A DNA stretch of 64,000 nt from assembly GCA_012735495.1 (NCBI GenBank), contig JAAYHD010000021.1, positions 1 through 64,000 on the forward strand, given 5' to 3'. The stretch is from Clostridiales bacterium. Lineage in GTDB: Bacteria > Bacillota > Clostridia > Lachnospirales > Lachnospiraceae. A program made the translations under genes and the position numbers. Under the pieces are notes generated by a model. It was not told the origin of the DNA. It searched no databases and saw only the letters and a list, made by a program, of their open reading frames with translations. This document shows, piece after piece, positions 1 to 64,000 of this stretch (the first letter of the stretch is position 1; each line of letters starts with the position of its first letter).

Positions 1-2
1 AT

Positions 3-581
3 GTATCGGATTTCGTAAACAGGGTTTTTGGCAATAATAAGTTTAATTTTCAAAGTGTTATTCAGAGGATTGTTGTATTTACGCTGCCCGGCAGAAAAAA
101 CCGGATAGCAAAGCAAATACGTGAAAGAAGATTTTACGAATTGATCAAGGATTTTTACGAGTCCGACGTTGTTTTGCAGATGGATAATTACATGCAGCAT
201 GGCACGACAACCACGCTGGAGCACTGCGAAAATGTAGCCTGGATCAGCTACCTTATTAATGAAAAGCTGCGGCTGAATGCCGATGAAAAATCCCTGGTTG
301 AAGCGGCTATGCTTCATGACCTTTACCTGTATGACTGGCATGAGGCGGACCCTGAGCGGAAGCTTCATGGTTTAAGCCATCCGGAGGTTGCCTGTGATAA
401 TGCGGTAAAGCATTTCGGAATATCCGAAAAGGAGCAGGAAGCCATTCGAAGCCACATGTGGCCGCTTACCATAACGAAGATACCTAAGAGCAAGGAAGCG
501 TTTATAATATGCATTGCCGACAAGTACTGCGCGCTTATCGAGATGATAAGGCTCAATAAGTATTTCGGGCTGAGGCATTGA
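3..581 (+). CDS. HD-domain phosphohydrolase-like protein, truncated at left window edge
   Basis: ORF track starts at TTG 141, but the frame is open back to position 3 (VSDFVNRVFGNNKFNFQSVIQRIVVFTLPGRKNRIAKQIRERRFYELIKDFYESD...), so the gene begins outside the window; H...HD motif AAMLHDLYLYDWH. Confidence 0.75.
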   Translation, partial: VSDFVNRVFGNNKFNFQSVIQRIVVFTLPGRKNRIAKQIRERRFYELIKDFYESDVVLQMDNYMQHGTTTTLEHCENVAWISYLINEKLRLNADEKSLVEAAMLHDLYLYDWHEADPERKLHGLSHPEVACDNAVKHFGISEKEQEAIRSHMWPLTITKIPKSKEAFIICIADKYCALIEMIRLNKYFGLRH

Positions 582-601
582 AAAATCAAAAGTGTGAGGA
601 A

Positions 602-642
602 GGCAGCTTAAAAAGCTGCCTAAAATTATTATTTTTTTTGAA
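602..642 (+). terminator. Rho-independent terminator
   Basis: GGCAGCTT-AAA-AAGCTGCC followed by a T-rich tract. Confidence 0.8.
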
Positions 643-671
643 CCTGATTATAATTATTAGCGACTAATATA

Positions 672-1241
672 ATGAAAGCAGATAAGCGAGGTGGTGGTTT
701 GGGTTTATTAAGTGACAGTCATGATGAAAGCATATTAATATCAAAAGCGGCAAAGGGCGACAATAATGCTTTTGAATTGCTGATGGGCACACACCTCAAG
801 GTTATATATAACTATATCTGTTTACATGTATCAGGTGAAGAGGATGTTAAGGATATCGTCCAGGAAACAATGCTTGCGGTATGGTCTGGCATGAAATCAT
901 TTAGCGGCAAATCGGCCTTCAGAACATGGATTCTGGGAATAACCCGACGAAAAATAAGCGATTTTTACAGAAGAAAATACCAGTTCTCCACGGTGTCCAT
1001 ATACGAAGAGGAAGCTTCCCTGACGGCTGATGACCGGTTCGATGATTCCGTCAATGCCATTGATGTAAAGAGCGCTATAGCAAGCCTAAGCAGCGAAGAG
1101 CAGGAGCTCGTGTTTCTTGCCTTCAATGCGGAGCTTACATACCAGGAGATATCGGATATAATCCAAGTGCCTGTCGGCACTGTGAAAAGCCGGATGCATA
1201 ACATTAAATCCAAGCTTAGGAAACACCTCGAAAAGGAGTGA
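672..1241 (+). CDS. RNA polymerase sigma factor, sigma-70/ECF type
   Basis: Region 2 (DVKDIVQETMLAVW..FRTWILGITRRKISDFYRR) and region 4 (LSSEEQELVFLAFNAELTYQEISDIIQVPVGTVKSRMHNIKSKLRKHL). True start may be TTG 699 behind GAGGTGG. Confidence 0.9.
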   Translation: MKADKRGGGLGLLSDSHDESILISKAAKGDNNAFELLMGTHLKVIYNYICLHVSGEEDVKDIVQETMLAVWSGMKSFSGKSAFRTWILGITRRKISDFYRRKYQFSTVSIYEEEASLTADDRFDDSVNAIDVKSAIASLSSEEQELVFLAFNAELTYQEISDIIQVPVGTVKSRMHNIKSKLRKHLEKE

Positions 1242-1247
1242 TGCGGT

Positions 1248-1586
1248 ATTATTGAGTGCACGGAAATCCAGGAAATGTTAATTGATTATTTGAATGACAG
1301 GCTTGATGAAGCAAAAAGGCGCAGGGTCGTGGCTCATCTTGCGTCCTGCGGTGAATGCAGAAAAGAGGCGGCTTTGCTTATCAGGCTTAAGAATAATCAG
1401 GAAATGGCTTTAAAGGAAGTGCCGCAGGACATAAAACTATCTGCTTTCGATCTGGTTCCCAAGGCACAGCCGCAGGAAAAATCCCTGCTTGCCATGCTTA
1501 ACCTTGAACCGGTGTATGATTCCTTGAAGCTTGTAGGCGTAACAATGCAGTTTATGAAAAAAATGATTTTAATAGGAGGTAATTAA
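1248..1586 (+). CDS. Zinc-finger (zf-HC2/ZAS-type) anti-sigma factor; likely non-canonical start
   Basis: HxxxCxxC motif HLASCGEC in LIDYLNDRLDEAKRRRVVAHLASCGECRKEAALL; ORF-track start is ATG 1275 but homologous sequence IECTEIQE continues upstream to ATT codons at 1248/1251. Confidence 0.75.
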   Translation: MIECTEIQEMLIDYLNDRLDEAKRRRVVAHLASCGECRKEAALLIRLKNNQEMALKEVPQDIKLSAFDLVPKAQPQEKSLLAMLNLEPVYDSLKLVGVTMQFMKKMILIGGN

Positions 1587-1587
1587 T

Positions 1588-1842
1588 ATGTCAGAAGAAA
1601 TTCCTGTAAAAGAGATTGCCGAGCTTTTGGACAATGTTACTGAGAAACTCCCCAAGCTGCTGAACGGGGTATTTGATACTCTTTACTCTGCGGATTCGGG
1701 AAAGAAGATGGGGCAGGCTGTCGGCGGATTTTATAAGGAGCTGATTGAGTCAGGAATTCCGGCGGAGGATGCTCTAAAGATGACAAAGGATTATATGCTG
1801 TCAATAAAGGATCTGGCCAACTCCTTCAGTGAAAAGCGTTAG
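1588..1842 (+). CDS. Small helical protein of unknown function in sigma/anti-sigma cluster
   Basis: AGGAGG-type RBS, 2-nt gap from anti-sigma gene, contains ESGIPAEDALKMTKDYM. Confidence 0.7.
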   Translation: MSEEIPVKEIAELLDNVTEKLPKLLNGVFDTLYSADSGKKMGQAVGGFYKELIESGIPAEDALKMTKDYMLSIKDLANSFSEKR

Positions 1843-1859
1843 AGGATATTCTGGCAGCC

Positions 1860-2069
1860 ATGACCGCAATAAGATTGATTAAGTCAATAGCTTTAATATT
1901 ACTGTATATTGCTCTGCTGCCCGTCTGGATCCTTTTGATTCTGCTTAAAATGGCAATATATAAGACAGTACTGACGAAGAACATGGTAAAGTCGGGAATT
2001 CCTAAAGAACATGCCAGGCAAATGGCGAAGGAAATGAGTTTGACGAACCTGGTTACCAGGAACAACTGA
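1860..2069 (+). CDS. Small membrane protein of unknown function
   Basis: N-terminal hydrophobic segment, C-terminal KSGIPKEHARQMAKEM resembling the preceding ORF. Confidence 0.6.
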   Translation: MTAIRLIKSIALILLYIALLPVWILLILLKMAIYKTVLTKNMVKSGIPKEHARQMAKEMSLTNLVTRNN

Positions 2070-2087
2070 TATCAAGCGGTTTTATGG

Positions 2088-2158
2088 AAGTGTCATATCT
2101 ATGAACCCTCATTTTTGGCATATGCAGGTATGAGGTCATAGATACGGCACTTTTATTT
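2088..2158. terminator. Long stem-loop, probable bidirectional terminator between convergent genes
   Basis: AAGTGTCATATCTATGA..CCTCAT....ATGAGG..TCATAGATACGGCACTT followed by TTATTTT. Confidence 0.7.
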
Positions 2159-2179
2159 TGTGAAGGCACGATATGTATA

Positions 2180-3352
2180 CTAATAGTGAATTTCTCCGGC
2201 CTTCTCCAATGAAAGCTTCGTTATGGTCGGGCCTGTCAGCTCATATATAAAGGTGGCGCACAAAACAACCGTCCGGATGGCTTGTCCAAGCTCGGGAAGA
2301 GTGTTTGCCGCAATCAGCGAAAGGCCGATGGCAACGCCGGCTTGCGGGACAAGGGAATAACCAAGGTATTTTTTTACCGGTGCCGGCGCTTTCATTATGG
2401 CGGCTCCTATGTACGCTCCGGCCACCTTTCCGATGACACGGCATATTACATATATGATACCTATTACACCGATTTTGGGTATGGATGTAATGTCAAGCTC
2501 CATACCGGAGACAACGAAGAACATAAGGAATATGGGTGGCGTAACATTGTCCACAAGACCCATGATTTCATTTCCCGATTTGTTTATGTTAATCAGCATG
2601 GCTCCCATGCACATGCAAAGAAGCAGCGGTGACAAGCCCAGCATCGTCGCCAATGCTGAACCCAGGAATACAAAACCGGTGGTTATAATGGTACGGTTCG
2701 ATGCCTTTTTGAAATACCGAAGCGGTATGGTAAACAGTAAGCCCAATAAAAAACCAAGCACAACCGAACCGATAATCTCAATAAACGGTGTTATAATTGC
2801 CATCATAAGTGAGGCTTTGTTGGGATTTTGCAGGCTGTTTACAATAGCCATTGAAAAACCGAAGGCTATAAGCGCGACCGCGTCATCCAGCGCGACGACG
2901 CTTAAAAGGGTCTCGGTAACGGGGCCTTTTGCGTTAAACTGCTTTACAACCATTATAGTTGCGGCAGGGGCCGTTGCCGAGGCAATGGCTCCAAGAAGCA
3001 GGGCAACCTTAATGTCAAATCCGGACAAAACCAGCGCCAGGGTAACCAGAAAGGTTGCGGCCAGTCCTTCCAATATCGCAATGACAATGGGCGTAAGCCC
3101 AACTTTTTTCAGATATGATAACTTAAATTCGGAGCCTATGGAGAATGCGATAAAGGCCAGCGCCATTTCCGATATCAGCTCAAGGCTTCCTATCAGGTTT
3201 GTTGGAACCAGCTTGAGGATATGCGGCCCAAGAAGCAGTCCGGCAATCAGATAGCCCGTAACATTTGGCAGCTTTATATGCTTTACGGCACGTCCGCAGA
3301 TGAGCCCTGAGAATAGAATTATTGCAAGGTAAAACAGGGTATTTGGCTGCAT
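2180..3352 (-). CDS. Cation:proton antiporter (CPA2/KefB-type membrane domain, no RCK domain)
   Basis: 390 aa polytopic protein: NVTGYLIAGLLLGPHILKLVP, ALDDAVALIAFGFSMA, LVPQAGVAIGLSL; ends after the membrane domain. Confidence 0.88.
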   Translation of the reverse strand: MQPNTLFYLAIILFSGLICGRAVKHIKLPNVTGYLIAGLLLGPHILKLVPTNLIGSLELISEMALAFIAFSIGSEFKLSYLKKVGLTPIVIAILEGLAATFLVTLALVLSGFDIKVALLLGAIASATAPAATIMVVKQFNAKGPVTETLLSVVALDDAVALIAFGFSMAIVNSLQNPNKASLMMAIITPFIEIIGSVVLGFLLGLLFTIPLRYFKKASNRTIITTGFVFLGSALATMLGLSPLLLCMCMGAMLININKSGNEIMGLVDNVTPPIFLMFFVVSGMELDITSIPKIGVIGIIYVICRVIGKVAGAYIGAAIMKAPAPVKKYLGYSLVPQAGVAIGLSLIAANTLPELGQAIRTVVLCATFIYELTGPTITKLSLEKAGEIHY

Positions 3353-3354
3353 AA

Positions 3355-3693
3355 TCAGAACTCAACCCCTTCTGCCGAAAGAATTGGCAAGGTAAACATG
3401 ACGGCCGTATCCGGTTTTGATATGTCACCTACAACCTCACGGACTATCCTTTTGGTTTTTTCAATCTGCTCATCCTTCTGTACAATGAATATGGTCTTGC
3501 TTTCCTTTCTTTCCGGATCGACAAACAGACGAATGGTTCCGAAGATCGGATAGTTTTCGCATGTTTTTGCAAGCTCCTTAATCATACCAGTGCTGTTTAT
3601 AATGGTTGCGCCGCATATACCGTTATCCATGAATCTTTGCAGCAGGGTTTCAAGCAATTCGACCTTGTTCAGGACAATCATAAGGCATTGCAT
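3355..3693 (-). CDS. PII-like signalling protein
   Basis: 112 aa ferredoxin-like-fold pattern MQCLMIVLNKVELLETLLQRFMDNGICGATIINSTGM...TIFIVQKDEQIEKTKRIVREVVGD; 2-nt gap to antiporter gene. Confidence 0.7.
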   Translation of the reverse strand: MQCLMIVLNKVELLETLLQRFMDNGICGATIINSTGMIKELAKTCENYPIFGTIRLFVDPERKESKTIFIVQKDEQIEKTKRIVREVVGDISKPDTAVMFTLPILSAEGVEF

Positions 3694-3788
3694 AAAATAT
3701 CACTCCCAAAAACTACATATTTTTTTACAGCACATTATATTGTATCAGTATGATTTTCGATATTCAAATCTAATAGTGATGGTTTTTT

Positions 3789-3812
3789 CGGCATTTTTGC
3801 CGTTTTATTTGT
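3789..3812 (+). terminator. Terminator-like hairpin with no upstream + strand CDS
   Basis: CGGCATTTTTGCCG then TTTTATTTG in a divergent intergenic region. Confidence 0.5.
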
Positions 3813-4078
3813 TGGTTTTTACGATAATATTTCGAAACAGCTGAAGGAAAAAGCGTATGACAGTATTTGATATGATATAGATTTTTATATAAAAAACCGC
3901 ATATATATAGATGTTGAATTATGGCACTATCATGAAGTATAATTAAACTCAATATAAAAACCATATGTTCACCGCTTGATTTGTTTGACAGTTGCAGGTC
4001 CGTTATAGCTTTGGAGTAATAACACAGTGCAGTATAAGTATTCCAGTTTGTTTGAAATATAGATTTGGGAGGTTCAGT

Positions 4079-4807
4079 ATGATTGTTCATTACAATTGCG
4101 AAAAATGCAAGGAGCATCTTTGCATACATAAGGTTCCGATTTTTTCGTCCCTGGATTCCGAGGACTTAAGAAAGATTATGAAGCTGATTACCCATGATGA
4201 GTATAAAAAAGGCGAAACAATTGTCTTTGAACAGGAAGTCATGGACAGCGTTATAATTATAAATGAGGGCAGCGCCAAGGCATACAAGACCACGGCGGAC
4301 GGGCGCGAGCAGATTCTATATGTTTTCTCCGAGGGCGATTTCTTTGGGGAGCAGAACCTCTTTACGGGCCAGCCATCAACCTATACGGTGGAAGCGCTTC
4401 AGCCGGTAAAGATATGCAAGCTGTCCAGAAACCAGTTCCAGGAGCTTTTATATCGTTATCCCGATATAGCGGTCAAGCTGATTGTCGAGCTTGGCGGGAG
4501 ACTTTCAAGGCTTGAGAACGCCATTCAGAGCATAGGCGTCAGGAATGTGGACAACCGTATCGGTTTTTTGCTGCTGGAATTTGCTGAAAAATACGGAACA
4601 AAAAATAAAAACGGAACCGTCATACATCTTCCGATAAGTAGGGAAGGCATGGCGAATTATCTTGGCGTGGCAAGGGAAACTGTAAGCAGAAAGCTTAGCC
4701 AGCTTGAGAACGAGGGCATCATCCGGTCCATAAGCAATAAGGAAATACTGATTCCCGAAATGAGCAGGATTGAGGAGCTGGCGGGAATTTCGTCTCATTT
4801 GCATTAA
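4079..4807 (+). CDS. Crp/Fnr family transcriptional regulator with N-terminal Cys cluster
   Basis: cNMP-binding domain and HTH (ISREGMANYLGVARETVSRKLSQLENEGII); start ATG 4079 behind GGGAGG; N-term MIVHYNCEKCKEHLCIHKVPIF (C-x2-C-x4-C). Confidence 0.92.
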   Translation: MIVHYNCEKCKEHLCIHKVPIFSSLDSEDLRKIMKLITHDEYKKGETIVFEQEVMDSVIIINEGSAKAYKTTADGREQILYVFSEGDFFGEQNLFTGQPSTYTVEALQPVKICKLSRNQFQELLYRYPDIAVKLIVELGGRLSRLENAIQSIGVRNVDNRIGFLLLEFAEKYGTKNKNGTVIHLPISREGMANYLGVARETVSRKLSQLENEGIIRSISNKEILIPEMSRIEELAGISSHLH

Positions 4808-4883
4808 AAAATGATGTTCAAGTCTATTTAAGACTATTTATAATGAATAGATAATAAATGTATCAATTTATGTATTGAATTAT

Positions 4884-4917
4884 GGCATGCCAAGTAAACA
4901 ACGGCATGTCTTTATTT
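4884..4917 (+). terminator. Rho-independent terminator
   Basis: GGCATGCC-AAGTAAACAAC-GGCATGTC then TTTATTTT. Confidence 0.65.
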
Positions 4918-5002
4918 TGTGAATATGATTAATTCCTTCGGGAATACTTGTATTATGCATATTGGCAAATAATGTACGATTATTATCAAGGAGGTATTTA
5001 CC

Positions 5003-5617
5003 GTGGGAGTTGATTTCAAAAACAGTCGGACAAAGGACAATCTTATGAGGGCCTTTGCCGGGGAGAGCCAGGCAAGAAACAGGTATACATTTGCCGCGTC
5101 CCAAGCAAGGAAGGAGCATCATCATGTGATTGAAGCGATATTCAGGTTCACTGCCGACCAGGAGAAGGAGCACGCGGAGATCTTTTACGGGCACCTTAAA
5201 GAGCTTGCCGGTGAGAATATACATGTGGACGGGTCATATCCGGTTGATATATCAAAGGATATAACGGACCTTCTTCGCAGTGCGCAGCACAACGAATATG
5301 AGGAATATGATCCTATATACAAGAGCTTTGGAGACATAGCGAAAGAAGAGGGTTTTGACAGGGTTGCGGCATCATTCCACATGATTTCAAAAATTGAAAA
5401 AATCCATGGAGACCGTTTCGGAAAGTTCGCAAAGCTCATGGAGGAGGATAAGCTCTACGAGTCGGAAGTTGAAACCGGCTGGATGTGCTTAAACTGCGGG
5501 CACGTCCATTGGGGAACGGAAGCACCGAAGGAATGCCCCGTCTGTCACCATGACAGGGGGTATTTCATAAGGCTTGAGCTTGCGCCATTTCATACAATGA
5601 ATTTATCCGACGAGTAA
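5003..5617 (+). CDS. rbr: Rubrerythrin
   Basis: Ferritin-like ExxH di-iron motifs and C-terminal rubredoxin-like CxxC pairs (MCLNCGHVHWGTEAPKECPVCHH). Confidence 0.95.
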   Translation: MGVDFKNSRTKDNLMRAFAGESQARNRYTFAASQARKEHHHVIEAIFRFTADQEKEHAEIFYGHLKELAGENIHVDGSYPVDISKDITDLLRSAQHNEYEEYDPIYKSFGDIAKEEGFDRVAASFHMISKIEKIHGDRFGKFAKLMEEDKLYESEVETGWMCLNCGHVHWGTEAPKECPVCHHDRGYFIRLELAPFHTMNLSDE

Positions 5618-5626
5618 AAGGCCATC

Positions 5627-5656
5627 AACACCGGTGTTTCCTGCCGGTGTTTTTTC
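5627..5656 (+). terminator. Rho-independent terminator
   Basis: AACACCGG...CCGGTGTT then T-tract. Confidence 0.85.
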
Positions 5657-5689
5657 TTTCGCAGCTTTTTGAGCCTGCCATACTTTATT

Positions 5690-5705
5690 TGTGATTTATG
5701 TCACG
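5690..5705. promoter_or_regulatory. Candidate Crp/Fnr-family operator
   Basis: TGTGA-TTTATG-TCACG, a 5-6-5 dyad resembling the classical CRP consensus, ~105 nt upstream of the DUF1858 gene. Confidence 0.5.
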
Positions 5706-5808
5706 GTAATAATAATTTTAATAAATTATATTTTACATAAGGAATCGGCAGGAAATCGTAATTGCATGTTGCGCGGTTTCATAATATCATGAATTTGGAG
5801 GATATATT

Positions 5809-6039
5809 TTGGCAGGAAAAGCTATTGATTTAAATAAAAGCGTATATGATTTATGCAATGAGCATAAGGAGCTTCCGCAGCTTCTGCACGATCTTGGATT
5901 TGTGGACATAATCAAGCCGGGTATGCTGCATACGGCGGGAAGGTTTATGACTTTAAAGAAGGGCGCGGCTTTTAAGAAGGTCAGCCTGGACTTAATAAAG
6001 GAAACCCTCGCGGTGAACGGATACGAAATTATAGACTAG
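5809..6039 (+). CDS. DUF1858 domain protein
   Basis: IDLNKSVYDLCNEHKELPQLLHDLGFVDIIKPGMLHTAGRFMTLKKGAAFKKVSLDLI; TTG start behind TTGGAGG. Confidence 0.85.
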   Translation: MAGKAIDLNKSVYDLCNEHKELPQLLHDLGFVDIIKPGMLHTAGRFMTLKKGAAFKKVSLDLIKETLAVNGYEIID

Positions 6040-6069
6040 AGCATATTAACATATATGTTTTTAAATAAC

Positions 6070-6096
6070 GAAACCTTGATGCATCATCAAGGTTTC
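6070..6096 (+). other. Perfect 12-bp intercistronic hairpin
   Basis: GAAACCTTGATG-CAT-CATCAAGGTTTC between DUF1858 gene and gnd. Confidence 0.8.
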
Positions 6097-6118
6097 TTGT
6101 AAATAAGGAGGTAATCGG

Positions 6119-7534
6119 ATGGCAAAACAAAATGTTGGTCTTATCGGGCTTGCGGTGATGGGAAAGAACCTGGCATTAAACATTGCAGACCACGGGTATT
6201 CGGTATCCGTGTATAACCGTTCAAGGGAAAAAACGGACAGCCTCTTGGACGAAGCAAGGGATAAGAGCATAATTGGGACTTATTCATTGGATGAGTTCGT
6301 TAATTCGTTGGAAAAGCCGAGAAAGATCATTCTTATGGTCAAAGCCGGAAAGGCTGTGGATGAAATGATTGAGCAGCTTCTTCCGCTGCTTGAGCCGGGG
6401 GATTTGCTTATGGACGGTGGCAATTCCAATTACCTTGATACCATTGAAAGAAGCAAACGGCTTGAAGAACACAATATTCTCTATCTTGGCACCGGCATAT
6501 CCGGCGGAGAGGAGGGTGCGCGGTTCGGCCCCGCAATCATGCCCGGCGGAAGCCATGAGGCATATAAAATGATGGAGAACCTTCTTAAGGATGTGTCGGC
6601 CAAGGTTGACGGCGACCCGTGCTGCACATATATCGGTAAAAACGGTGCCGGGCATTTTGTCAAAATGGTCCACAACGGCATAGAATATGCCGACATGCAG
6701 CTTATTGCCGAAGCATATTCAATACTAAAGCAGGTTCTTGGGCTTTCACCTTCGGATTTTCATGAGATATTTGCCGAGTGGAACAGGGGAGAGCTAAACA
6801 GCTATCTGATTGAGATAACCGCGGATATCTTCACCAAGAAGGATATTGAAACAGGCAATTACCTGGTTGACATGATTTTGGATGTGGCGGGACAGAAAGG
6901 CACGGGAAAGTGGACGGGACAGATTTCCCTCGAGCTTGGAGTGCCTGCCCCGACCATTGCCGCAGCCGTTTATGAAAGATACATTTCAACCATGAAGGAG
7001 GATAGGGTGGCTGCAAGCAGGACTCTTGCAGGACACGGCAAGCTCCCCAAGGCTTCATATTCAAAGGAGGAAGCTAATAAATTCATTGAATCCGTAAGAA
7101 GGGCGCTTTATGCCAGCAAGATATGTGCATATGCCCAGGGCTTCGGACTTATGCGCGCTGCCGACATGCAGTACGAATGGGGGCTTAATCTGGGTGATAT
7201 CGCAAGGATCTTCCGGGGCGGGTGTATTATCCGCGCGCAATTCCTCAATAAGATCATGGAAGCATACGCCCGAAAGAAGGATCTGGTCAATCTACTTTTG
7301 GCGGATTACTTCAAGGATGCGGTCAGCGCCTACCAGGAGGACTGGAGAGACGTTGTCGCCACCGCCATTTACCACGGCATTCCTACACCTGCGTTCATGA
7401 GTGCCCTGGCCTACTACGACAGCTACAGAAGCGCAGAGCTTCCGATGAACTTGATTCAGGCCCAGAGGGATTATTTTGGGGCTCATACCTACATGCGCAA
7501 GGATAAGGAAGGAGTGTTCCATACAAATTGGTAA
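6119..7534 (+). CDS. gnd: 6-phosphogluconate dehydrogenase, decarboxylating
   Basis: [57 protein letters not shown]. Confidence 0.97.
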
Positions 7535-7590
7535 AATGACGTAATTTAGTCGCCATAAATATATTATGTAAACAGAAAGGGGGTCCGGAT

Positions 7591-9069
7591 ATGATTGATA
7601 TGTCTGCAATACTTGTGATATTCGGAGGAACGGGCGATTTAACCCACAGAAAGCTGATGCCCGCCCTTTATAACATGCTCCTGGACGGTATCGTACCTGA
7701 GCACTTCAGGGTGGTGTCAATAGGAAGAAGGGATAAGACCGTTGACGAGTATAGGAATGAAATACGGGCATCCATTGATAGATACTCAAGAAACAAGGTT
7801 GATGAAAATATATGGTCGAAGCTTTGCGGCATGATATCATACTACAGGTTCGATTTTAGGGATTTTGAAGGATATCCGAAGCTGAAGGCTTACCTGGATA
7901 ATCTGGACAAAGAGGCAGATACCAAGGGGAACAGGATATATTACATGGCTGTTGCTCCCGAGTATTTTGAGACAATCGTTCATGGTCTGCACATTGCGGG
8001 AATGGCAAGGCAGGAGGGCTCATGGAGCAGGCTGGTGATTGAAAAGCCGTTCGGAAAGGACCTTAAGACCGCAAGGCATCTTAACCAGAAACTGCTCGAG
8101 GTATTTGACGAAAAGAGCATATACAGGATTGACCATTATCTTGGAAAAGAAATGATTCAGAACATAATGGTTCTCCGGTTCACCAACTCAATATTTGAAT
8201 CCATATGGAACAACAAGTTCATTGACAACATCCAGATTTCCCTTACGGAGAAGCTCGGTGTCGGGACCAGGGGAAATTATTATGAGAACTCCGGCGCCAT
8301 GCGTGACATGGTACAAAGCCACATCATGCAGATACTATCGCTTGTGGCAATGGAGCCTCCTGTTAACCTAAAGACCGATTCCATCCGTACCGAGAAGCTC
8401 AAGGTGCTTGAGGCAATTGAAGATATTACGCCCGAGTTTCTTAGGGAAAATGTAGTATTCGGCCAATACGGGAGGGGGTTCATAGACGGGGTTCCCGTCG
8501 TGGGATACAGGGAGGAAGCAAATATCCCGAAGGATTCGAATACTGAGACCTTCGTCGCGTTAAAGCTTCATATAAACAACTTCCGTTGGGCGGGAACGCC
8601 ATTCTATATCAGGACGGGAAAAAGGCTCGGTACATACGGTGCCGAGATTGTGATACAGTTCAAGGATTTGCCGAACATCCTTTATTTCAGCGACGGACAC
8701 ATTCAGGAGCCGAATCTTCTGGTAATAAGGATACAGCCAAATGTCGGCGTGTTCTTCCAGTTCAACACCAAGGATTTTACCTCCCACCACGGCATCGTGC
8801 CCACCAAGATGGACACCAGCTATGAGAATCCCAGCCAGGGAAATACCCCTGAAGCATATGAAAGGCTGATTTATGACATATTAAGAGGGGATTCAACCCT
8901 CTTCTCCAGGTGGGATGAGGTGGAAGCGTCATGGACCATAGCGGACAGGATTATTAAATACAGGGAGCAGGGAAACGTGAAGTTCCCGAATTATGACGCG
9001 GGCTCCATGGGGCCTGTCAGATCCTTTGAGCTTCTTGCCAGGGACGGCAGGAAATGGTGGAACATATAA
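7591..9069 (+). CDS. zwf: Glucose-6-phosphate 1-dehydrogenase
   Basis: IFGGTGDLTHRKLMPALYNM, RIDHYLGKE, IRTGKRL. Confidence 0.97.
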   Translation: MIDMSAILVIFGGTGDLTHRKLMPALYNMLLDGIVPEHFRVVSIGRRDKTVDEYRNEIRASIDRYSRNKVDENIWSKLCGMISYYRFDFRDFEGYPKLKAYLDNLDKEADTKGNRIYYMAVAPEYFETIVHGLHIAGMARQEGSWSRLVIEKPFGKDLKTARHLNQKLLEVFDEKSIYRIDHYLGKEMIQNIMVLRFTNSIFESIWNNKFIDNIQISLTEKLGVGTRGNYYENSGAMRDMVQSHIMQILSLVAMEPPVNLKTDSIRTEKLKVLEAIEDITPEFLRENVVFGQYGRGFIDGVPVVGYREEANIPKDSNTETFVALKLHINNFRWAGTPFYIRTGKRLGTYGAEIVIQFKDLPNILYFSDGHIQEPNLLVIRIQPNVGVFFQFNTKDFTSHHGIVPTKMDTSYENPSQGNTPEAYERLIYDILRGDSTLFSRWDEVEASWTIADRIIKYREQGNVKFPNYDAGSMGPVRSFELLARDGRKWWNI

Positions 9070-9085
9070 AGGGGAGGGTTACAAA

Positions 9086-9730
9086 ATGATAATCAATACG
9101 GATAAAATGCAAATACATGACATTTCAATGCCCATAACAAAGGCAATGCCGGTTTACAAGGGCAAGGACTTTAAAAAGCCGGTCATTACCATAGACAGCG
9201 ATTTTTCCACCGGTACCGCTTATGAAACCAGGCTGGAGATGAACCTTCACACAGGGACCCATCTTGATACACCAAAGCACATGATCCCTTCCGGCTATAC
9301 CATGGAGGAAATGATGCTGTCCAGGGTGGTAACCGCCTGCAAGGTATTTGACCTGACCGGTGTAAAGGAAAAAATAACAGAAAAGGACCTTGTAAACCTG
9401 GATATAGGGGAAGGGGATTTCATCCTTCTAAAGACCAGGAATTCATATGAAAACATACTTGAAAACGACTTCGTGTATGTAAGCATGGATGCGGCGGATT
9501 ATCTCGCGAGACGGAAGGTAAAAGGCGTAGGAATAGACGCCTTGGGGATAGAAAGAAGCCAGCCGGGCCATGAGACCCATAAGATATTATTTGATGCGGA
9601 TATCGTTATTCTTGAAGGGATTGTGCTTAAGGACATTGAAGAAGGGGAGTATTTCCTTCATGCCGCTCCGATCAGCATACCCGGAGCGGAAGCGGCGCCG
9701 GTAAGGGCTTATCTTATTAGACAGCTGTAG
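9086..9730 (+). CDS. Cyclase family protein (kynurenine formamidase-like)
   Basis: HxGTHxDxPxH motif LHTGTHLDTPKHM; likely start ATG 9086 behind GGGGAGGG rather than ORF-track 8993. Confidence 0.88.
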   Translation: MIINTDKMQIHDISMPITKAMPVYKGKDFKKPVITIDSDFSTGTAYETRLEMNLHTGTHLDTPKHMIPSGYTMEEMMLSRVVTACKVFDLTGVKEKITEKDLVNLDIGEGDFILLKTRNSYENILENDFVYVSMDAADYLARRKVKGVGIDALGIERSQPGHETHKILFDADIVILEGIVLKDIEEGEYFLHAAPISIPGAEAAPVRAYLIRQL

Positions 9731-9792
9731 AATACCCCAAATTCCTTATGTATGCACAGAACGTAAATAAATATGATTAAAGGAGGAAAGAC

Positions 9793-11079
9793 ATGAGCGA
9801 ATACATCAATAACAGGGAATACAGGCAAAAAGTGTTAAAGGAGCTTATAATGGAGCTTCATAATGGGAAAACTGTTGATGAGGTCAAGGAGAGGTTTGAA
9901 AAGCTTATTGAAGGTGTTTCGGCCGCCGAGATCTCAATGATGGAAAACCAGCTTATCAGGGAAGGGCTGCCGGTATCGGAGGTTCAAAGGCTGTGCGATG
10001 TCCATGCCGCGGTATTCAAGGGCTCAATTGAGGAGATTCATATGCCCGACAATCCTGCCGAGATACCGGGACATCCTGTCCATACATTCAAGATGGAAAA
10101 CAGGGCACTTGAGCGCCATATGGAAAAGAGCATCAAGCCTGTTTTAAATGAACTTAAGCAAACTGACAGCCCCGGGCTTCGCAAAAAACTCATGGAGGAA
10201 TACACTAAGCTGTACGAAGTGGACAAGCATTATCTTAGAAAAGAAAACCTTCTTTTCCCGTTCCTTGAGAAATATGGAATCACCGCGCCTCCGAAGGTTA
10301 TGTGGGGCGTTGATGACGAAATCAGGGAGGACATTAAGAACGTGCTTGCCATGCTCAGGGATGATGAAAGCAAGGCAGAAGTACTTGTAGAAAAAGCCGA
10401 GGCCGCCATGGGCAGGGTCAGCGAAATGATTTTCAAGGAGGAAAACATTCTGTTCCCTATGGCAATGGATACGCTGAACGAAGATGAATGGATGAAGATT
10501 GCAAGAGAAAGCTCCGAGCTTGGATACTGCCTGTATGAGCCGAAGAAGGAATGGAAACCGGCCAGGGTAAATGTTGAGGAAAAAACAAAAATGGAAAGCA
10601 CGAAAGATTCGGAAACAGAAGCTAAGGAACCTGCCGGTGACGACCGTGCCTGGGGCACACAGGAAAACGGCGGCGGTTACATTGCCTTTGAAACCGGTGT
10701 TCTTTCGCAGAGGGAACTGGAAGCCATGCTTAATACGCTGCCCGTTGATATCACATTTGTAGATAAGGACGGTATTGTAAAGTACTTCTCTCAGGGTACC
10801 GAAAGGATATTCCCAAGAACAAAGGCTGTTATCGGAAGAACCGTAACGAACTGCCATCCTCCGGCCAGCGTTCATATCGTTGAGAAGATCGTGGAAGACC
10901 TGAAATCCGGCAAAAAGGATCACGAGGATTTCTGGATAAAGATGAAAGGCATGTATGTCCTTATTCGATATTTTGCCGTAAGGGATAGGAACGGAGAGTT
11001 TGTGGGAGTCCTTGAGTTCACCCAGAACATTGCGCCGTTAAAGGAAATAGAGGGAGAAAAAAGACTATTGTCCGAGTAA
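9793..11079 (+). CDS. DUF438 + hemerythrin-like + PAS domain protein
   Basis: N-terminal DUF438 pattern, His/Glu-rich hemerythrin-like region (HPVHTFKMENRALERHMEK, HYLRKENLLFPFLEKYG, EENILFPM), PAS (LNTLPVDITFVDKDGIVKYFSQGTERIFPRTKAVIGR). Confidence 0.88.
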   Translation: MSEYINNREYRQKVLKELIMELHNGKTVDEVKERFEKLIEGVSAAEISMMENQLIREGLPVSEVQRLCDVHAAVFKGSIEEIHMPDNPAEIPGHPVHTFKMENRALERHMEKSIKPVLNELKQTDSPGLRKKLMEEYTKLYEVDKHYLRKENLLFPFLEKYGITAPPKVMWGVDDEIREDIKNVLAMLRDDESKAEVLVEKAEAAMGRVSEMIFKEENILFPMAMDTLNEDEWMKIARESSELGYCLYEPKKEWKPARVNVEEKTKMESTKDSETEAKEPAGDDRAWGTQENGGGYIAFETGVLSQRELEAMLNTLPVDITFVDKDGIVKYFSQGTERIFPRTKAVIGRTVTNCHPPASVHIVEKIVEDLKSGKKDHEDFWIKMKGMYVLIRYFAVRDRNGEFVGVLEFTQNIAPLKEIEGEKRLLSE

Positions 11080-11193
11080 TTGTTGACTAATCCATGTTTT
11101 AGCACTATTATTATCTTATTATAAGAATTGTCATGATTTTGCCGTGGTATGAAGTTACAAATGATTCTTTAAATAGGATGAGGAGACAATAGG

Positions 11194-12045
11194 ATGAGTA
11201 TAGTTAAAATTGTTGCAGACAGTACTTGTGATTTGTCAAAAGAATTGCTTGAGGCTTATGATGTTACCATAATCCCGCTCATGATTTCCCTGGGGGAGAC
11301 AACAAAAAAGGATTTAGTTGAAATCACTCCTGACGAGATATACGAATGGTCGGACAAGACGGGCCAGACACCGAAAACAGCGGCGCCCACTATAGGGGAT
11401 GCATACGCGATACTTCAGCCTTTTATGGAACAGAACATGGACATAATATTCTTCGGCATATCCGAAGCCATGTCCGCCACCTGTAATGTAATAAGGCTAG
11501 TTGCGCAAAATCACGGGTATGACAGGCTTTTTGTCGTGGATTCCAAAAACCTGTCGACGGGAATAGGCCTTCAGGTGCTTCGTGCCGCGGCTATGGCGAA
11601 AAAAGGCGCCCCAGCGGAGGAAATACTTAAAGATAACGAGAGGATTAACGGCAAGGTTAGGGCAAGCTTCGTGGTGGATACGCTTACTTACCTCCACCGC
11701 GGGGGAAGATGCTCCGGAGTAAAAGCAATACTGGCAAACACCCTCCGTCTCAAGCCCGAGATAGTCGTAAAGGACGGCAGGATGGATGTTGGCAAGAAAT
11801 ACAGGGGAAATATAAAATCGGTTCTTATGAAATATGTTGAGGACCGTAAGGACCAGCTGCTTGATGCCGATCCCGAGCGGGTATTTATCACGCATTCGGG
11901 CTGTGACAGTGATATTATCGAATCAATCAGGCAATTTCTTGCGGGCTTGAATGTATTCAAGGAAATTCTTGTTACCCGGGCAGGCGGTGTCATATCAAGC
12001 CACTGCGGGCCAAACACCCTGGGAGTATTGTATATCAGCAACTAA
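11194..12045 (+). CDS. DegV family (fatty-acid-binding) protein
   Basis: VKIVADSTCDLSKELLEAYDVTIIPL...VVDSKNLSTGIGLQ. Confidence 0.95.
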   Translation: MSIVKIVADSTCDLSKELLEAYDVTIIPLMISLGETTKKDLVEITPDEIYEWSDKTGQTPKTAAPTIGDAYAILQPFMEQNMDIIFFGISEAMSATCNVIRLVAQNHGYDRLFVVDSKNLSTGIGLQVLRAAAMAKKGAPAEEILKDNERINGKVRASFVVDTLTYLHRGGRCSGVKAILANTLRLKPEIVVKDGRMDVGKKYRGNIKSVLMKYVEDRKDQLLDADPERVFITHSGCDSDIIESIRQFLAGLNVFKEILVTRAGGVISSHCGPNTLGVLYISN

Positions 12046-12064
12046 TGAAAAATAGCCATAAAGT

Positions 12065-12121
12065 CCGCCTCATAATTCCAGGGCATATTCGAATGCCGTA
12101 TGGATTATGGGGCGGTTTTTC
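12065..12121 (+). terminator. Rho-independent terminator
   Basis: CCGCCTCATAATTCCA...TGGATTATGGGGCGG then TTTTT. Confidence 0.85.
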
Positions 12122-12280
12122 TATGGGTTATTATATGGGTATTTAATTTATGTGCATTAAATGGCAAAAATTACCTGACGGATAACGGATAACATTATGG
12201 CACATTTTGTCACGGTTATTAAAACTTTATCAAATTAAAATTTTGATAATAGATAAATCATATAAGGAGAAAATAATATT

Positions 12281-12343
12281 ATGACGCAATTTAATAATTG
12301 CCTTGTGTCCGGAACCATAGCGGGCATAATAACAGGAGAATAA
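12281..12343 (+). CDS. Very small ORF with strong RBS; may be first half of a frameshifted small gene
   Basis: TAAGGAG 11-12 nt upstream of ATG; MTQFNNCLVSGTIAGIITGE*, with GVITGIIKGMGKCFD* in another frame up to 12393. Confidence 0.4.
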   Translation: MTQFNNCLVSGTIAGIITGE

Positions 12344-12428
12344 ATGGCGTAATAACAGGCATCATTAAAGGAATGGGAAAGTGTTTTGACTAATGTATAG
12401 CGATTCGGATGAAAAGGAGGTCTTCTAT

Positions 12429-12632
12429 ATGAAGCAAGATAAAGGCAAAAAGCAAGGCAGGAAAGAAATGGATTATGATAAACTCGGCAAAATACATCCT
12501 ACAAACAGGGAAGGCGCAGCCGCATGGCAGAATTTTGAGGGTTATTACAAGGTGGATCTGTTCGGAGAACCCCCTTCCGATGACGAGGTCGTCCAGGCCA
12601 AGGACTGGGTTGATTTTGGAAGCAGGCTATAG
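12429..12632 (+). CDS. Small DUF3787-like protein
   Basis: AAAAGGAGG before ATG 12429; C-terminal pattern PTNREGAAAWQNFEGYYKVDLFGEPPSDDEVVQAKDWVD. Confidence 0.6.
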   Translation: MKQDKGKKQGRKEMDYDKLGKIHPTNREGAAAWQNFEGYYKVDLFGEPPSDDEVVQAKDWVDFGSRL

Positions 12633-12744
12633 TTATTCCTGAACTGGCTCAATATGGTTCCGATTCATTAAATTACATGCTTCTTTCTGTCGCATTTGCT
12701 GATATAATTAGGATGTTAAATAATATACCAAAGGGGTGGCCTCA

Positions 12745-13011
12745 TTGCATATCATGCGTTCTATAAGCACCAAGACTTCTTCGGTAAGGGAAAGGGATAT
12801 CAAGATAACTTATAACCTGATATTCAGAAATGCGCTCTACAGCCTGGAATGCATCAAAGAAAGCGGCAGGGAAGAAAATCCGAACGATTACTGTCTTGCC
12901 GAGAACATTACGGATGACGAAACGGAAGCAGAGATTTTCCTGCATCAGGTGGCAAAGGGAAAGGTATTCCCGGTACATATCAAGGATTTGGTTGAAGATT
13001 ATTTTAACTGA
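12745..13011 (+). CDS. Small conserved clostridial protein (DUF6514-like)
   Basis: TTG start behind AAGGGGTGG; ITYNLIFRNALYSLECIKESGREENPNDYCLAENITDDETEAEIFLHQVAKGKVFPVHIKDLVEDYF. Confidence 0.6.
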   Translation: MHIMRSISTKTSSVRERDIKITYNLIFRNALYSLECIKESGREENPNDYCLAENITDDETEAEIFLHQVAKGKVFPVHIKDLVEDYFN

Positions 13012-13126
13012 GAAGAGCTGAAGCTTGGGATGAAAAATCAGGACACATAAGCAAACAAAAACAAAACACATAAGCTATTAAAACACTAAAGACAAGCGAA
13101 ATGATAAATAAAAATATATTCTCAGA

Positions 13127-13154
13127 AAAGAGGGCCCAAATGGGCCTTCTTTTT
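13127..13154 (+). terminator. Rho-independent terminator
   Basis: AAAGAGGGCCC-AAAT-GGGCCTTCTTTTT. Confidence 0.85.
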
Positions 13155-13345
13155 ATGCCGCACGGTCCTGCATATTATCGTAACAGGAAGGAAAATATAG
13201 ATAGTATCAAATATACGGAAGTATTTGAAAAGAATACAGTGAACATTAAAACACAATAAGAAGCCGGTATGAAGTCTTTTCGCGGATTAAGAGCAATGAA
13301 AAGGAAGTATTGAAGAAAAAGGTTAACAGTACATGGAGTGTTGGT

Positions 13346-14818
13346 ATGGAAAACACTATTAATTCAGCGTGGATAAAAAAGCTATTTGAAAAGAGCAGCG
13401 ATATAACCATAAGGCCAATTAAGATAAACCAGAACAACATAACCGCCCATCTTTTCTGTGTGGACGGGCTTGTGAACCAGGAATTGTTTGACGAGGCGGT
13501 GCTTAAATCAATCAAGTTCGACTCGTACCTGGCAGACTGCAGGACCGAGCGTGAGACAATTGACTATTTGTTGGAGGGCGGGGCTTATGACGCATTTACG
13601 ACGGAGGTTTCGGATTATCAAAAGCTTCTGAAAAACGTCCTGAGCGGCATGGCGGCTTTAATTTTTGATGCCGAGAAAAAGGCGGTCGTATATGACTTAA
13701 GAAAGTTTGAGAAGAGGTCTATCCAGGAACCCACGGAAGAAAACGTAATGAAGGGTTCCAAGGAATCCTTTATAGAGGTTCTTAGAATGAACACCGCCCT
13801 AATCCGAAGGAGACTCCGGTCGGAGTACCTGGTAATTGAGCAGCTTTATGCCGGACGGCTTTCAAAGACGGATATCGCCCTGGTGTATTTAAGCAATATC
13901 GCGAATGCCAATACCGTAAACAAGATTCGCAGTATTATTAAGAGCATTGATATAGACAATGTGTCCACGCCTGCCTTTATCGAGGAATACCTGGTTGAGA
14001 ACAAACTCAGCATATTTCCGCAGATAATGTACACGCAGAGGCCGGACAGGGTGTCGGCAAACCTGTCGGACGGAAGGATTGCGCTGGTGGTGGACGGAAT
14101 ACCGTTCGTCTACATCCTTCCATGCCAGCTTCCGATGCTTATGCAGTCTCCGGATGATTACGCAAATCATTTTTTAGTCGGGTCGTCCCTGAGGGTAATC
14201 AGGTATATTTCAATGATTCTGACTCTTTTCCTACCGGCATTCTATATTGCGGCAACGACATACCAGAACCAGATGCTTCCCGTACAACTGGCGTTGTCGA
14301 CGCAGGCCGCCAAGCAGAATGTTCCATTTTCGTCCGCGGTGGAGGTGCTGGGCCTTCTGATATCATTTGAGATATTGATTGAAGCGGGGCTAAGGCTTCC
14401 CCAAGCGGTGGGCACCGCCATGTCGATTCTCGGCGGTTTGGTTGTAGGCCAGTCGGCGGTTGCGGCCAACCTCATCTCGCCTGCGGTTGTAGTGATTGTG
14501 GCTTTAGCAGGAATATCGGGTTTTATCATGCCCAATCAGGATCTAAGCAGCGGTATAAGGCTTACAAGGTTTGTTATGGCCCTGCTTGCGTCATTTGCCG
14601 GATTCTTCGGGCTGGCTGCGGGACTGATACTTTTGGTTACCCATTTATGCAGCCTTGATAATTATGGTACTGCATACATGTCGCCGTTTGTGGATGTGGA
14701 GGAGAGAAACATAAAGGATACGGTATTCAGGTTCCCGGTGAAGTATTTCATAAAGCGCCCGGAGGATGTGGCCGGACAAAACAGTATCAAGCAGGGGACG
14801 GGGAGGGCTGACAGGTGA
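13346..14818 (+). CDS. GerA-family spore germination protein, A subunit
   Basis: Large soluble N-domain plus TM domain: VLRMNTALIRRRLRSEYLVIEQLYAGRLSKTDIALVYL, DGRIALVVDGIPFVYILP, RPDRVSANLSDG. Start ATG 13346 (ORF-track 13310). Confidence 0.93.
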   Translation: MENTINSAWIKKLFEKSSDITIRPIKINQNNITAHLFCVDGLVNQELFDEAVLKSIKFDSYLADCRTERETIDYLLEGGAYDAFTTEVSDYQKLLKNVLSGMAALIFDAEKKAVVYDLRKFEKRSIQEPTEENVMKGSKESFIEVLRMNTALIRRRLRSEYLVIEQLYAGRLSKTDIALVYLSNIANANTVNKIRSIIKSIDIDNVSTPAFIEEYLVENKLSIFPQIMYTQRPDRVSANLSDGRIALVVDGIPFVYILPCQLPMLMQSPDDYANHFLVGSSLRVIRYISMILTLFLPAFYIAATTYQNQMLPVQLALSTQAAKQNVPFSSAVEVLGLLISFEILIEAGLRLPQAVGTAMSILGGLVVGQSAVAANLISPAVVVIVALAGISGFIMPNQDLSSGIRLTRFVMALLASFAGFFGLAAGLILLVTHLCSLDNYGTAYMSPFVDVEERNIKDTVFRFPVKYFIKRPEDVAGQNSIKQGTGRADR

Positions 14819-15924
14819 AAAGGCTTTTTATTGCTACATTATGTCTTCTCCAGCTGTCATTGTGTGCCTGCAGCAACGATATGAACAGGCGGGAACTGGA
14901 TGAAATCAACCTTATTCATATAATGGGTATTGACTATTCGGACGGCATGTATGTACTGACAGCGGTATTCAGCTCCGGACAGGGGGCCGATCCTGAAAAA
15001 AACCCGTCAGGCAGCGAAGATGTTTCAGAGGGGAAGGGAGCAACGCCATTTGAGGCCTTTCAGGACCTTAAGCTTAAGAATAAAAAAACGGTTTCCATAG
15101 CCAATACGGGGTATTTCCTGATCGGTGAAACAGCCGCCGTGGAAGGTATTGAAACGTGCCTGGATTTCCTGTCCAGGGATGAAACCGTCAAGATGGAATC
15201 CCTTGTTTTTATTACACAGGGAGTAAATGCGTCATATTTTATATCGGAGGGTATGAAGAACGGAAAGATGATTCATGAGGATCTTGAAGCCGTGGAGCAG
15301 AAGCTCCATGAGCTTGTTACAAGGATTGATAATACCCTGGTAAACATACTAAATGAAATGGAGGATGATTTGTCCGGTTTATTAATCCCGTACTTAAAGA
15401 CAGGGGAGGATTCGTTCAATATTGGAGGATATGCGGTTTTCGACGGACTGTCTTTGGCCGATTATCTGGATATTGATACTTCGGCAGGGATAAATATTAT
15501 AAAAAACATTATGCGGACATATCCCATTTATCTAAAAAAGGGCGTTTCATTGTCAGTATCGTCATTAAAAAGCAGAATGAAGACTGAGCTTGAGGAAGGC
15601 CTGGTCTGGGTGGATATTCATGTGGATTTTGAATCGATGGTAAGGGAAGTCAACACGGATGAAGACATATTCCGAGTTGAAGAGCAAAACACCCTTACCC
15701 GATTGCAGAATGCATACATTGAGGATATTTTGAAAAAGGCTGTTGATTATTCCAAGGACACGGGAAGGGATATTCTCAATATCGGCAGGATTATCAGGAA
15801 CAGGTATGCGAAGGAATGGAGCGGAATTAGGGATGAATGGAAGGATATGGTTCCGGACATACAATATGAATTACATGTCAGGTCCAGGATAGCAAAATCC
15901 TTTATTCTGGGAAACAGGAGGTAA
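14815..15924 (+). CDS. Ger(x)C-family germination lipoprotein, C subunit
   Basis: Lipobox-like LQLSLCACSND, RRELDEINLIHIMGIDYSDGMYVLT. Confidence 0.92.
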   Translation: MKRLFIATLCLLQLSLCACSNDMNRRELDEINLIHIMGIDYSDGMYVLTAVFSSGQGADPEKNPSGSEDVSEGKGATPFEAFQDLKLKNKKTVSIANTGYFLIGETAAVEGIETCLDFLSRDETVKMESLVFITQGVNASYFISEGMKNGKMIHEDLEAVEQKLHELVTRIDNTLVNILNEMEDDLSGLLIPYLKTGEDSFNIGGYAVFDGLSLADYLDIDTSAGINIIKNIMRTYPIYLKKGVSLSVSSLKSRMKTELEEGLVWVDIHVDFESMVREVNTDEDIFRVEEQNTLTRLQNAYIEDILKKAVDYSKDTGRDILNIGRIIRNRYAKEWSGIRDEWKDMVPDIQYELHVRSRIAKSFILGNRR

Positions 15925-15929
15925 ACTGA

Positions 15930-16118
15930 ATGATGATTGTTTTTGCGGTATTGTTAATTGCGTCATTTATCAGGAATAAGGAAACGTTATTCAGCAAGAA
16001 AAGGAATATGGCCGTTTTTGTAATGCTTTCCGCCATAGGCATAGCGCTTGGCATTGTCGACATGATAAGGCCTTATATCCCAAGCATCGCTTATGCCATT
16101 GAGAAATATTTCAAATAA
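15930..16118 (+). CDS. Small two-TM protein within ger operon (possible D-type subunit)
   Basis: 62 aa, two hydrophobic segments, located between C- and B-subunit genes. Confidence 0.65.
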   Translation: MMIVFAVLLIASFIRNKETLFSKKRNMAVFVMLSAIGIALGIVDMIRPYIPSIAYAIEKYFK

Positions 16119-16130
16119 ACCGGAGGTTTT

Positions 16131-17231
16131 ATGAACAATCAGCTTACAGTCAGACAGGTTGTTTACACATATCTGTTCATATCCATATCACCGGTGCTCA
16201 GGCAGATTCCCTCGGCATTGGCCATGGATGCGGGAAAAAGCGGGTATTTAAGCCCCGTATGGTCCGTTTTATTGCTGATTCCGCTTGTATATGCCATTTT
16301 ATTGCTGATAAGGTCATTTCCGGGGCTCAACCTGTATGAGGTTATGGTCCAGCTTGGGGGAAGGGTGCTTGCCAAGCTTGTCATATTCCTTTATATGCTA
16401 TGGACATTATTACTGCTTTCGGCAAAACTGAACATATATGCCCTGACCCTGCAGTTTACGCTTATGCCAAAGACTGGGAACGGGCTTTTCATGCAGGTGA
16501 TGCTGATATTGGTATTCTATGCCCTTTACAAGGGAGGGAAGGCCGTCTTTCGGTTCTCCGAGTTATCGCTTGGCCCGGTTTTTTTAGTTATAGCCATATT
16601 TTGTGTTTGTGCCCTTGCAAAGGTAAGAACCGATTACCTGCTTCCTGTAACGGTATTAAACCTGGCAGATACAATCACGGCATCAAGGCATGTCCTGGCA
16701 GCAGGAGGGAATATAATAACGGCATTGTTTTTTGCCGACAGGCTGGAGATTTACCTGTCCGGAAGGCAGGTGAAAAAACTATGGACGGGTGCCGCTTCTT
16801 TTATTATTTTAAGCCTTATTGTAACGATTCTCACATTCGGAATTACCGGCGCGAGTCTTGCGGCAAAGCTTCCGTTCCCGTTTTATATAACGGTGAAAAG
16901 CATATCATTTTTCAACATATTTGAAAGGTTTGAGGTGATAGTAACACTGATATGCATGCTGTCGGACTATGCGGCCATATGCGTTATGTTTCTGGTCCTG
17001 TCAAGGCTGATTCGGTGGCTGTTTGCGTTAAGCCAGGAGAGGTTTTTATTCGTACCGCTGGCTGTGGTTGTTTACTATTTATCGTTTTTTACAAGCTCAA
17101 CACAGTTTGAGCACGATTTTCTGTACAGAAATGTTATTGTTAATTTAAACATGGTGTTTCAATACTTCCTGCCCATGTTTTTTGGCTTCATATGCCTGTT
17201 TAAACGCAAGAATATCAGAAAACCGTACTGA
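16131..17231 (+). CDS. GerAB/endospore germination permease, B subunit
   Basis: APC-type 10-TM pattern: LTVRQVVYTYLFISISPVLRQIPSALAMDAGKSGYLSPVWSVLLLIPLVY. Confidence 0.9.
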   Translation: MNNQLTVRQVVYTYLFISISPVLRQIPSALAMDAGKSGYLSPVWSVLLLIPLVYAILLLIRSFPGLNLYEVMVQLGGRVLAKLVIFLYMLWTLLLLSAKLNIYALTLQFTLMPKTGNGLFMQVMLILVFYALYKGGKAVFRFSELSLGPVFLVIAIFCVCALAKVRTDYLLPVTVLNLADTITASRHVLAAGGNIITALFFADRLEIYLSGRQVKKLWTGAASFIILSLIVTILTFGITGASLAAKLPFPFYITVKSISFFNIFERFEVIVTLICMLSDYAAICVMFLVLSRLIRWLFALSQERFLFVPLAVVVYYLSFFTSSTQFEHDFLYRNVIVNLNMVFQYFLPMFFGFICLFKRKNIRKPY

Positions 17232-17233
17232 GC

Positions 17234-18346
17234 TTATTCGTATATATGTATCCCAATATTCTCATCGTCATAATCATAAATCTGGTGATTTATATACTCC
17301 TGGGCCACAGGATCGATCATCTGGTATGCCCTGTGATGTTCCTTGGTTTCAGGATCCCTGACCGTTTCGCATCGGTTCCTGTATAGAAACTTTATCAACT
17401 CGTAGCAGTCAATCCATATCTCATTCATGCTTTCTTTTTGTGATTCATCGAAAATCAGCTGCATGCCGAAATGAAGATGGGGCGTGCGGATGTTGTTGAC
17501 ATTTTCTTTACTGCTGTAGCCTGTTCTTCCAAGATAGCCGATTACGTCACCGGCTTGAACGACACTGCCCACTTCCAGGGATTTGTTGAACGGAAAATTC
17601 TGCCTTAAATGCGCGTAGTAGTAATATCTTTTCTTGTCAAAGCTTCGGATTCCAATTCTCCAGCCGCCGTACTGGTTCCAGCCAAGAGCCTCCACATAGC
17701 CGGATTCTACGGCTATGATCGGCGTCCCTACCTGGCCCATCATGTCGTGCCCGAGGTGTTTCCTTTTAAAGCCGTAGCTTCTTGACACACCGAAGTCGTC
17801 GGAATGACTGAAGGGATATTTTTTTGCTATTGGAAGGAATGCCTTCAGCCCGTATTTTTCCTCCCATCGCTTGCCGCCAGGTGCGGTATCGTCCTTTACC
17901 TCGATCTGATATTCGCCGACCATCCCGCCCAAAACGGCGGTATAGGCTTCAAGATAGTATTCGTAGTATTTCATATTCCTTGTGAGTTCTTCCATGGTTG
18001 CCTTGCCGCCTGTCAGCTTGTCGGCAAGCTCGGTCATATGCTTTTGCCTGTATTTTGAAAAATCACCCCCGTACTTGGCCCCAAGATAGGCAAGAAGCTC
18101 TATCCAGTTAAGGTGCACCTCGCTGTCCTTGGTTTCCACGTCATACCTGTATGCCCGGTCAAGAGCTTCGCAGCTGACATCAAAGTCCACCCATTTAATT
18201 ATCTTTTTATCCGGATCCTGCAACTGCGTGTACATGGCCGATTCCCGGGCCATGCCCCTGCTGATCAGAACCGTTGACAATATAAGCAATATGATAAACT
18301 CGCATATAACGACATGGACATGCTTTGCCTTAAGCTTCGACAGCAT
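17234..18346 (-). CDS. M23 family metallopeptidase, single N-terminal TM
   Basis: HLGHDMMGQVGTPIIAVESGYVEALGWNQYGGWRIGIRSFDKKRYYYYAHL...HLHFGMQ. Confidence 0.9.
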   Translation of the reverse strand: MLSKLKAKHVHVVICEFIILLILSTVLISRGMARESAMYTQLQDPDKKIIKWVDFDVSCEALDRAYRYDVETKDSEVHLNWIELLAYLGAKYGGDFSKYRQKHMTELADKLTGGKATMEELTRNMKYYEYYLEAYTAVLGGMVGEYQIEVKDDTAPGGKRWEEKYGLKAFLPIAKKYPFSHSDDFGVSRSYGFKRKHLGHDMMGQVGTPIIAVESGYVEALGWNQYGGWRIGIRSFDKKRYYYYAHLRQNFPFNKSLEVGSVVQAGDVIGYLGRTGYSSKENVNNIRTPHLHFGMQLIFDESQKESMNEIWIDCYELIKFLYRNRCETVRDPETKEHHRAYQMIDPVAQEYINHQIYDYDDENIGIHIYE

Positions 18347-18409
18347 AAACGGAATACCCCAATTTACAACTCGTAATATTGTATGAGTTTATCATGCCGT
18401 TCATTCCCT

Positions 18410-19135
18410 TTATTCGAAAATGTCAACTTTGTATTTTTTATGATACTTAAAATATACGTTAATATCGTCCTTGGCCGGGTCATATGTGGCCAGAATAACT
18501 TCACGGATGTCCGAGGCTTTCTTTTGTTTAAGCTTATTTTTGAGCCATTCTTCATCCTTTCCGAAGAATTTAAGATTGCCTTTCATTATTTTGCCGTCGA
18601 TTATTATGTTTGCTAAGGGAGTTGCCTGAATGGGTGAAATGTTGATGTCTTCCGGCGTAACCGGCCTTGTGGCTGACATGGGAAGCACGCTTATTTTGCC
18701 GTTGCTTTCCAGGATGATGGTGTGGATGTCTTCAAGGTTGTAGTAACCTTTTACCCGGCATTCCGCCAGCAGCTCACCTATGTCAAGCTTTGCATAAAGG
18801 AGGTTCTTTTCGAATATCTGTCCCTGTTGATAAAGAAGGAGCGGCTGGCCCTGGAAAAAACGTCTCAGGATGATTGATTTGCAGGTCAGGTAATTTATAC
18901 TCATGGTTAATAAAGAAAGGATGGTCATTGACAGCAGGGGCTCAATAAGGTTATCCGTGGACATTGCCGCCATTTCCCCGGCGATGGAGCCTATTGCGAT
19001 ACTGCTGATATAATCGAACATGCTAAGCTGCGCCATTTCCCTGTTGCCCATCAGCTTTGTCAGTATAAAGAGCGCACTAAGGGATACCAAAGATGAAACA
19101 AAAACCTTGCCAAGTTCCATACCTGTCAACCTCAT
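18410..19135 (-). CDS. DUF421 (YetF/YcaP-like) membrane protein
   Basis: LFILTKLMGNREMAQLSMFDYISSIAIGSIAGEMA, CKSIILRRFFQGQPLLLYQQGQI. Confidence 0.9.
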   Translation of the reverse strand: MRLTGMELGKVFVSSLVSLSALFILTKLMGNREMAQLSMFDYISSIAIGSIAGEMAAMSTDNLIEPLLSMTILSLLTMSINYLTCKSIILRRFFQGQPLLLYQQGQIFEKNLLYAKLDIGELLAECRVKGYYNLEDIHTIILESNGKISVLPMSATRPVTPEDINISPIQATPLANIIIDGKIMKGNLKFFGKDEEWLKNKLKQKKASDIREVILATYDPAKDDINVYFKYHKKYKVDIFE

Positions 19136-19280
19136 TCAAATCAGATTTTACCGTATTAATATGGTTGACAGTTTTATGAAAAATATTAATGCCGTGCAAT
19201 TTGTATAACCGGAGAATAATTTGCCTGAAATAAACCATAATAATTTTGATAAATATTCCGGATCCCGAAAGGAGATGCGT

Positions 19281-19472
19281 ATGAAAGCGTATGTTGACCA
19301 GGAAGGCTGCATAAGCTGCGGCCTTTGCGTGGATGTTTGCCCCGAAGTGTTCAGCTTTAATGAGGAGGGCTTATCCCAGCCGATAGAAGGAGATATTCCA
19401 AAGGATTGCATGGAAAGAGCCCGTGAGGCAAGAGACGGCTGTCCCACGGATGTTATTTCCCTTGAGGAATAG
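19281..19472 (+). CDS. Ferredoxin
   Basis: CISCGLCVDVCPEVF...GCPTDVI; AAAGGAG RBS before ATG 19281. Confidence 0.92.
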   Translation: MKAYVDQEGCISCGLCVDVCPEVFSFNEEGLSQPIEGDIPKDCMERAREARDGCPTDVISLEE

Positions 19473-19479
19473 AAGGGAT

Positions 19480-20418
19480 TTATCGGTTTGCCTGTTCAAA
19501 TGGCCGGGTTCGGTCATGAAGCCAACCGGCTGCTATATAATCCTCTATCCGTACCGGGCCTTCAAGAACCTCCCTGCCAACAAAAAGGGTCCTGTCAGGC
19601 CTTGTCATTACCGCCCATTTGATTAATGCCAGGCTTCCGTTTACAATTTCGATGCCGGTTATACACCTGGGATGGACGCAGCTGCCGTCATTGAAATACA
19701 GGTTTTCACCCGGCTGGGGAAACAGAGGCCTGTGGGTATGGCCTGTAATGATCATCTTGTTGTTTTTCACCGACCAATCGGCCAGCCTTCTTTCAACCTT
19801 GCTCTTCCTATCATTATTTTTAGCCGCGCTGGTCGGGTCCCGGATGCCGATCAGTTCAAGAGGCCTCCACAGGTAGCGCACCAGGAATCTTGACAGGCGC
19901 CAGAAGGTATCGTTAAGTATGTCGGCCTGGTGGCCGTGGGTAAGGAATATCTGGTACGGTATGGGGGTATAGTCCAGGATCAGGCCCTCGTGTATGACTA
20001 TGCCTGGAAACAGCGGAAGATAAGAGTTGATGCTGTCACAGAAGAAAGAGTGGCAATTTGTCCTGGAATACTTCGGGTCCTTTTTGACAATATCATGGTT
20101 GCCGTACAGCATGTAGAACCTGCCTTCCTTGTAAAACTGCGACATGAGCCAAAATGCGTCGCTGTGGCTGCTTATTATGGAATTGATGTCCCTGTTTTCC
20201 CACAGCTCGTCACCGTCACCCAACTCGATATAGGTAAAGCCCCTTTCAAAATAATACAGCAGGGCGGCAAAAAAGATATTCTGGTTATTTGAAAAATTAT
20301 CGGAATAACTTGCATCACCCCTGTGGCAGTCGCTCATAATAATGAATCTTGAGTAATCGTCGAAGGGAATCCTTATGGACGAGGAAAACACCTGGGATAA
20401 ACGGGAGTTTATGCTCAT
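19480..20418 (-). CDS. Metallophosphoesterase
   Basis: IMSDCHRGD, LGDGDELWE, YGNHD, LTHGHQAD, TGHTHRP motifs. Confidence 0.93.
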   Translation of the reverse strand: MSINSRLSQVFSSSIRIPFDDYSRFIIMSDCHRGDASYSDNFSNNQNIFFAALLYYFERGFTYIELGDGDELWENRDINSIISSHSDAFWLMSQFYKEGRFYMLYGNHDIVKKDPKYSRTNCHSFFCDSINSYLPLFPGIVIHEGLILDYTPIPYQIFLTHGHQADILNDTFWRLSRFLVRYLWRPLELIGIRDPTSAAKNNDRKSKVERRLADWSVKNNKMIITGHTHRPLFPQPGENLYFNDGSCVHPRCITGIEIVNGSLALIKWAVMTRPDRTLFVGREVLEGPVRIEDYIAAGWLHDRTRPFEQANR

Positions 20419-20422
20419 GATA

Positions 20423-21481
20423 TCATTCCCCCGTATCCGTTTTGCTCAAATTAAGAAAACCCTTTATTTCGTGGAATATTTCAAAAACAGAGTAAGGTTT
20501 GCCCATGTTCAATATCCTATTGTACAGGCTCGGGTATTCCGCCTTAATCATTGCGAGCTTTTCGGCCGTATTGCCGTATGCCTGTGTAAGGGAATTATAA
20601 GCGTCGCACCAGGTCTGATTGTTGCGCTGCATCATATAAATTGATACGGGATTGCGTGTAATGGGCTGCTTCGTATGCGGCTTGTCGAAATGGACGTAAA
20701 CCCGTCTTCCCCGTACGGCATATTCGCTTTCCGTGTAACCCGCCTCCCGCAGGCCGTTTACAAAAGCATCGACCATCTGCTTGTCATTAAGATCCAGGAC
20801 GATATCCATCTCAAGCTCGGAAGGATATGAAAACTCACCCAGCCTAAAGCCTGTAATCCACCAATGGTAATCGCTTCTTGTAAACAGGATTTTGCCGTTC
20901 TTTTTAAAGATAAAGGACATGTTTATACGGTCCTCGTCTTTTACACAGAAGTAGAAGGTGCCGTTGAACAAGCCGGGGATGTTCAGGTCGGGCCCCGATG
21001 TATAGTAAATACCGACTTCTCCGCCGGTTGTCATTCCGTACTGTCCCTTCCAGAATTCGATCATCCACCTTTTGCCGTTGTAATTGAAATATATCGGTTC
21101 ACAGTCGATTATCATGCTGAAAGCGGCGCAAGCCTCGTCATAAAGCCTGAAATACCCGAAGCTTCTCTGCCAGCAGTCCATAAGTGAATAGAAGATATCC
21201 TGAATGTGGTCGTATGCAAAGCCAAAGGGTTTAAGATCCCTGTTCAATGCATCTATAAGCTCCTGCTTGTTTCCGAGAATGTCGGAAACCGGTGGGATGG
21301 GTTTTTTAAGCTTTTCTTTTTTTCTTTTCTTTTTAATCCGAACTCTTATACATATGGCGGTTAACAAAAACAAAAGAAGCAGACCTGTTATTACAAGAGC
21401 CTTGTGATCTATATATAAGCTCCACAGAAATGAAGCGTTTATAATATAAACATTAATAACTGCAGATAATATAACATGCAT
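20423..21481 (-). CDS. DUF4474-like membrane-anchored protein
   Basis: FGFAYDHIQDIFYSLMDCWQRSFGYFRLYDEACAAFSMIIDCEPIYFNYNGKRWMIEFWKGQYGMTTGGEVGIY. Confidence 0.75.
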   Translation of the reverse strand: MHVILSAVINVYIINASFLWSLYIDHKALVITGLLLLFLLTAICIRVRIKKKRKKEKLKKPIPPVSDILGNKQELIDALNRDLKPFGFAYDHIQDIFYSLMDCWQRSFGYFRLYDEACAAFSMIIDCEPIYFNYNGKRWMIEFWKGQYGMTTGGEVGIYYTSGPDLNIPGLFNGTFYFCVKDEDRINMSFIFKKNGKILFTRSDYHWWITGFRLGEFSYPSELEMDIVLDLNDKQMVDAFVNGLREAGYTESEYAVRGRRVYVHFDKPHTKQPITRNPVSIYMMQRNNQTWCDAYNSLTQAYGNTAEKLAMIKAEYPSLYNRILNMGKPYSVFEIFHEIKGFLNLSKTDTGE

Positions 21482-21635
21482 GCCCTGGCTCCTTTCATAT
21501 TGCTATATACCATCATATTCGCGACAGGAGCGGGATGTTAACGTTTTTGGTGATATTATGTAAAAATTTGATGAATTCGGAAGATACGCGTTATTCGAAT
21601 ATGGATATAAATGATACTGTTAAGTGTGGTGTTAC

Positions 21636-21664
21636 TTGACATATGAAGATTGACATATTATGAT
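21636..21664 (+). promoter_or_regulatory. Sigma-A-like promoter for the Rnf-like locus
   Basis: TTGACA - 17 nt - TATGAT. Confidence 0.75.
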
Positions 21665-21709
21665 TATTTAGGTATATGTAATTGTAAACTTATAGCAGGA
21701 GGGCCAGTT

Positions 21710-23044
21710 TTGAGACATTATTTTCATGGTGGTATACATCCGTCCGACGGTACCGATAAAAGGCTGAGCAATCAAAAGCCTATTCGGGTATATACCCCAC
21801 AGGTTGTTGAGGTTTCCATGAAACAGTCCCCCGGCGGCTTTTGTGATGCCGTTGTAAATGTGGGAGACAAGGTTGCAAAAGGCGATCTGATCGGGAAACC
21901 CGTATCCTTCAGCGGAGCAAACATTCATGCAGGTATCAGCGGAACGGTTACCGAAATCAGAATAGATCAGGATGCTTACGGCAGGGAAGTAAAAACGGTG
22001 GTTATACAGGCTGACGGCACAGGCAATGAAAAAAAAGACTCCGTATGCGAATACGAGGAAAAGATTATCGACCTGTCCGGTTATGCCAGGGAAGATATTA
22101 TAGCCAATATGAAGGAAGGCGGCATAATCGGTCTTGGCGGCGCGGGATTTCCTGCGCATATCAAGTATGAGACAAAGGAAAAAATCAAATATATTCTTGT
22201 TAATGCTGCAGAATGCGAGCCATATCTGACCTGTGACCATATGCTTGTTATGGAGCATGGGTATGCCGTTATTAACGGGGTACTGCTGTTGGTCAAAGCA
22301 TCAGGTGCCGATAAGGCTATTATTTGTTTTGAGGATAACAAGAAAGACGCGGCCGGACATTTGCAAGATATTATTTCCAATACGGAGCTGCCGGTGGAAA
22401 TAAAAATTCTTCCTACAAAGTATCCACTGGGCGGAGAACGGCAGCTGGTTGAAGCGGTGCTTCATATGGAGGTTCCGGCCGGGAAGCTGCCGGCAAGCAT
22501 AGGTGTCATTATTAATAATGTTGGTACGGCAAAAGCCGTTGCCGATATGGTTATCGGGGGCAATCCCCTGACATCCAGGGTTGTTACCGTTACAGGCAAG
22601 GTAAGGGAACCCGGCAACTACCTGGTGCCCATAGGCACGAGGTTTACCGAGTTAATCAATCTTTCAGGCGGATTTACTGCAGAAAACTGCAGGGTAATTG
22701 AAGGAGGCCCGATGACAGGCCATTGCCTGCAGATAGGCGGTACGCATGAAGAACTAATGGGAAGCGTGGCAAAAACCACCTCGGCGATAGTGGTTCTCGA
22801 GGATACATCGAAGGTGGAGACGCCTTGTATCCGATGCGGTGAATGCGAAAGAGTATGCCCAGCGGGGCTGGCTCCGTTTAAAATTGATTTTGCCGCGATT
22901 GAAGACGATATTGACTTGTGCAGAAGGCTTTACGCAACGGAATGTATCAGCTGCGGCTGCTGTTCATATGTATGCCCGGCAAAAAGGGAGCTGGCATACA
23001 GGATAACGGAAGCCAAGACGGAGATACTCAGGCATAAGGCTTAA
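21710..23044 (+). CDS. rnfC: Electron transport complex subunit RnfC
   Basis: IGLGGAGFPAHIKYET.., NAAECEPYLTCDHMLV, two CxxCxxCxxxCP clusters; likely start TTG 21710 behind AGGAGGG. Confidence 0.93.
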   Translation: MRHYFHGGIHPSDGTDKRLSNQKPIRVYTPQVVEVSMKQSPGGFCDAVVNVGDKVAKGDLIGKPVSFSGANIHAGISGTVTEIRIDQDAYGREVKTVVIQADGTGNEKKDSVCEYEEKIIDLSGYAREDIIANMKEGGIIGLGGAGFPAHIKYETKEKIKYILVNAAECEPYLTCDHMLVMEHGYAVINGVLLLVKASGADKAIICFEDNKKDAAGHLQDIISNTELPVEIKILPTKYPLGGERQLVEAVLHMEVPAGKLPASIGVIINNVGTAKAVADMVIGGNPLTSRVVTVTGKVREPGNYLVPIGTRFTELINLSGGFTAENCRVIEGGPMTGHCLQIGGTHEELMGSVAKTTSAIVVLEDTSKVETPCIRCGECERVCPAGLAPFKIDFAAIEDDIDLCRRLYATECISCGCCSYVCPAKRELAYRITEAKTEILRHKA

Positions 23045-23063
23045 GTACGATTGGAGGAAGCGG

Positions 23064-24038
23064 ATGAAGCTTAAAACTGGTAAGGAATTACATGAGGTCA
23101 GTCCGCATATAGTGGATGACAGATCTACAAAGGTTATTATGCAGGATGTTGTCATCGCGATGATACCTGCTTTGCTTGGCGCGATATATTTCTTTGGTAT
23201 CAACGCCCTGATACTTACTGCAAGCAGTGTGGCAACCTGTGTTTTATCGGAGTACATCTGGCAGAGGCTTAGAAAAGAGCCGTTGACGGTGGGAGACTGG
23301 AGTGCCGTTGTAACCGGCATGCTTATTGCGTTTAATGTACCGGCCACCACTCCCATATGGGCTGTCATGATTGCATCGGTGTTTGCGATTATTGTGGTAA
23401 AGCAGTTCTTCGGCGGAATAGGAAGCAACTTTGCAAATCCCGCGCTGATGGGAAGAGCGCTTTTAATGTTCCTGTGGCCTGCTTCGGTATCAAGCTATGT
23501 TACGACATATCATTCCGGTGTTGATGCTGTAAGCTCTGCAACAGTTCTGGGACTGTATAAGTCCGGCTCGGATTTAAGCAGATTTTCAAAGTGGGATATG
23601 TTTATCGGCAACATACCGGGCTGCCTGGGTGAGACGAGCGCGCTGCTTTTACTGATTGGGTTTGCTTACCTGTGCTACAGAAAGGTTGTCAACCTGGCTG
23701 CAACCGGAGCATACATTATAACGGTACTTGCAATGACATTCGTTTTTGCCCGGGATGGGCTGTTTAAAGGCGACATACTTACAAACCTGCTTTCTGGAGG
23801 ACTGATACTGGGCGCATGCTTTATGATGACCGACTATGCATCGGTGGCTCCCAGGGTCAAGGTTGTACTGTCAATCATAGCCGGCCTGGTAACGGCGGGC
23901 ATAAGGCTGTGGGGAATGCTGCCCGAAGGCGTGAGCTATGGAATTCTGACGGCAAATTGCCTGTCGGGACTTGTTGAAACGGTAATCAGACCTCACATAT
24001 ACGGTGTAGGGCTGAAAAAGCAAAAAAGCAAGATTTAG
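23064..24038 (+). CDS. rnfD: Electron transport complex subunit RnfD
   Basis: SPHIVDDRSTKVIMQDVVIAMIPALLGAIYFFG, flavinylation-like DAVSSATVLG, MTDYASVAPR. Confidence 0.92.
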   Translation: MKLKTGKELHEVSPHIVDDRSTKVIMQDVVIAMIPALLGAIYFFGINALILTASSVATCVLSEYIWQRLRKEPLTVGDWSAVVTGMLIAFNVPATTPIWAVMIASVFAIIVVKQFFGGIGSNFANPALMGRALLMFLWPASVSSYVTTYHSGVDAVSSATVLGLYKSGSDLSRFSKWDMFIGNIPGCLGETSALLLLIGFAYLCYRKVVNLAATGAYIITVLAMTFVFARDGLFKGDILTNLLSGGLILGACFMMTDYASVAPRVKVVLSIIAGLVTAGIRLWGMLPEGVSYGILTANCLSGLVETVIRPHIYGVGLKKQKSKI

Positions 24039-24075
24039 ATTTAATTTTAATAAATAAAGAAAAGAGGAATTGGTC

Positions 24076-24597
24076 ATGAAGGATAGCAGATTAAGAGGAA
24101 TAATTGCATTAGCGGTTGTAACAATTGTTGCGTTTGGTGTAATTTACGGAAGCAGAATACTGGTAAAGGATGAAAATGGCGGCGCCGATAACGGAGGCAA
24201 GGTTGAGGAAGAGCTTCCGGGAGCGATAGATGTACAGGGAGCAGAAGGAATAATATCAGCCAGAGAGATAACCGATGACAGCGGCAATGTCACCGCATAC
24301 TCTGTTGTTGCCAAGGCAAAGGGCTTTGCGCCTCCTACCAATCCTGTCACATGGGAGATTATATTTGAACCTGACGCAAAGACCATCCGGGAAGTTAAGA
24401 TTGTCAGCCATGGTGAGACTGAAGGATATGGAGCAAAAATGGAGGAAGAAAGCTATCTTGCGCAGTTTAAGGGAATGTCAGCGGAAAACGGCAGCGAGAT
24501 CGATGCCATTTCAGGCGCTACCATGACTACGGAAGCAATCAGAAAGCTTGTCAGCAACGCATATAATTTCATCAGCAATTATGCAGCGAATAAATAG
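24076..24597 (+). CDS. rnfG: Electron transport complex subunit RnfG (FMN-binding domain)
   Basis: Single N-terminal TM, HGETEGYGAKMEEESYLAQFKG, flavinylation motif DAISGATMTTEAI. Confidence 0.9.
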   Translation: MKDSRLRGIIALAVVTIVAFGVIYGSRILVKDENGGADNGGKVEEELPGAIDVQGAEGIISAREITDDSGNVTAYSVVAKAKGFAPPTNPVTWEIIFEPDAKTIREVKIVSHGETEGYGAKMEEESYLAQFKGMSAENGSEIDAISGATMTTEAIRKLVSNAYNFISNYAANK

Positions 24598-24618
24598 CAT
24601 TCGGAAAGGAAAGGGTCT

Positions 24619-25395
24619 ATGAAGGCTAAATACCCTATAGAAGCATTTGCACTGGCAATGGTGGTATTTTCACAGAATATGAGAAATGCCCTGGTAACAG
24701 GTATTCTTATATTGCTGATTGCCACTTTGGGACTTGTGCTGGACCATATATTCGGGGATATGATTCCAAGGTGGAGCAGGGTTTCCTGCAGTATAATCCT
24801 GATGACGGCCGTCACATATTCATTATTCCAGGTCGTACTGCTGGCGGTGCTGGGATTTGAGATACAGCAATCGGACGCCATTTTCCATATATTCTTAGGC
24901 ATCCTGATAGCCAAACATATTATTGACATGGATGGTGAACAGGATTACAACAGGCTTTTGCTTGAGGACGCCGGAGCGTACGCCGTACTGCTTGTCATAT
25001 CGATTATAAGGGAATTCATGGCCGGCGGTGCCGTATTCGGATATAAAATTGCGGAATTCAGCCTTAGGTCCGGCAGCTTTTCAAATGTAATTATGGGGTT
25101 TATACTGGCGGGTATTGGGCTTGCCGTGCTTAACGGAATATTCAGGAGCGGCACAAACACGGGTGCGGTGGATGGCTTCCTTGTAGTCTTTCCTGTTGTG
25201 CTGGAGATTCAGCCTTTCATCATAGACAGCATCGGTGAAGCCGCCAGTGTGGCAATAACGGCGGCAATAGCCTTGGTATTGTTCTATTCCGTTAAGAGAT
25301 ACCTGATTTTTTCGAAATTGGGCAAGGGAATAAAAAATCTGCCGGTGGATTTGGTTTCAATGGGGTTTATTTATATGATCCTTTCAATGTTTTAG
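24619..25395 (+). CDS. Divergent Rnf-Nqr (RnfA/RnfE-like) membrane protein
   Basis: 258 aa polytopic; ISIIREFMAGGAVFG matches the RnfE/A xIRExxGxGxxFG motif, C-terminal KLGKGIKNLPVDLVSMGFIYMILSMF matches the family end; only one Cys. Confidence 0.75.
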   Translation: MKAKYPIEAFALAMVVFSQNMRNALVTGILILLIATLGLVLDHIFGDMIPRWSRVSCSIILMTAVTYSLFQVVLLAVLGFEIQQSDAIFHIFLGILIAKHIIDMDGEQDYNRLLLEDAGAYAVLLVISIIREFMAGGAVFGYKIAEFSLRSGSFSNVIMGFILAGIGLAVLNGIFRSGTNTGAVDGFLVVFPVVLEIQPFIIDSIGEAASVAITAAIALVLFYSVKRYLIFSKLGKGIKNLPVDLVSMGFIYMILSMF

Positions 25396-25443
25396 CCGGA
25401 TTATCGGCAGAAGCATATGAATCACTATCAAGATCATAATTCG

Positions 25444-25492
25444 GAGCAGGTGTGCAAATCATTAATCCGGACACTGCTCCTTATTATTATAA
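25444..25492 (+). terminator. Possible terminator/attenuator between Rnf-like genes and NusG_II gene
   Basis: GGAGCAGgTGT...ACACTGCTCC followed by TTATTATTAT. Confidence 0.45.
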
Positions 25493-25502
25493 GGTATGAA
25501 GT

Positions 25503-25868
25503 ATGAAGAAGAATGATATTTTCTTAATATGCGGCATTATATTCATAATTGCGTGCAGCTTTCTTTTGGTTTTTGCGTTCCGGTCGGAAGGAAGCCGCGT
25601 GCTTGTTGTGGTGGATAAAGAGGTGTACAAGGAATTCGACCTGAATGAAAACACTACATATGAAATTCGGCAGGAAAACGGGGAACGCAATGTAATAGAA
25701 ATTAAAGACGGATATGTAAGGATGACCGAGGCGAGTTGTCCTGACAAGCTGTGTGTAAAGCAGGGGTGGATCCGCTATAATTACGAGTCCATTACATGCC
25801 TGCCAAACAAGGTGTATGTCCGTATATCCGGCGGCGAGGAAGGCGAATTGGATGCCGTGGCGGAATAA
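25503..25868 (+). CDS. NusG domain II-containing membrane-anchored protein
   Basis: One N-terminal TM and CPDKLCVKQGWIRYNYESITCLPNKVYVRI. Confidence 0.9.
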   Translation: MKKNDIFLICGIIFIIACSFLLVFAFRSEGSRVLVVVDKEVYKEFDLNENTTYEIRQENGERNVIEIKDGYVRMTEASCPDKLCVKQGWIRYNYESITCLPNKVYVRISGGEEGELDAVAE

Positions 25869-25894
25869 CAAGTTATAAAACTTAAGGAGTAAAA

Positions 25895-26398
25895 ATGAAA
25901 CCTAAAAGAATTGCCTTATACGGTTTGTTTATAGCGCTTGCGTTTATATTCAGTTATATAGAAAGCCTGATTCCAATTCCTTTTCCCGTTCCGGGAGTAA
26001 AGCTTGGACTGGCAAACCTTGTGGTCGTAGTCGCCATGTATGGTATGGGCGTAAAGGAAGCGTTCGTATTGTCCATTGTCCGTATCCTGCTGGTGGGATT
26101 TACGTTCCGCGACCCGTCAACGATGATATTCAGCCTGGCGGGAGGATTATTAAGCTGGCTTATGATGGCAGTCTTTAAGAAGCTTAAGCTTTTCAGCATG
26201 GTGGGAGTCAGCATAATCGGAGGAATATCCCATAACATCGGACAGATTATTGTGGCTATCCTGTATGTCAATAATACAAGCATCATATATTACCTGCCGT
26301 TTTTGATGGTTTCAGGACTGGTGAGCGGAACACTAATCGGCTTGCTTGCGGGGCTTGTATTGAAAAGACTGCAGAAATTCTTTTTATATGAGAAGTAG
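25895..26398 (+). CDS. Gx transporter family protein (heptaprenyl diphosphate synthase component I-like)
   Basis: IALYGLFIALAFIFSYIESLIPIPFPVPGVKLGLANLVVVVAMYGMG. Confidence 0.92.
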   Translation: MKPKRIALYGLFIALAFIFSYIESLIPIPFPVPGVKLGLANLVVVVAMYGMGVKEAFVLSIVRILLVGFTFRDPSTMIFSLAGGLLSWLMMAVFKKLKLFSMVGVSIIGGISHNIGQIIVAILYVNNTSIIYYLPFLMVSGLVSGTLIGLLAGLVLKRLQKFFLYEK

Positions 26399-26435
26399 CA
26401 TGGATTGATTTACACTGAAAAAAGGGAGGATACTT

Positions 26436-27632
26436 GTGAACTATTACGAGGAGAGTTTAAAGCTTCATGAGAAGTACAGGGGCAAGATTGAAGTAAAATC
26501 AAAGGTAAGCGTAAACACCAGGGAAGACCTGAGCATAGCCTATACTCCTGGTGTTGCCGAGCCGTGCAGGATGATTGCCAAAAATGAGGATGATGTATAC
26601 AGATATACTTCCAAAGGCAATTTGATTGCTGTGGTGACAGACGGTTCCGCAGTGCTTGGCTTGGGCAATATCGGTCCCAAGGCGGCGCTTCCGGTTATGG
26701 AAGGCAAGGCAATACTGTTCAAGGAATTCGCGGATGTGGATGCGATTCCGGTCTGTATCGACTCACAGGACGTCGATACCATAGTAAATACCGTTAAGCT
26801 AATTTCACCTGCCCTAGGAGGAATAAACCTTGAGGATATTTCTGCTCCAAGGTGCTTTGAAATCGAGGAAAAGCTAAAAAGCCAACTGGATATTCCGGTG
26901 TTTCACGACGACCAGCATGGTACTGCGGTTGTGGTCCTGGCCGGTATAATTAATGCCCTCAAGCTGACAGGCAAAAAGCTTGAGGATGTTACGGCCGTTA
27001 TTAACGGTCCGGGAGCTGCGGGTATAGCCATAGCCAAACTGCTTCTTAAAGCCGGAATCAAAGATATAATTCTGTGCAACAGGAGAGGAATTCTTGATAA
27101 GGAAGACAATCAGTTGGATCCGGTAAGGAAGGAAATGGCCATTACAACGAATAAAACCAATAAAAAGGGACTGCTTAAAGATGCCATGGCCGGCGCCGAC
27201 ATATTCATCGGTGTTTCCTCTCCGGACGTTGTAACCACCGAAATGGTGGAAAGCATGAACGAAAACGCCATTGTATTTGCCATGGCAAATCCCGTACCAG
27301 AGATCATGCCTGAGGCTGCGAAAGCCGGCGGCGCCAGGGTGATTGGAACCGGAAGATCGGATTTTCCGAACCAGATTAATAATGTTCTTGCATTTCCCGG
27401 CATATTCAGGGGAGCACTGGATGTAAGGGCCAGGGAAATCAACGAGGAAATGAAGCTGGCTGCCGCGTATGCAATAGCCGGATTGATAAAGGACGGGGAA
27501 TTAAGAGAAGATTATATAATTCCAAGCGCCTTGGACAAGAAGGTGGCTGCCGAGGTGGCACGGGCGGTCGCGGATGCCGCCATCAGGACAGGAGCAGCCG
27601 CAGTCCGGTCTCCTTCGCAGCTTGACTTATAA
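26436..27632 (+). CDS. NAD(P)-dependent malic enzyme
   Basis: SIAYTPGVAEPCRMI, VVTDGSAVLGLGNIGPKAALPVMEGKA, FHDDQHGTAVV. Confidence 0.96.
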   Translation: MNYYEESLKLHEKYRGKIEVKSKVSVNTREDLSIAYTPGVAEPCRMIAKNEDDVYRYTSKGNLIAVVTDGSAVLGLGNIGPKAALPVMEGKAILFKEFADVDAIPVCIDSQDVDTIVNTVKLISPALGGINLEDISAPRCFEIEEKLKSQLDIPVFHDDQHGTAVVVLAGIINALKLTGKKLEDVTAVINGPGAAGIAIAKLLLKAGIKDIILCNRRGILDKEDNQLDPVRKEMAITTNKTNKKGLLKDAMAGADIFIGVSSPDVVTTEMVESMNENAIVFAMANPVPEIMPEAAKAGGARVIGTGRSDFPNQINNVLAFPGIFRGALDVRAREINEEMKLAAAYAIAGLIKDGELREDYIIPSALDKKVAAEVARAVADAAIRTGAAAVRSPSQLDL

Positions 27633-27701
27633 TATATATTAGCTTATAATTAATTGAAAATTTTTTTTAGATAGTATTAGAATAATGAAAGCGTGTGAAT
27701 A

Positions 27702-28580
27702 ATGATTAAGAGCATGACAGGCTTCGGAAGAAGCGAGATAAGCAATGAAGAACGTAAAATTACGGTTGAAATGAAGTCTGTTAATCACAGGTATTGTGAT
27801 ATTTCAATCAAGCTTCCGAAAAAGCTTAGCCTTTATGAGGTAAGCATCAGGAATTTGCTGAAGAATTATATTAGCAGGGGCAAGGTTGATGTTTTCATAA
27901 CTTATGAGGACTATACGGAAAATACCGTATGTGTGAAGTACAACCGCAGCCTCGCGGGAGAATACTATGAATACTTAAAAAGCATGAGCGAGGAATTCGG
28001 CATAGAGAATGACATAAGGACAACGACCCTTGCAAGATTTCCGGAGGTATTTACCCTGGAGGAGCAGACAATTGACGAGGAAAAGCTTTGGGAGCTTGTC
28101 GAGAAGGCCGTTAAAGCCGCTGCGGAAGCCTTTGTGGAAACCAGGATTATTGAAGGCGAACGCCTGAAGAAGGACATTAAGGAAAAGCTTGCAAAAATGT
28201 CATCAGTGGTTGATTTTATAGAAGAAAGGTCGCCGCAGATTGTTACCGAGTACAGAAACAAGCTGTTGGCCAAGGTAAACGAGCTTCTTCAGGATACCAA
28301 TGTTGATGAGAGCATTCTTGTTACCGAAGTTATTGTATATGCGGATAAAATATGTGTGGATGAAGAAACCGTCCGCCTAAAAAGCCATATAGAAAATATG
28401 ATAAGTACTTTGGACGAAAGTGAAAATGTTGGCCGAAAGCTTGATTTTATCGCGCAGGAAATGAACAGGGAGGCCAATACCATTTTGTCCAAGGTAAGCG
28501 ATATTGAAATTACAAACAAGGCCATCGACCTAAAGACCGAGATTGAAAAGGTCAGGGAACAGATTCAGAATATTGAATAA
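27702..28580 (+). CDS. YicC family endoribonuclease-like protein
   Basis: MIKSMTGFGRSEI...KSVNHRYCDISIKLP...REANTILSKVSD. Confidence 0.96.
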   Translation: MIKSMTGFGRSEISNEERKITVEMKSVNHRYCDISIKLPKKLSLYEVSIRNLLKNYISRGKVDVFITYEDYTENTVCVKYNRSLAGEYYEYLKSMSEEFGIENDIRTTTLARFPEVFTLEEQTIDEEKLWELVEKAVKAAAEAFVETRIIEGERLKKDIKEKLAKMSSVVDFIEERSPQIVTEYRNKLLAKVNELLQDTNVDESILVTEVIVYADKICVDEETVRLKSHIENMISTLDESENVGRKLDFIAQEMNREANTILSKVSDIEITNKAIDLKTEIEKVREQIQNIE

Positions 28581-28604
28581 GCGTATACGAAAAGGGGAAC
28601 GACT

Positions 28605-28895
28605 TTGAACAGATTGATTAATATCGGTTTTGGCAATGTTGTTAACTCCAGCAAAATAATAGGTATTGTCAGTCCGGATGCCGCTCCGGTCAAGCGTATG
28701 GTGCAGACGGCCAAGGATAACGGGATGGCTATTGATGCGACCTGCGGCCGAAAGACCAAATCCGTAATAGTAACCGACAGCGGGCATCTGATATTGTCGT
28801 CCCTGCTTCCGGATACGATTACAAGCAGGGTTAACCAGTACTATGACGATAATAACGGAATGAATACGGGCAATAATAACAGGCACGCGCAGTAG
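28605..28895 (+). CDS. remA: RemA/DUF370 extracellular matrix regulator
   Basis: LINIGFGNVVNSSKIIGIVSPDAAPVKRMVQTAKDNGMAIDATCGRKTKSVIVTDSGHLILSSL. Confidence 0.95.
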   Translation: MNRLINIGFGNVVNSSKIIGIVSPDAAPVKRMVQTAKDNGMAIDATCGRKTKSVIVTDSGHLILSSLLPDTITSRVNQYYDDNNGMNTGNNNRHAQ

Positions 28896-28946
28896 CTTTT
28901 ACTGCAGTGTATACTATAAATCATATTGGAAAGAAGGAGATATGAA

Positions 28947-29201
28947 ATGCTGCATCCGTCATATTCAGACTTAATGAAGAATGTAAACAATGAAAAGGAG
29001 TTGGATGAGCATCCTGAAATAACCAGCAGATATTCGTTGGTTATAGCGACAGCAAAACGCGCAAGACAGCTCATTAACGGAGCCGAGCCGTTGGTAGACT
29101 CAAAGAGCCAGCATAAACCCCTATCAGTAGCAATCCAGGAATTCTATGAAGGCAAGGTTAAAATACTCACCGACGAAGAAATACAGAAGGAAGGGGCATA
29201 A
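28947..29201 (+). CDS. rpoZ: DNA-directed RNA polymerase subunit omega
   Basis: MLHPSYSDLMK..SRYSLVIATAKRARQLI; start ATG 28947. Confidence 0.9.
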   Translation: MLHPSYSDLMKNVNNEKELDEHPEITSRYSLVIATAKRARQLINGAEPLVDSKSQHKPLSVAIQEFYEGKVKILTDEEIQKEGA

Positions 29202-29291
29202 TCCTTTAATAATCCTATAACTTCATAAGCACTTTCATATTAATAATCAATATGAAGGTGCTTTATCGTTGCATGATGATGGCGGCTATTC

Positions 29292-29993
29292 TTGAACGAA
29301 AGGATTTTACCGATGATGTATAAAAAAGAGGACACTTATGCTGCTATGGCCGATTCCGACCTTGAACTAAACAACATATCATCAAATGACAATTATGATG
29401 TTAATGTCATAGATGAAACTCCCGAAACCAAGGATCAGGCTGTAATAAAGCCAGGACATAAATCCAGGCTGAAAAGCTTTCTTTATGATTTGCTTTTCTA
29501 TGCGTTTCTGATTTTTGTGAGCCTGTACATCATTCCAAATTACGTTCTGCAGCGTACCATTGTGGACGGTGAATCGATGGAAAACACCTTGTACGACGGA
29601 GACCATCTGTATGTGGAGAAGGTTTCATACAGGCTGGGGCTGCTTAAACGGTTCGACATCATCGTGTTTTATCCTTATGGCCGCGAAAATGACGAGTATT
29701 ATGTGAAACGAATCATCGGACTGCCGGGGGAGACGGTACAGATAATAGACGGCCGGATTTACATAAACGGCGAAGTCCTTGAAGAGGATTACGGCAAGGA
29801 ACCCATACTTGATCCCGGAAGGGCGGCTTCCCCGATAAAGCTGGGGAAGGATGAATATTTCGTCCTCGGGGACAACCGTAATATCAGCAAGGACAGCAGG
29901 TATGCCGTTGTCGGGAATGTGAAAAGAAAAAACATAGGCGGAAAGGCTTTTTTCAGGATAAGCCCGCTTAAGAGATTCGGCCCTATAGATTAA
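29292..29993 (+). CDS. lepB: Signal peptidase I
   Basis: DGESMENTLYDGDHLYVEK, YYVKRIIGLPGETVQI, LGDNRNISKDSRY. Confidence 0.95.
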   Translation: MNERILPMMYKKEDTYAAMADSDLELNNISSNDNYDVNVIDETPETKDQAVIKPGHKSRLKSFLYDLLFYAFLIFVSLYIIPNYVLQRTIVDGESMENTLYDGDHLYVEKVSYRLGLLKRFDIIVFYPYGRENDEYYVKRIIGLPGETVQIIDGRIYINGEVLEEDYGKEPILDPGRAASPIKLGKDEYFVLGDNRNISKDSRYAVVGNVKRKNIGGKAFFRISPLKRFGPID

Positions 29994-30076
29994 TCTGGAA
30001 ACTGAGCTTTTATGCTTGCATTTTGCATGTATATTAGGTAGAATAGGAATGTTCCGAAAGGAGTCCCGGTATATCC

Positions 30077-31051
30077 ATGAAAACGATAAGAGAGCATATA
30101 AAATCAGGGAGATTCAAGCAGTTCTACCTGCTGTACGGCAGTGAATCATATCTGATCAGGCTCTACAGGGACAAGCTTAAGGAAGCAATTCTCGGCGGCC
30201 ATGACCAAATGAACTTCAACCGTTTTGAAGGCAAGGATATCGATTTGAAAGAAGTGAATGATATTGCCCAGACCCTGCCGTTCATGGCGAATAAAAGGCT
30301 TATCCTGATTGAGCAAAGCGGATTGTTCAAGGAACAGAGCATTTTGCCGGACATCCTTTCCGAAGCGCCGGAAAGCACGGTTTTCATTTTTACCGAGCAG
30401 GAGGCAGACAAGCGCAACAAGGCATACAAGCTTGTGAATGACCGCGGAATCGTATCGGAAATGAAAACACTGGACGAGGAAAATCTCAGGATGTTTGTCG
30501 CATCGCTGTTAAAACAGGCAGGCAAGAGCATTACCCGGAACGTATGCGACTATCTTCTTGAGAAAACCGGAACTGATATGGACAATATAAGCAATGAGGT
30601 TGAGAAGCTTATATGTTATACAGAGGGTAAGGATATAATTGCAAAAGAAGATGTGGACGCGGTTGTCACCATACAGGTTACGGGCAAGATATTCCAAATG
30701 ATGGACGCCATAGGATCGAAACAGCAGGACAGGGCATTATCCATGTATTATGATTTGCTGTCCGTCCGTGAAAAGCCTTCACATATTCTGTACCTTTTAA
30801 TGAGACATTTTAATATTCTGCTGCAGGTCAAGGAAATGGCGTTGAAGGGTTATTCGCCCGACCGGATGGCCGAGTATGTGGAAGCGCCTGCGTTTACCAT
30901 ATCAAAATACGCGGCCCAGGCAAGAAACTTTACGGTTAATCAGCTTGAAGAAGCATTAAGGATTGCCGCCGATACCGAAGAGGACATCAAGACAGGCAAT
31001 ATAAATGATAAAATCGGCGTTGAGCTGATGATAATCGGCTTCAGCCGATGA
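30077..31051 (+). CDS. holA: DNA polymerase III subunit delta
   Basis: FKQFYLLYGSESYLI..., C-terminal LLMRHFNILLQVKEMALKG, DIKTGNINDKIGVELMI. Confidence 0.93.
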   Translation: MKTIREHIKSGRFKQFYLLYGSESYLIRLYRDKLKEAILGGHDQMNFNRFEGKDIDLKEVNDIAQTLPFMANKRLILIEQSGLFKEQSILPDILSEAPESTVFIFTEQEADKRNKAYKLVNDRGIVSEMKTLDEENLRMFVASLLKQAGKSITRNVCDYLLEKTGTDMDNISNEVEKLICYTEGKDIIAKEDVDAVVTIQVTGKIFQMMDAIGSKQQDRALSMYYDLLSVREKPSHILYLLMRHFNILLQVKEMALKGYSPDRMAEYVEAPAFTISKYAAQARNFTVNQLEEALRIAADTEEDIKTGNINDKIGVELMIIGFSR

Positions 31052-31061
31052 TATGGAATAT

Positions 31062-31147
31062 GGAAGCGTATCGAAGTGGTCATAACGAGCCGCACTCGAA
31101 ATGCGGTTGTCCGCAAGGGCACGTGGGTTCGAATCCCACCGCTTCCG
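31062..31147 (+). tRNA. tRNA-Ser (anticodon CGA)
   Basis: Acceptor GGAAGCG/CGCTTCC, anticodon loop CTCGAAA, long variable arm, T-arm GTGGGTTCGAATCCCAC; 3' CCA not encoded. Confidence 0.95.
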
Positions 31148-31157
31148 TTTTGTCAGA

Positions 31158-31212
31158 AAAAACAGGTAATAACGGGATAATCATATCCTGATTTTGCCTG
31201 TTTTATTATTTT
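31158..31212 (+). terminator. Rho-independent terminator after tRNA
   Basis: AAAACAGG...CCTGTTTTATTATTTT. Confidence 0.65.
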
Positions 31213-31357
31213 GCGTAACAAGACATGTTAAATACTATTATTTATTCAAAGAATTGTTATTTTTGTTTACAAATTCATAATTCTTATATATACTAAAATT
31301 AATAATTTATGTGTCTATAAAGCTTTACATAAATATTATTAATGGGAGGATTCTATT

Positions 31358-32068
31358 ATGGCATTTTGCTCAAATTGTGGTAAACAGATGGATGACAACG
31401 TAAAATTCTGTCCTGCATGCGGAACACAGAACCTTGCGTATCAAGCTCCACAATCCGCTCCCCAGGAGAGTCAGCCTCAACAGGCTGCACCTCAACAGGC
31501 GGCACCTCAGCAGGAACAGACCCAAGGTACACAACAGGCCGGACCCCAATACAGCCAGCCCCAAGGTCCTGCATATCAGCAGCAGAACCAGTATCAGTAT
31601 TACCAGGGTGGTCCTCAGCAGCAGTATCAGGGTCCGCAGGGACAGGGCGCAAAGCCTAATTTCTTCCAGAAGCTTATGAACACACCCGATACCACATCGC
31701 AGTACGACCCGAGAGATATCGCGGATAACAAGATTATGGCAGTGCTTGCGTATCTGGGTATCCTGGTACTGATACCGATGTTTGCTGCTCCCAAGAATTC
31801 CAGATACGCCCGTTTCCATGTAAGGCAAGGCTTTAACCTGTTTTTGTGCGATATAGCCGTATCCGTAATAAGCATTCTGTTAAGCTTTATCAAGGTAACC
31901 CGTTATATATGGGGAATTCCTTACAGGACCACGCCGGGTATTGTTGTTTTTATCAGTTGGCTGATAAGCATACCGGTACTTATTCTTACCATTATCGGCA
32001 TAATTAATGCCGTTCAGGGAAAAGCAAAAGAACTGCCTGTAATAGGTAAATACCAAATTATCAAGTAA
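31358..32068 (+). CDS. Zinc-ribbon membrane protein with Q/P/G/Y-rich linker
   Basis: MAFCSNCGKQMDDNVKFCPACG, ~65-aa Gln-rich linker, C-terminal hydrophobic DUF4870-like region. Confidence 0.85.
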   Translation: MAFCSNCGKQMDDNVKFCPACGTQNLAYQAPQSAPQESQPQQAAPQQAAPQQEQTQGTQQAGPQYSQPQGPAYQQQNQYQYYQGGPQQQYQGPQGQGAKPNFFQKLMNTPDTTSQYDPRDIADNKIMAVLAYLGILVLIPMFAAPKNSRYARFHVRQGFNLFLCDIAVSVISILLSFIKVTRYIWGIPYRTTPGIVVFISWLISIPVLILTIIGIINAVQGKAKELPVIGKYQIIK

Positions 32069-32300
32069 GCTTATACAGTACTGCCATATACATAATATGA
32101 TTTAAAGCTCTGCTGAAAATAATTTCGGCAGAGCTTTTTTATGGTTTTTTTCCATATTATGTGTTATTATTAGTACGGATGATAAAAATAAATAAAAAAT
32201 ATATTATATGCTAATAATATGCAACTGTGGTACATTTTGCATCGTCTAATATTTGACTGGAAAAGCGTGTTTCTATTTTATATGAGAGGAGAGAAGCATT

Positions 32301-34595
32301 ATGTTAAAGAAATTTACTTCATTAATGGTTTGCCTGGCATTGCTTTCAGGCTCCATATGTTCTTATGCGTCAGCCGAAGCAATATATGAAAAACCGGAAG
32401 CAACAGCAATAGATATGGATTATGCCGTACCTTCAACATCCTACGTAAAAGGCACCGACCCGACGGAGGAAGCATTAAAGAATGCGATTATTTCCGTGAA
32501 GGAAAAAATTGAAATACCCGATGATTATTCGGAATTCAATTATTATTATTACGGCTCAAATTCATATTCTGGCGCTTACTGGAGCCTGACATGGAGAAGA
32601 CCGAGCGATTACAGTTATATTGACGTAAGCCTGGATGCGGATAATAATATCATCAGTTATTACACATATGACTATTCCGAATACTATAGGGGAATCCCGT
32701 CATATCTTAAGGACGAGCTTAGGGACGAGGCGGAAGATTTTATTAAGCAGATAGCTCCGGACATAGCGGGAAAGCTTGAGTTGGTCAGTGCGGAATACAG
32801 CGGAGTATTCAGCAATACCTATATTTATAATTTCCAAAGGATTGAAAACGGTGTTATCTTCCCTGACAATACCGTATCAGTAAGCGTAGATTCTGCCACG
32901 GGAAAGATCAGAAACGCATCAATCAACTGGCTCAGAGGAGTTAAGGTTCCATCTGCCGACGTGAAGCTTGCCAAGGATGAGGCTGCAAAGATAATCGGCG
33001 AAAACCTTAAAATGAAGCTTTCCTATAAGACCAATTACTTCAGAATATTTGACGGTTCTCAAACCAAATATGAAAAGAAAGCTTTTTTGGTATATGAGCC
33101 CGACCTGCCATATATATCAGTGGATGCAAAAACCGGGGAGGTTTACCTGACTAAAAACGAATGGATAGTGATGGATTCTGTAAAATACGATGCAGAAGGC
33201 ACTAACGAAGAGGCATTGATGCAAGGCGGAGGGTCCGTGAGTCTGACCGAAGAAGAGATGGCAAGAATCCGCGAGTTGGAGAATCTAATATCCAAGGATA
33301 AGGCAATTGAAATCGTTACATCGAATAAATACCTTTATATTGACGAAAGCCTTATAACCTATACCGCAGTTTTAACCCAGACATACAACACCAGTGAAAA
33401 AGACCGCACGTATGTATGGAATATAACATTAAAGGACAGCAGGCCGGTGGATTACAGCAAGGATGAAGATACTTACCGCGCATATGCCTATGCGAGCGTT
33501 GACGCCAAAACAGGCAAGATTTTAAGCTTCTATGCAAGCCTGAGGAATTATTATGATTATGCCAGCGGAAAATGGATTCCTGTTGACATAAAGTATACAA
33601 GGGAGCAGGGACGGGAAATCCTTGAGAAATTCTTAATGAGCCAGGTAAAGAGCCGTTTTGAAAAGACACAGCTTGTTAAGGAGAATGACGATTATGTTGT
33701 ATATTACAAGGATGACAAAACTCCGGTATACGGCGGATACTCCTACAACTATAACCGTTTCAACGAGGGAGTAGAGTTCCCTTACAACGGAATCTGCGGC
33801 TCGGTAGACGGAATAACCGGAAAGATATATTATTTCGGTGTTAACTGGGATGACGATATTATCTTTGAATCGCCAAAGAATGCCATGTCTCCCGAGGAAG
33901 CCTTCAGGCATTATATCAGCAAAGACGGTTACGGTCTGAAATATGAAATTAATGTTCTGAACCAGTATGACCCTAACTATGGATCAAAAGAGCGTTATTA
34001 TGATTATTCGGAAGCATACAAAGTGGATTATGAGATCCGTTTGGTGTACCGCCCGGACATTAATCCGGCTTATATATCACCGTTTACGGGAGAACAGCTT
34101 GATTACCGGGGAGAGGTATACACGACCGATGAACCGTATCACTACAGCGATATTGCAGATACCGAAGAAAACAGGGATATATTCCTTCTTGCAGATATGG
34201 ATATCGGGTTCGAAGGGGGTAAATTCCTGCCAAACATGCTTGTAACCGAAGGCGAGGTAAATCAGCTTCTTGAGAAGCTGGGCTATTGGAGCTCCGACAA
34301 CGAGGCCGCCAGCGCGTCCGACAAATTGATAACCAGGGAAGAGCTGGCATACACATTTATTAAGAAGCTCGGCATTGAGAGCATAGCCAGGATACCGGGT
34401 ATATATACAACGGGATACGCGGACGAATCCCTTATCAATAAGGATTATGTAGGCGCGGTTGCTCTGGCAAAAGGATTGAAGCTTATGCCCGACGACGGAA
34501 GCAGCCTGTTCAATCCGAAGAACAATATAACCAGAAGAGAGCTGGTCACCTTGCTGCTGCATTTTGCAAGAGCGGAAGCGGACAGATACTATTAG
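32301..34595 (+). CDS. Secreted YcdB/YcdC-repeat protein with C-terminal SLH-type region
   Basis: Signal peptide; repeated (VSVDSATGKIRNASINW)-type units; C-terminal ITREELAYTFIKKLG...DESLINKDYVGAVALAKGLKLMPDDGSSLFNPKNNITRRELVTLLLHFA. Confidence 0.85.
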   Translation: MLKKFTSLMVCLALLSGSICSYASAEAIYEKPEATAIDMDYAVPSTSYVKGTDPTEEALKNAIISVKEKIEIPDDYSEFNYYYYGSNSYSGAYWSLTWRRPSDYSYIDVSLDADNNIISYYTYDYSEYYRGIPSYLKDELRDEAEDFIKQIAPDIAGKLELVSAEYSGVFSNTYIYNFQRIENGVIFPDNTVSVSVDSATGKIRNASINWLRGVKVPSADVKLAKDEAAKIIGENLKMKLSYKTNYFRIFDGSQTKYEKKAFLVYEPDLPYISVDAKTGEVYLTKNEWIVMDSVKYDAEGTNEEALMQGGGSVSLTEEEMARIRELENLISKDKAIEIVTSNKYLYIDESLITYTAVLTQTYNTSEKDRTYVWNITLKDSRPVDYSKDEDTYRAYAYASVDAKTGKILSFYASLRNYYDYASGKWIPVDIKYTREQGREILEKFLMSQVKSRFEKTQLVKENDDYVVYYKDDKTPVYGGYSYNYNRFNEGVEFPYNGICGSVDGITGKIYYFGVNWDDDIIFESPKNAMSPEEAFRHYISKDGYGLKYEINVLNQYDPNYGSKERYYDYSEAYKVDYEIRLVYRPDINPAYISPFTGEQLDYRGEVYTTDEPYHYSDIADTEENRDIFLLADMDIGFEGGKFLPNMLVTEGEVNQLLEKLGYWSSDNEAASASDKLITREELAYTFIKKLGIESIARIPGIYTTGYADESLINKDYVGAVALAKGLKLMPDDGSSLFNPKNNITRRELVTLLLHFARAEADRYY

Positions 34596-34654
34596 TACTA
34601 ATCATAAATAGAAAACAGGCATTAAAGCGCATTCCGTTTATAAAGGCCGCAAGT

Positions 34655-34708
34655 GCATAAAAAAAAATAAAAGCAAAATAATAAGGGTTGCTGTAAAGCA
34701 GCCCTTAG
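34655..34708 (-). terminator. Rho-independent terminator for rpsT
   Basis: TAAGGGTTGCT-gtaa-AGCAGCCCTTA with U-rich tract in minus orientation. Confidence 0.75.
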
Positions 34709-34728
34709 CTTTTATTATCATTAAAAAT

Positions 34729-34992
34729 TTATGACAGGCTGTTAACTTTTTTGGTCAAACGGGATATTTTTCTTGCAGCCGAGTTCTTGTGAATAACACC
34801 CTTTGAACGAGCCTTGTCGATTTCCGAAACTGCAACGGTAAGAGCCTGTTTTGCAAGTTCCTTATCCTGTGCGGCAACAGCAGCCTCGACCTTCTTAATC
34901 ATAGTCTTGACCTTAGACCTGATTGCCTTGTTTCTTGCGGCTCTTTTTGCATTGACTAAGATTCGCTTCTTCGCTGATTTAATGTTAGCCAA
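34729..34992 (-). CDS. rpsT: 30S ribosomal protein S20
   Basis: (L/M)[36 protein letters not shown] start behind GGAGGTG. Confidence 0.97.
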
Positions 34993-35281
34993 TATTACAC
35001 CTCCAATATCATAAAATATCACAACCAATTGTTCCAAGAACAACATTGAGAGTGAAAATGCGTAACTTGGATTGGTGCTGTTTATTTTCAAATAAAGTTT
35101 CATTAATACGGACACGGAACGGACACGGACGTTCTAATGAAAACATACTACTATATAATAGTATACCGTTTAGATAATGTCAATACAAATTTTACGCTGC
35201 GCGGCGCCATGCATATTTTATTCCTGTCTGCAAAAAATACTAATACATTGAAATCAATTTGGCAATAGGAATGGAGAAGGT

Positions 35282-36208
35282 ATGGACGATAAGGATTACA
35301 GGATAAGAACGGACCTGGCCCTTGAGGCCAGGGAAAGCTTTCCCGATGATGACGTGGAGATTAAGGGAGTAACGCTGGACGAGGATTTTGATGAAGAAAA
35401 CAATATACGGATCACCACGGTTGTTATAAAGGATGAAGCGGGAGCAAAGGCCATGCAGAAGCCCATGGGTACGTATATTACCATAGAGGCTCCCGATATG
35501 AAGGATTCGTCCGAGGACTATAACAAGCCCGTATCGGAGCATGTGGAAAAGGTACTGAAAAAGCTGGCCGGGAATTTGCTTGGCGGGGAAGTGCTGGTGG
35601 TCGGGCTCGGAAACCGGGAGGTCACGCCGGACGCCCTGGGACCCTATGTTGTTGACAATTTGTTTGTCACAAGGCATTTGATCCGGGAATTCGGCAGTGA
35701 ATTCAAGGAAAAGAACAAGCTGGGCAATGTCAGCGCCATATCTCCCGGAGTAATGGCACAGACCGGCATGGAAACCCTGGAAATCATTAAGGGGATAATA
35801 AAGGAAACCGATCCGAAGCTTATCATAGTCATAGACGCCCTGGCATCAAGGAGCGTAAGAAGGCTGAATACCACCATTCAGCTTACCGATGCGGGAATAA
35901 GTCCCGGGTCGGGTGTGGGAAACAACCGGAAGGCTTTGAATGAAGAAACCCTGGGGGTCAAGGTGATTGCCATAGGTGTTCCTACCGTGGTTGACGCGGG
36001 GACTATTGTTGCCGATACCTTGACAAAATACATGGAGGAAAACGGATTCGGGGAAGAGGATATCTTTAAATTCATATCGGAGGTTAACGGCACACAGGTA
36101 TACAACATGTTTGTAACGCCCAAGAATATTGATGAGTTAGTCAAGCAGATAAGCTACACCATATCCGAGGCTCTCAATTCATGTTTTTCAGGCTCCGTCT
36201 TTGCCTAG
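35282..36208 (+). CDS. gpr: GPR spore endopeptidase
   Basis: RTDLALEARE, VVGLGNREVTPDALGPYVVDNLFVTRHL, IDALASRSVRRLNTTIQLTDAGISPGSGVGN. Confidence 0.97.
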   Translation: MDDKDYRIRTDLALEARESFPDDDVEIKGVTLDEDFDEENNIRITTVVIKDEAGAKAMQKPMGTYITIEAPDMKDSSEDYNKPVSEHVEKVLKKLAGNLLGGEVLVVGLGNREVTPDALGPYVVDNLFVTRHLIREFGSEFKEKNKLGNVSAISPGVMAQTGMETLEIIKGIIKETDPKLIIVIDALASRSVRRLNTTIQLTDAGISPGSGVGNNRKALNEETLGVKVIAIGVPTVVDAGTIVADTLTKYMEENGFGEEDIFKFISEVNGTQVYNMFVTPKNIDELVKQISYTISEALNSCFSGSVFA

Positions 36209-36280
36209 GTACTAAACGCAGGCTGTCTGAATATAATTAAATAGGTTTTTGACATAAGCGACATGGTTTTGGGAGAGGAC

Positions 36281-37684
36281 ATGAAGAGATTTATATCGTG
36301 CAACAGGCGTGGTCGAAGAAAAATAAGATATGCAGCCGCAGTTTTAATATCCGTATCGGTCATGATATGGATATTTTCCATGTTTTCCGGCAATATGAAG
36401 AGTGCAGACGGTGGCGCTGACGGCTTATCACCCGTATCGGCGATTGCATCAGGGTTAATGACGAATGTCATCAGAAACGCATCACATATTGTCGGCTATC
36501 AGCTTGATAAGGACAACAGCGCGTATGATAATCCTTCGGTTATGGTGTCAAGGATATCTTATATTCACAGGAATTTAAGCACTGATGGAGATATCCCGGA
36601 GAATGATTATCTGGCCGTATGGAACGATTCGGTACTGAGCGAACAAAAGCAATTGAGGGAAAACAAGGAGAAGGCAGGGAAAACAAAAGGAGGATTGGGA
36701 TTCATGGATTATACCGATTTCATTCCCATGGAGTACATATTAACAAACGGGGCAATGCTTAAAACAGGCAGTGTAAAGGAATACATGGAAGCAAAGCAGA
36801 ACGGCAGCGACAGGCTGCAGGAGCTTCCGGTAAGCATTCTGGACGGAGATATATATTATAACAGCTTTGAAAATGATTACGGCGGTGATGAGGCAACGGA
36901 GGTAATGAGGTCTTATGACGGAACTCCATTTACGCTTAATCAGCTGAATGACGTAGGATTTCTTATTAAGCATTTCTATATTGTTGATCCTGCCACAAGA
37001 ATTACGGAGGACCTTTTTAATGCCAAAGCCCTGCTGTCAAGGGATATGACATTAAAAGCAACGAATGACAAGCCGCAGATACTTATTTACCACACCCATT
37101 CCCAGGAGGCTTACCTGGATAGCAGGAAAAATGAGCCTGAGGACAGCGTGGTGGGAGTCGGAAGCTATCTTGCCGGTATTTTAAGAGATAAGTACGGCTA
37201 CAATGTGATCCATGACACGAGCGTATACGACCTGGTGGACGGCAAGCTTGACAGGAACAAGGCCTATACCTATGCAAGGGAGAATATAGAGAAGATTCTT
37301 GAGGAAAACCCCAGTATAGAGGTCATAATAGACCTTCACAGGGACGGGGCTGAGAAGCGTTCAACGGTAATAAACGGAGAGGAAACCGCGCAGATTATGC
37401 TGCTAAACGGCCTCAGCAGAAACCAGAGCGGCCCGATTACAAGGCTTTATAATCCGAACCTGCAGGATAACCTGGCATTTTCCCTGCAGCTTCATTTAAA
37501 GTCACTGGAGATGTATCCCGGATTGTTTTATAAAAACTATCTACAGGACTACCGGTACAACCTCGATTTAAGGCCGAAAAGCCTCCTGATCGAGCTGGGA
37601 ACCCACAAGAACACCTTAAGGTCTGCCAAAAAAGCCATGGAGCCGTTTGCGGAAATACTTGACGCGGTTTTAAAAGGACAGTAA
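36281..37684 (+). CDS. spoIIP: Stage II sporulation protein P
   Basis: [44 protein letters not shown]. Confidence 0.96.
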
Positions 37685-37718
37685 GATAGAAGTGATTAAT
37701 TTACACAGGAGGATTAGC

Positions 37719-39530
37719 ATGGGTGTTGACCAGAGCAAAATAAGAAACTTCTGCATTATTGCCCATATTGATCATGGCAAATCGACCCTGGCTGACAGAA
37801 TAATCGAAATGACCGGCCTGCTGACAAGCAGGGAGATGCAGGACCAGGTCCTTGATAATATGGATATCGAAAGGGAAAGAGGCATTACCATAAAGGCACA
37901 GACCGTTAGGACCGTATACCGTTCAAGATCCGGGGAGGAATATATTTTCAACTTGATAGACACTCCGGGACATGTGGACTTTAACTACGAGGTGTCAAGA
38001 AGCCTTGCCGCATGTGAGGGCGCCCTTCTGATTGTGGACGCCACCCAGGGCATAGAGGCGCAGACTTTAGCTAATGTATACATGGCTATTGACCATAATC
38101 TTGAGATTATACCTGTTATTAATAAAATAGACCTTCCCAGCGCTGACCCGCAGCGCGTAATAGCCGAAATTGAGGATGTCATTGGTATTGAAGCCCATGA
38201 TGCTCCCCAAATATCGGCCAAGCTGGGTATTAATATTGAAGAGGTGCTGGAACAGATTATTGCCAAGATTCCGCATCCGAAGGGGGATCCCGATGCTCCG
38301 CTGCAGGCCTTGATATTTGACTCCCTGTATGATTCATACAAGGGGGTTATAACCTTCTGCAGGATTATGGAAGGCACCGTAAGAAAAGGTACCCAGATAA
38401 AACTGATGTCCACGGGTGTCGTCTCCGAGGTGGTGGAAATCGGAACCTTCGGTCCCGGAAGGTTCATCCCGTGCGATGAACTGTCCGCGGGTATGGTCGG
38501 ATATATTATCGCGGGTCTTAAGAATGTAAAGGATACAAGAGTTGGCGATACCATTACCGACGCAAAAAGGCCCTGTGCGCATCCGCTTCCCGGATACAAG
38601 AAGGTATTGCCGATGGTATACTGCGGCATGTATCCGGCAGACGGGGCAAAGTACCCGGATTTAAGAGATGCCCTGGAAAAGCTTCAGCTTAATGATGCTG
38701 CCCTGCAATTTGAGCCCGAAACCTCGGCAGCCTTGGGATTTGGCTTCAGGTGCGGTTTCCTCGGGCTGCTTCATCTGGAGGTTGTCCAGGAAAGGCTGGA
38801 AAGGGAATTCAACCTGGACCTGGTGACGACAGCGCCAAGCGTTATATACAGGATTCATAAGACAGACGGACAAGTTATTGAGCTGACCAATCCCACCAAT
38901 ATGCCCGATCCGTCCGAGATAGAGTATATGGAGGAGCCGTTTGTATCGGCGGAAATCATGGTTACGACCGAATATGTCGGGCCTATTATGACCCTATGCC
39001 AGGAAAGGCGCGGAGTATATCTCGGAATGGAGTACATGGAGGAAAGAAGGGCAATATTAAGGTATGAGCTGCCTCTCAATGAAATTATTTACGACTTCTT
39101 TGACGCCCTAAAATCCAGGTCAAGAGGATATGCTTCCCTTGATTACGAGTTTAAGGGTTATGTAATGTCCAATCTTGTCAAGCTGGATATCCTGATTAAC
39201 CGTGAAGAGGTGGACGCCCTGTCGTTTATCGTCCATGCCGACGGAGCTTATGAAAGAGGCAGGAAGATGTGTGAAAAGCTAAAGGAGGAAATCCCGCGGC
39301 ATCTCTTTGAAATACCGATTCAGGCCGCGATAGGAAGCAAGATTATAGCCAGGGAGACGGTTAAGGCCTTGCGCAAGGACGTGCTTGCAAAATGCTACGG
39401 CGGAGATATTACGAGAAAGAAAAAGCTGCTGGAGAAGCAGAAGGAAGGAAAGAAGAGGATGCGCCAGATCGGCAATGTAGAGATTCCTCAGAAGGCCTTT
39501 ATGAGCGTTCTTAAGCTGGATGACCAGTAA
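37719..39530 (+). CDS. lepA: Elongation factor 4
   Basis: [22 protein letters not shown]..., [23 protein letters not shown]; start ATG 37719 after AGGAGG. Confidence 0.98.
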
Positions 39531-39544
39531 GGCGATGTTTGGAT

Positions 39545-40834
39545 ATGAAGAATAAAGGAATGAATAATGCCAATAATAATCAAAGAACATGGAAAAAGGA
39601 CCTGAGACTTTATGTCCATGTTCCTTTTTGTGTGAAAAAATGCGACTACTGCGATTTCCTGTCCGGGCCTTCCGATGAAGAGGGGATAGAATCGTATTTT
39701 GAAGCGCTGTATAAGGAAGTCGGAAGCTATGAGGGCAGGACGGGGGATTATAAGGTCTCCACGGTATTTATCGGAGGCGGGACGCCTTCTTGCGTCCGTT
39801 CCGAGTATATTGCAAGGCTTCTTGAAGAGCTGAAAAGAGTGTTTGAGTTTTCTTCAGGCGACGGGTCTTTGGAGCCTGAGATAACAATAGAAGCCAATCC
39901 CGGTACGGTAGACAAGGATAAGCTTGCCGATTACAGGAAGGCGGGAATCAATCGGCTGAGCTTCGGGCTTCAATCAACCCATGATAGGGAACTCAGGCTG
40001 CTTGGCAGAATCCATACTTACCGTGAATTTGTTGAAAACTACAGATTGGCCAGGGAGCTTGGATTTGGCAATATTAATATCGATCTTATGTCGGCATTGC
40101 CCGGACAGGAGCTTTCGTCCTGGGAGGAGACCCTTGGACGGGTGACAGAGCTCGGACCGGAGCACATATCTGCTTACAGCCTGATTATAGAGGAGGGGAC
40201 GCCTTTTTATGAAAGGTACGGTCCGGAAGGAAAGCAAAAAGATGAGCTTATATCCGAGGACCTGGACAGGCTCATATATAAAAGAACCCGCGAGATACTT
40301 GAAAAATATGGTTACATTCGTTACGAGATTTCCAATTATGCCAGGCCGGGCTATGAATGCAGGCATAATATGGCCTACTGGGAAGGGGCTCTCTACCTGG
40401 GGTTTGGTCTTGGGGCGGCTTCATTTATAGAGAACACGAGATTCAGAAATACGGATTCTCTGGAAGAGTATATTAAGGCAATAAATTATAATGACAGGAG
40501 CCATAAAAATATTATGTCTACTAATAAACCTGAACATAAGAATGAAGGGCTGCTGCATGACGCATATGGCATCCGTCGTGACATAATCCAATTATCAAAA
40601 AAAGATTTAATTGAAGAGTTCATGTTTCTCGGTCTCAGGATGACCAGGGGAGTTGACAGGCTTGAGTTCAAGAAACGGTTCGGCGTTTCAATGGATGAGA
40701 TTTATGGCAATATTTTAAACCGCCTTGAAAAAGAGAATCTTGTTATAACCTGCGGCGGCAAAGTTAGACTGACCGATTACGGCATTGACGTAAGCAACAG
40801 GATATTGTCGGAATTTCTTTTGGATAAATGCTAA
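39545..40834 (+). CDS. hemW: Radical SAM HemW/coproporphyrinogen III oxidase-like
   Basis: LYVHVPFCVKKCDYCDFLS, FIGGGTPS, NRLSFGLQS. Confidence 0.95.
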   Translation: MKNKGMNNANNNQRTWKKDLRLYVHVPFCVKKCDYCDFLSGPSDEEGIESYFEALYKEVGSYEGRTGDYKVSTVFIGGGTPSCVRSEYIARLLEELKRVFEFSSGDGSLEPEITIEANPGTVDKDKLADYRKAGINRLSFGLQSTHDRELRLLGRIHTYREFVENYRLARELGFGNINIDLMSALPGQELSSWEETLGRVTELGPEHISAYSLIIEEGTPFYERYGPEGKQKDELISEDLDRLIYKRTREILEKYGYIRYEISNYARPGYECRHNMAYWEGALYLGFGLGAASFIENTRFRNTDSLEEYIKAINYNDRSHKNIMSTNKPEHKNEGLLHDAYGIRRDIIQLSKKDLIEEFMFLGLRMTRGVDRLEFKKRFGVSMDEIYGNILNRLEKENLVITCGGKVRLTDYGIDVSNRILSEFLLDKC

Positions 40835-40842
40835 ATTTATTC

Positions 40843-40872
40843 TTGACAAAATTATCTATAAGTGATATTTTT
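40843..40872 (+). promoter_or_regulatory. Sigma-A-like promoter upstream of hrcA
   Basis: TTGACA - 17 nt - TATTTT immediately upstream of CIRCE. Confidence 0.55.
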
Positions 40873-40881
40873 AATATGATG

Positions 40882-40908
40882 TTAGCACTCAAATCGAGTG
40901 AGTGCTAA
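40882..40908. promoter_or_regulatory. CIRCE element (HrcA operator)
   Basis: Perfect TTAGCACTC-N9-GAGTGCTAA. Confidence 0.98.
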
Positions 40909-41015
40909 TTATATTTAAAGATATTTAGAAAAGATATTTTCTGAAAAAATATTTAAAAAAATATTATGAAAGGCATGTAAACAAAGCACGCAGGGATGAT
41001 AAGGAAGGTGAAGAA

Positions 41016-42047
41016 GTGCACGAGCTTGATGATAGGAAATTAACCATATTGAAGGCTATCATTAAGAATTACCTTGAAACAGGTGAACCGGTTGGATCCA
41101 GGACCATATCCAAGCTTACGGATCTTAACTTAAGCTCGGCGACAATCAGAAACGAAATGTCCGATCTTGAGGATATGGGTTATATCTTTCAGCCTCATAC
41201 ATCGGCGGGACGTATTCCAACGGATAAGGGATACCGTCTTTATGTGGATATTTTGCTGTGTGATAAGAGCAGGGAACTGGACAATATGAAGGACATTCTT
41301 ATCGAAAAGGCCGACCGTTTGGAAAGCCTGCTGCAGCAAATAGCCAAGATCCTTGCTGCGAATACAAACTATACAACCATGGTAACGACTCCCCAGTACA
41401 AAAAAACGGTGAAATTCATTCAGCTTACGGATATTGACCTGGATCAGCTTCTTGTTGTCATCGTATTCGAAAAGAACCTGGTGAAGAATAAAATAATAAA
41501 TCTTCCGACGCCTTTGAGCAAGGAAATTGTGCTCAAGCTGAATATTATACTGAATACGTTTCTTCAAGGCCTGGATCTGTCCTCGATAAACCTGCCCATT
41601 ATCTCCAAGATGAAGGAGCAGGCTGGAGAATACAGGGAAGTTGTAAACAACATATTGGATGCCATAGTCCAGGCGGTAAATGAGGAAGAGGACTTTAAGA
41701 TATTCACTTCCGGTGCGACCAATATCTTAAAGTATCCTGAGCTCAGTGACGCTGAAAAAGCTTCCGAGCTTTTATATACACTCGAGGAAAAGAAGCTTTT
41801 GTCCAGCCTGATTCTAGACAAGATGGATGCCGAGGAAAGCAGGGGCATTCAGGTTTATATCGGCAATGAGACACCGATAGAAGCCATGAAAGACTGCTCC
41901 GTGGTAACAGCCACATACGAAATCGAAGAGGGCGTATACGGCAAGGTAGGCATCATCGGGCCAAAGAGAATGGACTATGAAAAGGTGGTAGGCACCCTGA
42001 AGAACCTGATGGCCCAGCTGGATGAAATCTTCAAAAAGAAAACATAA
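41016..42047 (+). CDS. hrcA: Heat-inducible transcription repressor HrcA
   Basis: LDDRKLTILKAIIKNYLETGEPVGSRTISK...SSATIRNEMSDLEDMGYI. Confidence 0.97.
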   Translation: MHELDDRKLTILKAIIKNYLETGEPVGSRTISKLTDLNLSSATIRNEMSDLEDMGYIFQPHTSAGRIPTDKGYRLYVDILLCDKSRELDNMKDILIEKADRLESLLQQIAKILAANTNYTTMVTTPQYKKTVKFIQLTDIDLDQLLVVIVFEKNLVKNKIINLPTPLSKEIVLKLNIILNTFLQGLDLSSINLPIISKMKEQAGEYREVVNNILDAIVQAVNEEEDFKIFTSGATNILKYPELSDAEKASELLYTLEEKKLLSSLILDKMDAEESRGIQVYIGNETPIEAMKDCSVVTATYEIEEGVYGKVGIIGPKRMDYEKVVGTLKNLMAQLDEIFKKKT

Positions 42048-42803
42048 ATGAAAGGTGGTTTAGCTGGATTGAAAGACATGGATAAGACGGTCGAGGTTGT
42101 AAAAGCAGCCATGGAGAAGGAGGAAAAAGAAAAGCAGGAAGCATCCAGGGCTGAGAAAATAGACGGGCATGAAGCCTGTGACGGAAGTAAGGAATGCAAA
42201 ACGGAATGCAGGGATGAAAAAGCTGCAGGCCAAGACGCCGGACCAACGGAAACTGAAGGAAAAAAAGATACCGACACCGGAAGCTGTGACGGTCCGGCCG
42301 GAGAAGAACAGGCTGCCGCAAAAACAGGCAAATTCACATTAAAAAGCAGCAAGAGCAAGGAGCTTGCAGCAAAGGAAAAGGAAATCATGGAGCTTAAGGA
42401 TAAACTGCTGAGAAGCATGGCGGAATTTGATAATTACAGAAAACGTACCGAAAAGGAGAAAGCCCAGATGTTTGATTTGGGCGTAAAGAGTACGATCGAA
42501 AAAATCCTGCCAATTATAGATAATTTTGAAAGAGGACTGGATTCCATTAAGGAGGAAGAAAAAGACAGTCCCCTGGCCCAAGGTTACAATATGATTTATA
42601 AACAGCTGATGACGGTTTTGGAGGAAATCGGTGTAACACCCATAGATGCCGTCGGCAAGGAGTTCAACCCGGATTTTCATAACGCCGTTGCCCATGGCGA
42701 GGATGAAAATCTTGGTGAGAACATCGTTGCGGAGGAGTATCAAAAAGGCTACATGTACCATGACATGGTGATAAGACACAGCATGGTCAAGGTTGTTAAT
42801 TAA
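42048..42803 (+). CDS. grpE: Nucleotide exchange factor GrpE
   Basis: LRSMAEFDNYRKRTEKEK...HNAVAHGEDENLGENIVAEEYQKGYMYHDMVIRHSMVKVV. Confidence 0.96.
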   Translation: MKGGLAGLKDMDKTVEVVKAAMEKEEKEKQEASRAEKIDGHEACDGSKECKTECRDEKAAGQDAGPTETEGKKDTDTGSCDGPAGEEQAAAKTGKFTLKSSKSKELAAKEKEIMELKDKLLRSMAEFDNYRKRTEKEKAQMFDLGVKSTIEKILPIIDNFERGLDSIKEEEKDSPLAQGYNMIYKQLMTVLEEIGVTPIDAVGKEFNPDFHNAVAHGEDENLGENIVAEEYQKGYMYHDMVIRHSMVKVVN

Positions 42804-42860
42804 GCTGTTAATAATCATAAATCAAAATAGATTTATATCTTATTATTAGGAGGAATTTCA

Positions 42861-44729
42861 ATGGGAAAGATAATTGGCATTGACTTAGGCACTACCAACT
42901 CATGTGTTGCTGTTATGGAAGGCGGAAAGCCTACAATCATACCAAACTCGGAAGGCGCAAGAACCACACCGTCGGTCGTTGCGTTTACAAAGTCCGGTGA
43001 GCGTCTTGTTGGCGCTCCTGCAAAACGTCAGGCGGTTACAAATGCAGATAGAACCATATCATCAATTAAAAGGCATATGGGCTCGGACTATCGCGTACAG
43101 ATTGATGACAAGAAATATTCTCCGCAGGAAATCTCAGCCATGATTCTTCAGAAGCTGAAGGCCGATGCCGAGGCTTATCTTGGTGAGAAGGTAACGGAGG
43201 CGGTTATTACCGTTCCCGCGTACTTTAACGACTCCCAGAGACAGGCGACAAAGGACGCCGGTAAAATCGCCGGTCTTGACGTAAAGAGAATTATTAACGA
43301 GCCTACGGCCGCCGCGCTTGCATACGGCCTTGACAATGAGCATGAGCAGAAGATCATGGTATACGATCTGGGCGGCGGTACATTCGACGTATCAATCATT
43401 GAAATCGGTGACGGAGTTATTGAAGTGCTTGCAACCTCCGGTGACAACAAGCTGGGAGGAGACGACTTCGACGAAAGGGTTATCAAGTACATGGTGGAGG
43501 AATTCAAGAAAAATGAAGGCATCGACCTTTCCACCGACAAGATGGCCATGCAGAGGCTGAAGGAAGCCGCGGAGAAGGCGAAGATCGAGCTGTCATCCGC
43601 TACAACTACAAATATCAACCTGCCTTTCATCACAGCCACGGCCGATGGGCCCAAGCACTTTGACATGAACCTTACCCGTGCTAAATTCGAAGAGCTGATA
43701 AGCGATCTTATAGAAAGAACGGTTATACCCGTACAAAACGCATTAAAGGATGCGGGCATTACACCTGCAGACCTTTCCAAGGTTCTTTTGGTCGGCGGTT
43801 CAACCCGTGTTCCCGCAGTACAGGAAAAGGTAAGGCAGCTTACGGGCATGGAGCCTTCCAAGAGCCTGAATCCTGACGAATGCGTTGCACTTGGAGCTTC
43901 AATCCAGGCCGCCAAGCTTGCCGGTGACGCCGGTGCCGGAGACATTCTCCTTCTGGATGTTACACCGCTTTCACTGTCAATTGAGACCCTTGGCGGTATC
44001 GCAACAAAGCTGATTGAGAGGAATACGACCATTCCTACAAGGAAGAGCCAGATTTTTACCACCGCTGCGGATAACCAGACGGCTGTCGACATCCACGTTG
44101 TTCAGGGTGAAAGACAGTTTGCGAAGGACAATAAGACCCTTGGCAGGTTCCGTCTGGACGGTATACCTCCGGCTCCAAGAGGAGTTCCGCAGATTGAGGT
44201 TACTTTCGATATAGATGCCAACGGTATCGTGAACGTATCGGCAAAAGACCTTGGTACCGGCAAGGAGCAGCATATTACGATTACCGCAAGCTCCAACCTG
44301 TCTGATGAAGAGATTCAGCGTGCTGTTAAGGAAGCCGCTGAGTACGAGGCACAGGACAAGAGGCGCCGGGAAGCCGTTGACCTTAGAAATGACGCCGATT
44401 CCTTCGTATTCCAGACCGAAAAGGCTCTGAAAGAGGTTGGCGATAAGATTGCCCAATCTGAAAAAGAAACGGTTGAGGCGGATATCGCACGCTTGAAGGA
44501 GATCCTAAACAAGACCACTCCTGAATCAATGAGCGATCAGGACATCGCGGATCTTAAGGCTGCAAAGGAAAAGCTGATGAACGACGCGCAGAGCCTGTTT
44601 ACAAAACTTTACGAAAAGACCGCGGCACAGGGCGCCGGTCCTTCAGGTCCGGAAGCATCCGCATCAGGCGGTGATTCCTCACAGAAATATGAAGGCGATG
44701 TAGTTGACGGTGATTATAAGGAAGTCTAG
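42861..44729 (+). CDS. dnaK: Molecular chaperone DnaK
   Basis: [21 protein letters not shown]..., [17 protein letters not shown]. Confidence 0.99.
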
Positions 44730-44740
44730 TTATAGCAATA

Positions 44741-44772
44741 TAAGCTGAACCGGATGCAACCGGTTCAGCTTA
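44741..44772 (+). other. Intercistronic 13-bp hairpin between dnaK and dnaJ
   Basis: TAAGCTGAACCGG-atgcaa-CCGGTTCAGCTTA, no strong T-tract. Confidence 0.8.
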
Positions 44773-44819
44773 CCTTAATATATATCAGGCTATCGTTTTG
44801 CTCGAAAGGTGAAGGATAA

Positions 44820-45962
44820 ATGGCAGAAAAAAGAGATTATTATGAGGTTTTGGGCGTAAGCAGGGATGCTACGGAGGAGGATTTAAAAAGGGCATACAGA
44901 AAACTGGCCAAGCAATACCATCCGGATGCTAATCCCGGTGACAAGGAAGCGGAAGCCAAGTTCAAGGAAGCATCCGAAGCTTATGCCGTTTTAAGCGACC
45001 CTGAAAAGCGCAGGCAATATGACCAGTTCGGCCATGCCGCGTTCGACCAGACCGGCGGGGCCAATTTCTCGGATTTTGATTTCAGGGATATATTCAGCGA
45101 GTTTTTTGGCGGGGATTTCTTCGGCGATTTATTCGGAACCCGTTCCAGAAGGACTAATACCGGGCCGAGACAAGGCGCCAGCATCAGGACGGGAGTAAGA
45201 ATCTCGTTTCTTGAGGCCGTGTTCGGTACTGAAAAGGAACTGGAGCTGAATCTCAAGGATGAATGCCCTTCCTGTCACGGAACCGGTGCAAAGCAGGGAT
45301 CAAGCCCCGTGACCTGTCAGAAATGCGGCGGAAGGGGCCAGGTTATATATACACAGCAGACATTGTTCGGCATTTCGCAGAATATACAGACATGTCCGGA
45401 CTGCCGGGGAACAGGAAAGATTATAAAAGAAAAATGTTCCCAGTGCTATGGCAGCGGATATGTTACGTCAAAGAAAAGGATACAGGTTGTTATTCCGGCG
45501 GGTATTGACAACGGCCAAAGCGTAAGGATACGCGGCAAGGGAGAGCCGGGCATAAACGGTGGACCCAGGGGAGATCTGCTGGTGGATATTGAGGTTGAAA
45601 GGCATCCTGTTTTCCAGAGAAGGGATTTCGATATATATTCAACCGTTCCGATTTCATTTGCCACGGCGGCCCTGGGCGGAGACATTAAAATCAACACGGT
45701 AGACGGCGATGTGATTTACACGGTAAAACCCGGGACACAGACCGATACAAAGGTACGGCTGAGGGAAAAGGGCGTTCCGACACTGCGAAACAAGAATATC
45801 CGCGGGGACCATTATGTTACATTGGTGGTGCAGGTGCCTACAAGCCTTACCGCGGAGCAGAAAGAGCTTCTTAGGAAATTTGACGAGGCAATGAGGGGCG
45901 GAAGCGCCAACTCTAATGAGTACCATGAGAAAGGAAACAGTAAAAGAAAATTTTGGAAATAA
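44820..45962 (+). CDS. dnaJ: Molecular chaperone DnaJ
   Basis: J-domain with HPD, G/F region, four CxxCxGxG-type zinc repeats. Confidence 0.98.
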
Positions 45963-45989
45963 ATATTGATGCGGAAAAGGAAAATAAAA

Positions 45990-46985
45990 ATGAAATGGAT
46001 TAAGGTAACCATCGATACCACAACGGAAGCGGAGGATGCTATTGGCTACATTCTTTCCGAGCTTGGTATCGAAGGAATTGAGATTGAAGATAATATTCCT
46101 CTTACCGAAGAAGAAAAAAATCAGATATTTGTTGACATCCTTCCCGAAACCGTGCCGAATGACAATTCGGCAAGGGTCAGCTTTTATATAGAGCCTTCGG
46201 ATAATCTTGATGATTTGATGAGAAGGCTGCGGGAGGGATTAGATGAAATATCTGATTTTCTTAATGTCGGGAGCAAAAAAATCACGGTTTCAGAAACGGA
46301 TGATGCGGACTGGCTGAATAAGTGGAAAGAATATTTCAAGCCGTTCCGTATCGATGATACCATTGTCATTAAGCCTGTCTGGGAAGAGTTTGCCGATAGT
46401 AAACCCGGTGACCTGGTCGTCAATATTGATCCCGGCATTTCATTCGGAACCGGTTCCCATGAAACAACAAAGCTCTGCATATTGGGAATAAAGAAATACA
46501 TCAGGCCCGGAGATATTGTCCTTGATGCGGGAAGCGGAAGCGGTATATTGTCCGTAATCGCAAGGAAGCTTGGAGCCGGCTGTGTACTTGGTGTCGATAT
46601 AGACCCTCTGGCTACAAAGACCGCAATATACAACGCAGGCCTGAATAAAATCGATGCCGGTGAATGGAATCCCGAAAATGGCGATTTTGCTTTCGGAGAT
46701 ATAGTGGCATTTGCCACAGGAAACATCCTGGATGACCGTAAGATCCGTGCCCGAATCGGCAGACACGCCTACGACCTGGTTGCGGCCAATATATTAGCCG
46801 ATATTATAATACCCTTGTCGGGTGTTATCGGTGAAAACATGAAGAAGGGCGGAATTTTCATTACATCCGGAATTATAAACACAAAGGAAGCGGATGTAAA
46901 AGCAGCCCTTGAAGGCAACGGATTTGATATCCTTGAGACAAACCGGATGGGAGACTGGGTATCGTTTGCCGCAAGGCTGAAATGA
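45990..46985 (+). CDS. prmA: Ribosomal protein L11 methyltransferase
   Basis: DPGISFGTGSHETTKLCILGIKKY, VLDAGSGSGILSVIARKLGA. Confidence 0.95.
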   Translation: MKWIKVTIDTTTEAEDAIGYILSELGIEGIEIEDNIPLTEEEKNQIFVDILPETVPNDNSARVSFYIEPSDNLDDLMRRLREGLDEISDFLNVGSKKITVSETDDADWLNKWKEYFKPFRIDDTIVIKPVWEEFADSKPGDLVVNIDPGISFGTGSHETTKLCILGIKKYIRPGDIVLDAGSGSGILSVIARKLGAGCVLGVDIDPLATKTAIYNAGLNKIDAGEWNPENGDFAFGDIVAFATGNILDDRKIRARIGRHAYDLVAANILADIIIPLSGVIGENMKKGGIFITSGIINTKEADVKAALEGNGFDILETNRMGDWVSFAARLK

Positions 46986-47101
46986 AGAAGCGTTTATTAT
47001 AATTTGTGCTGAATGATTGGCATATGAAGCATCAGGCTTTATAGGCTGATTATGCGGCATGGGTTTTTGTGGTTGTAAATGCAGAATAACAGGAGAGGGA
47101 T

Positions 47102-47842
47102 ATGCACCGTTTTTATGTCAGCAGGGAACAGATTAAGGGAAATACGATAATAATCAACGGACGGGATGTGAATCATATCAGGAACGTCTTGAGGATGAAG
47201 CCGGGGGATGGCCTGGTAATTAGTGATGGACAGGGAAAAGATTATTATTGTATAATAAAATGTGGGTGTGAAAATGAGATAACCGCGGAAATTTGCTATA
47301 CCAGGGATGCTGATTATGAGCTTACTGTCAGGATTACGCTGTTTCAGGGGCTTCCCAAAAGCGACAAGATGGAGATGGTCATTCAAAAGGCGGTGGAGCT
47401 TGGCGCATACGAGATTGTACCCGTGATGACTGCCAGATCAGTTGTGAGGCTAAGCGACGAGAAGAAGGAAGAAAAGAAGCTTTTAAGGTGGCAGGCAATA
47501 TCCGAAAGCGCCGCAAAACAGTCCGGAAGAGGTATTATTCCGGGAATACATCCGGTAATGAGCTTTAAGGAAGCGGTTGATTATGCAAAGAAACTGGACT
47601 GGGCCGTCATACCGTATGAAAATGCCGAGGGCATGAAGGGCACGAAAGAACTACTGGAGAAGATTAGGGAATGCAAGACGGCGGGAATCATCATCGGTCC
47701 GGAAGGCGGATTTGAAGACTACGAGGTTGAGCTTGCGAGGGAGAACGGAATACCTCCTATTTCACTCGGACGCAGGATATTGCGGACGGAAACAGCAGGG
47801 CTTGCACTGTTGTCCATGTTGCTGCTGTATCTGGAAGAATAG
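47102..47842 (+). CDS. rsmE: 16S rRNA (uracil1498-N3)-methyltransferase
   Basis: MHRFYVSREQ...IIIGPEGGFEDYEVELARENGIPPISLGRRILRTETAGLALLS. Confidence 0.95.
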   Translation: MHRFYVSREQIKGNTIIINGRDVNHIRNVLRMKPGDGLVISDGQGKDYYCIIKCGCENEITAEICYTRDADYELTVRITLFQGLPKSDKMEMVIQKAVELGAYEIVPVMTARSVVRLSDEKKEEKKLLRWQAISESAAKQSGRGIIPGIHPVMSFKEAVDYAKKLDWAVIPYENAEGMKGTKELLEKIRECKTAGIIIGPEGGFEDYEVELARENGIPPISLGRRILRTETAGLALLSMLLLYLEE

Positions 47843-47955
47843 ATGCAGCACATGATATAAAGCCTGCATAAAGGATTTGTTTGCAGAATAGATATAAACG
47901 GTATTGGGACATAAATTCGGGACTATATTATGGTGTATTGGGAGGTAATGTATTT

Positions 47956-48759
47956 ATGGAAATAAGATTGTGGAGGGAAATCCTTGCTCCATATGAACTG
48001 GCGGTTGACGAGCTGGTGGTTAAGTTCAATCATATCATAGAAGAATTCCGGAACGTAGGAGAATATTCACCCATCGAGCTGGTTACGGGAAGGGTGAAAA
48101 CCATTTCAAGCATTCTGGAAAAGGCGCAGAAGAAAAACATTTCCTTGGATGACATCGAGAAGGAAATTGACGATATAGCTGGTATCCGTATAATATGCCA
48201 GTTTGTTGAAGACATATACAAAGTCGCGGACATAATAAGAAAACGTTCGGACATGGAAGTCAAGGCGGAACAGGACTATATCAAGAACAGGAAAAACAGC
48301 GGATACCGCTCATACCATATGAATGTGTATTATGACGTTGAAACCCTTAAGGGAACAAAGAGAATCCAGGTAGAAATTCAAATAAGGACTCTTGCGATGA
48401 ATTTTTGGGCGACTATCGAGCATTCCCTGCAGTACAAGTACAAACAGAATATTCCGGAGCATATCAGGGAACGGCTGACTTCGGCTGCGGAGGCCGTCCT
48501 TATTCTTGACAGGGAAATGAGCGAGGTAAGGGATGAGATCATGGATGCCCAGCAATCATTTACAATGAAAGCCAATATTGTGGCTGACATACTTACCAAT
48601 ATCCAGAATCTCTACAAGGTTGCCAACAAGCAGGATGTAATCAGGATTCAGGATGAATTCTTTAAAATTTACCAGGAAGGTGATAACGAGAAGCTTGAGA
48701 AATTCAGCAAGGACCTGGATTTGATTTCACAGCGCTACAGGGCTCAAAGCCTGAGATAA
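47956..48759 (+). CDS. RelA/SpoT-domain GTP pyrophosphokinase (small alarmone synthetase-like)
   Basis: GRVKTISSILEKAQKKNI, DIAGIRIICQFVEDIYKVADII, VEIQIRTLAMNFWATIEHSLQYKY; start ATG 47956. Confidence 0.9.
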   Translation: MEIRLWREILAPYELAVDELVVKFNHIIEEFRNVGEYSPIELVTGRVKTISSILEKAQKKNISLDDIEKEIDDIAGIRIICQFVEDIYKVADIIRKRSDMEVKAEQDYIKNRKNSGYRSYHMNVYYDVETLKGTKRIQVEIQIRTLAMNFWATIEHSLQYKYKQNIPEHIRERLTSAAEAVLILDREMSEVRDEIMDAQQSFTMKANIVADILTNIQNLYKVANKQDVIRIQDEFFKIYQEGDNEKLEKFSKDLDLISQRYRAQSLR

Positions 48760-48773
48760 TGGACGGTGTATAT

Positions 48774-50228
48774 ATGGATTTGCCGAAGAAATTCAAGGAC
48801 AGGATGGAAAGTCTTTTGGGGGAAGAATATCGGGATTTTGCGGACAGCTACCGGAAGCCTCATTTCGGTGGACTGCGCGTAAATACCCTGAAGCTGTCTC
48901 CCGGGGAATTTGAACATCTGTGTCCTTTTTCTATTAGAAAAATACCCTGGATTTACAATGGGTACTACTATGACATAAACGAACAGCCCGCAAGGCATCC
49001 TTATTACCATGCGGGATTATATTATATCCAGGAACCAAGCGCGATGACACCGGCAAGCCTTCTGCCTGTCAATCCGCAAGATATGGTACTGGACCTTTGC
49101 GCGGCTCCCGGCGGGAAAAGCACGGAGCTTGGCGCAAGGCTCAGGGGCGAGGGAATGCTTGTAACCAATGACATAAGCAGCTCCCGGGCAAAGGCCCTGC
49201 TGAAAAACATAGAGTTATTCGGAATAACGAATGCCCTGGTGCTGTCGGAGTCTCCCAACAGGCTTGCGGACCATTTCCCCGAAGCGTTTGATAAAATCCT
49301 TGTGGATGCGCCCTGCTCGGGGGAAGGCATGTTCCGGAAAAGCCCTGCCATAATGAAAAACTGGGAACAGTACGGGGTGGAATATTACAGCAGGCTGCAG
49401 AAGGAGATAATAGTCTTTGCCGCAAAAATGCTCAAGCCGGGCGGCATGATGCTGTATTCTACCTGTACCTTTTCACCGGAAGAAAATGAAGGAACTATAG
49501 CCTACCTGTTAAGCCGGTGCCCGGATATGCATGTAATTGACGCGATACCCGGCCCCGATGAGCAAAGGGCTTCCGGATTATCATTTATCGGTTTTGATAA
49601 CGGAAAACCGGAATGGGTGGACGGCCCCGGGGAATTAAGGCGCTGCATAAGGCTGTGGCCGCATAAAATCGATGGAGAGGGACATTTTATCGCATTACTT
49701 AAAAAGGATTCAAAAGGCGGTACGGTTGACCCCGATATAAAAGACGGCGCGGGATTAAGAGATACTGGTTCCGCGGCCGCAGGCAAAAGCAAGGCATTAT
49801 TGTCAGACGAAGCAGTAGGTTTCCTTTCAGCCCTTGTACCGTTTAGAGATATTGACAGCCTGGTTAAAAGAGGCAGGATACTGATTCAGAATGAACGGGT
49901 ATATCTTGTTCCCGAAGGCTACAGGGAAATTAAAGGCTTGCGGACCTTAAGGCAGGGACTGCTGCTTGGGGAGATGAAGAAAAACAGGTTTGAGCCGTCC
50001 CAGGCACTGGCCATGGCCTTAAAGGCTTCGGATTATCCATATGTAATAGATCTTTCGGCCGAAAGGACTGAATCAATAAGCTATTTAAAATGCGAAACCT
50101 TGTCCGTTGATTCGGATAATCCAAACGGATGGCAGCTTGTTACGACGGACGGCTTTCCGCTTGGATGGGGGAAGCTGAATAATAAAACCCTAAAAAACAT
50201 GTATCTTCCCGGATGGAGATGGATGTAG
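48774..50228 (+). CDS. RsmF/RsmB-family rRNA m5C methyltransferase
   Basis: VLDLCAAPGGKSTELGARLRGEG, DAPCSGEGMFRK, YSTCTFSPEENE. Confidence 0.93.
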   Translation: MDLPKKFKDRMESLLGEEYRDFADSYRKPHFGGLRVNTLKLSPGEFEHLCPFSIRKIPWIYNGYYYDINEQPARHPYYHAGLYYIQEPSAMTPASLLPVNPQDMVLDLCAAPGGKSTELGARLRGEGMLVTNDISSSRAKALLKNIELFGITNALVLSESPNRLADHFPEAFDKILVDAPCSGEGMFRKSPAIMKNWEQYGVEYYSRLQKEIIVFAAKMLKPGGMMLYSTCTFSPEENEGTIAYLLSRCPDMHVIDAIPGPDEQRASGLSFIGFDNGKPEWVDGPGELRRCIRLWPHKIDGEGHFIALLKKDSKGGTVDPDIKDGAGLRDTGSAAAGKSKALLSDEAVGFLSALVPFRDIDSLVKRGRILIQNERVYLVPEGYREIKGLRTLRQGLLLGEMKKNRFEPSQALAMALKASDYPYVIDLSAERTESISYLKCETLSVDSDNPNGWQLVTTDGFPLGWGKLNNKTLKNMYLPGWRWM

Positions 50229-50303
50229 CGGTTATCGGAAAAGAACCGTCAAACATGACGGTGCCGTATAAATAAACAGGCAGTAAGCTATGGAGATTAT
50301 GCT

Positions 50304-51029
50304 ATGAATGAAAGGTTAAGGCTCGATAAATACCTGTCCGATATGAATATTGGGACCCGAAGTGAGACTAAGGCATGGATACGGCAAGGTAAGGTTACGG
50401 TTAATTCAGAACCCTGCTTAAAGCCGGAAACAAAGGTTGGTCCGGATGACGAAATTACGGTAAACGGACAGAAGATCTCATATGAGAAATATGTATATTA
50501 CATGCTGAATAAACCGGCCGGGGTTGTCTCCGCAACGGAGGATAAACGCTTCAGGACGGTTCTGGACCTTCTGGGAACCGACAGGCGGAAGGACATGTTT
50601 CCCGTGGGAAGGCTGGACAGGGATACGGAGGGGCTGCTTATCCTTACTAATGACGGGGATCTGGCCCACAGGCTGCTGTCACCGAAAAATGAGGTAGAAA
50701 AGGTCTATTATGCCAGGGTAAAAGGGAAAGTAACCAGGGAAGACGCTGATGCGTTCCGGGCGGGGATATCCATAGGCGAGGATAAGCCTTGCCTTCCCGC
50801 ACGGCTCGATATTATAATATCAGATGATGTATCGGAGATAAATCTTACCATTTATGAAGGAAAATACCATCAGGTAAAAAGGATGTTCGGCGCTGTCGGC
50901 AAAGAGGTAATCTACCTTAAACGCATAGCTATGGGCGGTCTTGCGCTTGATCCATTGCTTAAACCCGGGGAGTACCGGAGGCTTACGAAGGAAGAGATTA
51001 ATATACTTAACACAAGAAGGGGCAGTTAA
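50304..51029 (+). CDS. RsuA/RluB-family rRNA pseudouridine synthase
   Basis: S4 domain RLDKYLSDMNIGTRSE; catalytic FPVGRLDRDTEGLLILTNDGDLAHRLLSP. Confidence 0.94.
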   Translation: MNERLRLDKYLSDMNIGTRSETKAWIRQGKVTVNSEPCLKPETKVGPDDEITVNGQKISYEKYVYYMLNKPAGVVSATEDKRFRTVLDLLGTDRRKDMFPVGRLDRDTEGLLILTNDGDLAHRLLSPKNEVEKVYYARVKGKVTREDADAFRAGISIGEDKPCLPARLDIIISDDVSEINLTIYEGKYHQVKRMFGAVGKEVIYLKRIAMGGLALDPLLKPGEYRRLTKEEINILNTRRGS

Positions 51030-51031
51030 TT

Positions 51032-51679
51032 ATGCTTAAGGACATTGACGCGGTCATATTTGATCTGGACGGGACTCTTGTTGATTCCATGTGGATGTGG
51101 AAGGCAATCGATATCGAGTATCTTGCCAGGTTCGGGATAGAGTTTCCGCCGGACCTGCAGAAAAACATTGAGGGAATGAGCTTTTCCGAAACGGCAAGAT
51201 ACTTTAAGGATACATTCAAAATACCGGACAGCCTTGAGAAGATAAAGAGCGACTGGAACCGGATGGCATGGGATAAGTATGAAAATGAAGTGCCGCTTAA
51301 GGAAGGGGTAAGTGAATTGCTGGCTTACCTTCGGGAGAATAATATACCTGCGGGCATTGCGACCAGCAATTCCCGCGAGTTGGTGGATCTGATCATAGGC
51401 AGGCACAACATAGGCGATTATTTTGCTTCCATAAGGACCTCGTGCGAGGTTGAAAAGGGGAAGCCTGCCCCGGATATTTACCTGCTGGTTGCCAGGGATT
51501 TGAAGGTTGAGCCGGCCAGGTGCCTCGTATTTGAAGATATAATACAGGGAATAATGGCTGCAAAAAACGCGCGTATGAAGGTGTGCGCGGTTTATGACAA
51601 ATTTTCGGAAAACGAAGAGGAGGAAAAAATCAGGCTGGCAGATTACTATATCCGTTCGTTTTTCGAGATATTAAGATAA
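51032..51679 (+). CDS. HAD family hydrolase
   Basis: AVIFDLDGTLVDSMWMWKAID, GIATSNSRELV, GKPAPDIYLLVA. Confidence 0.93.
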   Translation: MLKDIDAVIFDLDGTLVDSMWMWKAIDIEYLARFGIEFPPDLQKNIEGMSFSETARYFKDTFKIPDSLEKIKSDWNRMAWDKYENEVPLKEGVSELLAYLRENNIPAGIATSNSRELVDLIIGRHNIGDYFASIRTSCEVEKGKPAPDIYLLVARDLKVEPARCLVFEDIIQGIMAAKNARMKVCAVYDKFSENEEEEKIRLADYYIRSFFEILR

Positions 51680-51695
51680 GAATAAAGGTGTTGAC

Positions 51696-52664
51696 ATGAA
51701 ACAGATAATCGTTGATGAAAACCAGGCCGGGCAGCGGCTGGACAAGCTGCTGATGAAAATATTGAATAAAGCGCCTAAAAGTTTCATTTACAAGATGCTG
51801 CGGAAAAAGAACATCGTTTTAAACGGCAGGAAAGCCCAAGGAAACGAGATTGTCCGGCCCGAGGATGAGATCAGGATGTATATTTCCGATGAAACGATGG
51901 GCAAGTTTTCGGCTTGGAACGATATAATCCTTGATAAATACGAGCTTGATATTGTATACGAGGACAGCAATATTCTTATAATCAATAAACCGGCGGGAAT
52001 GCTTTCGCAAAAATCGACGGCTAACGATATTTCCGTTGTTGAGCACATAATCGCGTACCTGATATCGCAGGATAAAATAACAAGGGAACAGCTTAAAACC
52101 TTTAAGCCCAGTGTATGCAACCGCCTGGACAGAAATACAAGCGGGCTGATAATTTCGGGGAAAACCCTTGCGGGTCTGCAGGAGATGGCGAAGCTATTAA
52201 GGGAAAGAAAGCTGGACAAGTACTACCTATGCATCGTAAAGGGAAGGATAACTGAGAAGAAGGAAATCACGGGATACCTGTTTAAGGATAAAGAAACAAA
52301 TAAAGCGGCCATATCACAAGATCAGGATGAGGATTCCGACTATATTGCGACACGGTATGAGCCCCTGGCATATACTGACGAATACACATTGCTTCAGGTA
52401 AAGCTTATTACGGGCAAGTCCCACCAGATAAGGGCCCACCTGGCAAGTATCGGGCACCCTATAGTCGGGGATCACAAGTACGGAGACAAAGAGGTTAACA
52501 GCATATTTGCAAGGAAATACAGGCTTAAGCACCAGCTTCTTCATTGCTTCCGTTACGTATTCCCGCATTTGGAGGGACCTTTGTCCGATTTATCGGGAAA
52601 GGAAATAACTGCACCGGAGCCGGAGATATTCCGCAGAATCAGGAAGGATTTATTCCCGGAATAA
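51696..52664 (+). CDS. RluA-family pseudouridine synthase
   Basis: CNRLDRNTSGLIISGKT, LITGKSHQIRAHLASIGHPIVGDHKYG. Confidence 0.94.
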   Translation: MKQIIVDENQAGQRLDKLLMKILNKAPKSFIYKMLRKKNIVLNGRKAQGNEIVRPEDEIRMYISDETMGKFSAWNDIILDKYELDIVYEDSNILIINKPAGMLSQKSTANDISVVEHIIAYLISQDKITREQLKTFKPSVCNRLDRNTSGLIISGKTLAGLQEMAKLLRERKLDKYYLCIVKGRITEKKEITGYLFKDKETNKAAISQDQDEDSDYIATRYEPLAYTDEYTLLQVKLITGKSHQIRAHLASIGHPIVGDHKYGDKEVNSIFARKYRLKHQLLHCFRYVFPHLEGPLSDLSGKEITAPEPEIFRRIRKDLFPE

Positions 52665-52736
52665 ACGCAAGACTGCATGAGACAGTATGCGGCATAATTG
52701 GATGAGTTAAAAGCACTTTTTGAGGGAGGTAAACCC

Positions 52737-53273
52737 ATGGCGTCATGGAAATCCAGAGGACTTCGCGGGTCAATGCTGGAGGAAATGATAAACATCACCA
52801 ACACCAAATACCGGGAAAAGAAACTGGCGTTGATCCAGAAGGTCCCGACACCGATAACTCCTATAAATTTTGATAAGGAAAACAGGCATATAAACCTGGC
52901 CTATTTTGAGCAGAAGAGTACGGTCGATTACATCGGTGTCGTACAGGGTGTGCCGGTATGCTTCGACGCCAAGGAATGTGCCGGGGACATTTTCAGCTTG
53001 AACAATGTCCATGAACACCAGATTAATTTCATGAAAGAGTTCGAAGAACAGGACGGTGTGGCGTTTTTGCTGATATATTTCAAAAAGCATGATATATATT
53101 ATTATTTGACTTACAAAGAGCTTGCGGCCTTCTGGAATAGGGCGGCCGAGGGTGGCAGAAGGAGCATAAGGTTTGACGAGCTGGACCTGTCATGGAGGAT
53201 AAATATATTAAACGGCGTATGTATCCACTATCTTGAGCAGCTTCAGAGGGATTTGGCCGGCAGGGAAAAATAA
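52737..53273 (+). CDS. recU: Holliday junction resolvase RecU
   Basis: SRGLRGSMLEEMINITNTKYREKKLALIQKVPTPITP, STVDYIGVVQGVPVCFDAKEC; start ATG 52737 after GGGAGG. Confidence 0.94.
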   Translation: MASWKSRGLRGSMLEEMINITNTKYREKKLALIQKVPTPITPINFDKENRHINLAYFEQKSTVDYIGVVQGVPVCFDAKECAGDIFSLNNVHEHQINFMKEFEEQDGVAFLLIYFKKHDIYYYLTYKELAAFWNRAAEGGRRSIRFDELDLSWRINILNGVCIHYLEQLQRDLAGREK

Positions 53274-53286
53274 TATATGTTTTATA

Positions 53287-53315
53287 TTGACAGAACAGGG
53301 CATATAAATTATAAT
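53287..53315 (+). promoter_or_regulatory. Consensus sigma-A promoter of the his operon
   Basis: TTGACA - 17 nt - TATAAT. Confidence 0.85.
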
Positions 53316-53432
53316 GTTTAGAACATTAGCATGGCAGCGAATTATCACGTTACCATATGAAAGCACTCAAAGGCATAACATCTGCATTACGCGCCATAAA
53401 TGCTCTAAGTATTAATGAAAGCGGTGGGTATC

Positions 53433-54701
53433 ATGAAGGATAAGCTACTCCATACGCCGGAGGGTGTAAGGGATATATACAATAACGAATGTGCCGTAAA
53501 GCTGCTTCTGCAGGACAATCTGCATGAGGTTCTCAAGCTTCACGGTTTTCGCGATATACAGACGCCAAGCTTTGAGTTTTTTGATATTTTCAACCATGAA
53601 AGAGGTACGGTTTCATCAAGGGACATGTACAAGCTCTTTGACAAGGAAGGAAACACCATGGTCCTGCGCCCGGACATTACCCCTTCCATTGCAAGATGTG
53701 TCGCCAAGTATTACAGGGACATCGACCTTCCGATACGCCTTTGCTATATAGGAAATACATACATCAACAGCACCACATGGCAGGGCAAGCTTAATGAGGT
53801 CACCCAGCTTGGTGCGGAGCTTTACAATGACGACAGCATTGATGCGGACGCCGAGATGCTTGCCATTACCGTGGAATGCCTGTTAAAATCGGGGCTTACG
53901 AATTTTCAGCTTGAGCTCGGCAATGCGGATTTCTTCAAATCCCTGGTAAAGGAAGCGGGATTTGCGGATCAGGAGGAGATATCTAAGCTCAAAGACCTTA
54001 TAGCAAGTAAGAATATGTTCGGCATGGAGGATATAATAGCCGGCAGGAAAATGAGCGACGGGCTAAAGGAGATTTTCCTGAAGCTTCCCGAGCTGTTCGG
54101 AGGCATGGAAATCCTTGAGTATGCAAAAGGCGTCGTAAAGAATCCCCGCGGGGCCAATGCGATTGAACGGCTTGAGAAGCTGTACGACATAATGACCGAA
54201 TATGGTTTTGAGAAATATATTTCCTTTGACCTTGGAATGCTCAGCAAATTTGACTACTATACGGGACTAATATTCAAGGCATATACATATAAAACCGGTG
54301 AACCAGTGGTTACAGGCGGAAGATATGATAATCTGGTGGGCCAGTTCGGTAAGGAATGCCCCGCCATAGGCCTTGCAATAGAAATCGACAACCTGATGCT
54401 TGCCCTGGGAAGACAGGACCTGCTGCCCAAGATTGAGTCTTCAGATACATTGATTGTTTATGCGCCGGAATGCAGGAAAACGGCTATAAAGCTTGCGGGT
54501 TACTTCAGAAAAGAAGGAATCAATGTTATTCTACAGCTGTCGAAAAACGGGTTCGGCACCGATGATTACATGGCTTACATGAAGAAAATGAATATCGGCG
54601 GAATGCTGTTCATTGGCAATGAGGAGGAATTTATCCTTGTGGATGCCGAAACCGGAAGCAAAAGGACGGTAAGCTTAAGCGAGCTTATCCATAATGAATA
54701 A
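53433..54701 (+). CDS. hisZ: ATP phosphoribosyltransferase regulatory subunit
   Basis: HisRS-like [70 protein letters not shown]; no anticodon-binding domain. Confidence 0.94.
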
Positions 54702-54714
54702 GGGGACGAACGGT

Positions 54715-55389
54715 ATGAGATATATTACGGTGGCTTTGGCTAAGGGAAGGCTTGCGGAAAATACCCTTGGCCTGTTTGAACAAATCGGGATAGCCTGTGA
54801 TGAGCTTAAGGATAAGAAATCACGGAAACTTATATTTGTCAACGAAGAGCACAGGCTGATATTTTTCCTTGCCAAGGCAAACGATGTTCCGACATATGTG
54901 GAATATGGAGCGGCGGACATCGGAGTTGTCGGAAAGGACACATTGCTTGAGGAAGGAAGGAAAATGTACGAGGTGCTTGATCTGGGCTTCGGAAAATGCC
55001 GCATGTGTGTTGCGGGACCTCCTTCTGCCCATGACCTGCTAAAGCACGGTGAGCTTATAAGGGTTGCCACAAAATATCCGAATGTCGCAAAGGATTATTT
55101 TTATAATAAAAAACACCAGACGGTCGAGATAATTAAGTTAAACGGCTCCGTCGAGCTTGCACCGATAGTTGGCCTGTCCGAGGTGATAGTGGACCTGGTC
55201 GAGACGGGAACCACCCTAAAGGAAAACGGGCTGGTCATACTGGAGGAAATCTGCAATATCTCGGCAAGAATGGTCGTAAACGAAGTCAGCATGAAGATGG
55301 AGCACGAACGTATATCAAAAATCATTAAGGATATTAAGGGCTATTTGGCAAAACAGGACCAACAGCTTGTAAATGGAGGGAAATCATGA
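54715..55389 (+). CDS. hisG: ATP phosphoribosyltransferase (short form)
   Basis: [74 protein letters not shown]. Confidence 0.96.
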
Positions 55390-56675
55390 GAATAATTGAG
55401 CTTAATGAGACGACCAGGAAGAATATTATGGTGGATTTATTGAAAAGGAGCCCCGGGCAATACGAAGAATATGCCGATAAAGTCAACAGGATCATCAATG
55501 ATGTGCGGATGAACGGGGACAAGGCGTTGTTTGCCTATACAAAGGAATTCGACAAGGTTGATATAGACAAATCAAATGTCAGGGTTACAGAAGAAGAGAT
55601 TAAAAGGGCATATGAAAAGACAGACCCGAAGATTATTGATATTATTAGAAAAGCCAGGAAAAACATAGAAGATTATCACGCGAAACAGAAGCAGAACAGT
55701 TGGTTTGACGCGTCAAAAGAAGGCATAATACTCGGACAGAAGGTTACTCCGATTGAAAAGGTTGGTGTGTATGTTCCCGGCGGCAAGGCGGCATATCCTT
55801 CCACCGTGCTGATGGATGTGATACCTGCCAAGGTTGCGGGAGTTGAAAGGATAATTGTTTTGACACCTCCCGATAAAGATGGTTCCGTTTATGCCGGAAC
55901 TTTGGTTGCGGCAAAGGAAGCGGGAGCAGACGAAATCTACAAGGCGGGTGGCGCGCAGGCGATTGCCGCCATGGCATTCGGCACGGAGAGCATACCGAAG
56001 GTCGATAAAATTGTCGGACCGGGCAATATATATGTAGCCCTGGCAAAGAAGGCCGTATACGGACATGTAAGCATAGACTCCATAGCGGGACCCAGCGAAA
56101 TACTGGTCCTTGCTGATGAAACGGCAAATCCCAGGTACGTGGCCGCTGATCTGCTGTCACAGGCGGAGCATGACGAGCTTGCCTCATCAATCCTTGTGAC
56201 CACCAGCAGGGAATTGGCCGAGAAAGTATCCGAAGAGGCTGACAAGTTCTTAAAGACCCTGTCACGAAGCGGGATAATTAAGAAATCCCTGGACAACTAC
56301 GGATACATATTGCTGGCGGGAAATATGGAAGAGGCAATAGAAACGGCAAATGAAATAGCATCTGAACACCTGGAGATAATGACAAAAGATCCGTTTGCGG
56401 TTATGACAAAGATTAAGAATGCCGGCGCCATTTTCATAGGGGAATACTCCAGCGAACCCCTTGGTGATTACATGGCGGGCCCCAACCATACCCTGCCTAC
56501 CAACGGAACGGCAAAATTCTTCTCACCGCTTGGTGTTGACGATTTTGTAAAGAAATCAAGCATTATTTCATACAGCAGGGAAGCCCTTGAGTGCATCCAT
56601 GAGGATATAGAGGCATTTGCGATGTCCGAAGGGCTTGACGCGCATGCCAATTCGATAAAGGTGAGATTTTCATAA
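55386..56675 (+). CDS. hisD: Histidinol dehydrogenase
   Basis: [55 protein letters not shown]. Confidence 0.98.
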
Positions 56676-56721
56676 TAAGCCGGTTTTATGATGCTTAATT
56701 AAAATGAAAGGATGAGGTATT

Positions 56722-57312
56722 ATGCAAAACAGGATTGCTTCGGTTAATCGAAAGACTAAGGAAACGGACATCAGTCTGGAGTTCAGCCTGGATGGAAGCG
56801 GGAGCTACCAGATTGAAACCGGCATTGGGTTTTTCAACCATATGCTGGAGAGCTTTGCAAGGCACGGCTTTTTTGACATGAAGCTTACGGTAAAGGGCGA
56901 TCTTCATGTAGATGCCCATCATTCCGTTGAGGATACGGGTATTGCCCTCGGCCAGGCAATCAAAAACGCCCTGGGGGACAAGGTTGGCATCCGCCGCTAC
57001 GGGTCAAGCATCGTACCCATGGATGAATGCCTGGTATGCTGTGCAGTCGATTTATCGGGCCGTCCTTATCTTGCATATGACCTTAAATTCGAAAACGATA
57101 AGGTGGGAGACATAGATACCGAGCTTATTAAGGAATTCTTCTACGCATTATCATATAATGCAGGAATGAACCTGCACATTAAAATGTTAAGCAGCGGCAA
57201 CAACCATCATATGGCTGAGGCCGCATTTAAGGCATTCGCCAGGGCTTTGGACGAGGCCAGCGGGTATGACGGCAGGGTGAAAGACGTCCTGTCCACCAAA
57301 GGCACCATATGA
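56722..57312 (+). CDS. hisB: Imidazoleglycerol-phosphate dehydratase
   Basis: GIGFFNHMLESFARHGFFDM, DLHVDAHHSVEDTGIALGQA. Confidence 0.98.
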   Translation: MQNRIASVNRKTKETDISLEFSLDGSGSYQIETGIGFFNHMLESFARHGFFDMKLTVKGDLHVDAHHSVEDTGIALGQAIKNALGDKVGIRRYGSSIVPMDECLVCCAVDLSGRPYLAYDLKFENDKVGDIDTELIKEFFYALSYNAGMNLHIKMLSSGNNHHMAEAAFKAFARALDEASGYDGRVKDVLSTKGTI

Positions 57313-57362
57313 TTTTTGAACCGATAAATGACCGGATTTTTTACTGAAAAGAGGTAGGCAAT

Positions 57363-58082
57363 ATGAAACTGTTTCCTGCAATAGACATTAAGAACGGCCA
57401 ATGTGTAAGACTTAGGCAAGGCAACTTCCGGGATATGTTGGTTTACTCGGACCTGCCTTACAAGATTGCCAGGCAATGGGAATCGATGGGCGCTTCATAC
57501 ATACATGTGGTCGACCTGGATGGGGCACTGGCAGGCCGCTCGGTAAATGAAGAAGCAATCAGGGAGATTGTAAGAAACGTAAGCATACCGATTCAGCTTG
57601 GCGGAGGAATCCGCTCGATAAAGGACATAGAAAACATGCTTAATCTTGGTGTAAGCAGGGTTATAATAGGTACCAAGGCCGTATCCGATCCCGGGTTCAT
57701 GAAGGAGGTAATATCGCTGTTTGGGCCGGAGCATGTCATAGCAGGCATTGATGCCAAGGACGGCATAGTTGCCGTTGAAGGCTGGGAAAGGCTCAGCAGG
57801 TACAATGCGGTGAACCTGGCGCTTGAGATGAAGAAAATGGGTGTTGAAACCATTGTATATACGGATATATCAAAGGACGGAATGCTGCAGGGGCCGAATA
57901 TCCAGTATACCGCGGAAATGGTTGAAGCAACCGGGCTGAATGTGATTGCGTCGGGAGGGATATCATCCTTAAAGGACCTGGAGATGCTCCGTGACTGCGG
58001 AGTATATGGGGCAATAATCGGAAAAGCTCTTTATGAGAACAGGATCGACCTGAAACAGGCCATAGAATTGTTTGAAAAGTAA
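57363..58082 (+). CDS. hisA: HisA isomerase (ProFAR isomerase)
   Basis: [50 protein letters not shown]. Confidence 0.97.
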
Positions 58083-58101
58083 TGTCGGGAGGTCATATCA
58101 A

Positions 58102-59373
58102 ATGGCATACAAGAAGATAATACCCTTGATTAATACCGAGGGTGAAGTCGCCGAGAATATAGTACGGCTTGCAAGGGATTATTCGGACAGGGGCGCAGAC
58201 GGGCTGCTTGTATACAACTTCTCCAAGGATGAGGATTCCAGGGAGGAGTTCTTAAAGCTGGCAAAGCGGATTGCCAGGATTATCGATATTCCTTTTATAA
58301 TCGGTTATCATATCGGCAATTATGAGGATGCCAAGAAAGCCTATTATACCGGCGCTTCAGGGCTTCTTTTGCCATATGGGCTTCTTGAAAAAGAAGGCCT
58401 TGTAAAGGATATATCCAACAGGTTCGGAGTGGGGAAGCTGTACCTGGAGATAGACCAGCCGACATTCATGGAAAATGATGGCATTTATGAAGCATGCAAA
58501 AACCTGGGTATCGGAAACCTGCTGATCGATTATAATGACGAATCGGAATCATTTGAAAAGAAAGTATCGATTAGTCCGATGCCTGTTGTTATCCGCGACA
58601 ACCTTTTCAGCAAGGATATAAGGGACATACTCCTGATTCCCAGTGTAACAGGGGTTACGACGGATTTTTATTTAAACAGGGACATAATGAAGGCAAAGCA
58701 GGCATTGATGCAGGAAAATATCATGGTAAATGTTCCGGAAAGCAAGATTCCTTTTTCGGAATTCAAGCTGAACAATGACGGCCTTATTCCTGTTATAACG
58801 CAGGATTTTAAGACCGGAGAGGTATTAATGCTTGCGTATATGAATGAAGAGGCTTATAATAGGACTATTACAGATGGAAAAATGACTTATTATTCCCGAA
58901 GCAGAAATGCCCTGTGGGTCAAGGGTGAAACCTCGGGCAATTACCTGTATTTGAAGGAAATGTATCTTGACTGCGACAAGGATACGCTTCTTGCCAAGGT
59001 TATCCCTGCCGGGCCTGCCTGCCATACGGGAAACAAGAGCTGCTTCTATACCGGACTAATCGAAAAGGAATTCAGGAAGAGCAATCCATACAACATACTT
59101 AACGATGTCTATAATATAATCATGGACCGCAAAAAGAACCCCAAGGAAGGCTCGTACACCAACTACCTGTTTGACAAGGGGCTTGATAAAATCTTAAAGA
59201 AATGCGGCGAGGAAGCGGCGGAGATTATCATAGCCGCTAAGAACCCTGAATCCGGAGAGCTTCGGTATGAAATAGCCGATTTCCTGTATCACCTAATGGT
59301 TCTTATGGCATACAGCGGGCTTGACTGGGAGGATATAACGACTGAACTGGCCGACAGGGATGGACGAAAATAA
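58102..59373 (+). CDS. hisIE: HisIE with N-terminal HisA/HisF-like TIM-barrel domain
   Basis: N-term [37 protein letters not shown]...; His[51 protein letters not shown]; His[22 protein letters not shown]. Confidence 0.93.
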
Positions 59374-59414
59374 GCGGGAAAATATACTCAAAAGCAAAAC
59401 GGGAGGCATGAAAA

Positions 59415-62063
59415 GTGCAGACTTACTACGGTGTCAATGAACTGAGAAAAATGTTTCTGGATTTCTTTAAAAGCAAGGATCATTTGGTTTTGAAGAGCTT
59501 TTCACTTGTGCCGCAGAACGACAACAGCCTGCTATTGATAAATGCGGGCATGGCGCCTTTAAAGCCTTATTTTACCGGACAGGAGATACCGCCTAAAACC
59601 AGGGTGGCAACCTGTCAGAAGTGCATCCGCACGGGGGATATCGAAAATGTCGGAAAGACATCCCGCCATGCGACTTTTTTTGAAATGCTCGGAAATTTCT
59701 CATTTGGTGACTATTTCAAGAGAGAATCCCTTGCCTGGTCATGGGAATTTTTAACAGAAGTCATAGGGCTTGACAAGAACAGGCTTTATCCGTCCGTTTA
59801 TGAAGATGATGATGAAGCCTTTGATATATGGCATAAGGAAATAGGCATTCCAAAAGAGCGCATTTACCGTATGGGCAAAGAGGACAACTTCTGGGAAATC
59901 GGATCCGGTCCCTGCGGACCGTGCTCTGAGATTTACTATGACCGCGGAGAGAAATACGGATGCGGAAAGCCCGACTGTGAAGTGGGCTGCGACTGCGACC
60001 GCTTTATCGAAATTTGGAACAATGTATTCACCCAGTTTGACAGTGACGGCAACGGTCATTATACCGAGCTTGCCAAGAAGAACATCGATACGGGCATGGG
60101 GCTTGAAAGGCTGGCAGTAGCCGTCCAGGATGTAGAATCCATATTTGATATTGACACTATGAAAGCCATCAGGGACAAGGTTTGTGAGATAGCCGGGGTT
60201 AAATATCTTGCCGACCCGAAAAAGGACGTATCAATCCGACTGATTACGGACCACATCCGTTCCGTGACATTCATGGCTTCCGACGGTATCATCCCTTCCA
60301 ATGAAGGCAGGGGATACGTTTTCAGAAGGCTGCTCAGGCGTGCGGCAAGGCATGGGCGCCTGCTTGGCATCAACGACCTGTTCCTTGCGAAGCTGGCTGA
60401 AACGGTTATTGAAGTATCCAAGGCCGGTTATCCGGAGTTGGAAGAGAGAAAGGATTATATATTAAAAATACTTTCAATTGAAGAAGAGAAGTTCAACAAG
60501 ACAATAGACCAGGGCCTTTCCATTCTGCAAGAAATGCAGAAGAACATGGAGCTTGACAATAAGAAAGTATTGTCAGGTGAGGAAGTGTTCAGACTGTATG
60601 ACACATACGGATTTCCTCTTGACCTTACAAAGGAAATTCTGGCCGAAAAGGGTTACCAGGTGGACGAAAAGGGCTTTATGGAAGCCATGGAGGTTCAGAG
60701 GGAGACCGCAAGAAGCGCCAGGGGAACCACCAATTACATGGGGGCCGAGGAAACGGTTTATCATAAGCTTGACCACAGCATCACCTCAAAATTCGTGGGC
60801 TACGAAACCCTTGACTGCTCATCGGTTATAACCGCTGTTACCACGGAAACCGAGGTTACAGACAAGCTTGCGCAAGGGCAGAAGGGAACGGTAATAGTTG
60901 AAGAGACGCCGTTTTACGCTACAAGCGGCGGTCAAACCGCCGATACCGGCGTGATATTATCAGATAATGCAGAATTTGCCGTAGAGGATGTAATCCATCT
61001 TCAAGGCGGAAAGATTGGGCATGTTGGTACTGTAACCAAGGGTGAGTTTAAGGTCGGCGACAAGGTTGAGCTCAAGGTGGATACCGAGCGCAGGGCCGAT
61101 ACGGCAAAGAACCATTCGGCAACACACCTGCTTCACAAGGCATTGAGAATGGTGCTTGGAAGCCATGTTGAACAGGCCGGTTCCTTCGTATCAAACGACA
61201 GGCTTAGATTCGACTTTACCCACTTCTCCGCAATGACCGACGAAGAAATCGGCAGGGTTGAGGATATAGTCAACCGGGAAATCCGCGCAGGACTGCCTGT
61301 TAATACAAGAATAATGAATATTGAAGCCGCGAAAAAAGAAGGGGCAATGGCACTGTTCGGCGAGAAATATTCGGAGAACGTGCGTGTTGTTTCCATGGGT
61401 GACTTCAGCAAGGAACTTTGCGGAGGAACCCACGTATCAAATACCGGAGAGATAATCCTTTTCAAGATTCTTTCCGAAACCGGAATTGCGGCCGGAGTAA
61501 GACGAATAGAGGCGCTGACGGGACGAAATGTGGTTGCTTATTACAAAGACCTTGAGAACAGGCTGTACGAAGCCGCCAGGGCAGCCAAGGCAGAGCCTGC
61601 CCAGCTTGTAAACAGGATTGAAGGCCTATACGAGGAAATAAAAGCACTCAAATCCGAAAATGAAAAGCTGAAATCCAAGCTTGCCAATGAGGCGTTGGGA
61701 GATATAATGAACCAGGTCTGCGAGGTATCCGGTGTGAAGCTTCTTGCTGCCGGCGTACCCGATATGGAAATGAACGATCTCAGAAACCTGGGTGACAAGC
61801 TTAAGGATAAGCTTGGTGAAGGCGTCATTGTCCTTGCATCGTCAACCGCTCCCGACAAGGTAAGCCTTGTTGCCATGGTTAGCGACAGCATAGCAGGCAG
61901 GGGAGCCCATGCCGGCAACTTGGTCAAGGAGCTTGCGGTACTTGTCGGAGGAGGCGGCGGCGGAAGGCCGAACATGGCACAGGCCGGAGGCAAGAACGCT
62001 GCCGGTATTCCGGAAGCAATTGCAAAAGCTAAAGATGTTTTGCAAAAACAGTTGAATAAGTAA
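59415..62063 (+). CDS. alaS: Alanyl-tRNA synthetase
   Basis: LRKMFLDFFKSKDHLVLKSFSLVPQNDNSLLLINAGMAPLKPYF, ATHLLHKALR, CGGTHVSNTGEI. Confidence 0.98.
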   Translation: MQTYYGVNELRKMFLDFFKSKDHLVLKSFSLVPQNDNSLLLINAGMAPLKPYFTGQEIPPKTRVATCQKCIRTGDIENVGKTSRHATFFEMLGNFSFGDYFKRESLAWSWEFLTEVIGLDKNRLYPSVYEDDDEAFDIWHKEIGIPKERIYRMGKEDNFWEIGSGPCGPCSEIYYDRGEKYGCGKPDCEVGCDCDRFIEIWNNVFTQFDSDGNGHYTELAKKNIDTGMGLERLAVAVQDVESIFDIDTMKAIRDKVCEIAGVKYLADPKKDVSIRLITDHIRSVTFMASDGIIPSNEGRGYVFRRLLRRAARHGRLLGINDLFLAKLAETVIEVSKAGYPELEERKDYILKILSIEEEKFNKTIDQGLSILQEMQKNMELDNKKVLSGEEVFRLYDTYGFPLDLTKEILAEKGYQVDEKGFMEAMEVQRETARSARGTTNYMGAEETVYHKLDHSITSKFVGYETLDCSSVITAVTTETEVTDKLAQGQKGTVIVEETPFYATSGGQTADTGVILSDNAEFAVEDVIHLQGGKIGHVGTVTKGEFKVGDKVELKVDTERRADTAKNHSATHLLHKALRMVLGSHVEQAGSFVSNDRLRFDFTHFSAMTDEEIGRVEDIVNREIRAGLPVNTRIMNIEAAKKEGAMALFGEKYSENVRVVSMGDFSKELCGGTHVSNTGEIILFKILSETGIAAGVRRIEALTGRNVVAYYKDLENRLYEAARAAKAEPAQLVNRIEGLYEEIKALKSENEKLKSKLANEALGDIMNQVCEVSGVKLLAAGVPDMEMNDLRNLGDKLKDKLGEGVIVLASSTAPDKVSLVAMVSDSIAGRGAHAGNLVKELAVLVGGGGGGRPNMAQAGGKNAAGIPEAIAKAKDVLQKQLNK

Positions 62064-62064
62064 A

Positions 62065-62209
62065 GAATAAAAATATCAAAAGCCATTTAAGTTTTTGAGA
62101 GCAATCTTACATCAACAAGCGGAATATATGCTTCGATTCCGATGCATACATTCCGCTTGTTAATGCAGATTGCTCATTAAGATTAATGAGGCTTTTGATA
62201 TTTTTATTC
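62065..62209. repeat. Nested inverted-repeat element, probable bidirectional terminator or palindromic repeat
   Basis: Perfect 20-bp arms GAATAAAAATATCAAAAGCC / GGCTTTTGATATTTTTATTC enclosing stems GAGCAATCT/AGATTGCTC and AACAAGCGGAAT/ATTCCGCTTGTT. Confidence 0.85.
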
Positions 62210-63748
62210 CTTATATAAACCGAATAATTTAAGCAACTTTTGCCAGAAGGTCAGCTTTACGGGCTCGGCAGCGTAATTGCTTTCGGGTGCTGGAAGCTTT
62301 ATAGGCTGTGTCTTAAGGATGAACTGGACGGAGGAGATGCCGGTGTTCTTTTCGGATACGAAGGACTTAAGCGGATCGTCACCTCCCGTTATCTCACTCA
62401 GCAGTTCATCTATCTGTTCGTCTATACCGGTTCCGATGCCGGAGGTTTCCTCCCTGAAACGGCCTGTTCCTTCCTTGTAGGAGGCCATGCCGGTTCTAAG
62501 CTCCTTTACGGCGGAATTGATTTTTACGGCGGCTTCATAGATTGAATTTGCGGAAGAAGATATTTCGCCGGCAGAATTCTTAAAATCGAATGCTCCCTTA
62601 GCAAGCTCGCCGGCACCGGCGCTTAACTGTGATACTCCGTCCGTGTAGCTCTTGAGCCCCTGAACAAACTGCACAATTCCGTCAAGCTGAAGCTTCAGAA
62701 CCATTAAGTCCTGGATGCCGGATCCGGAAAGAATGCTCTCATAGTTTTCGGGAGTGAGCTCCGGCAGGCCAAGGCCCATTCCCTGAAGCTGCGTGTTGAT
62801 TGCGTCGAAAGCCATATCCTGCAGCGCCTTTGCGCCACTGTTTATGCCGTTGTTCTGTTTCGCCAGCTCCAAAAGTCCGGTATTTAGTGAAGCTATGCCC
62901 GTATTGAGGTCATCAATCCCGGCGGTCATCTGACCCATACCGTTTTTAAATACTTCCAGGCCTTCGACATATTCGGAGAGGCCTAAAGCCAGTTCGTCAA
63001 TGCCTGACAGCAAATCACCGGCGCCCTCGTCAAGCCGGCTTATTCCCTCGATAAGACCGTCAAACTGCCCCAAAAGGGCATCATTATCAATGTCTATATT
63101 GAAATTCATACGGATTGCGTTAACCGATATCGAATCCATCTCAAAGTCCTTTACATCCGCCGTAACGGTTCCGATGAAGGGATTGCCGGGAAGCACGGTA
63201 AAACTGATTTGCTTGCTGCCTGCGGCTTCCGCAATAGTTGCATTTTCGGCGGATATGTTGCTGCTCAGCCTGCTGTACAGTGATACCGATACCTGAAGGC
63301 CGAAATTATCATAGAAGTATGGATCCGCATCGGGATTTTTGTCTATGGATATTTCTATTTTAAGACTACCGCTCTTGCCTGCAAGATCCTCTGCGGAAAG
63401 CTCAACACCGTCAAGATAGTATTTGATATTAATATCCCATGGCAGTTTTTTTGATGCCATATTTCCCTGGTAATAGAACTTGTCGGCATTTGTTGAGACG
63501 GTAATCATATCGCCGTCCGTCTTAATTGCTTCACTTGTTGTAAGATTGATTATTTTATCATAAATGCCGTAATCAGTGATATCACCGCCCTGGAATATGT
63601 TAACAACATACAGGTTTTTGACGCTGCCGTCATTATTTAACAGCCCGTAAACCACTTCTTCCTTGGGTGAGGACGAAGCATGGGCATATGGAGCGGCAGA
63701 CGCAAGCAGCATGGCTGTGCAAAGAATGAGAGACAAAGCCTTTTTCAT
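62204..63748 (-). CDS. Secreted YhgE/X-X-G heptad-like protein (signal peptide, repeated small heptads, C-terminal tail)
   Basis: Starts at ATG 63748 with GGAGG 7 nt upstream; signal peptide MKKALSLILCTAMLLASAAPYAHASS; repeats such as LDEGAGDLLSGIDELALGLSEYVEGLEVFKNGMGQMTAGIDDL. Confidence 0.75.
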   Translation of the reverse strand: MKKALSLILCTAMLLASAAPYAHASSSPKEEVVYGLLNNDGSVKNLYVVNIFQGGDITDYGIYDKIINLTTSEAIKTDGDMITVSTNADKFYYQGNMASKKLPWDINIKYYLDGVELSAEDLAGKSGSLKIEISIDKNPDADPYFYDNFGLQVSVSLYSRLSSNISAENATIAEAAGSKQISFTVLPGNPFIGTVTADVKDFEMDSISVNAIRMNFNIDIDNDALLGQFDGLIEGISRLDEGAGDLLSGIDELALGLSEYVEGLEVFKNGMGQMTAGIDDLNTGIASLNTGLLELAKQNNGINSGAKALQDMAFDAINTQLQGMGLGLPELTPENYESILSGSGIQDLMVLKLQLDGIVQFVQGLKSYTDGVSQLSAGAGELAKGAFDFKNSAGEISSSANSIYEAAVKINSAVKELRTGMASYKEGTGRFREETSGIGTGIDEQIDELLSEITGGDDPLKSFVSEKNTGISSVQFILKTQPIKLPAPESNYAAEPVKLTFWQKLLKLFGLYKE

Positions 63749-64000
63749 TCCTTTACCTCCTTTTCCGTTTTGATTTAAGGTGGTTTTTTGAATTATCTTG
63801 TCAAACATTACAAGCAGCGACGGCAGTACAAGGACTACCATTACAAGGGACAGGAGAGTGCCTCTGCCCAGCAGAATGCCAAGCTCCGAGACAATCGGAT
63901 TGGTTGATGTAATGCTTAAGGCAAAACCGGCTGACGCGAGTATTATGGCTGATGTAAGGACTGCCAGCAGGTTGTCGTCTATGGTTTTTTTCATGGCTTC
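63749..64000 (-). CDS. C-terminal end of MMPL/RND-type transporter, truncated at right window edge; open in frame into the downstream gene
   Basis: EAMKKTIDDNLLAVLTSAIILASAGFALSITSTNPIVSELGILLGRGTLLSLVMVVLVLPSLLVMFDKIIQKT; no stop before ATG 63748. Confidence 0.8.

Follow-up and report, generated by a model that had tools for sequence, protein, structure and literature searches.

A partial Rnf locus beside NusG_II and Gx genes

The window analyzed here is a 64,000-nucleotide stretch of the genome of a gut-type anaerobe of the Lachnospiraceae. At positions 21710 to 26398, it carries six intact and collinear open reading frames in the order RnfC-RnfD-RnfG-X-NusG_II-Gx (Table 1). An earlier reading made from the letters alone (the sequence-only reading) had listed these genes as RnfC, RnfD, RnfG, one divergent RnfA/E-type protein, NusG_II, and Gx, and profile searches confirmed all six. 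It was also right that X is followed by neither rnfB nor a second rnfA or rnfE, the next genes being NusG_II, Gx, and then malic enzyme; the locus as a whole has no RnfB and no normal RnfA or RnfE among its genes. We dropped the malic enzyme as a component of the system because only the window and the relative closest to it have this gene next to the module (the C-D-G-X genes). The promoter in Table 1 is a consensus match alone, with the whole region not enriched over shuffles. The hairpin downstream of X is a possible attenuator. An alternative start for rnfG2 is the TTG at 24070.

Table 1. Features of the module locus and their supporting evidence
Feature	Position	Strand	Evidence
Sigma-70-like promoter TTGACA-17-TATGAT, 5' of rnfC2	21636..21664	+	11/12 consensus positions
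Ribosome-binding site AGGAGGG, preceding TTG start of rnfC2	21697..21703	+	read from sequence
rnfC2, NADH/FMN/2x[4Fe-4S] subunit, module-type RnfC	21710..23044	+	TIGR01945 4e-123
rnfD2, membrane flavin subunit	23064..24038	+	TIGR01946 2e-78, DAVSSAT
rnfG2, membrane-anchored FMN_bind protein, DAISGAT	24076..24597	+	PF04205 1e-14
X, RnfE-like 1-181 plus RnfA C-terminal hairpin 182-258, without [2Fe-2S] cysteines	24619..25395	+	
Hairpin between X and NusG_II	25443..25480	+	RNA fold -15.6 kcal/mol, z -2.4 vs shuffles
NusG_II protein, EetA-like partner of Gx	25503..25868	+	PF07009 5e-32
Gx/EetB-type ECF-S subunit, predicted FAD exporter	25895..26398	+	PF07456 1e-42

Cofactor sites are retained in RnfC2, RnfD2, and RnfG2

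RnfC2 retains its flavin site and, as in canonical Rnf, has an FMN/NAD site and two 4Fe-4S motifs. Among solved structures its nearest relative is C. tetanomorphum RnfC (7zc6_C), with which all eight cluster cysteines align, and both CxxCxxCxxxC motifs were kept in 41/41 RnfC-like homologues longer than 400 amino acids. RnfD2 (324 amino acids, with PF03116 as its only domain) likewise has the covalent-FMN threonine and the riboflavin Asn and Asp of canonical Rnf. Alignment to A. woodii RnfD (9eri_D) placed the threonine, in SSAT, at residue 160 and the riboflavin ligands at N125 and D257, and none of the three residues varied among 34 module and 24 canonical RnfD proteins. RnfG2 has the FMN_bind domain and SGAT motif of a canonical RnfG and scored 43.7 bits against TIGR01947 (cut-off, 102). 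The genome encodes three FMN_bind proteins, RnfG2 included, and has two apbE genes.

X joins RnfE-like and RnfA-like parts and lacks the cluster cysteines

The 258-residue X of the window had no Pfam match, only a weak one to NqrD (E = 0.17). It did not match PF02508, whose cut-off of 23.8 bits was exceeded by X of two relatives (25.4 and 24.1 bits). Comparison with RnfE by hhalign gave E = 4e-8, and a PDB-wide profile search returned RnfE (5e-6) and NqrD (1e-5). A structure model of X (pLDDT of 80) matched NqrD/RnfE in Foldseek with a probability of 1.00 and TM(target) values of 0.52 to 0.60, but the E-values were weak (0.09 and up). The sequence-only reading had proposed checking X against PF02508 and by structure prediction; Pfam stayed silent, and profiles and fold pointed to the Rnf-Nqr superfamily, of which X is predicted to be a member with an RnfA/E fold.

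The two parts of X differ in their matches. Residues 1 to 181 matched 26/26 RnfE proteins (best, 32 bits) and reached at most 7 bits against RnfA; residues 182 to 258 matched 24/25 RnfA proteins (best, 25 bits) and reached at most 2 bits against RnfE. Neither half exceeded about 4 bits against other Rnf proteins. Genome scans repeated this split, with residues ~20 to 180 matching RnfE and ~200 to 254 the neighboring RnfA, as did the whole-PDB search. X probably originated by a fusion of rnfE and rnfA in which RnfA lost its first two thirds.

In RnfE, two cysteine motifs contribute to holding the membrane [2Fe-2S] cluster; 46/46 X proteins have lost both. A conserved Y-P in X aligns with the RnfE N-P, the CPT segment is absent, and the second motif, VVNC, is replaced. 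Across the 46 proteins, the highest cysteine column reaches no more than 57%, and none lies at the ligand site. We found no conserved Cys or His column that could supply a substitute metal ligand; H100 (63%) lies near the lost second cysteine and is not general. Canonical Rnf has an RnfA-RnfE pair with four cluster cysteines, and in its place the module has a single X without these ligands. The sequence-only reading had named a standard RnfE as the identity that would tell against it, and we rejected this identity because PF02508 is silent in the window genome, the cluster cysteines are absent, and the tail is of the RnfA type.

The module is a second system in genomes that also have canonical Rnf

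A complete canonical rnfC-D-G-E-A-B operon lies on another contig of the window genome (C12:1902-7203) and includes the rnfB that the module locus lacks. Because this operon is full, the module is a second, paralogous system beside canonical Rnf and not the product of a reduced genome, and we rejected a genome without canonical Rnf. The sequence-only reading had held that rnfA and rnfB elsewhere would count against it. Such genes are literally there, in an operon that has its own C, D, and G, as the module does, and therefore has no need of the module's.

The C-D-G-X cassette was found in 25/397 sampled Lachnospiraceae genomes and in 0/390 other genomes sampled at class scale; it is a conserved Lachnospiraceae cassette, almost absent elsewhere. 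One carrier, Herbinix hemicellulosilytica T3/55T (L030), has been isolated in culture. Among 46 module loci compared, a few of which are the same genome fetched twice, RnfD adjoins X in 45 and RnfC in 42 (the rest mostly at contig ends), and apbE lies within 9 kb in 20. In the RnfD tree, the 34 module rows form one clade (support of 100/100, branch of 1.04). We rejected a recent local duplication because the module RnfD proteins all group in this old clade, including those from loci where canonical and module genes lie side by side. Of the relatives without X, only 1/20 encoded an RnfD of the module type, and its contig breaks off within rnfG. Every X-positive genome examined has canonical Rnf genes (PF02508 in 20/21, the exception having a canonical-type RnfC), as do 17/20 X-negative relatives; given this similar baseline, we dropped the co-occurrence as a sign of dependence.

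Flavin supply and reductase fusions

Gx is the single PF07456 gene in the genome and, as an ECF-S protein of the EetB type, is predicted to transport FAD; it may serve every ApbE substrate. We take the NusG_II protein to be the EetA equivalent, from its position beside the PF07456 gene. Together, the two probably export FAD to ApbE for flavinylation of RnfG and RnfD. EetB is an FAD-export ECF-S subunit used for flavinylation, its PF07456 gene accompanies Rnf in 572 Clostridia genomes, and deletion of eetA in Listeria had no phenotype (PMC9973259). The hint of extracellular electron transfer that the sequence-only reading drew from NusG_II/Gx was therefore downgraded: EetB exports FAD and co-occurs with Rnf in Clostridia, and many of the distant module loci lack the pair.

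In four relatives (L041, L042, L045, and L152), the RnfG slot beside X is fused to a fumarate reductase of the flavocytochrome-c type (FAD_binding_2). The L042 fusion scored 414 bits against flavocytochrome c3 fumarate reductase, with HPT, VRG, HHTMGG, and GNRLGGN conserved. Three of the four fusions sit directly in an RnfC-RnfD-X operon; L152 has the fusion with X but without C and D. Several module loci have an RnfG with extra FMN_bind-type domains, and L156 reads C-D-X-NusG_II-Gx without rnfG. In the window, RnfG carries a single FMN domain without any reductase fused to it, and there is no acceptor gene in the locus.

A proposed outward route from NADH and its alternatives

We favor, at a probability of about two in three, the reading that the locus encodes a second, partial Rnf with an NAD(H) arm and no ferredoxin arm, which would export electrons one way. 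This is the core of what the sequence-only reading proposed, a ferredoxin-independent flavin module running from NADH to the outside, and it is the best-supported interpretation because the [2Fe-2S] cysteines are lost in 46/46 X proteins, because the RnfC and RnfD cofactor residues are retained, and because fumarate reductase fusions occupy the RnfG slot and apbE recurs nearby; the cue from NusG_II/Gx is weak. Electrons would pass from NADH to the FMN and two [4Fe-4S] clusters of RnfC, then to the riboflavin and covalent FMN of RnfD, and then, at the outer face, to the covalent FMN of RnfG and on to an extracytosolic acceptor. The subunits would form one complex, in which X would stand in structurally for the RnfA/RnfE pair, next to RnfD and below RnfG. 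With the ligands of the membrane [2Fe-2S] cluster lost from X, there would be no electron transfer from a ferredoxin-type donor, so RnfB would be dispensable and transfer one-way. The complex would then serve as an electron sink that restores NAD+ and would not pump ions through RnfA/E. In A. woodii, mutating the cluster cysteines abolished growth as well as Fd:NAD activity, and reduction of the cluster is what drives Na+ uptake (PMC11889175).

The module subunits might instead join canonical RnfA/E/B in a branched Rnf that sends ferredoxin or NADH electrons through the alternative RnfG to an outside acceptor. The presence of canonical Rnf genes in every X-positive genome examined is in keeping with this, and in L075, L153, L154, and L156 a single run of genes has canonical D-G-E-A-B followed by C-D-(G)-X, and the stretches read show no canonical RnfC upstream; a multi-flavinylated RnfG with a second exit route has also been proposed (Meheust 2021, PMC8238504). 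We nevertheless consider it unlikely, given how common canonical Rnf is in X-negative relatives and the separate C, D, and G of the two sets in the window genome; moreover, X would compete for the RnfA/E position, not add to it. Still less probable is a module that uses RnfD to link electron flow to Na+ or H+, as a true pump or, reversed, as a user of the gradient. Some Rnf/Nqr models do put Na+ in RnfD/NqrB (PMC9588780, PMC12174285), the riboflavin ligands and FMN threonine are invariant, and X has an acidic E116 (32/46) aligned near RnfE D130 and an invariant R131-E132. However, the mechanism measured in A. woodii needs the AE1 cluster, which X cannot hold, and outward flow from NADH would, we reason, dissipate charge unless ions compensate.

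That X lacks a conserved metal ligand, and is tied to the RnfG slot in L152 even without C and D, would also suit a factor that assembles module RnfD/RnfG or inserts their flavins, with C, D, and G sufficing for electron flow. We regard this as quite improbable: RnfA/E homology and fold suggest a structural subunit, and the order C-D-G-X mirrors C-D-G-E-A. A decaying duplicate of canonical Rnf could likewise have an X without catalytic ligands and a locus without B, but it is scarcely credible in view of the intact reading frames, cofactor residues conserved across many genera, stable synteny, and one old clade.

Relation to known systems

The module shares with canonical Rnf its RnfC, RnfD, and RnfG homologues and the cofactor sites in them, the homology of X to RnfE and RnfA, and the order C-D-G-E/A. 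It differs in lacking RnfB, in having a single fusion protein without Fe-S where canonical Rnf has the RnfA/RnfE pair, in coexisting with a full canonical set, and in its RnfD motif (SSATV rather than SGATP). NQR/RNF-like unidirectional systems, found mainly in Actinobacteria and CPR and proposed to carry one-way flow from NAD(P)H to the outside (Meheust 2021, PMC8238504; PMC11334425), share an RnfD-type half-pathway and an extracytosolic FMN protein. Their NqrB/RnfD is, however, fused to an NqrF-type NAD domain (PF00175), a fusion that RnfD2 lacks, and they have no RnfC and no RnfE-like subunit. The multi-flavinylated RnfG of Meheust 2021 resembles the extra FMN_bind-type domains of several module loci but belongs to RnfB-containing canonical RNF, whereas the module is RnfB-less. 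Listeria extracellular electron transfer (Ndh2/PplA/FmnB/EetAB) has in common the NusG_II-Gx pair, FMN_bind proteins, and ApbE; its electrons come from Ndh2 and demethylmenaquinone, whereas entry to the module would be through RnfC/RnfD, and neither ndh2 nor pplA was among the genes identified around 18.4 to 31 kb. The catalytic domain fused to an FMN domain in the four relatives recalls FccA/UrdA (flavocytochrome c fumarate/urocanate reductase), but their fusions have no heme domain, and the window has no such fusion. In the literature searched on partial or RnfB-less Rnf, RnfC-fumarate reductase, and Herbinix Rnf, we found no published description of the C-D-G-X cassette.

Rnf is central to energy conservation in anaerobes, and the U-shaped path via RnfA/E, RnfG, and RnfD is under active study. 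A variant found in nature that is missing precisely the ferredoxin/[2Fe-2S] limb but has the NAD/flavin limb would be an evolutionary experiment on the Rnf mechanism, and with the module one could ask whether RnfD moves ions by itself. More tentatively, and in our judgment a little short of an even chance, C-D-G-X may be a respiratory complex in its own right, one that Lachnospiraceae run without quinones and that carries electrons from NADH through RnfC/RnfD to extracytosolic flavoprotein reductases (fumarate reductase when fused), born when rnfE-rnfA fusion and loss of the [2Fe-2S] cluster turned a two-way pump one-way. Gut and biogas Lachnospiraceae may have in it a route for quinone- and cytochrome-free respiration of extracytosolic acceptors such as fumarate.

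A second Rnf-type system

The gene calls of the sequence-only reading, RnfC, RnfD, RnfG, a 258-amino-acid RnfA/E-type protein (X), NusG_II, Gx, and then malic enzyme, were borne out by our searches. The rnfC gene starts with TTG, with an AGGAGGG site 5' of it and a good promoter match upstream, and a hairpin lies in the 107 bases that separate X from NusG_II. Malic enzyme (26436-27632), directly 3' of Gx, occurs there elsewhere only in the closest relative (L005/L040). A YetF-type DUF421 protein, a calcineurin-like phosphoesterase, and a DUF4474 protein are encoded on the minus strand at 18410-21481; in 11 loci the latter two are conserved ahead of the module.

Genes of the module in the window
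Gene	Position	Basis
RnfC	21710-23044	Pfam/NCBIfam
RnfD	23064-24038	Pfam/NCBIfam
RnfG	24070/24076-24597 (two possible starts)	Pfam/NCBIfam
X	24619-25395	no Pfam match; weak NqrD match, E=0.17
NusG_II	25503-25868	Pfam/NCBIfam
Gx	25895-26398	Pfam/NCBIfam

The reading had noted neither rnfB nor a second RnfA/E gene at the locus. We found rnfA and rnfB elsewhere: a PF02508 profile search of this genome gave two matches, which lie on contig C12 within a complete canonical rnfC-D-G-E-A-B operon, and the window locus is thus a second, paralogous Rnf-type system. The one-contig genome G007 carries both systems, so their co-occurrence is no artefact of assembly. The apbE gene, also sought genome-wide, is present in two copies, and the only PF07456 gene is Gx. 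Of three FMN_bind proteins, the third (L089, contig C22, 9182-9664) is small and membrane anchored, has a DVISGAT motif, lies about 3 kb from apbE, and is a candidate RnfG partner.

X combines RnfE-like and RnfA-like parts but lacks the cluster ligands

The RnfA/E assignment of X drew no PF02508 or other Pfam match for the window protein, but profile and fold comparisons point to RnfE/NqrD plus RnfA. We set 22 aligned X proteins against alignments of RnfE and of RnfA from relatives; residues 20-181 aligned to RnfE (E=4e-8) and residues 204-255 to the RnfA C terminus (E=4e-5). An HMM of the N-terminal part matched 26/26 RnfE proteins (best, 32 bits; RnfA, at most 7), and one of the C-terminal part matched 24/25 RnfA proteins (best, 25 bits; RnfE, at most 2). 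A search of the whole PDB with the X profile found RnfE (7zc6_E, 5e-6), NqrD (1e-5), and, through residues 200-251, RnfA (9eri_A, 8e-5), the next match reaching only 0.11. The AlphaFold model (pLDDT 80, moderate confidence) has NqrD and RnfE as its best folds, with probability 1.00 and weak E-values. Since rnfE precedes rnfA in the canonical order, in-frame loss of the DNA between the rnfE end and a point within rnfA would yield an X-like protein, and we infer this origin. The hydrophobic stretch at about 186-203 may be an extra crossing that joins two subunits of opposite topology.

In RnfA and RnfE, the half-helix cysteines all hold the membrane [2Fe-2S] cluster (PMC12174285). Acetobacterium woodii strains with these cysteines mutated have no Fd:NAD activity and do not grow autotrophically, and Na+ is attracted upon reduction of the cysteine-held cluster (PMC11889175). 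After an invariant Y-P (N-P in RnfE), X reads LAMVV in place of the RnfE LGMCPT, and the RnfE IVVNC segment is replaced. Among the 46 X proteins, a set of loci that counts a few genomes twice, the best-conserved cysteine column is C57 (57%), which is not a ligand site, and R131-E132, equivalent to the invariant R149-E150 of RnfE, is kept in 46/46. In genome G152, a very divergent RnfE/RnfA pair (L069) keeps its Cys motifs in changed surroundings (MLCPLISL and EECPSVRV).

The cofactor sites of the neighbouring subunits are retained. All eight cluster cysteines are present in the window RnfC, as are both cluster motifs in 41/41 RnfC-like homologues. RnfD keeps the FMN threonine and the riboflavin Asn and Asp, none of which varies among 34 module and 24 canonical sequences. 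The window SSAT aligns to TTAT of A. woodii RnfD and is therefore a normal flavinylation site.

Distribution and relation to canonical Rnf

Of the 117 near relatives sampled, window genome counted, 22 have X; it occurs in 25/397 genomes at family scale and as 8 strong matches in 392 at order scale, and at class scale no other case was found among 390. The isolate Herbinix hemicellulosilytica T3/55T has the same cassette (L030). Tabulation upheld the C-D-G-X order almost throughout. The exceptions are L152 (G1091, 7811-10427), where an FMN_bind-fumarate reductase fusion precedes X and RnfC and RnfD are absent from the locus, and L156 (G920, 5516-9987), which reads C-D-X-NusG_II-Gx with no rnfG between D and X and adjoins canonical D-G-E-A-B and an apbE. 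The NusG_II-Gx pair follows X mainly in Herbinix-type genomes and is not general to the cassette. Module RnfD forms a single clade on a long stem (support, 100/100) and was found in 1 of 20 X-less relatives, on a contig that ends within rnfG.

A complex shared or coupled with canonical Rnf is a less likely rival to the path proposed below, kept in view by four loci (L075, L153, L154, and L156) in which canonical D-G-E-A-B is joined to C-D-(G)-X. There the canonical genes run straight into the module with a single RnfC between the halves, and no canonical rnfC was seen upstream in the stretches read; in genome G063, additional RnfC-like genes lie on separate contigs. However, canonical Rnf accompanies X yet is also present in 17/20 X-negative genomes, so co-occurrence cannot show dependence.

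The RnfG slot and a proposed electron path

Between RnfD and X, the window encodes a single FMN_bind protein, whereas in other genomes this protein carries one or two inserted FMN_bind-like domains. Such insertions interrupt RnfG FMN_bind in L030, L033, L035, L038, and L076-L081, and the flavinylation motif of the inserted domains is altered to D-x-V-(A/S)-G-V-S-I-S and conserved across genera; these domains are possibly a noncovalent flavin site or an acceptor site. The L153 slot has three tandem DVVSGA-type sites. In L041, L042, and L045, FMN_bind is joined in one protein to an entire fumarate-reductase domain of the FAD_binding_2 type, which in L042 scores 414 bits against flavocytochrome c3 fumarate reductase and contains the HPT, VRG, HHTMGG, and GNRLGGN segments. 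These fusions in relatives offer a clue to direction, in that electrons would leave the cytosol. In 20/46 loci, an apbE is found no more than 9 kb from X.

EetB exports FAD for ApbE (PMC9973259), and the Gx gene, being of the EetB type, would fit a role in flavinylation of RnfG and RnfD. In the simplest mechanism, electrons would pass from NADH through RnfC, RnfD, and RnfG to an acceptor, and X would take the place of RnfA/E without carrying electrons itself; the same logic has been proposed for other partial systems (Meheust 2021; PMC8238504).
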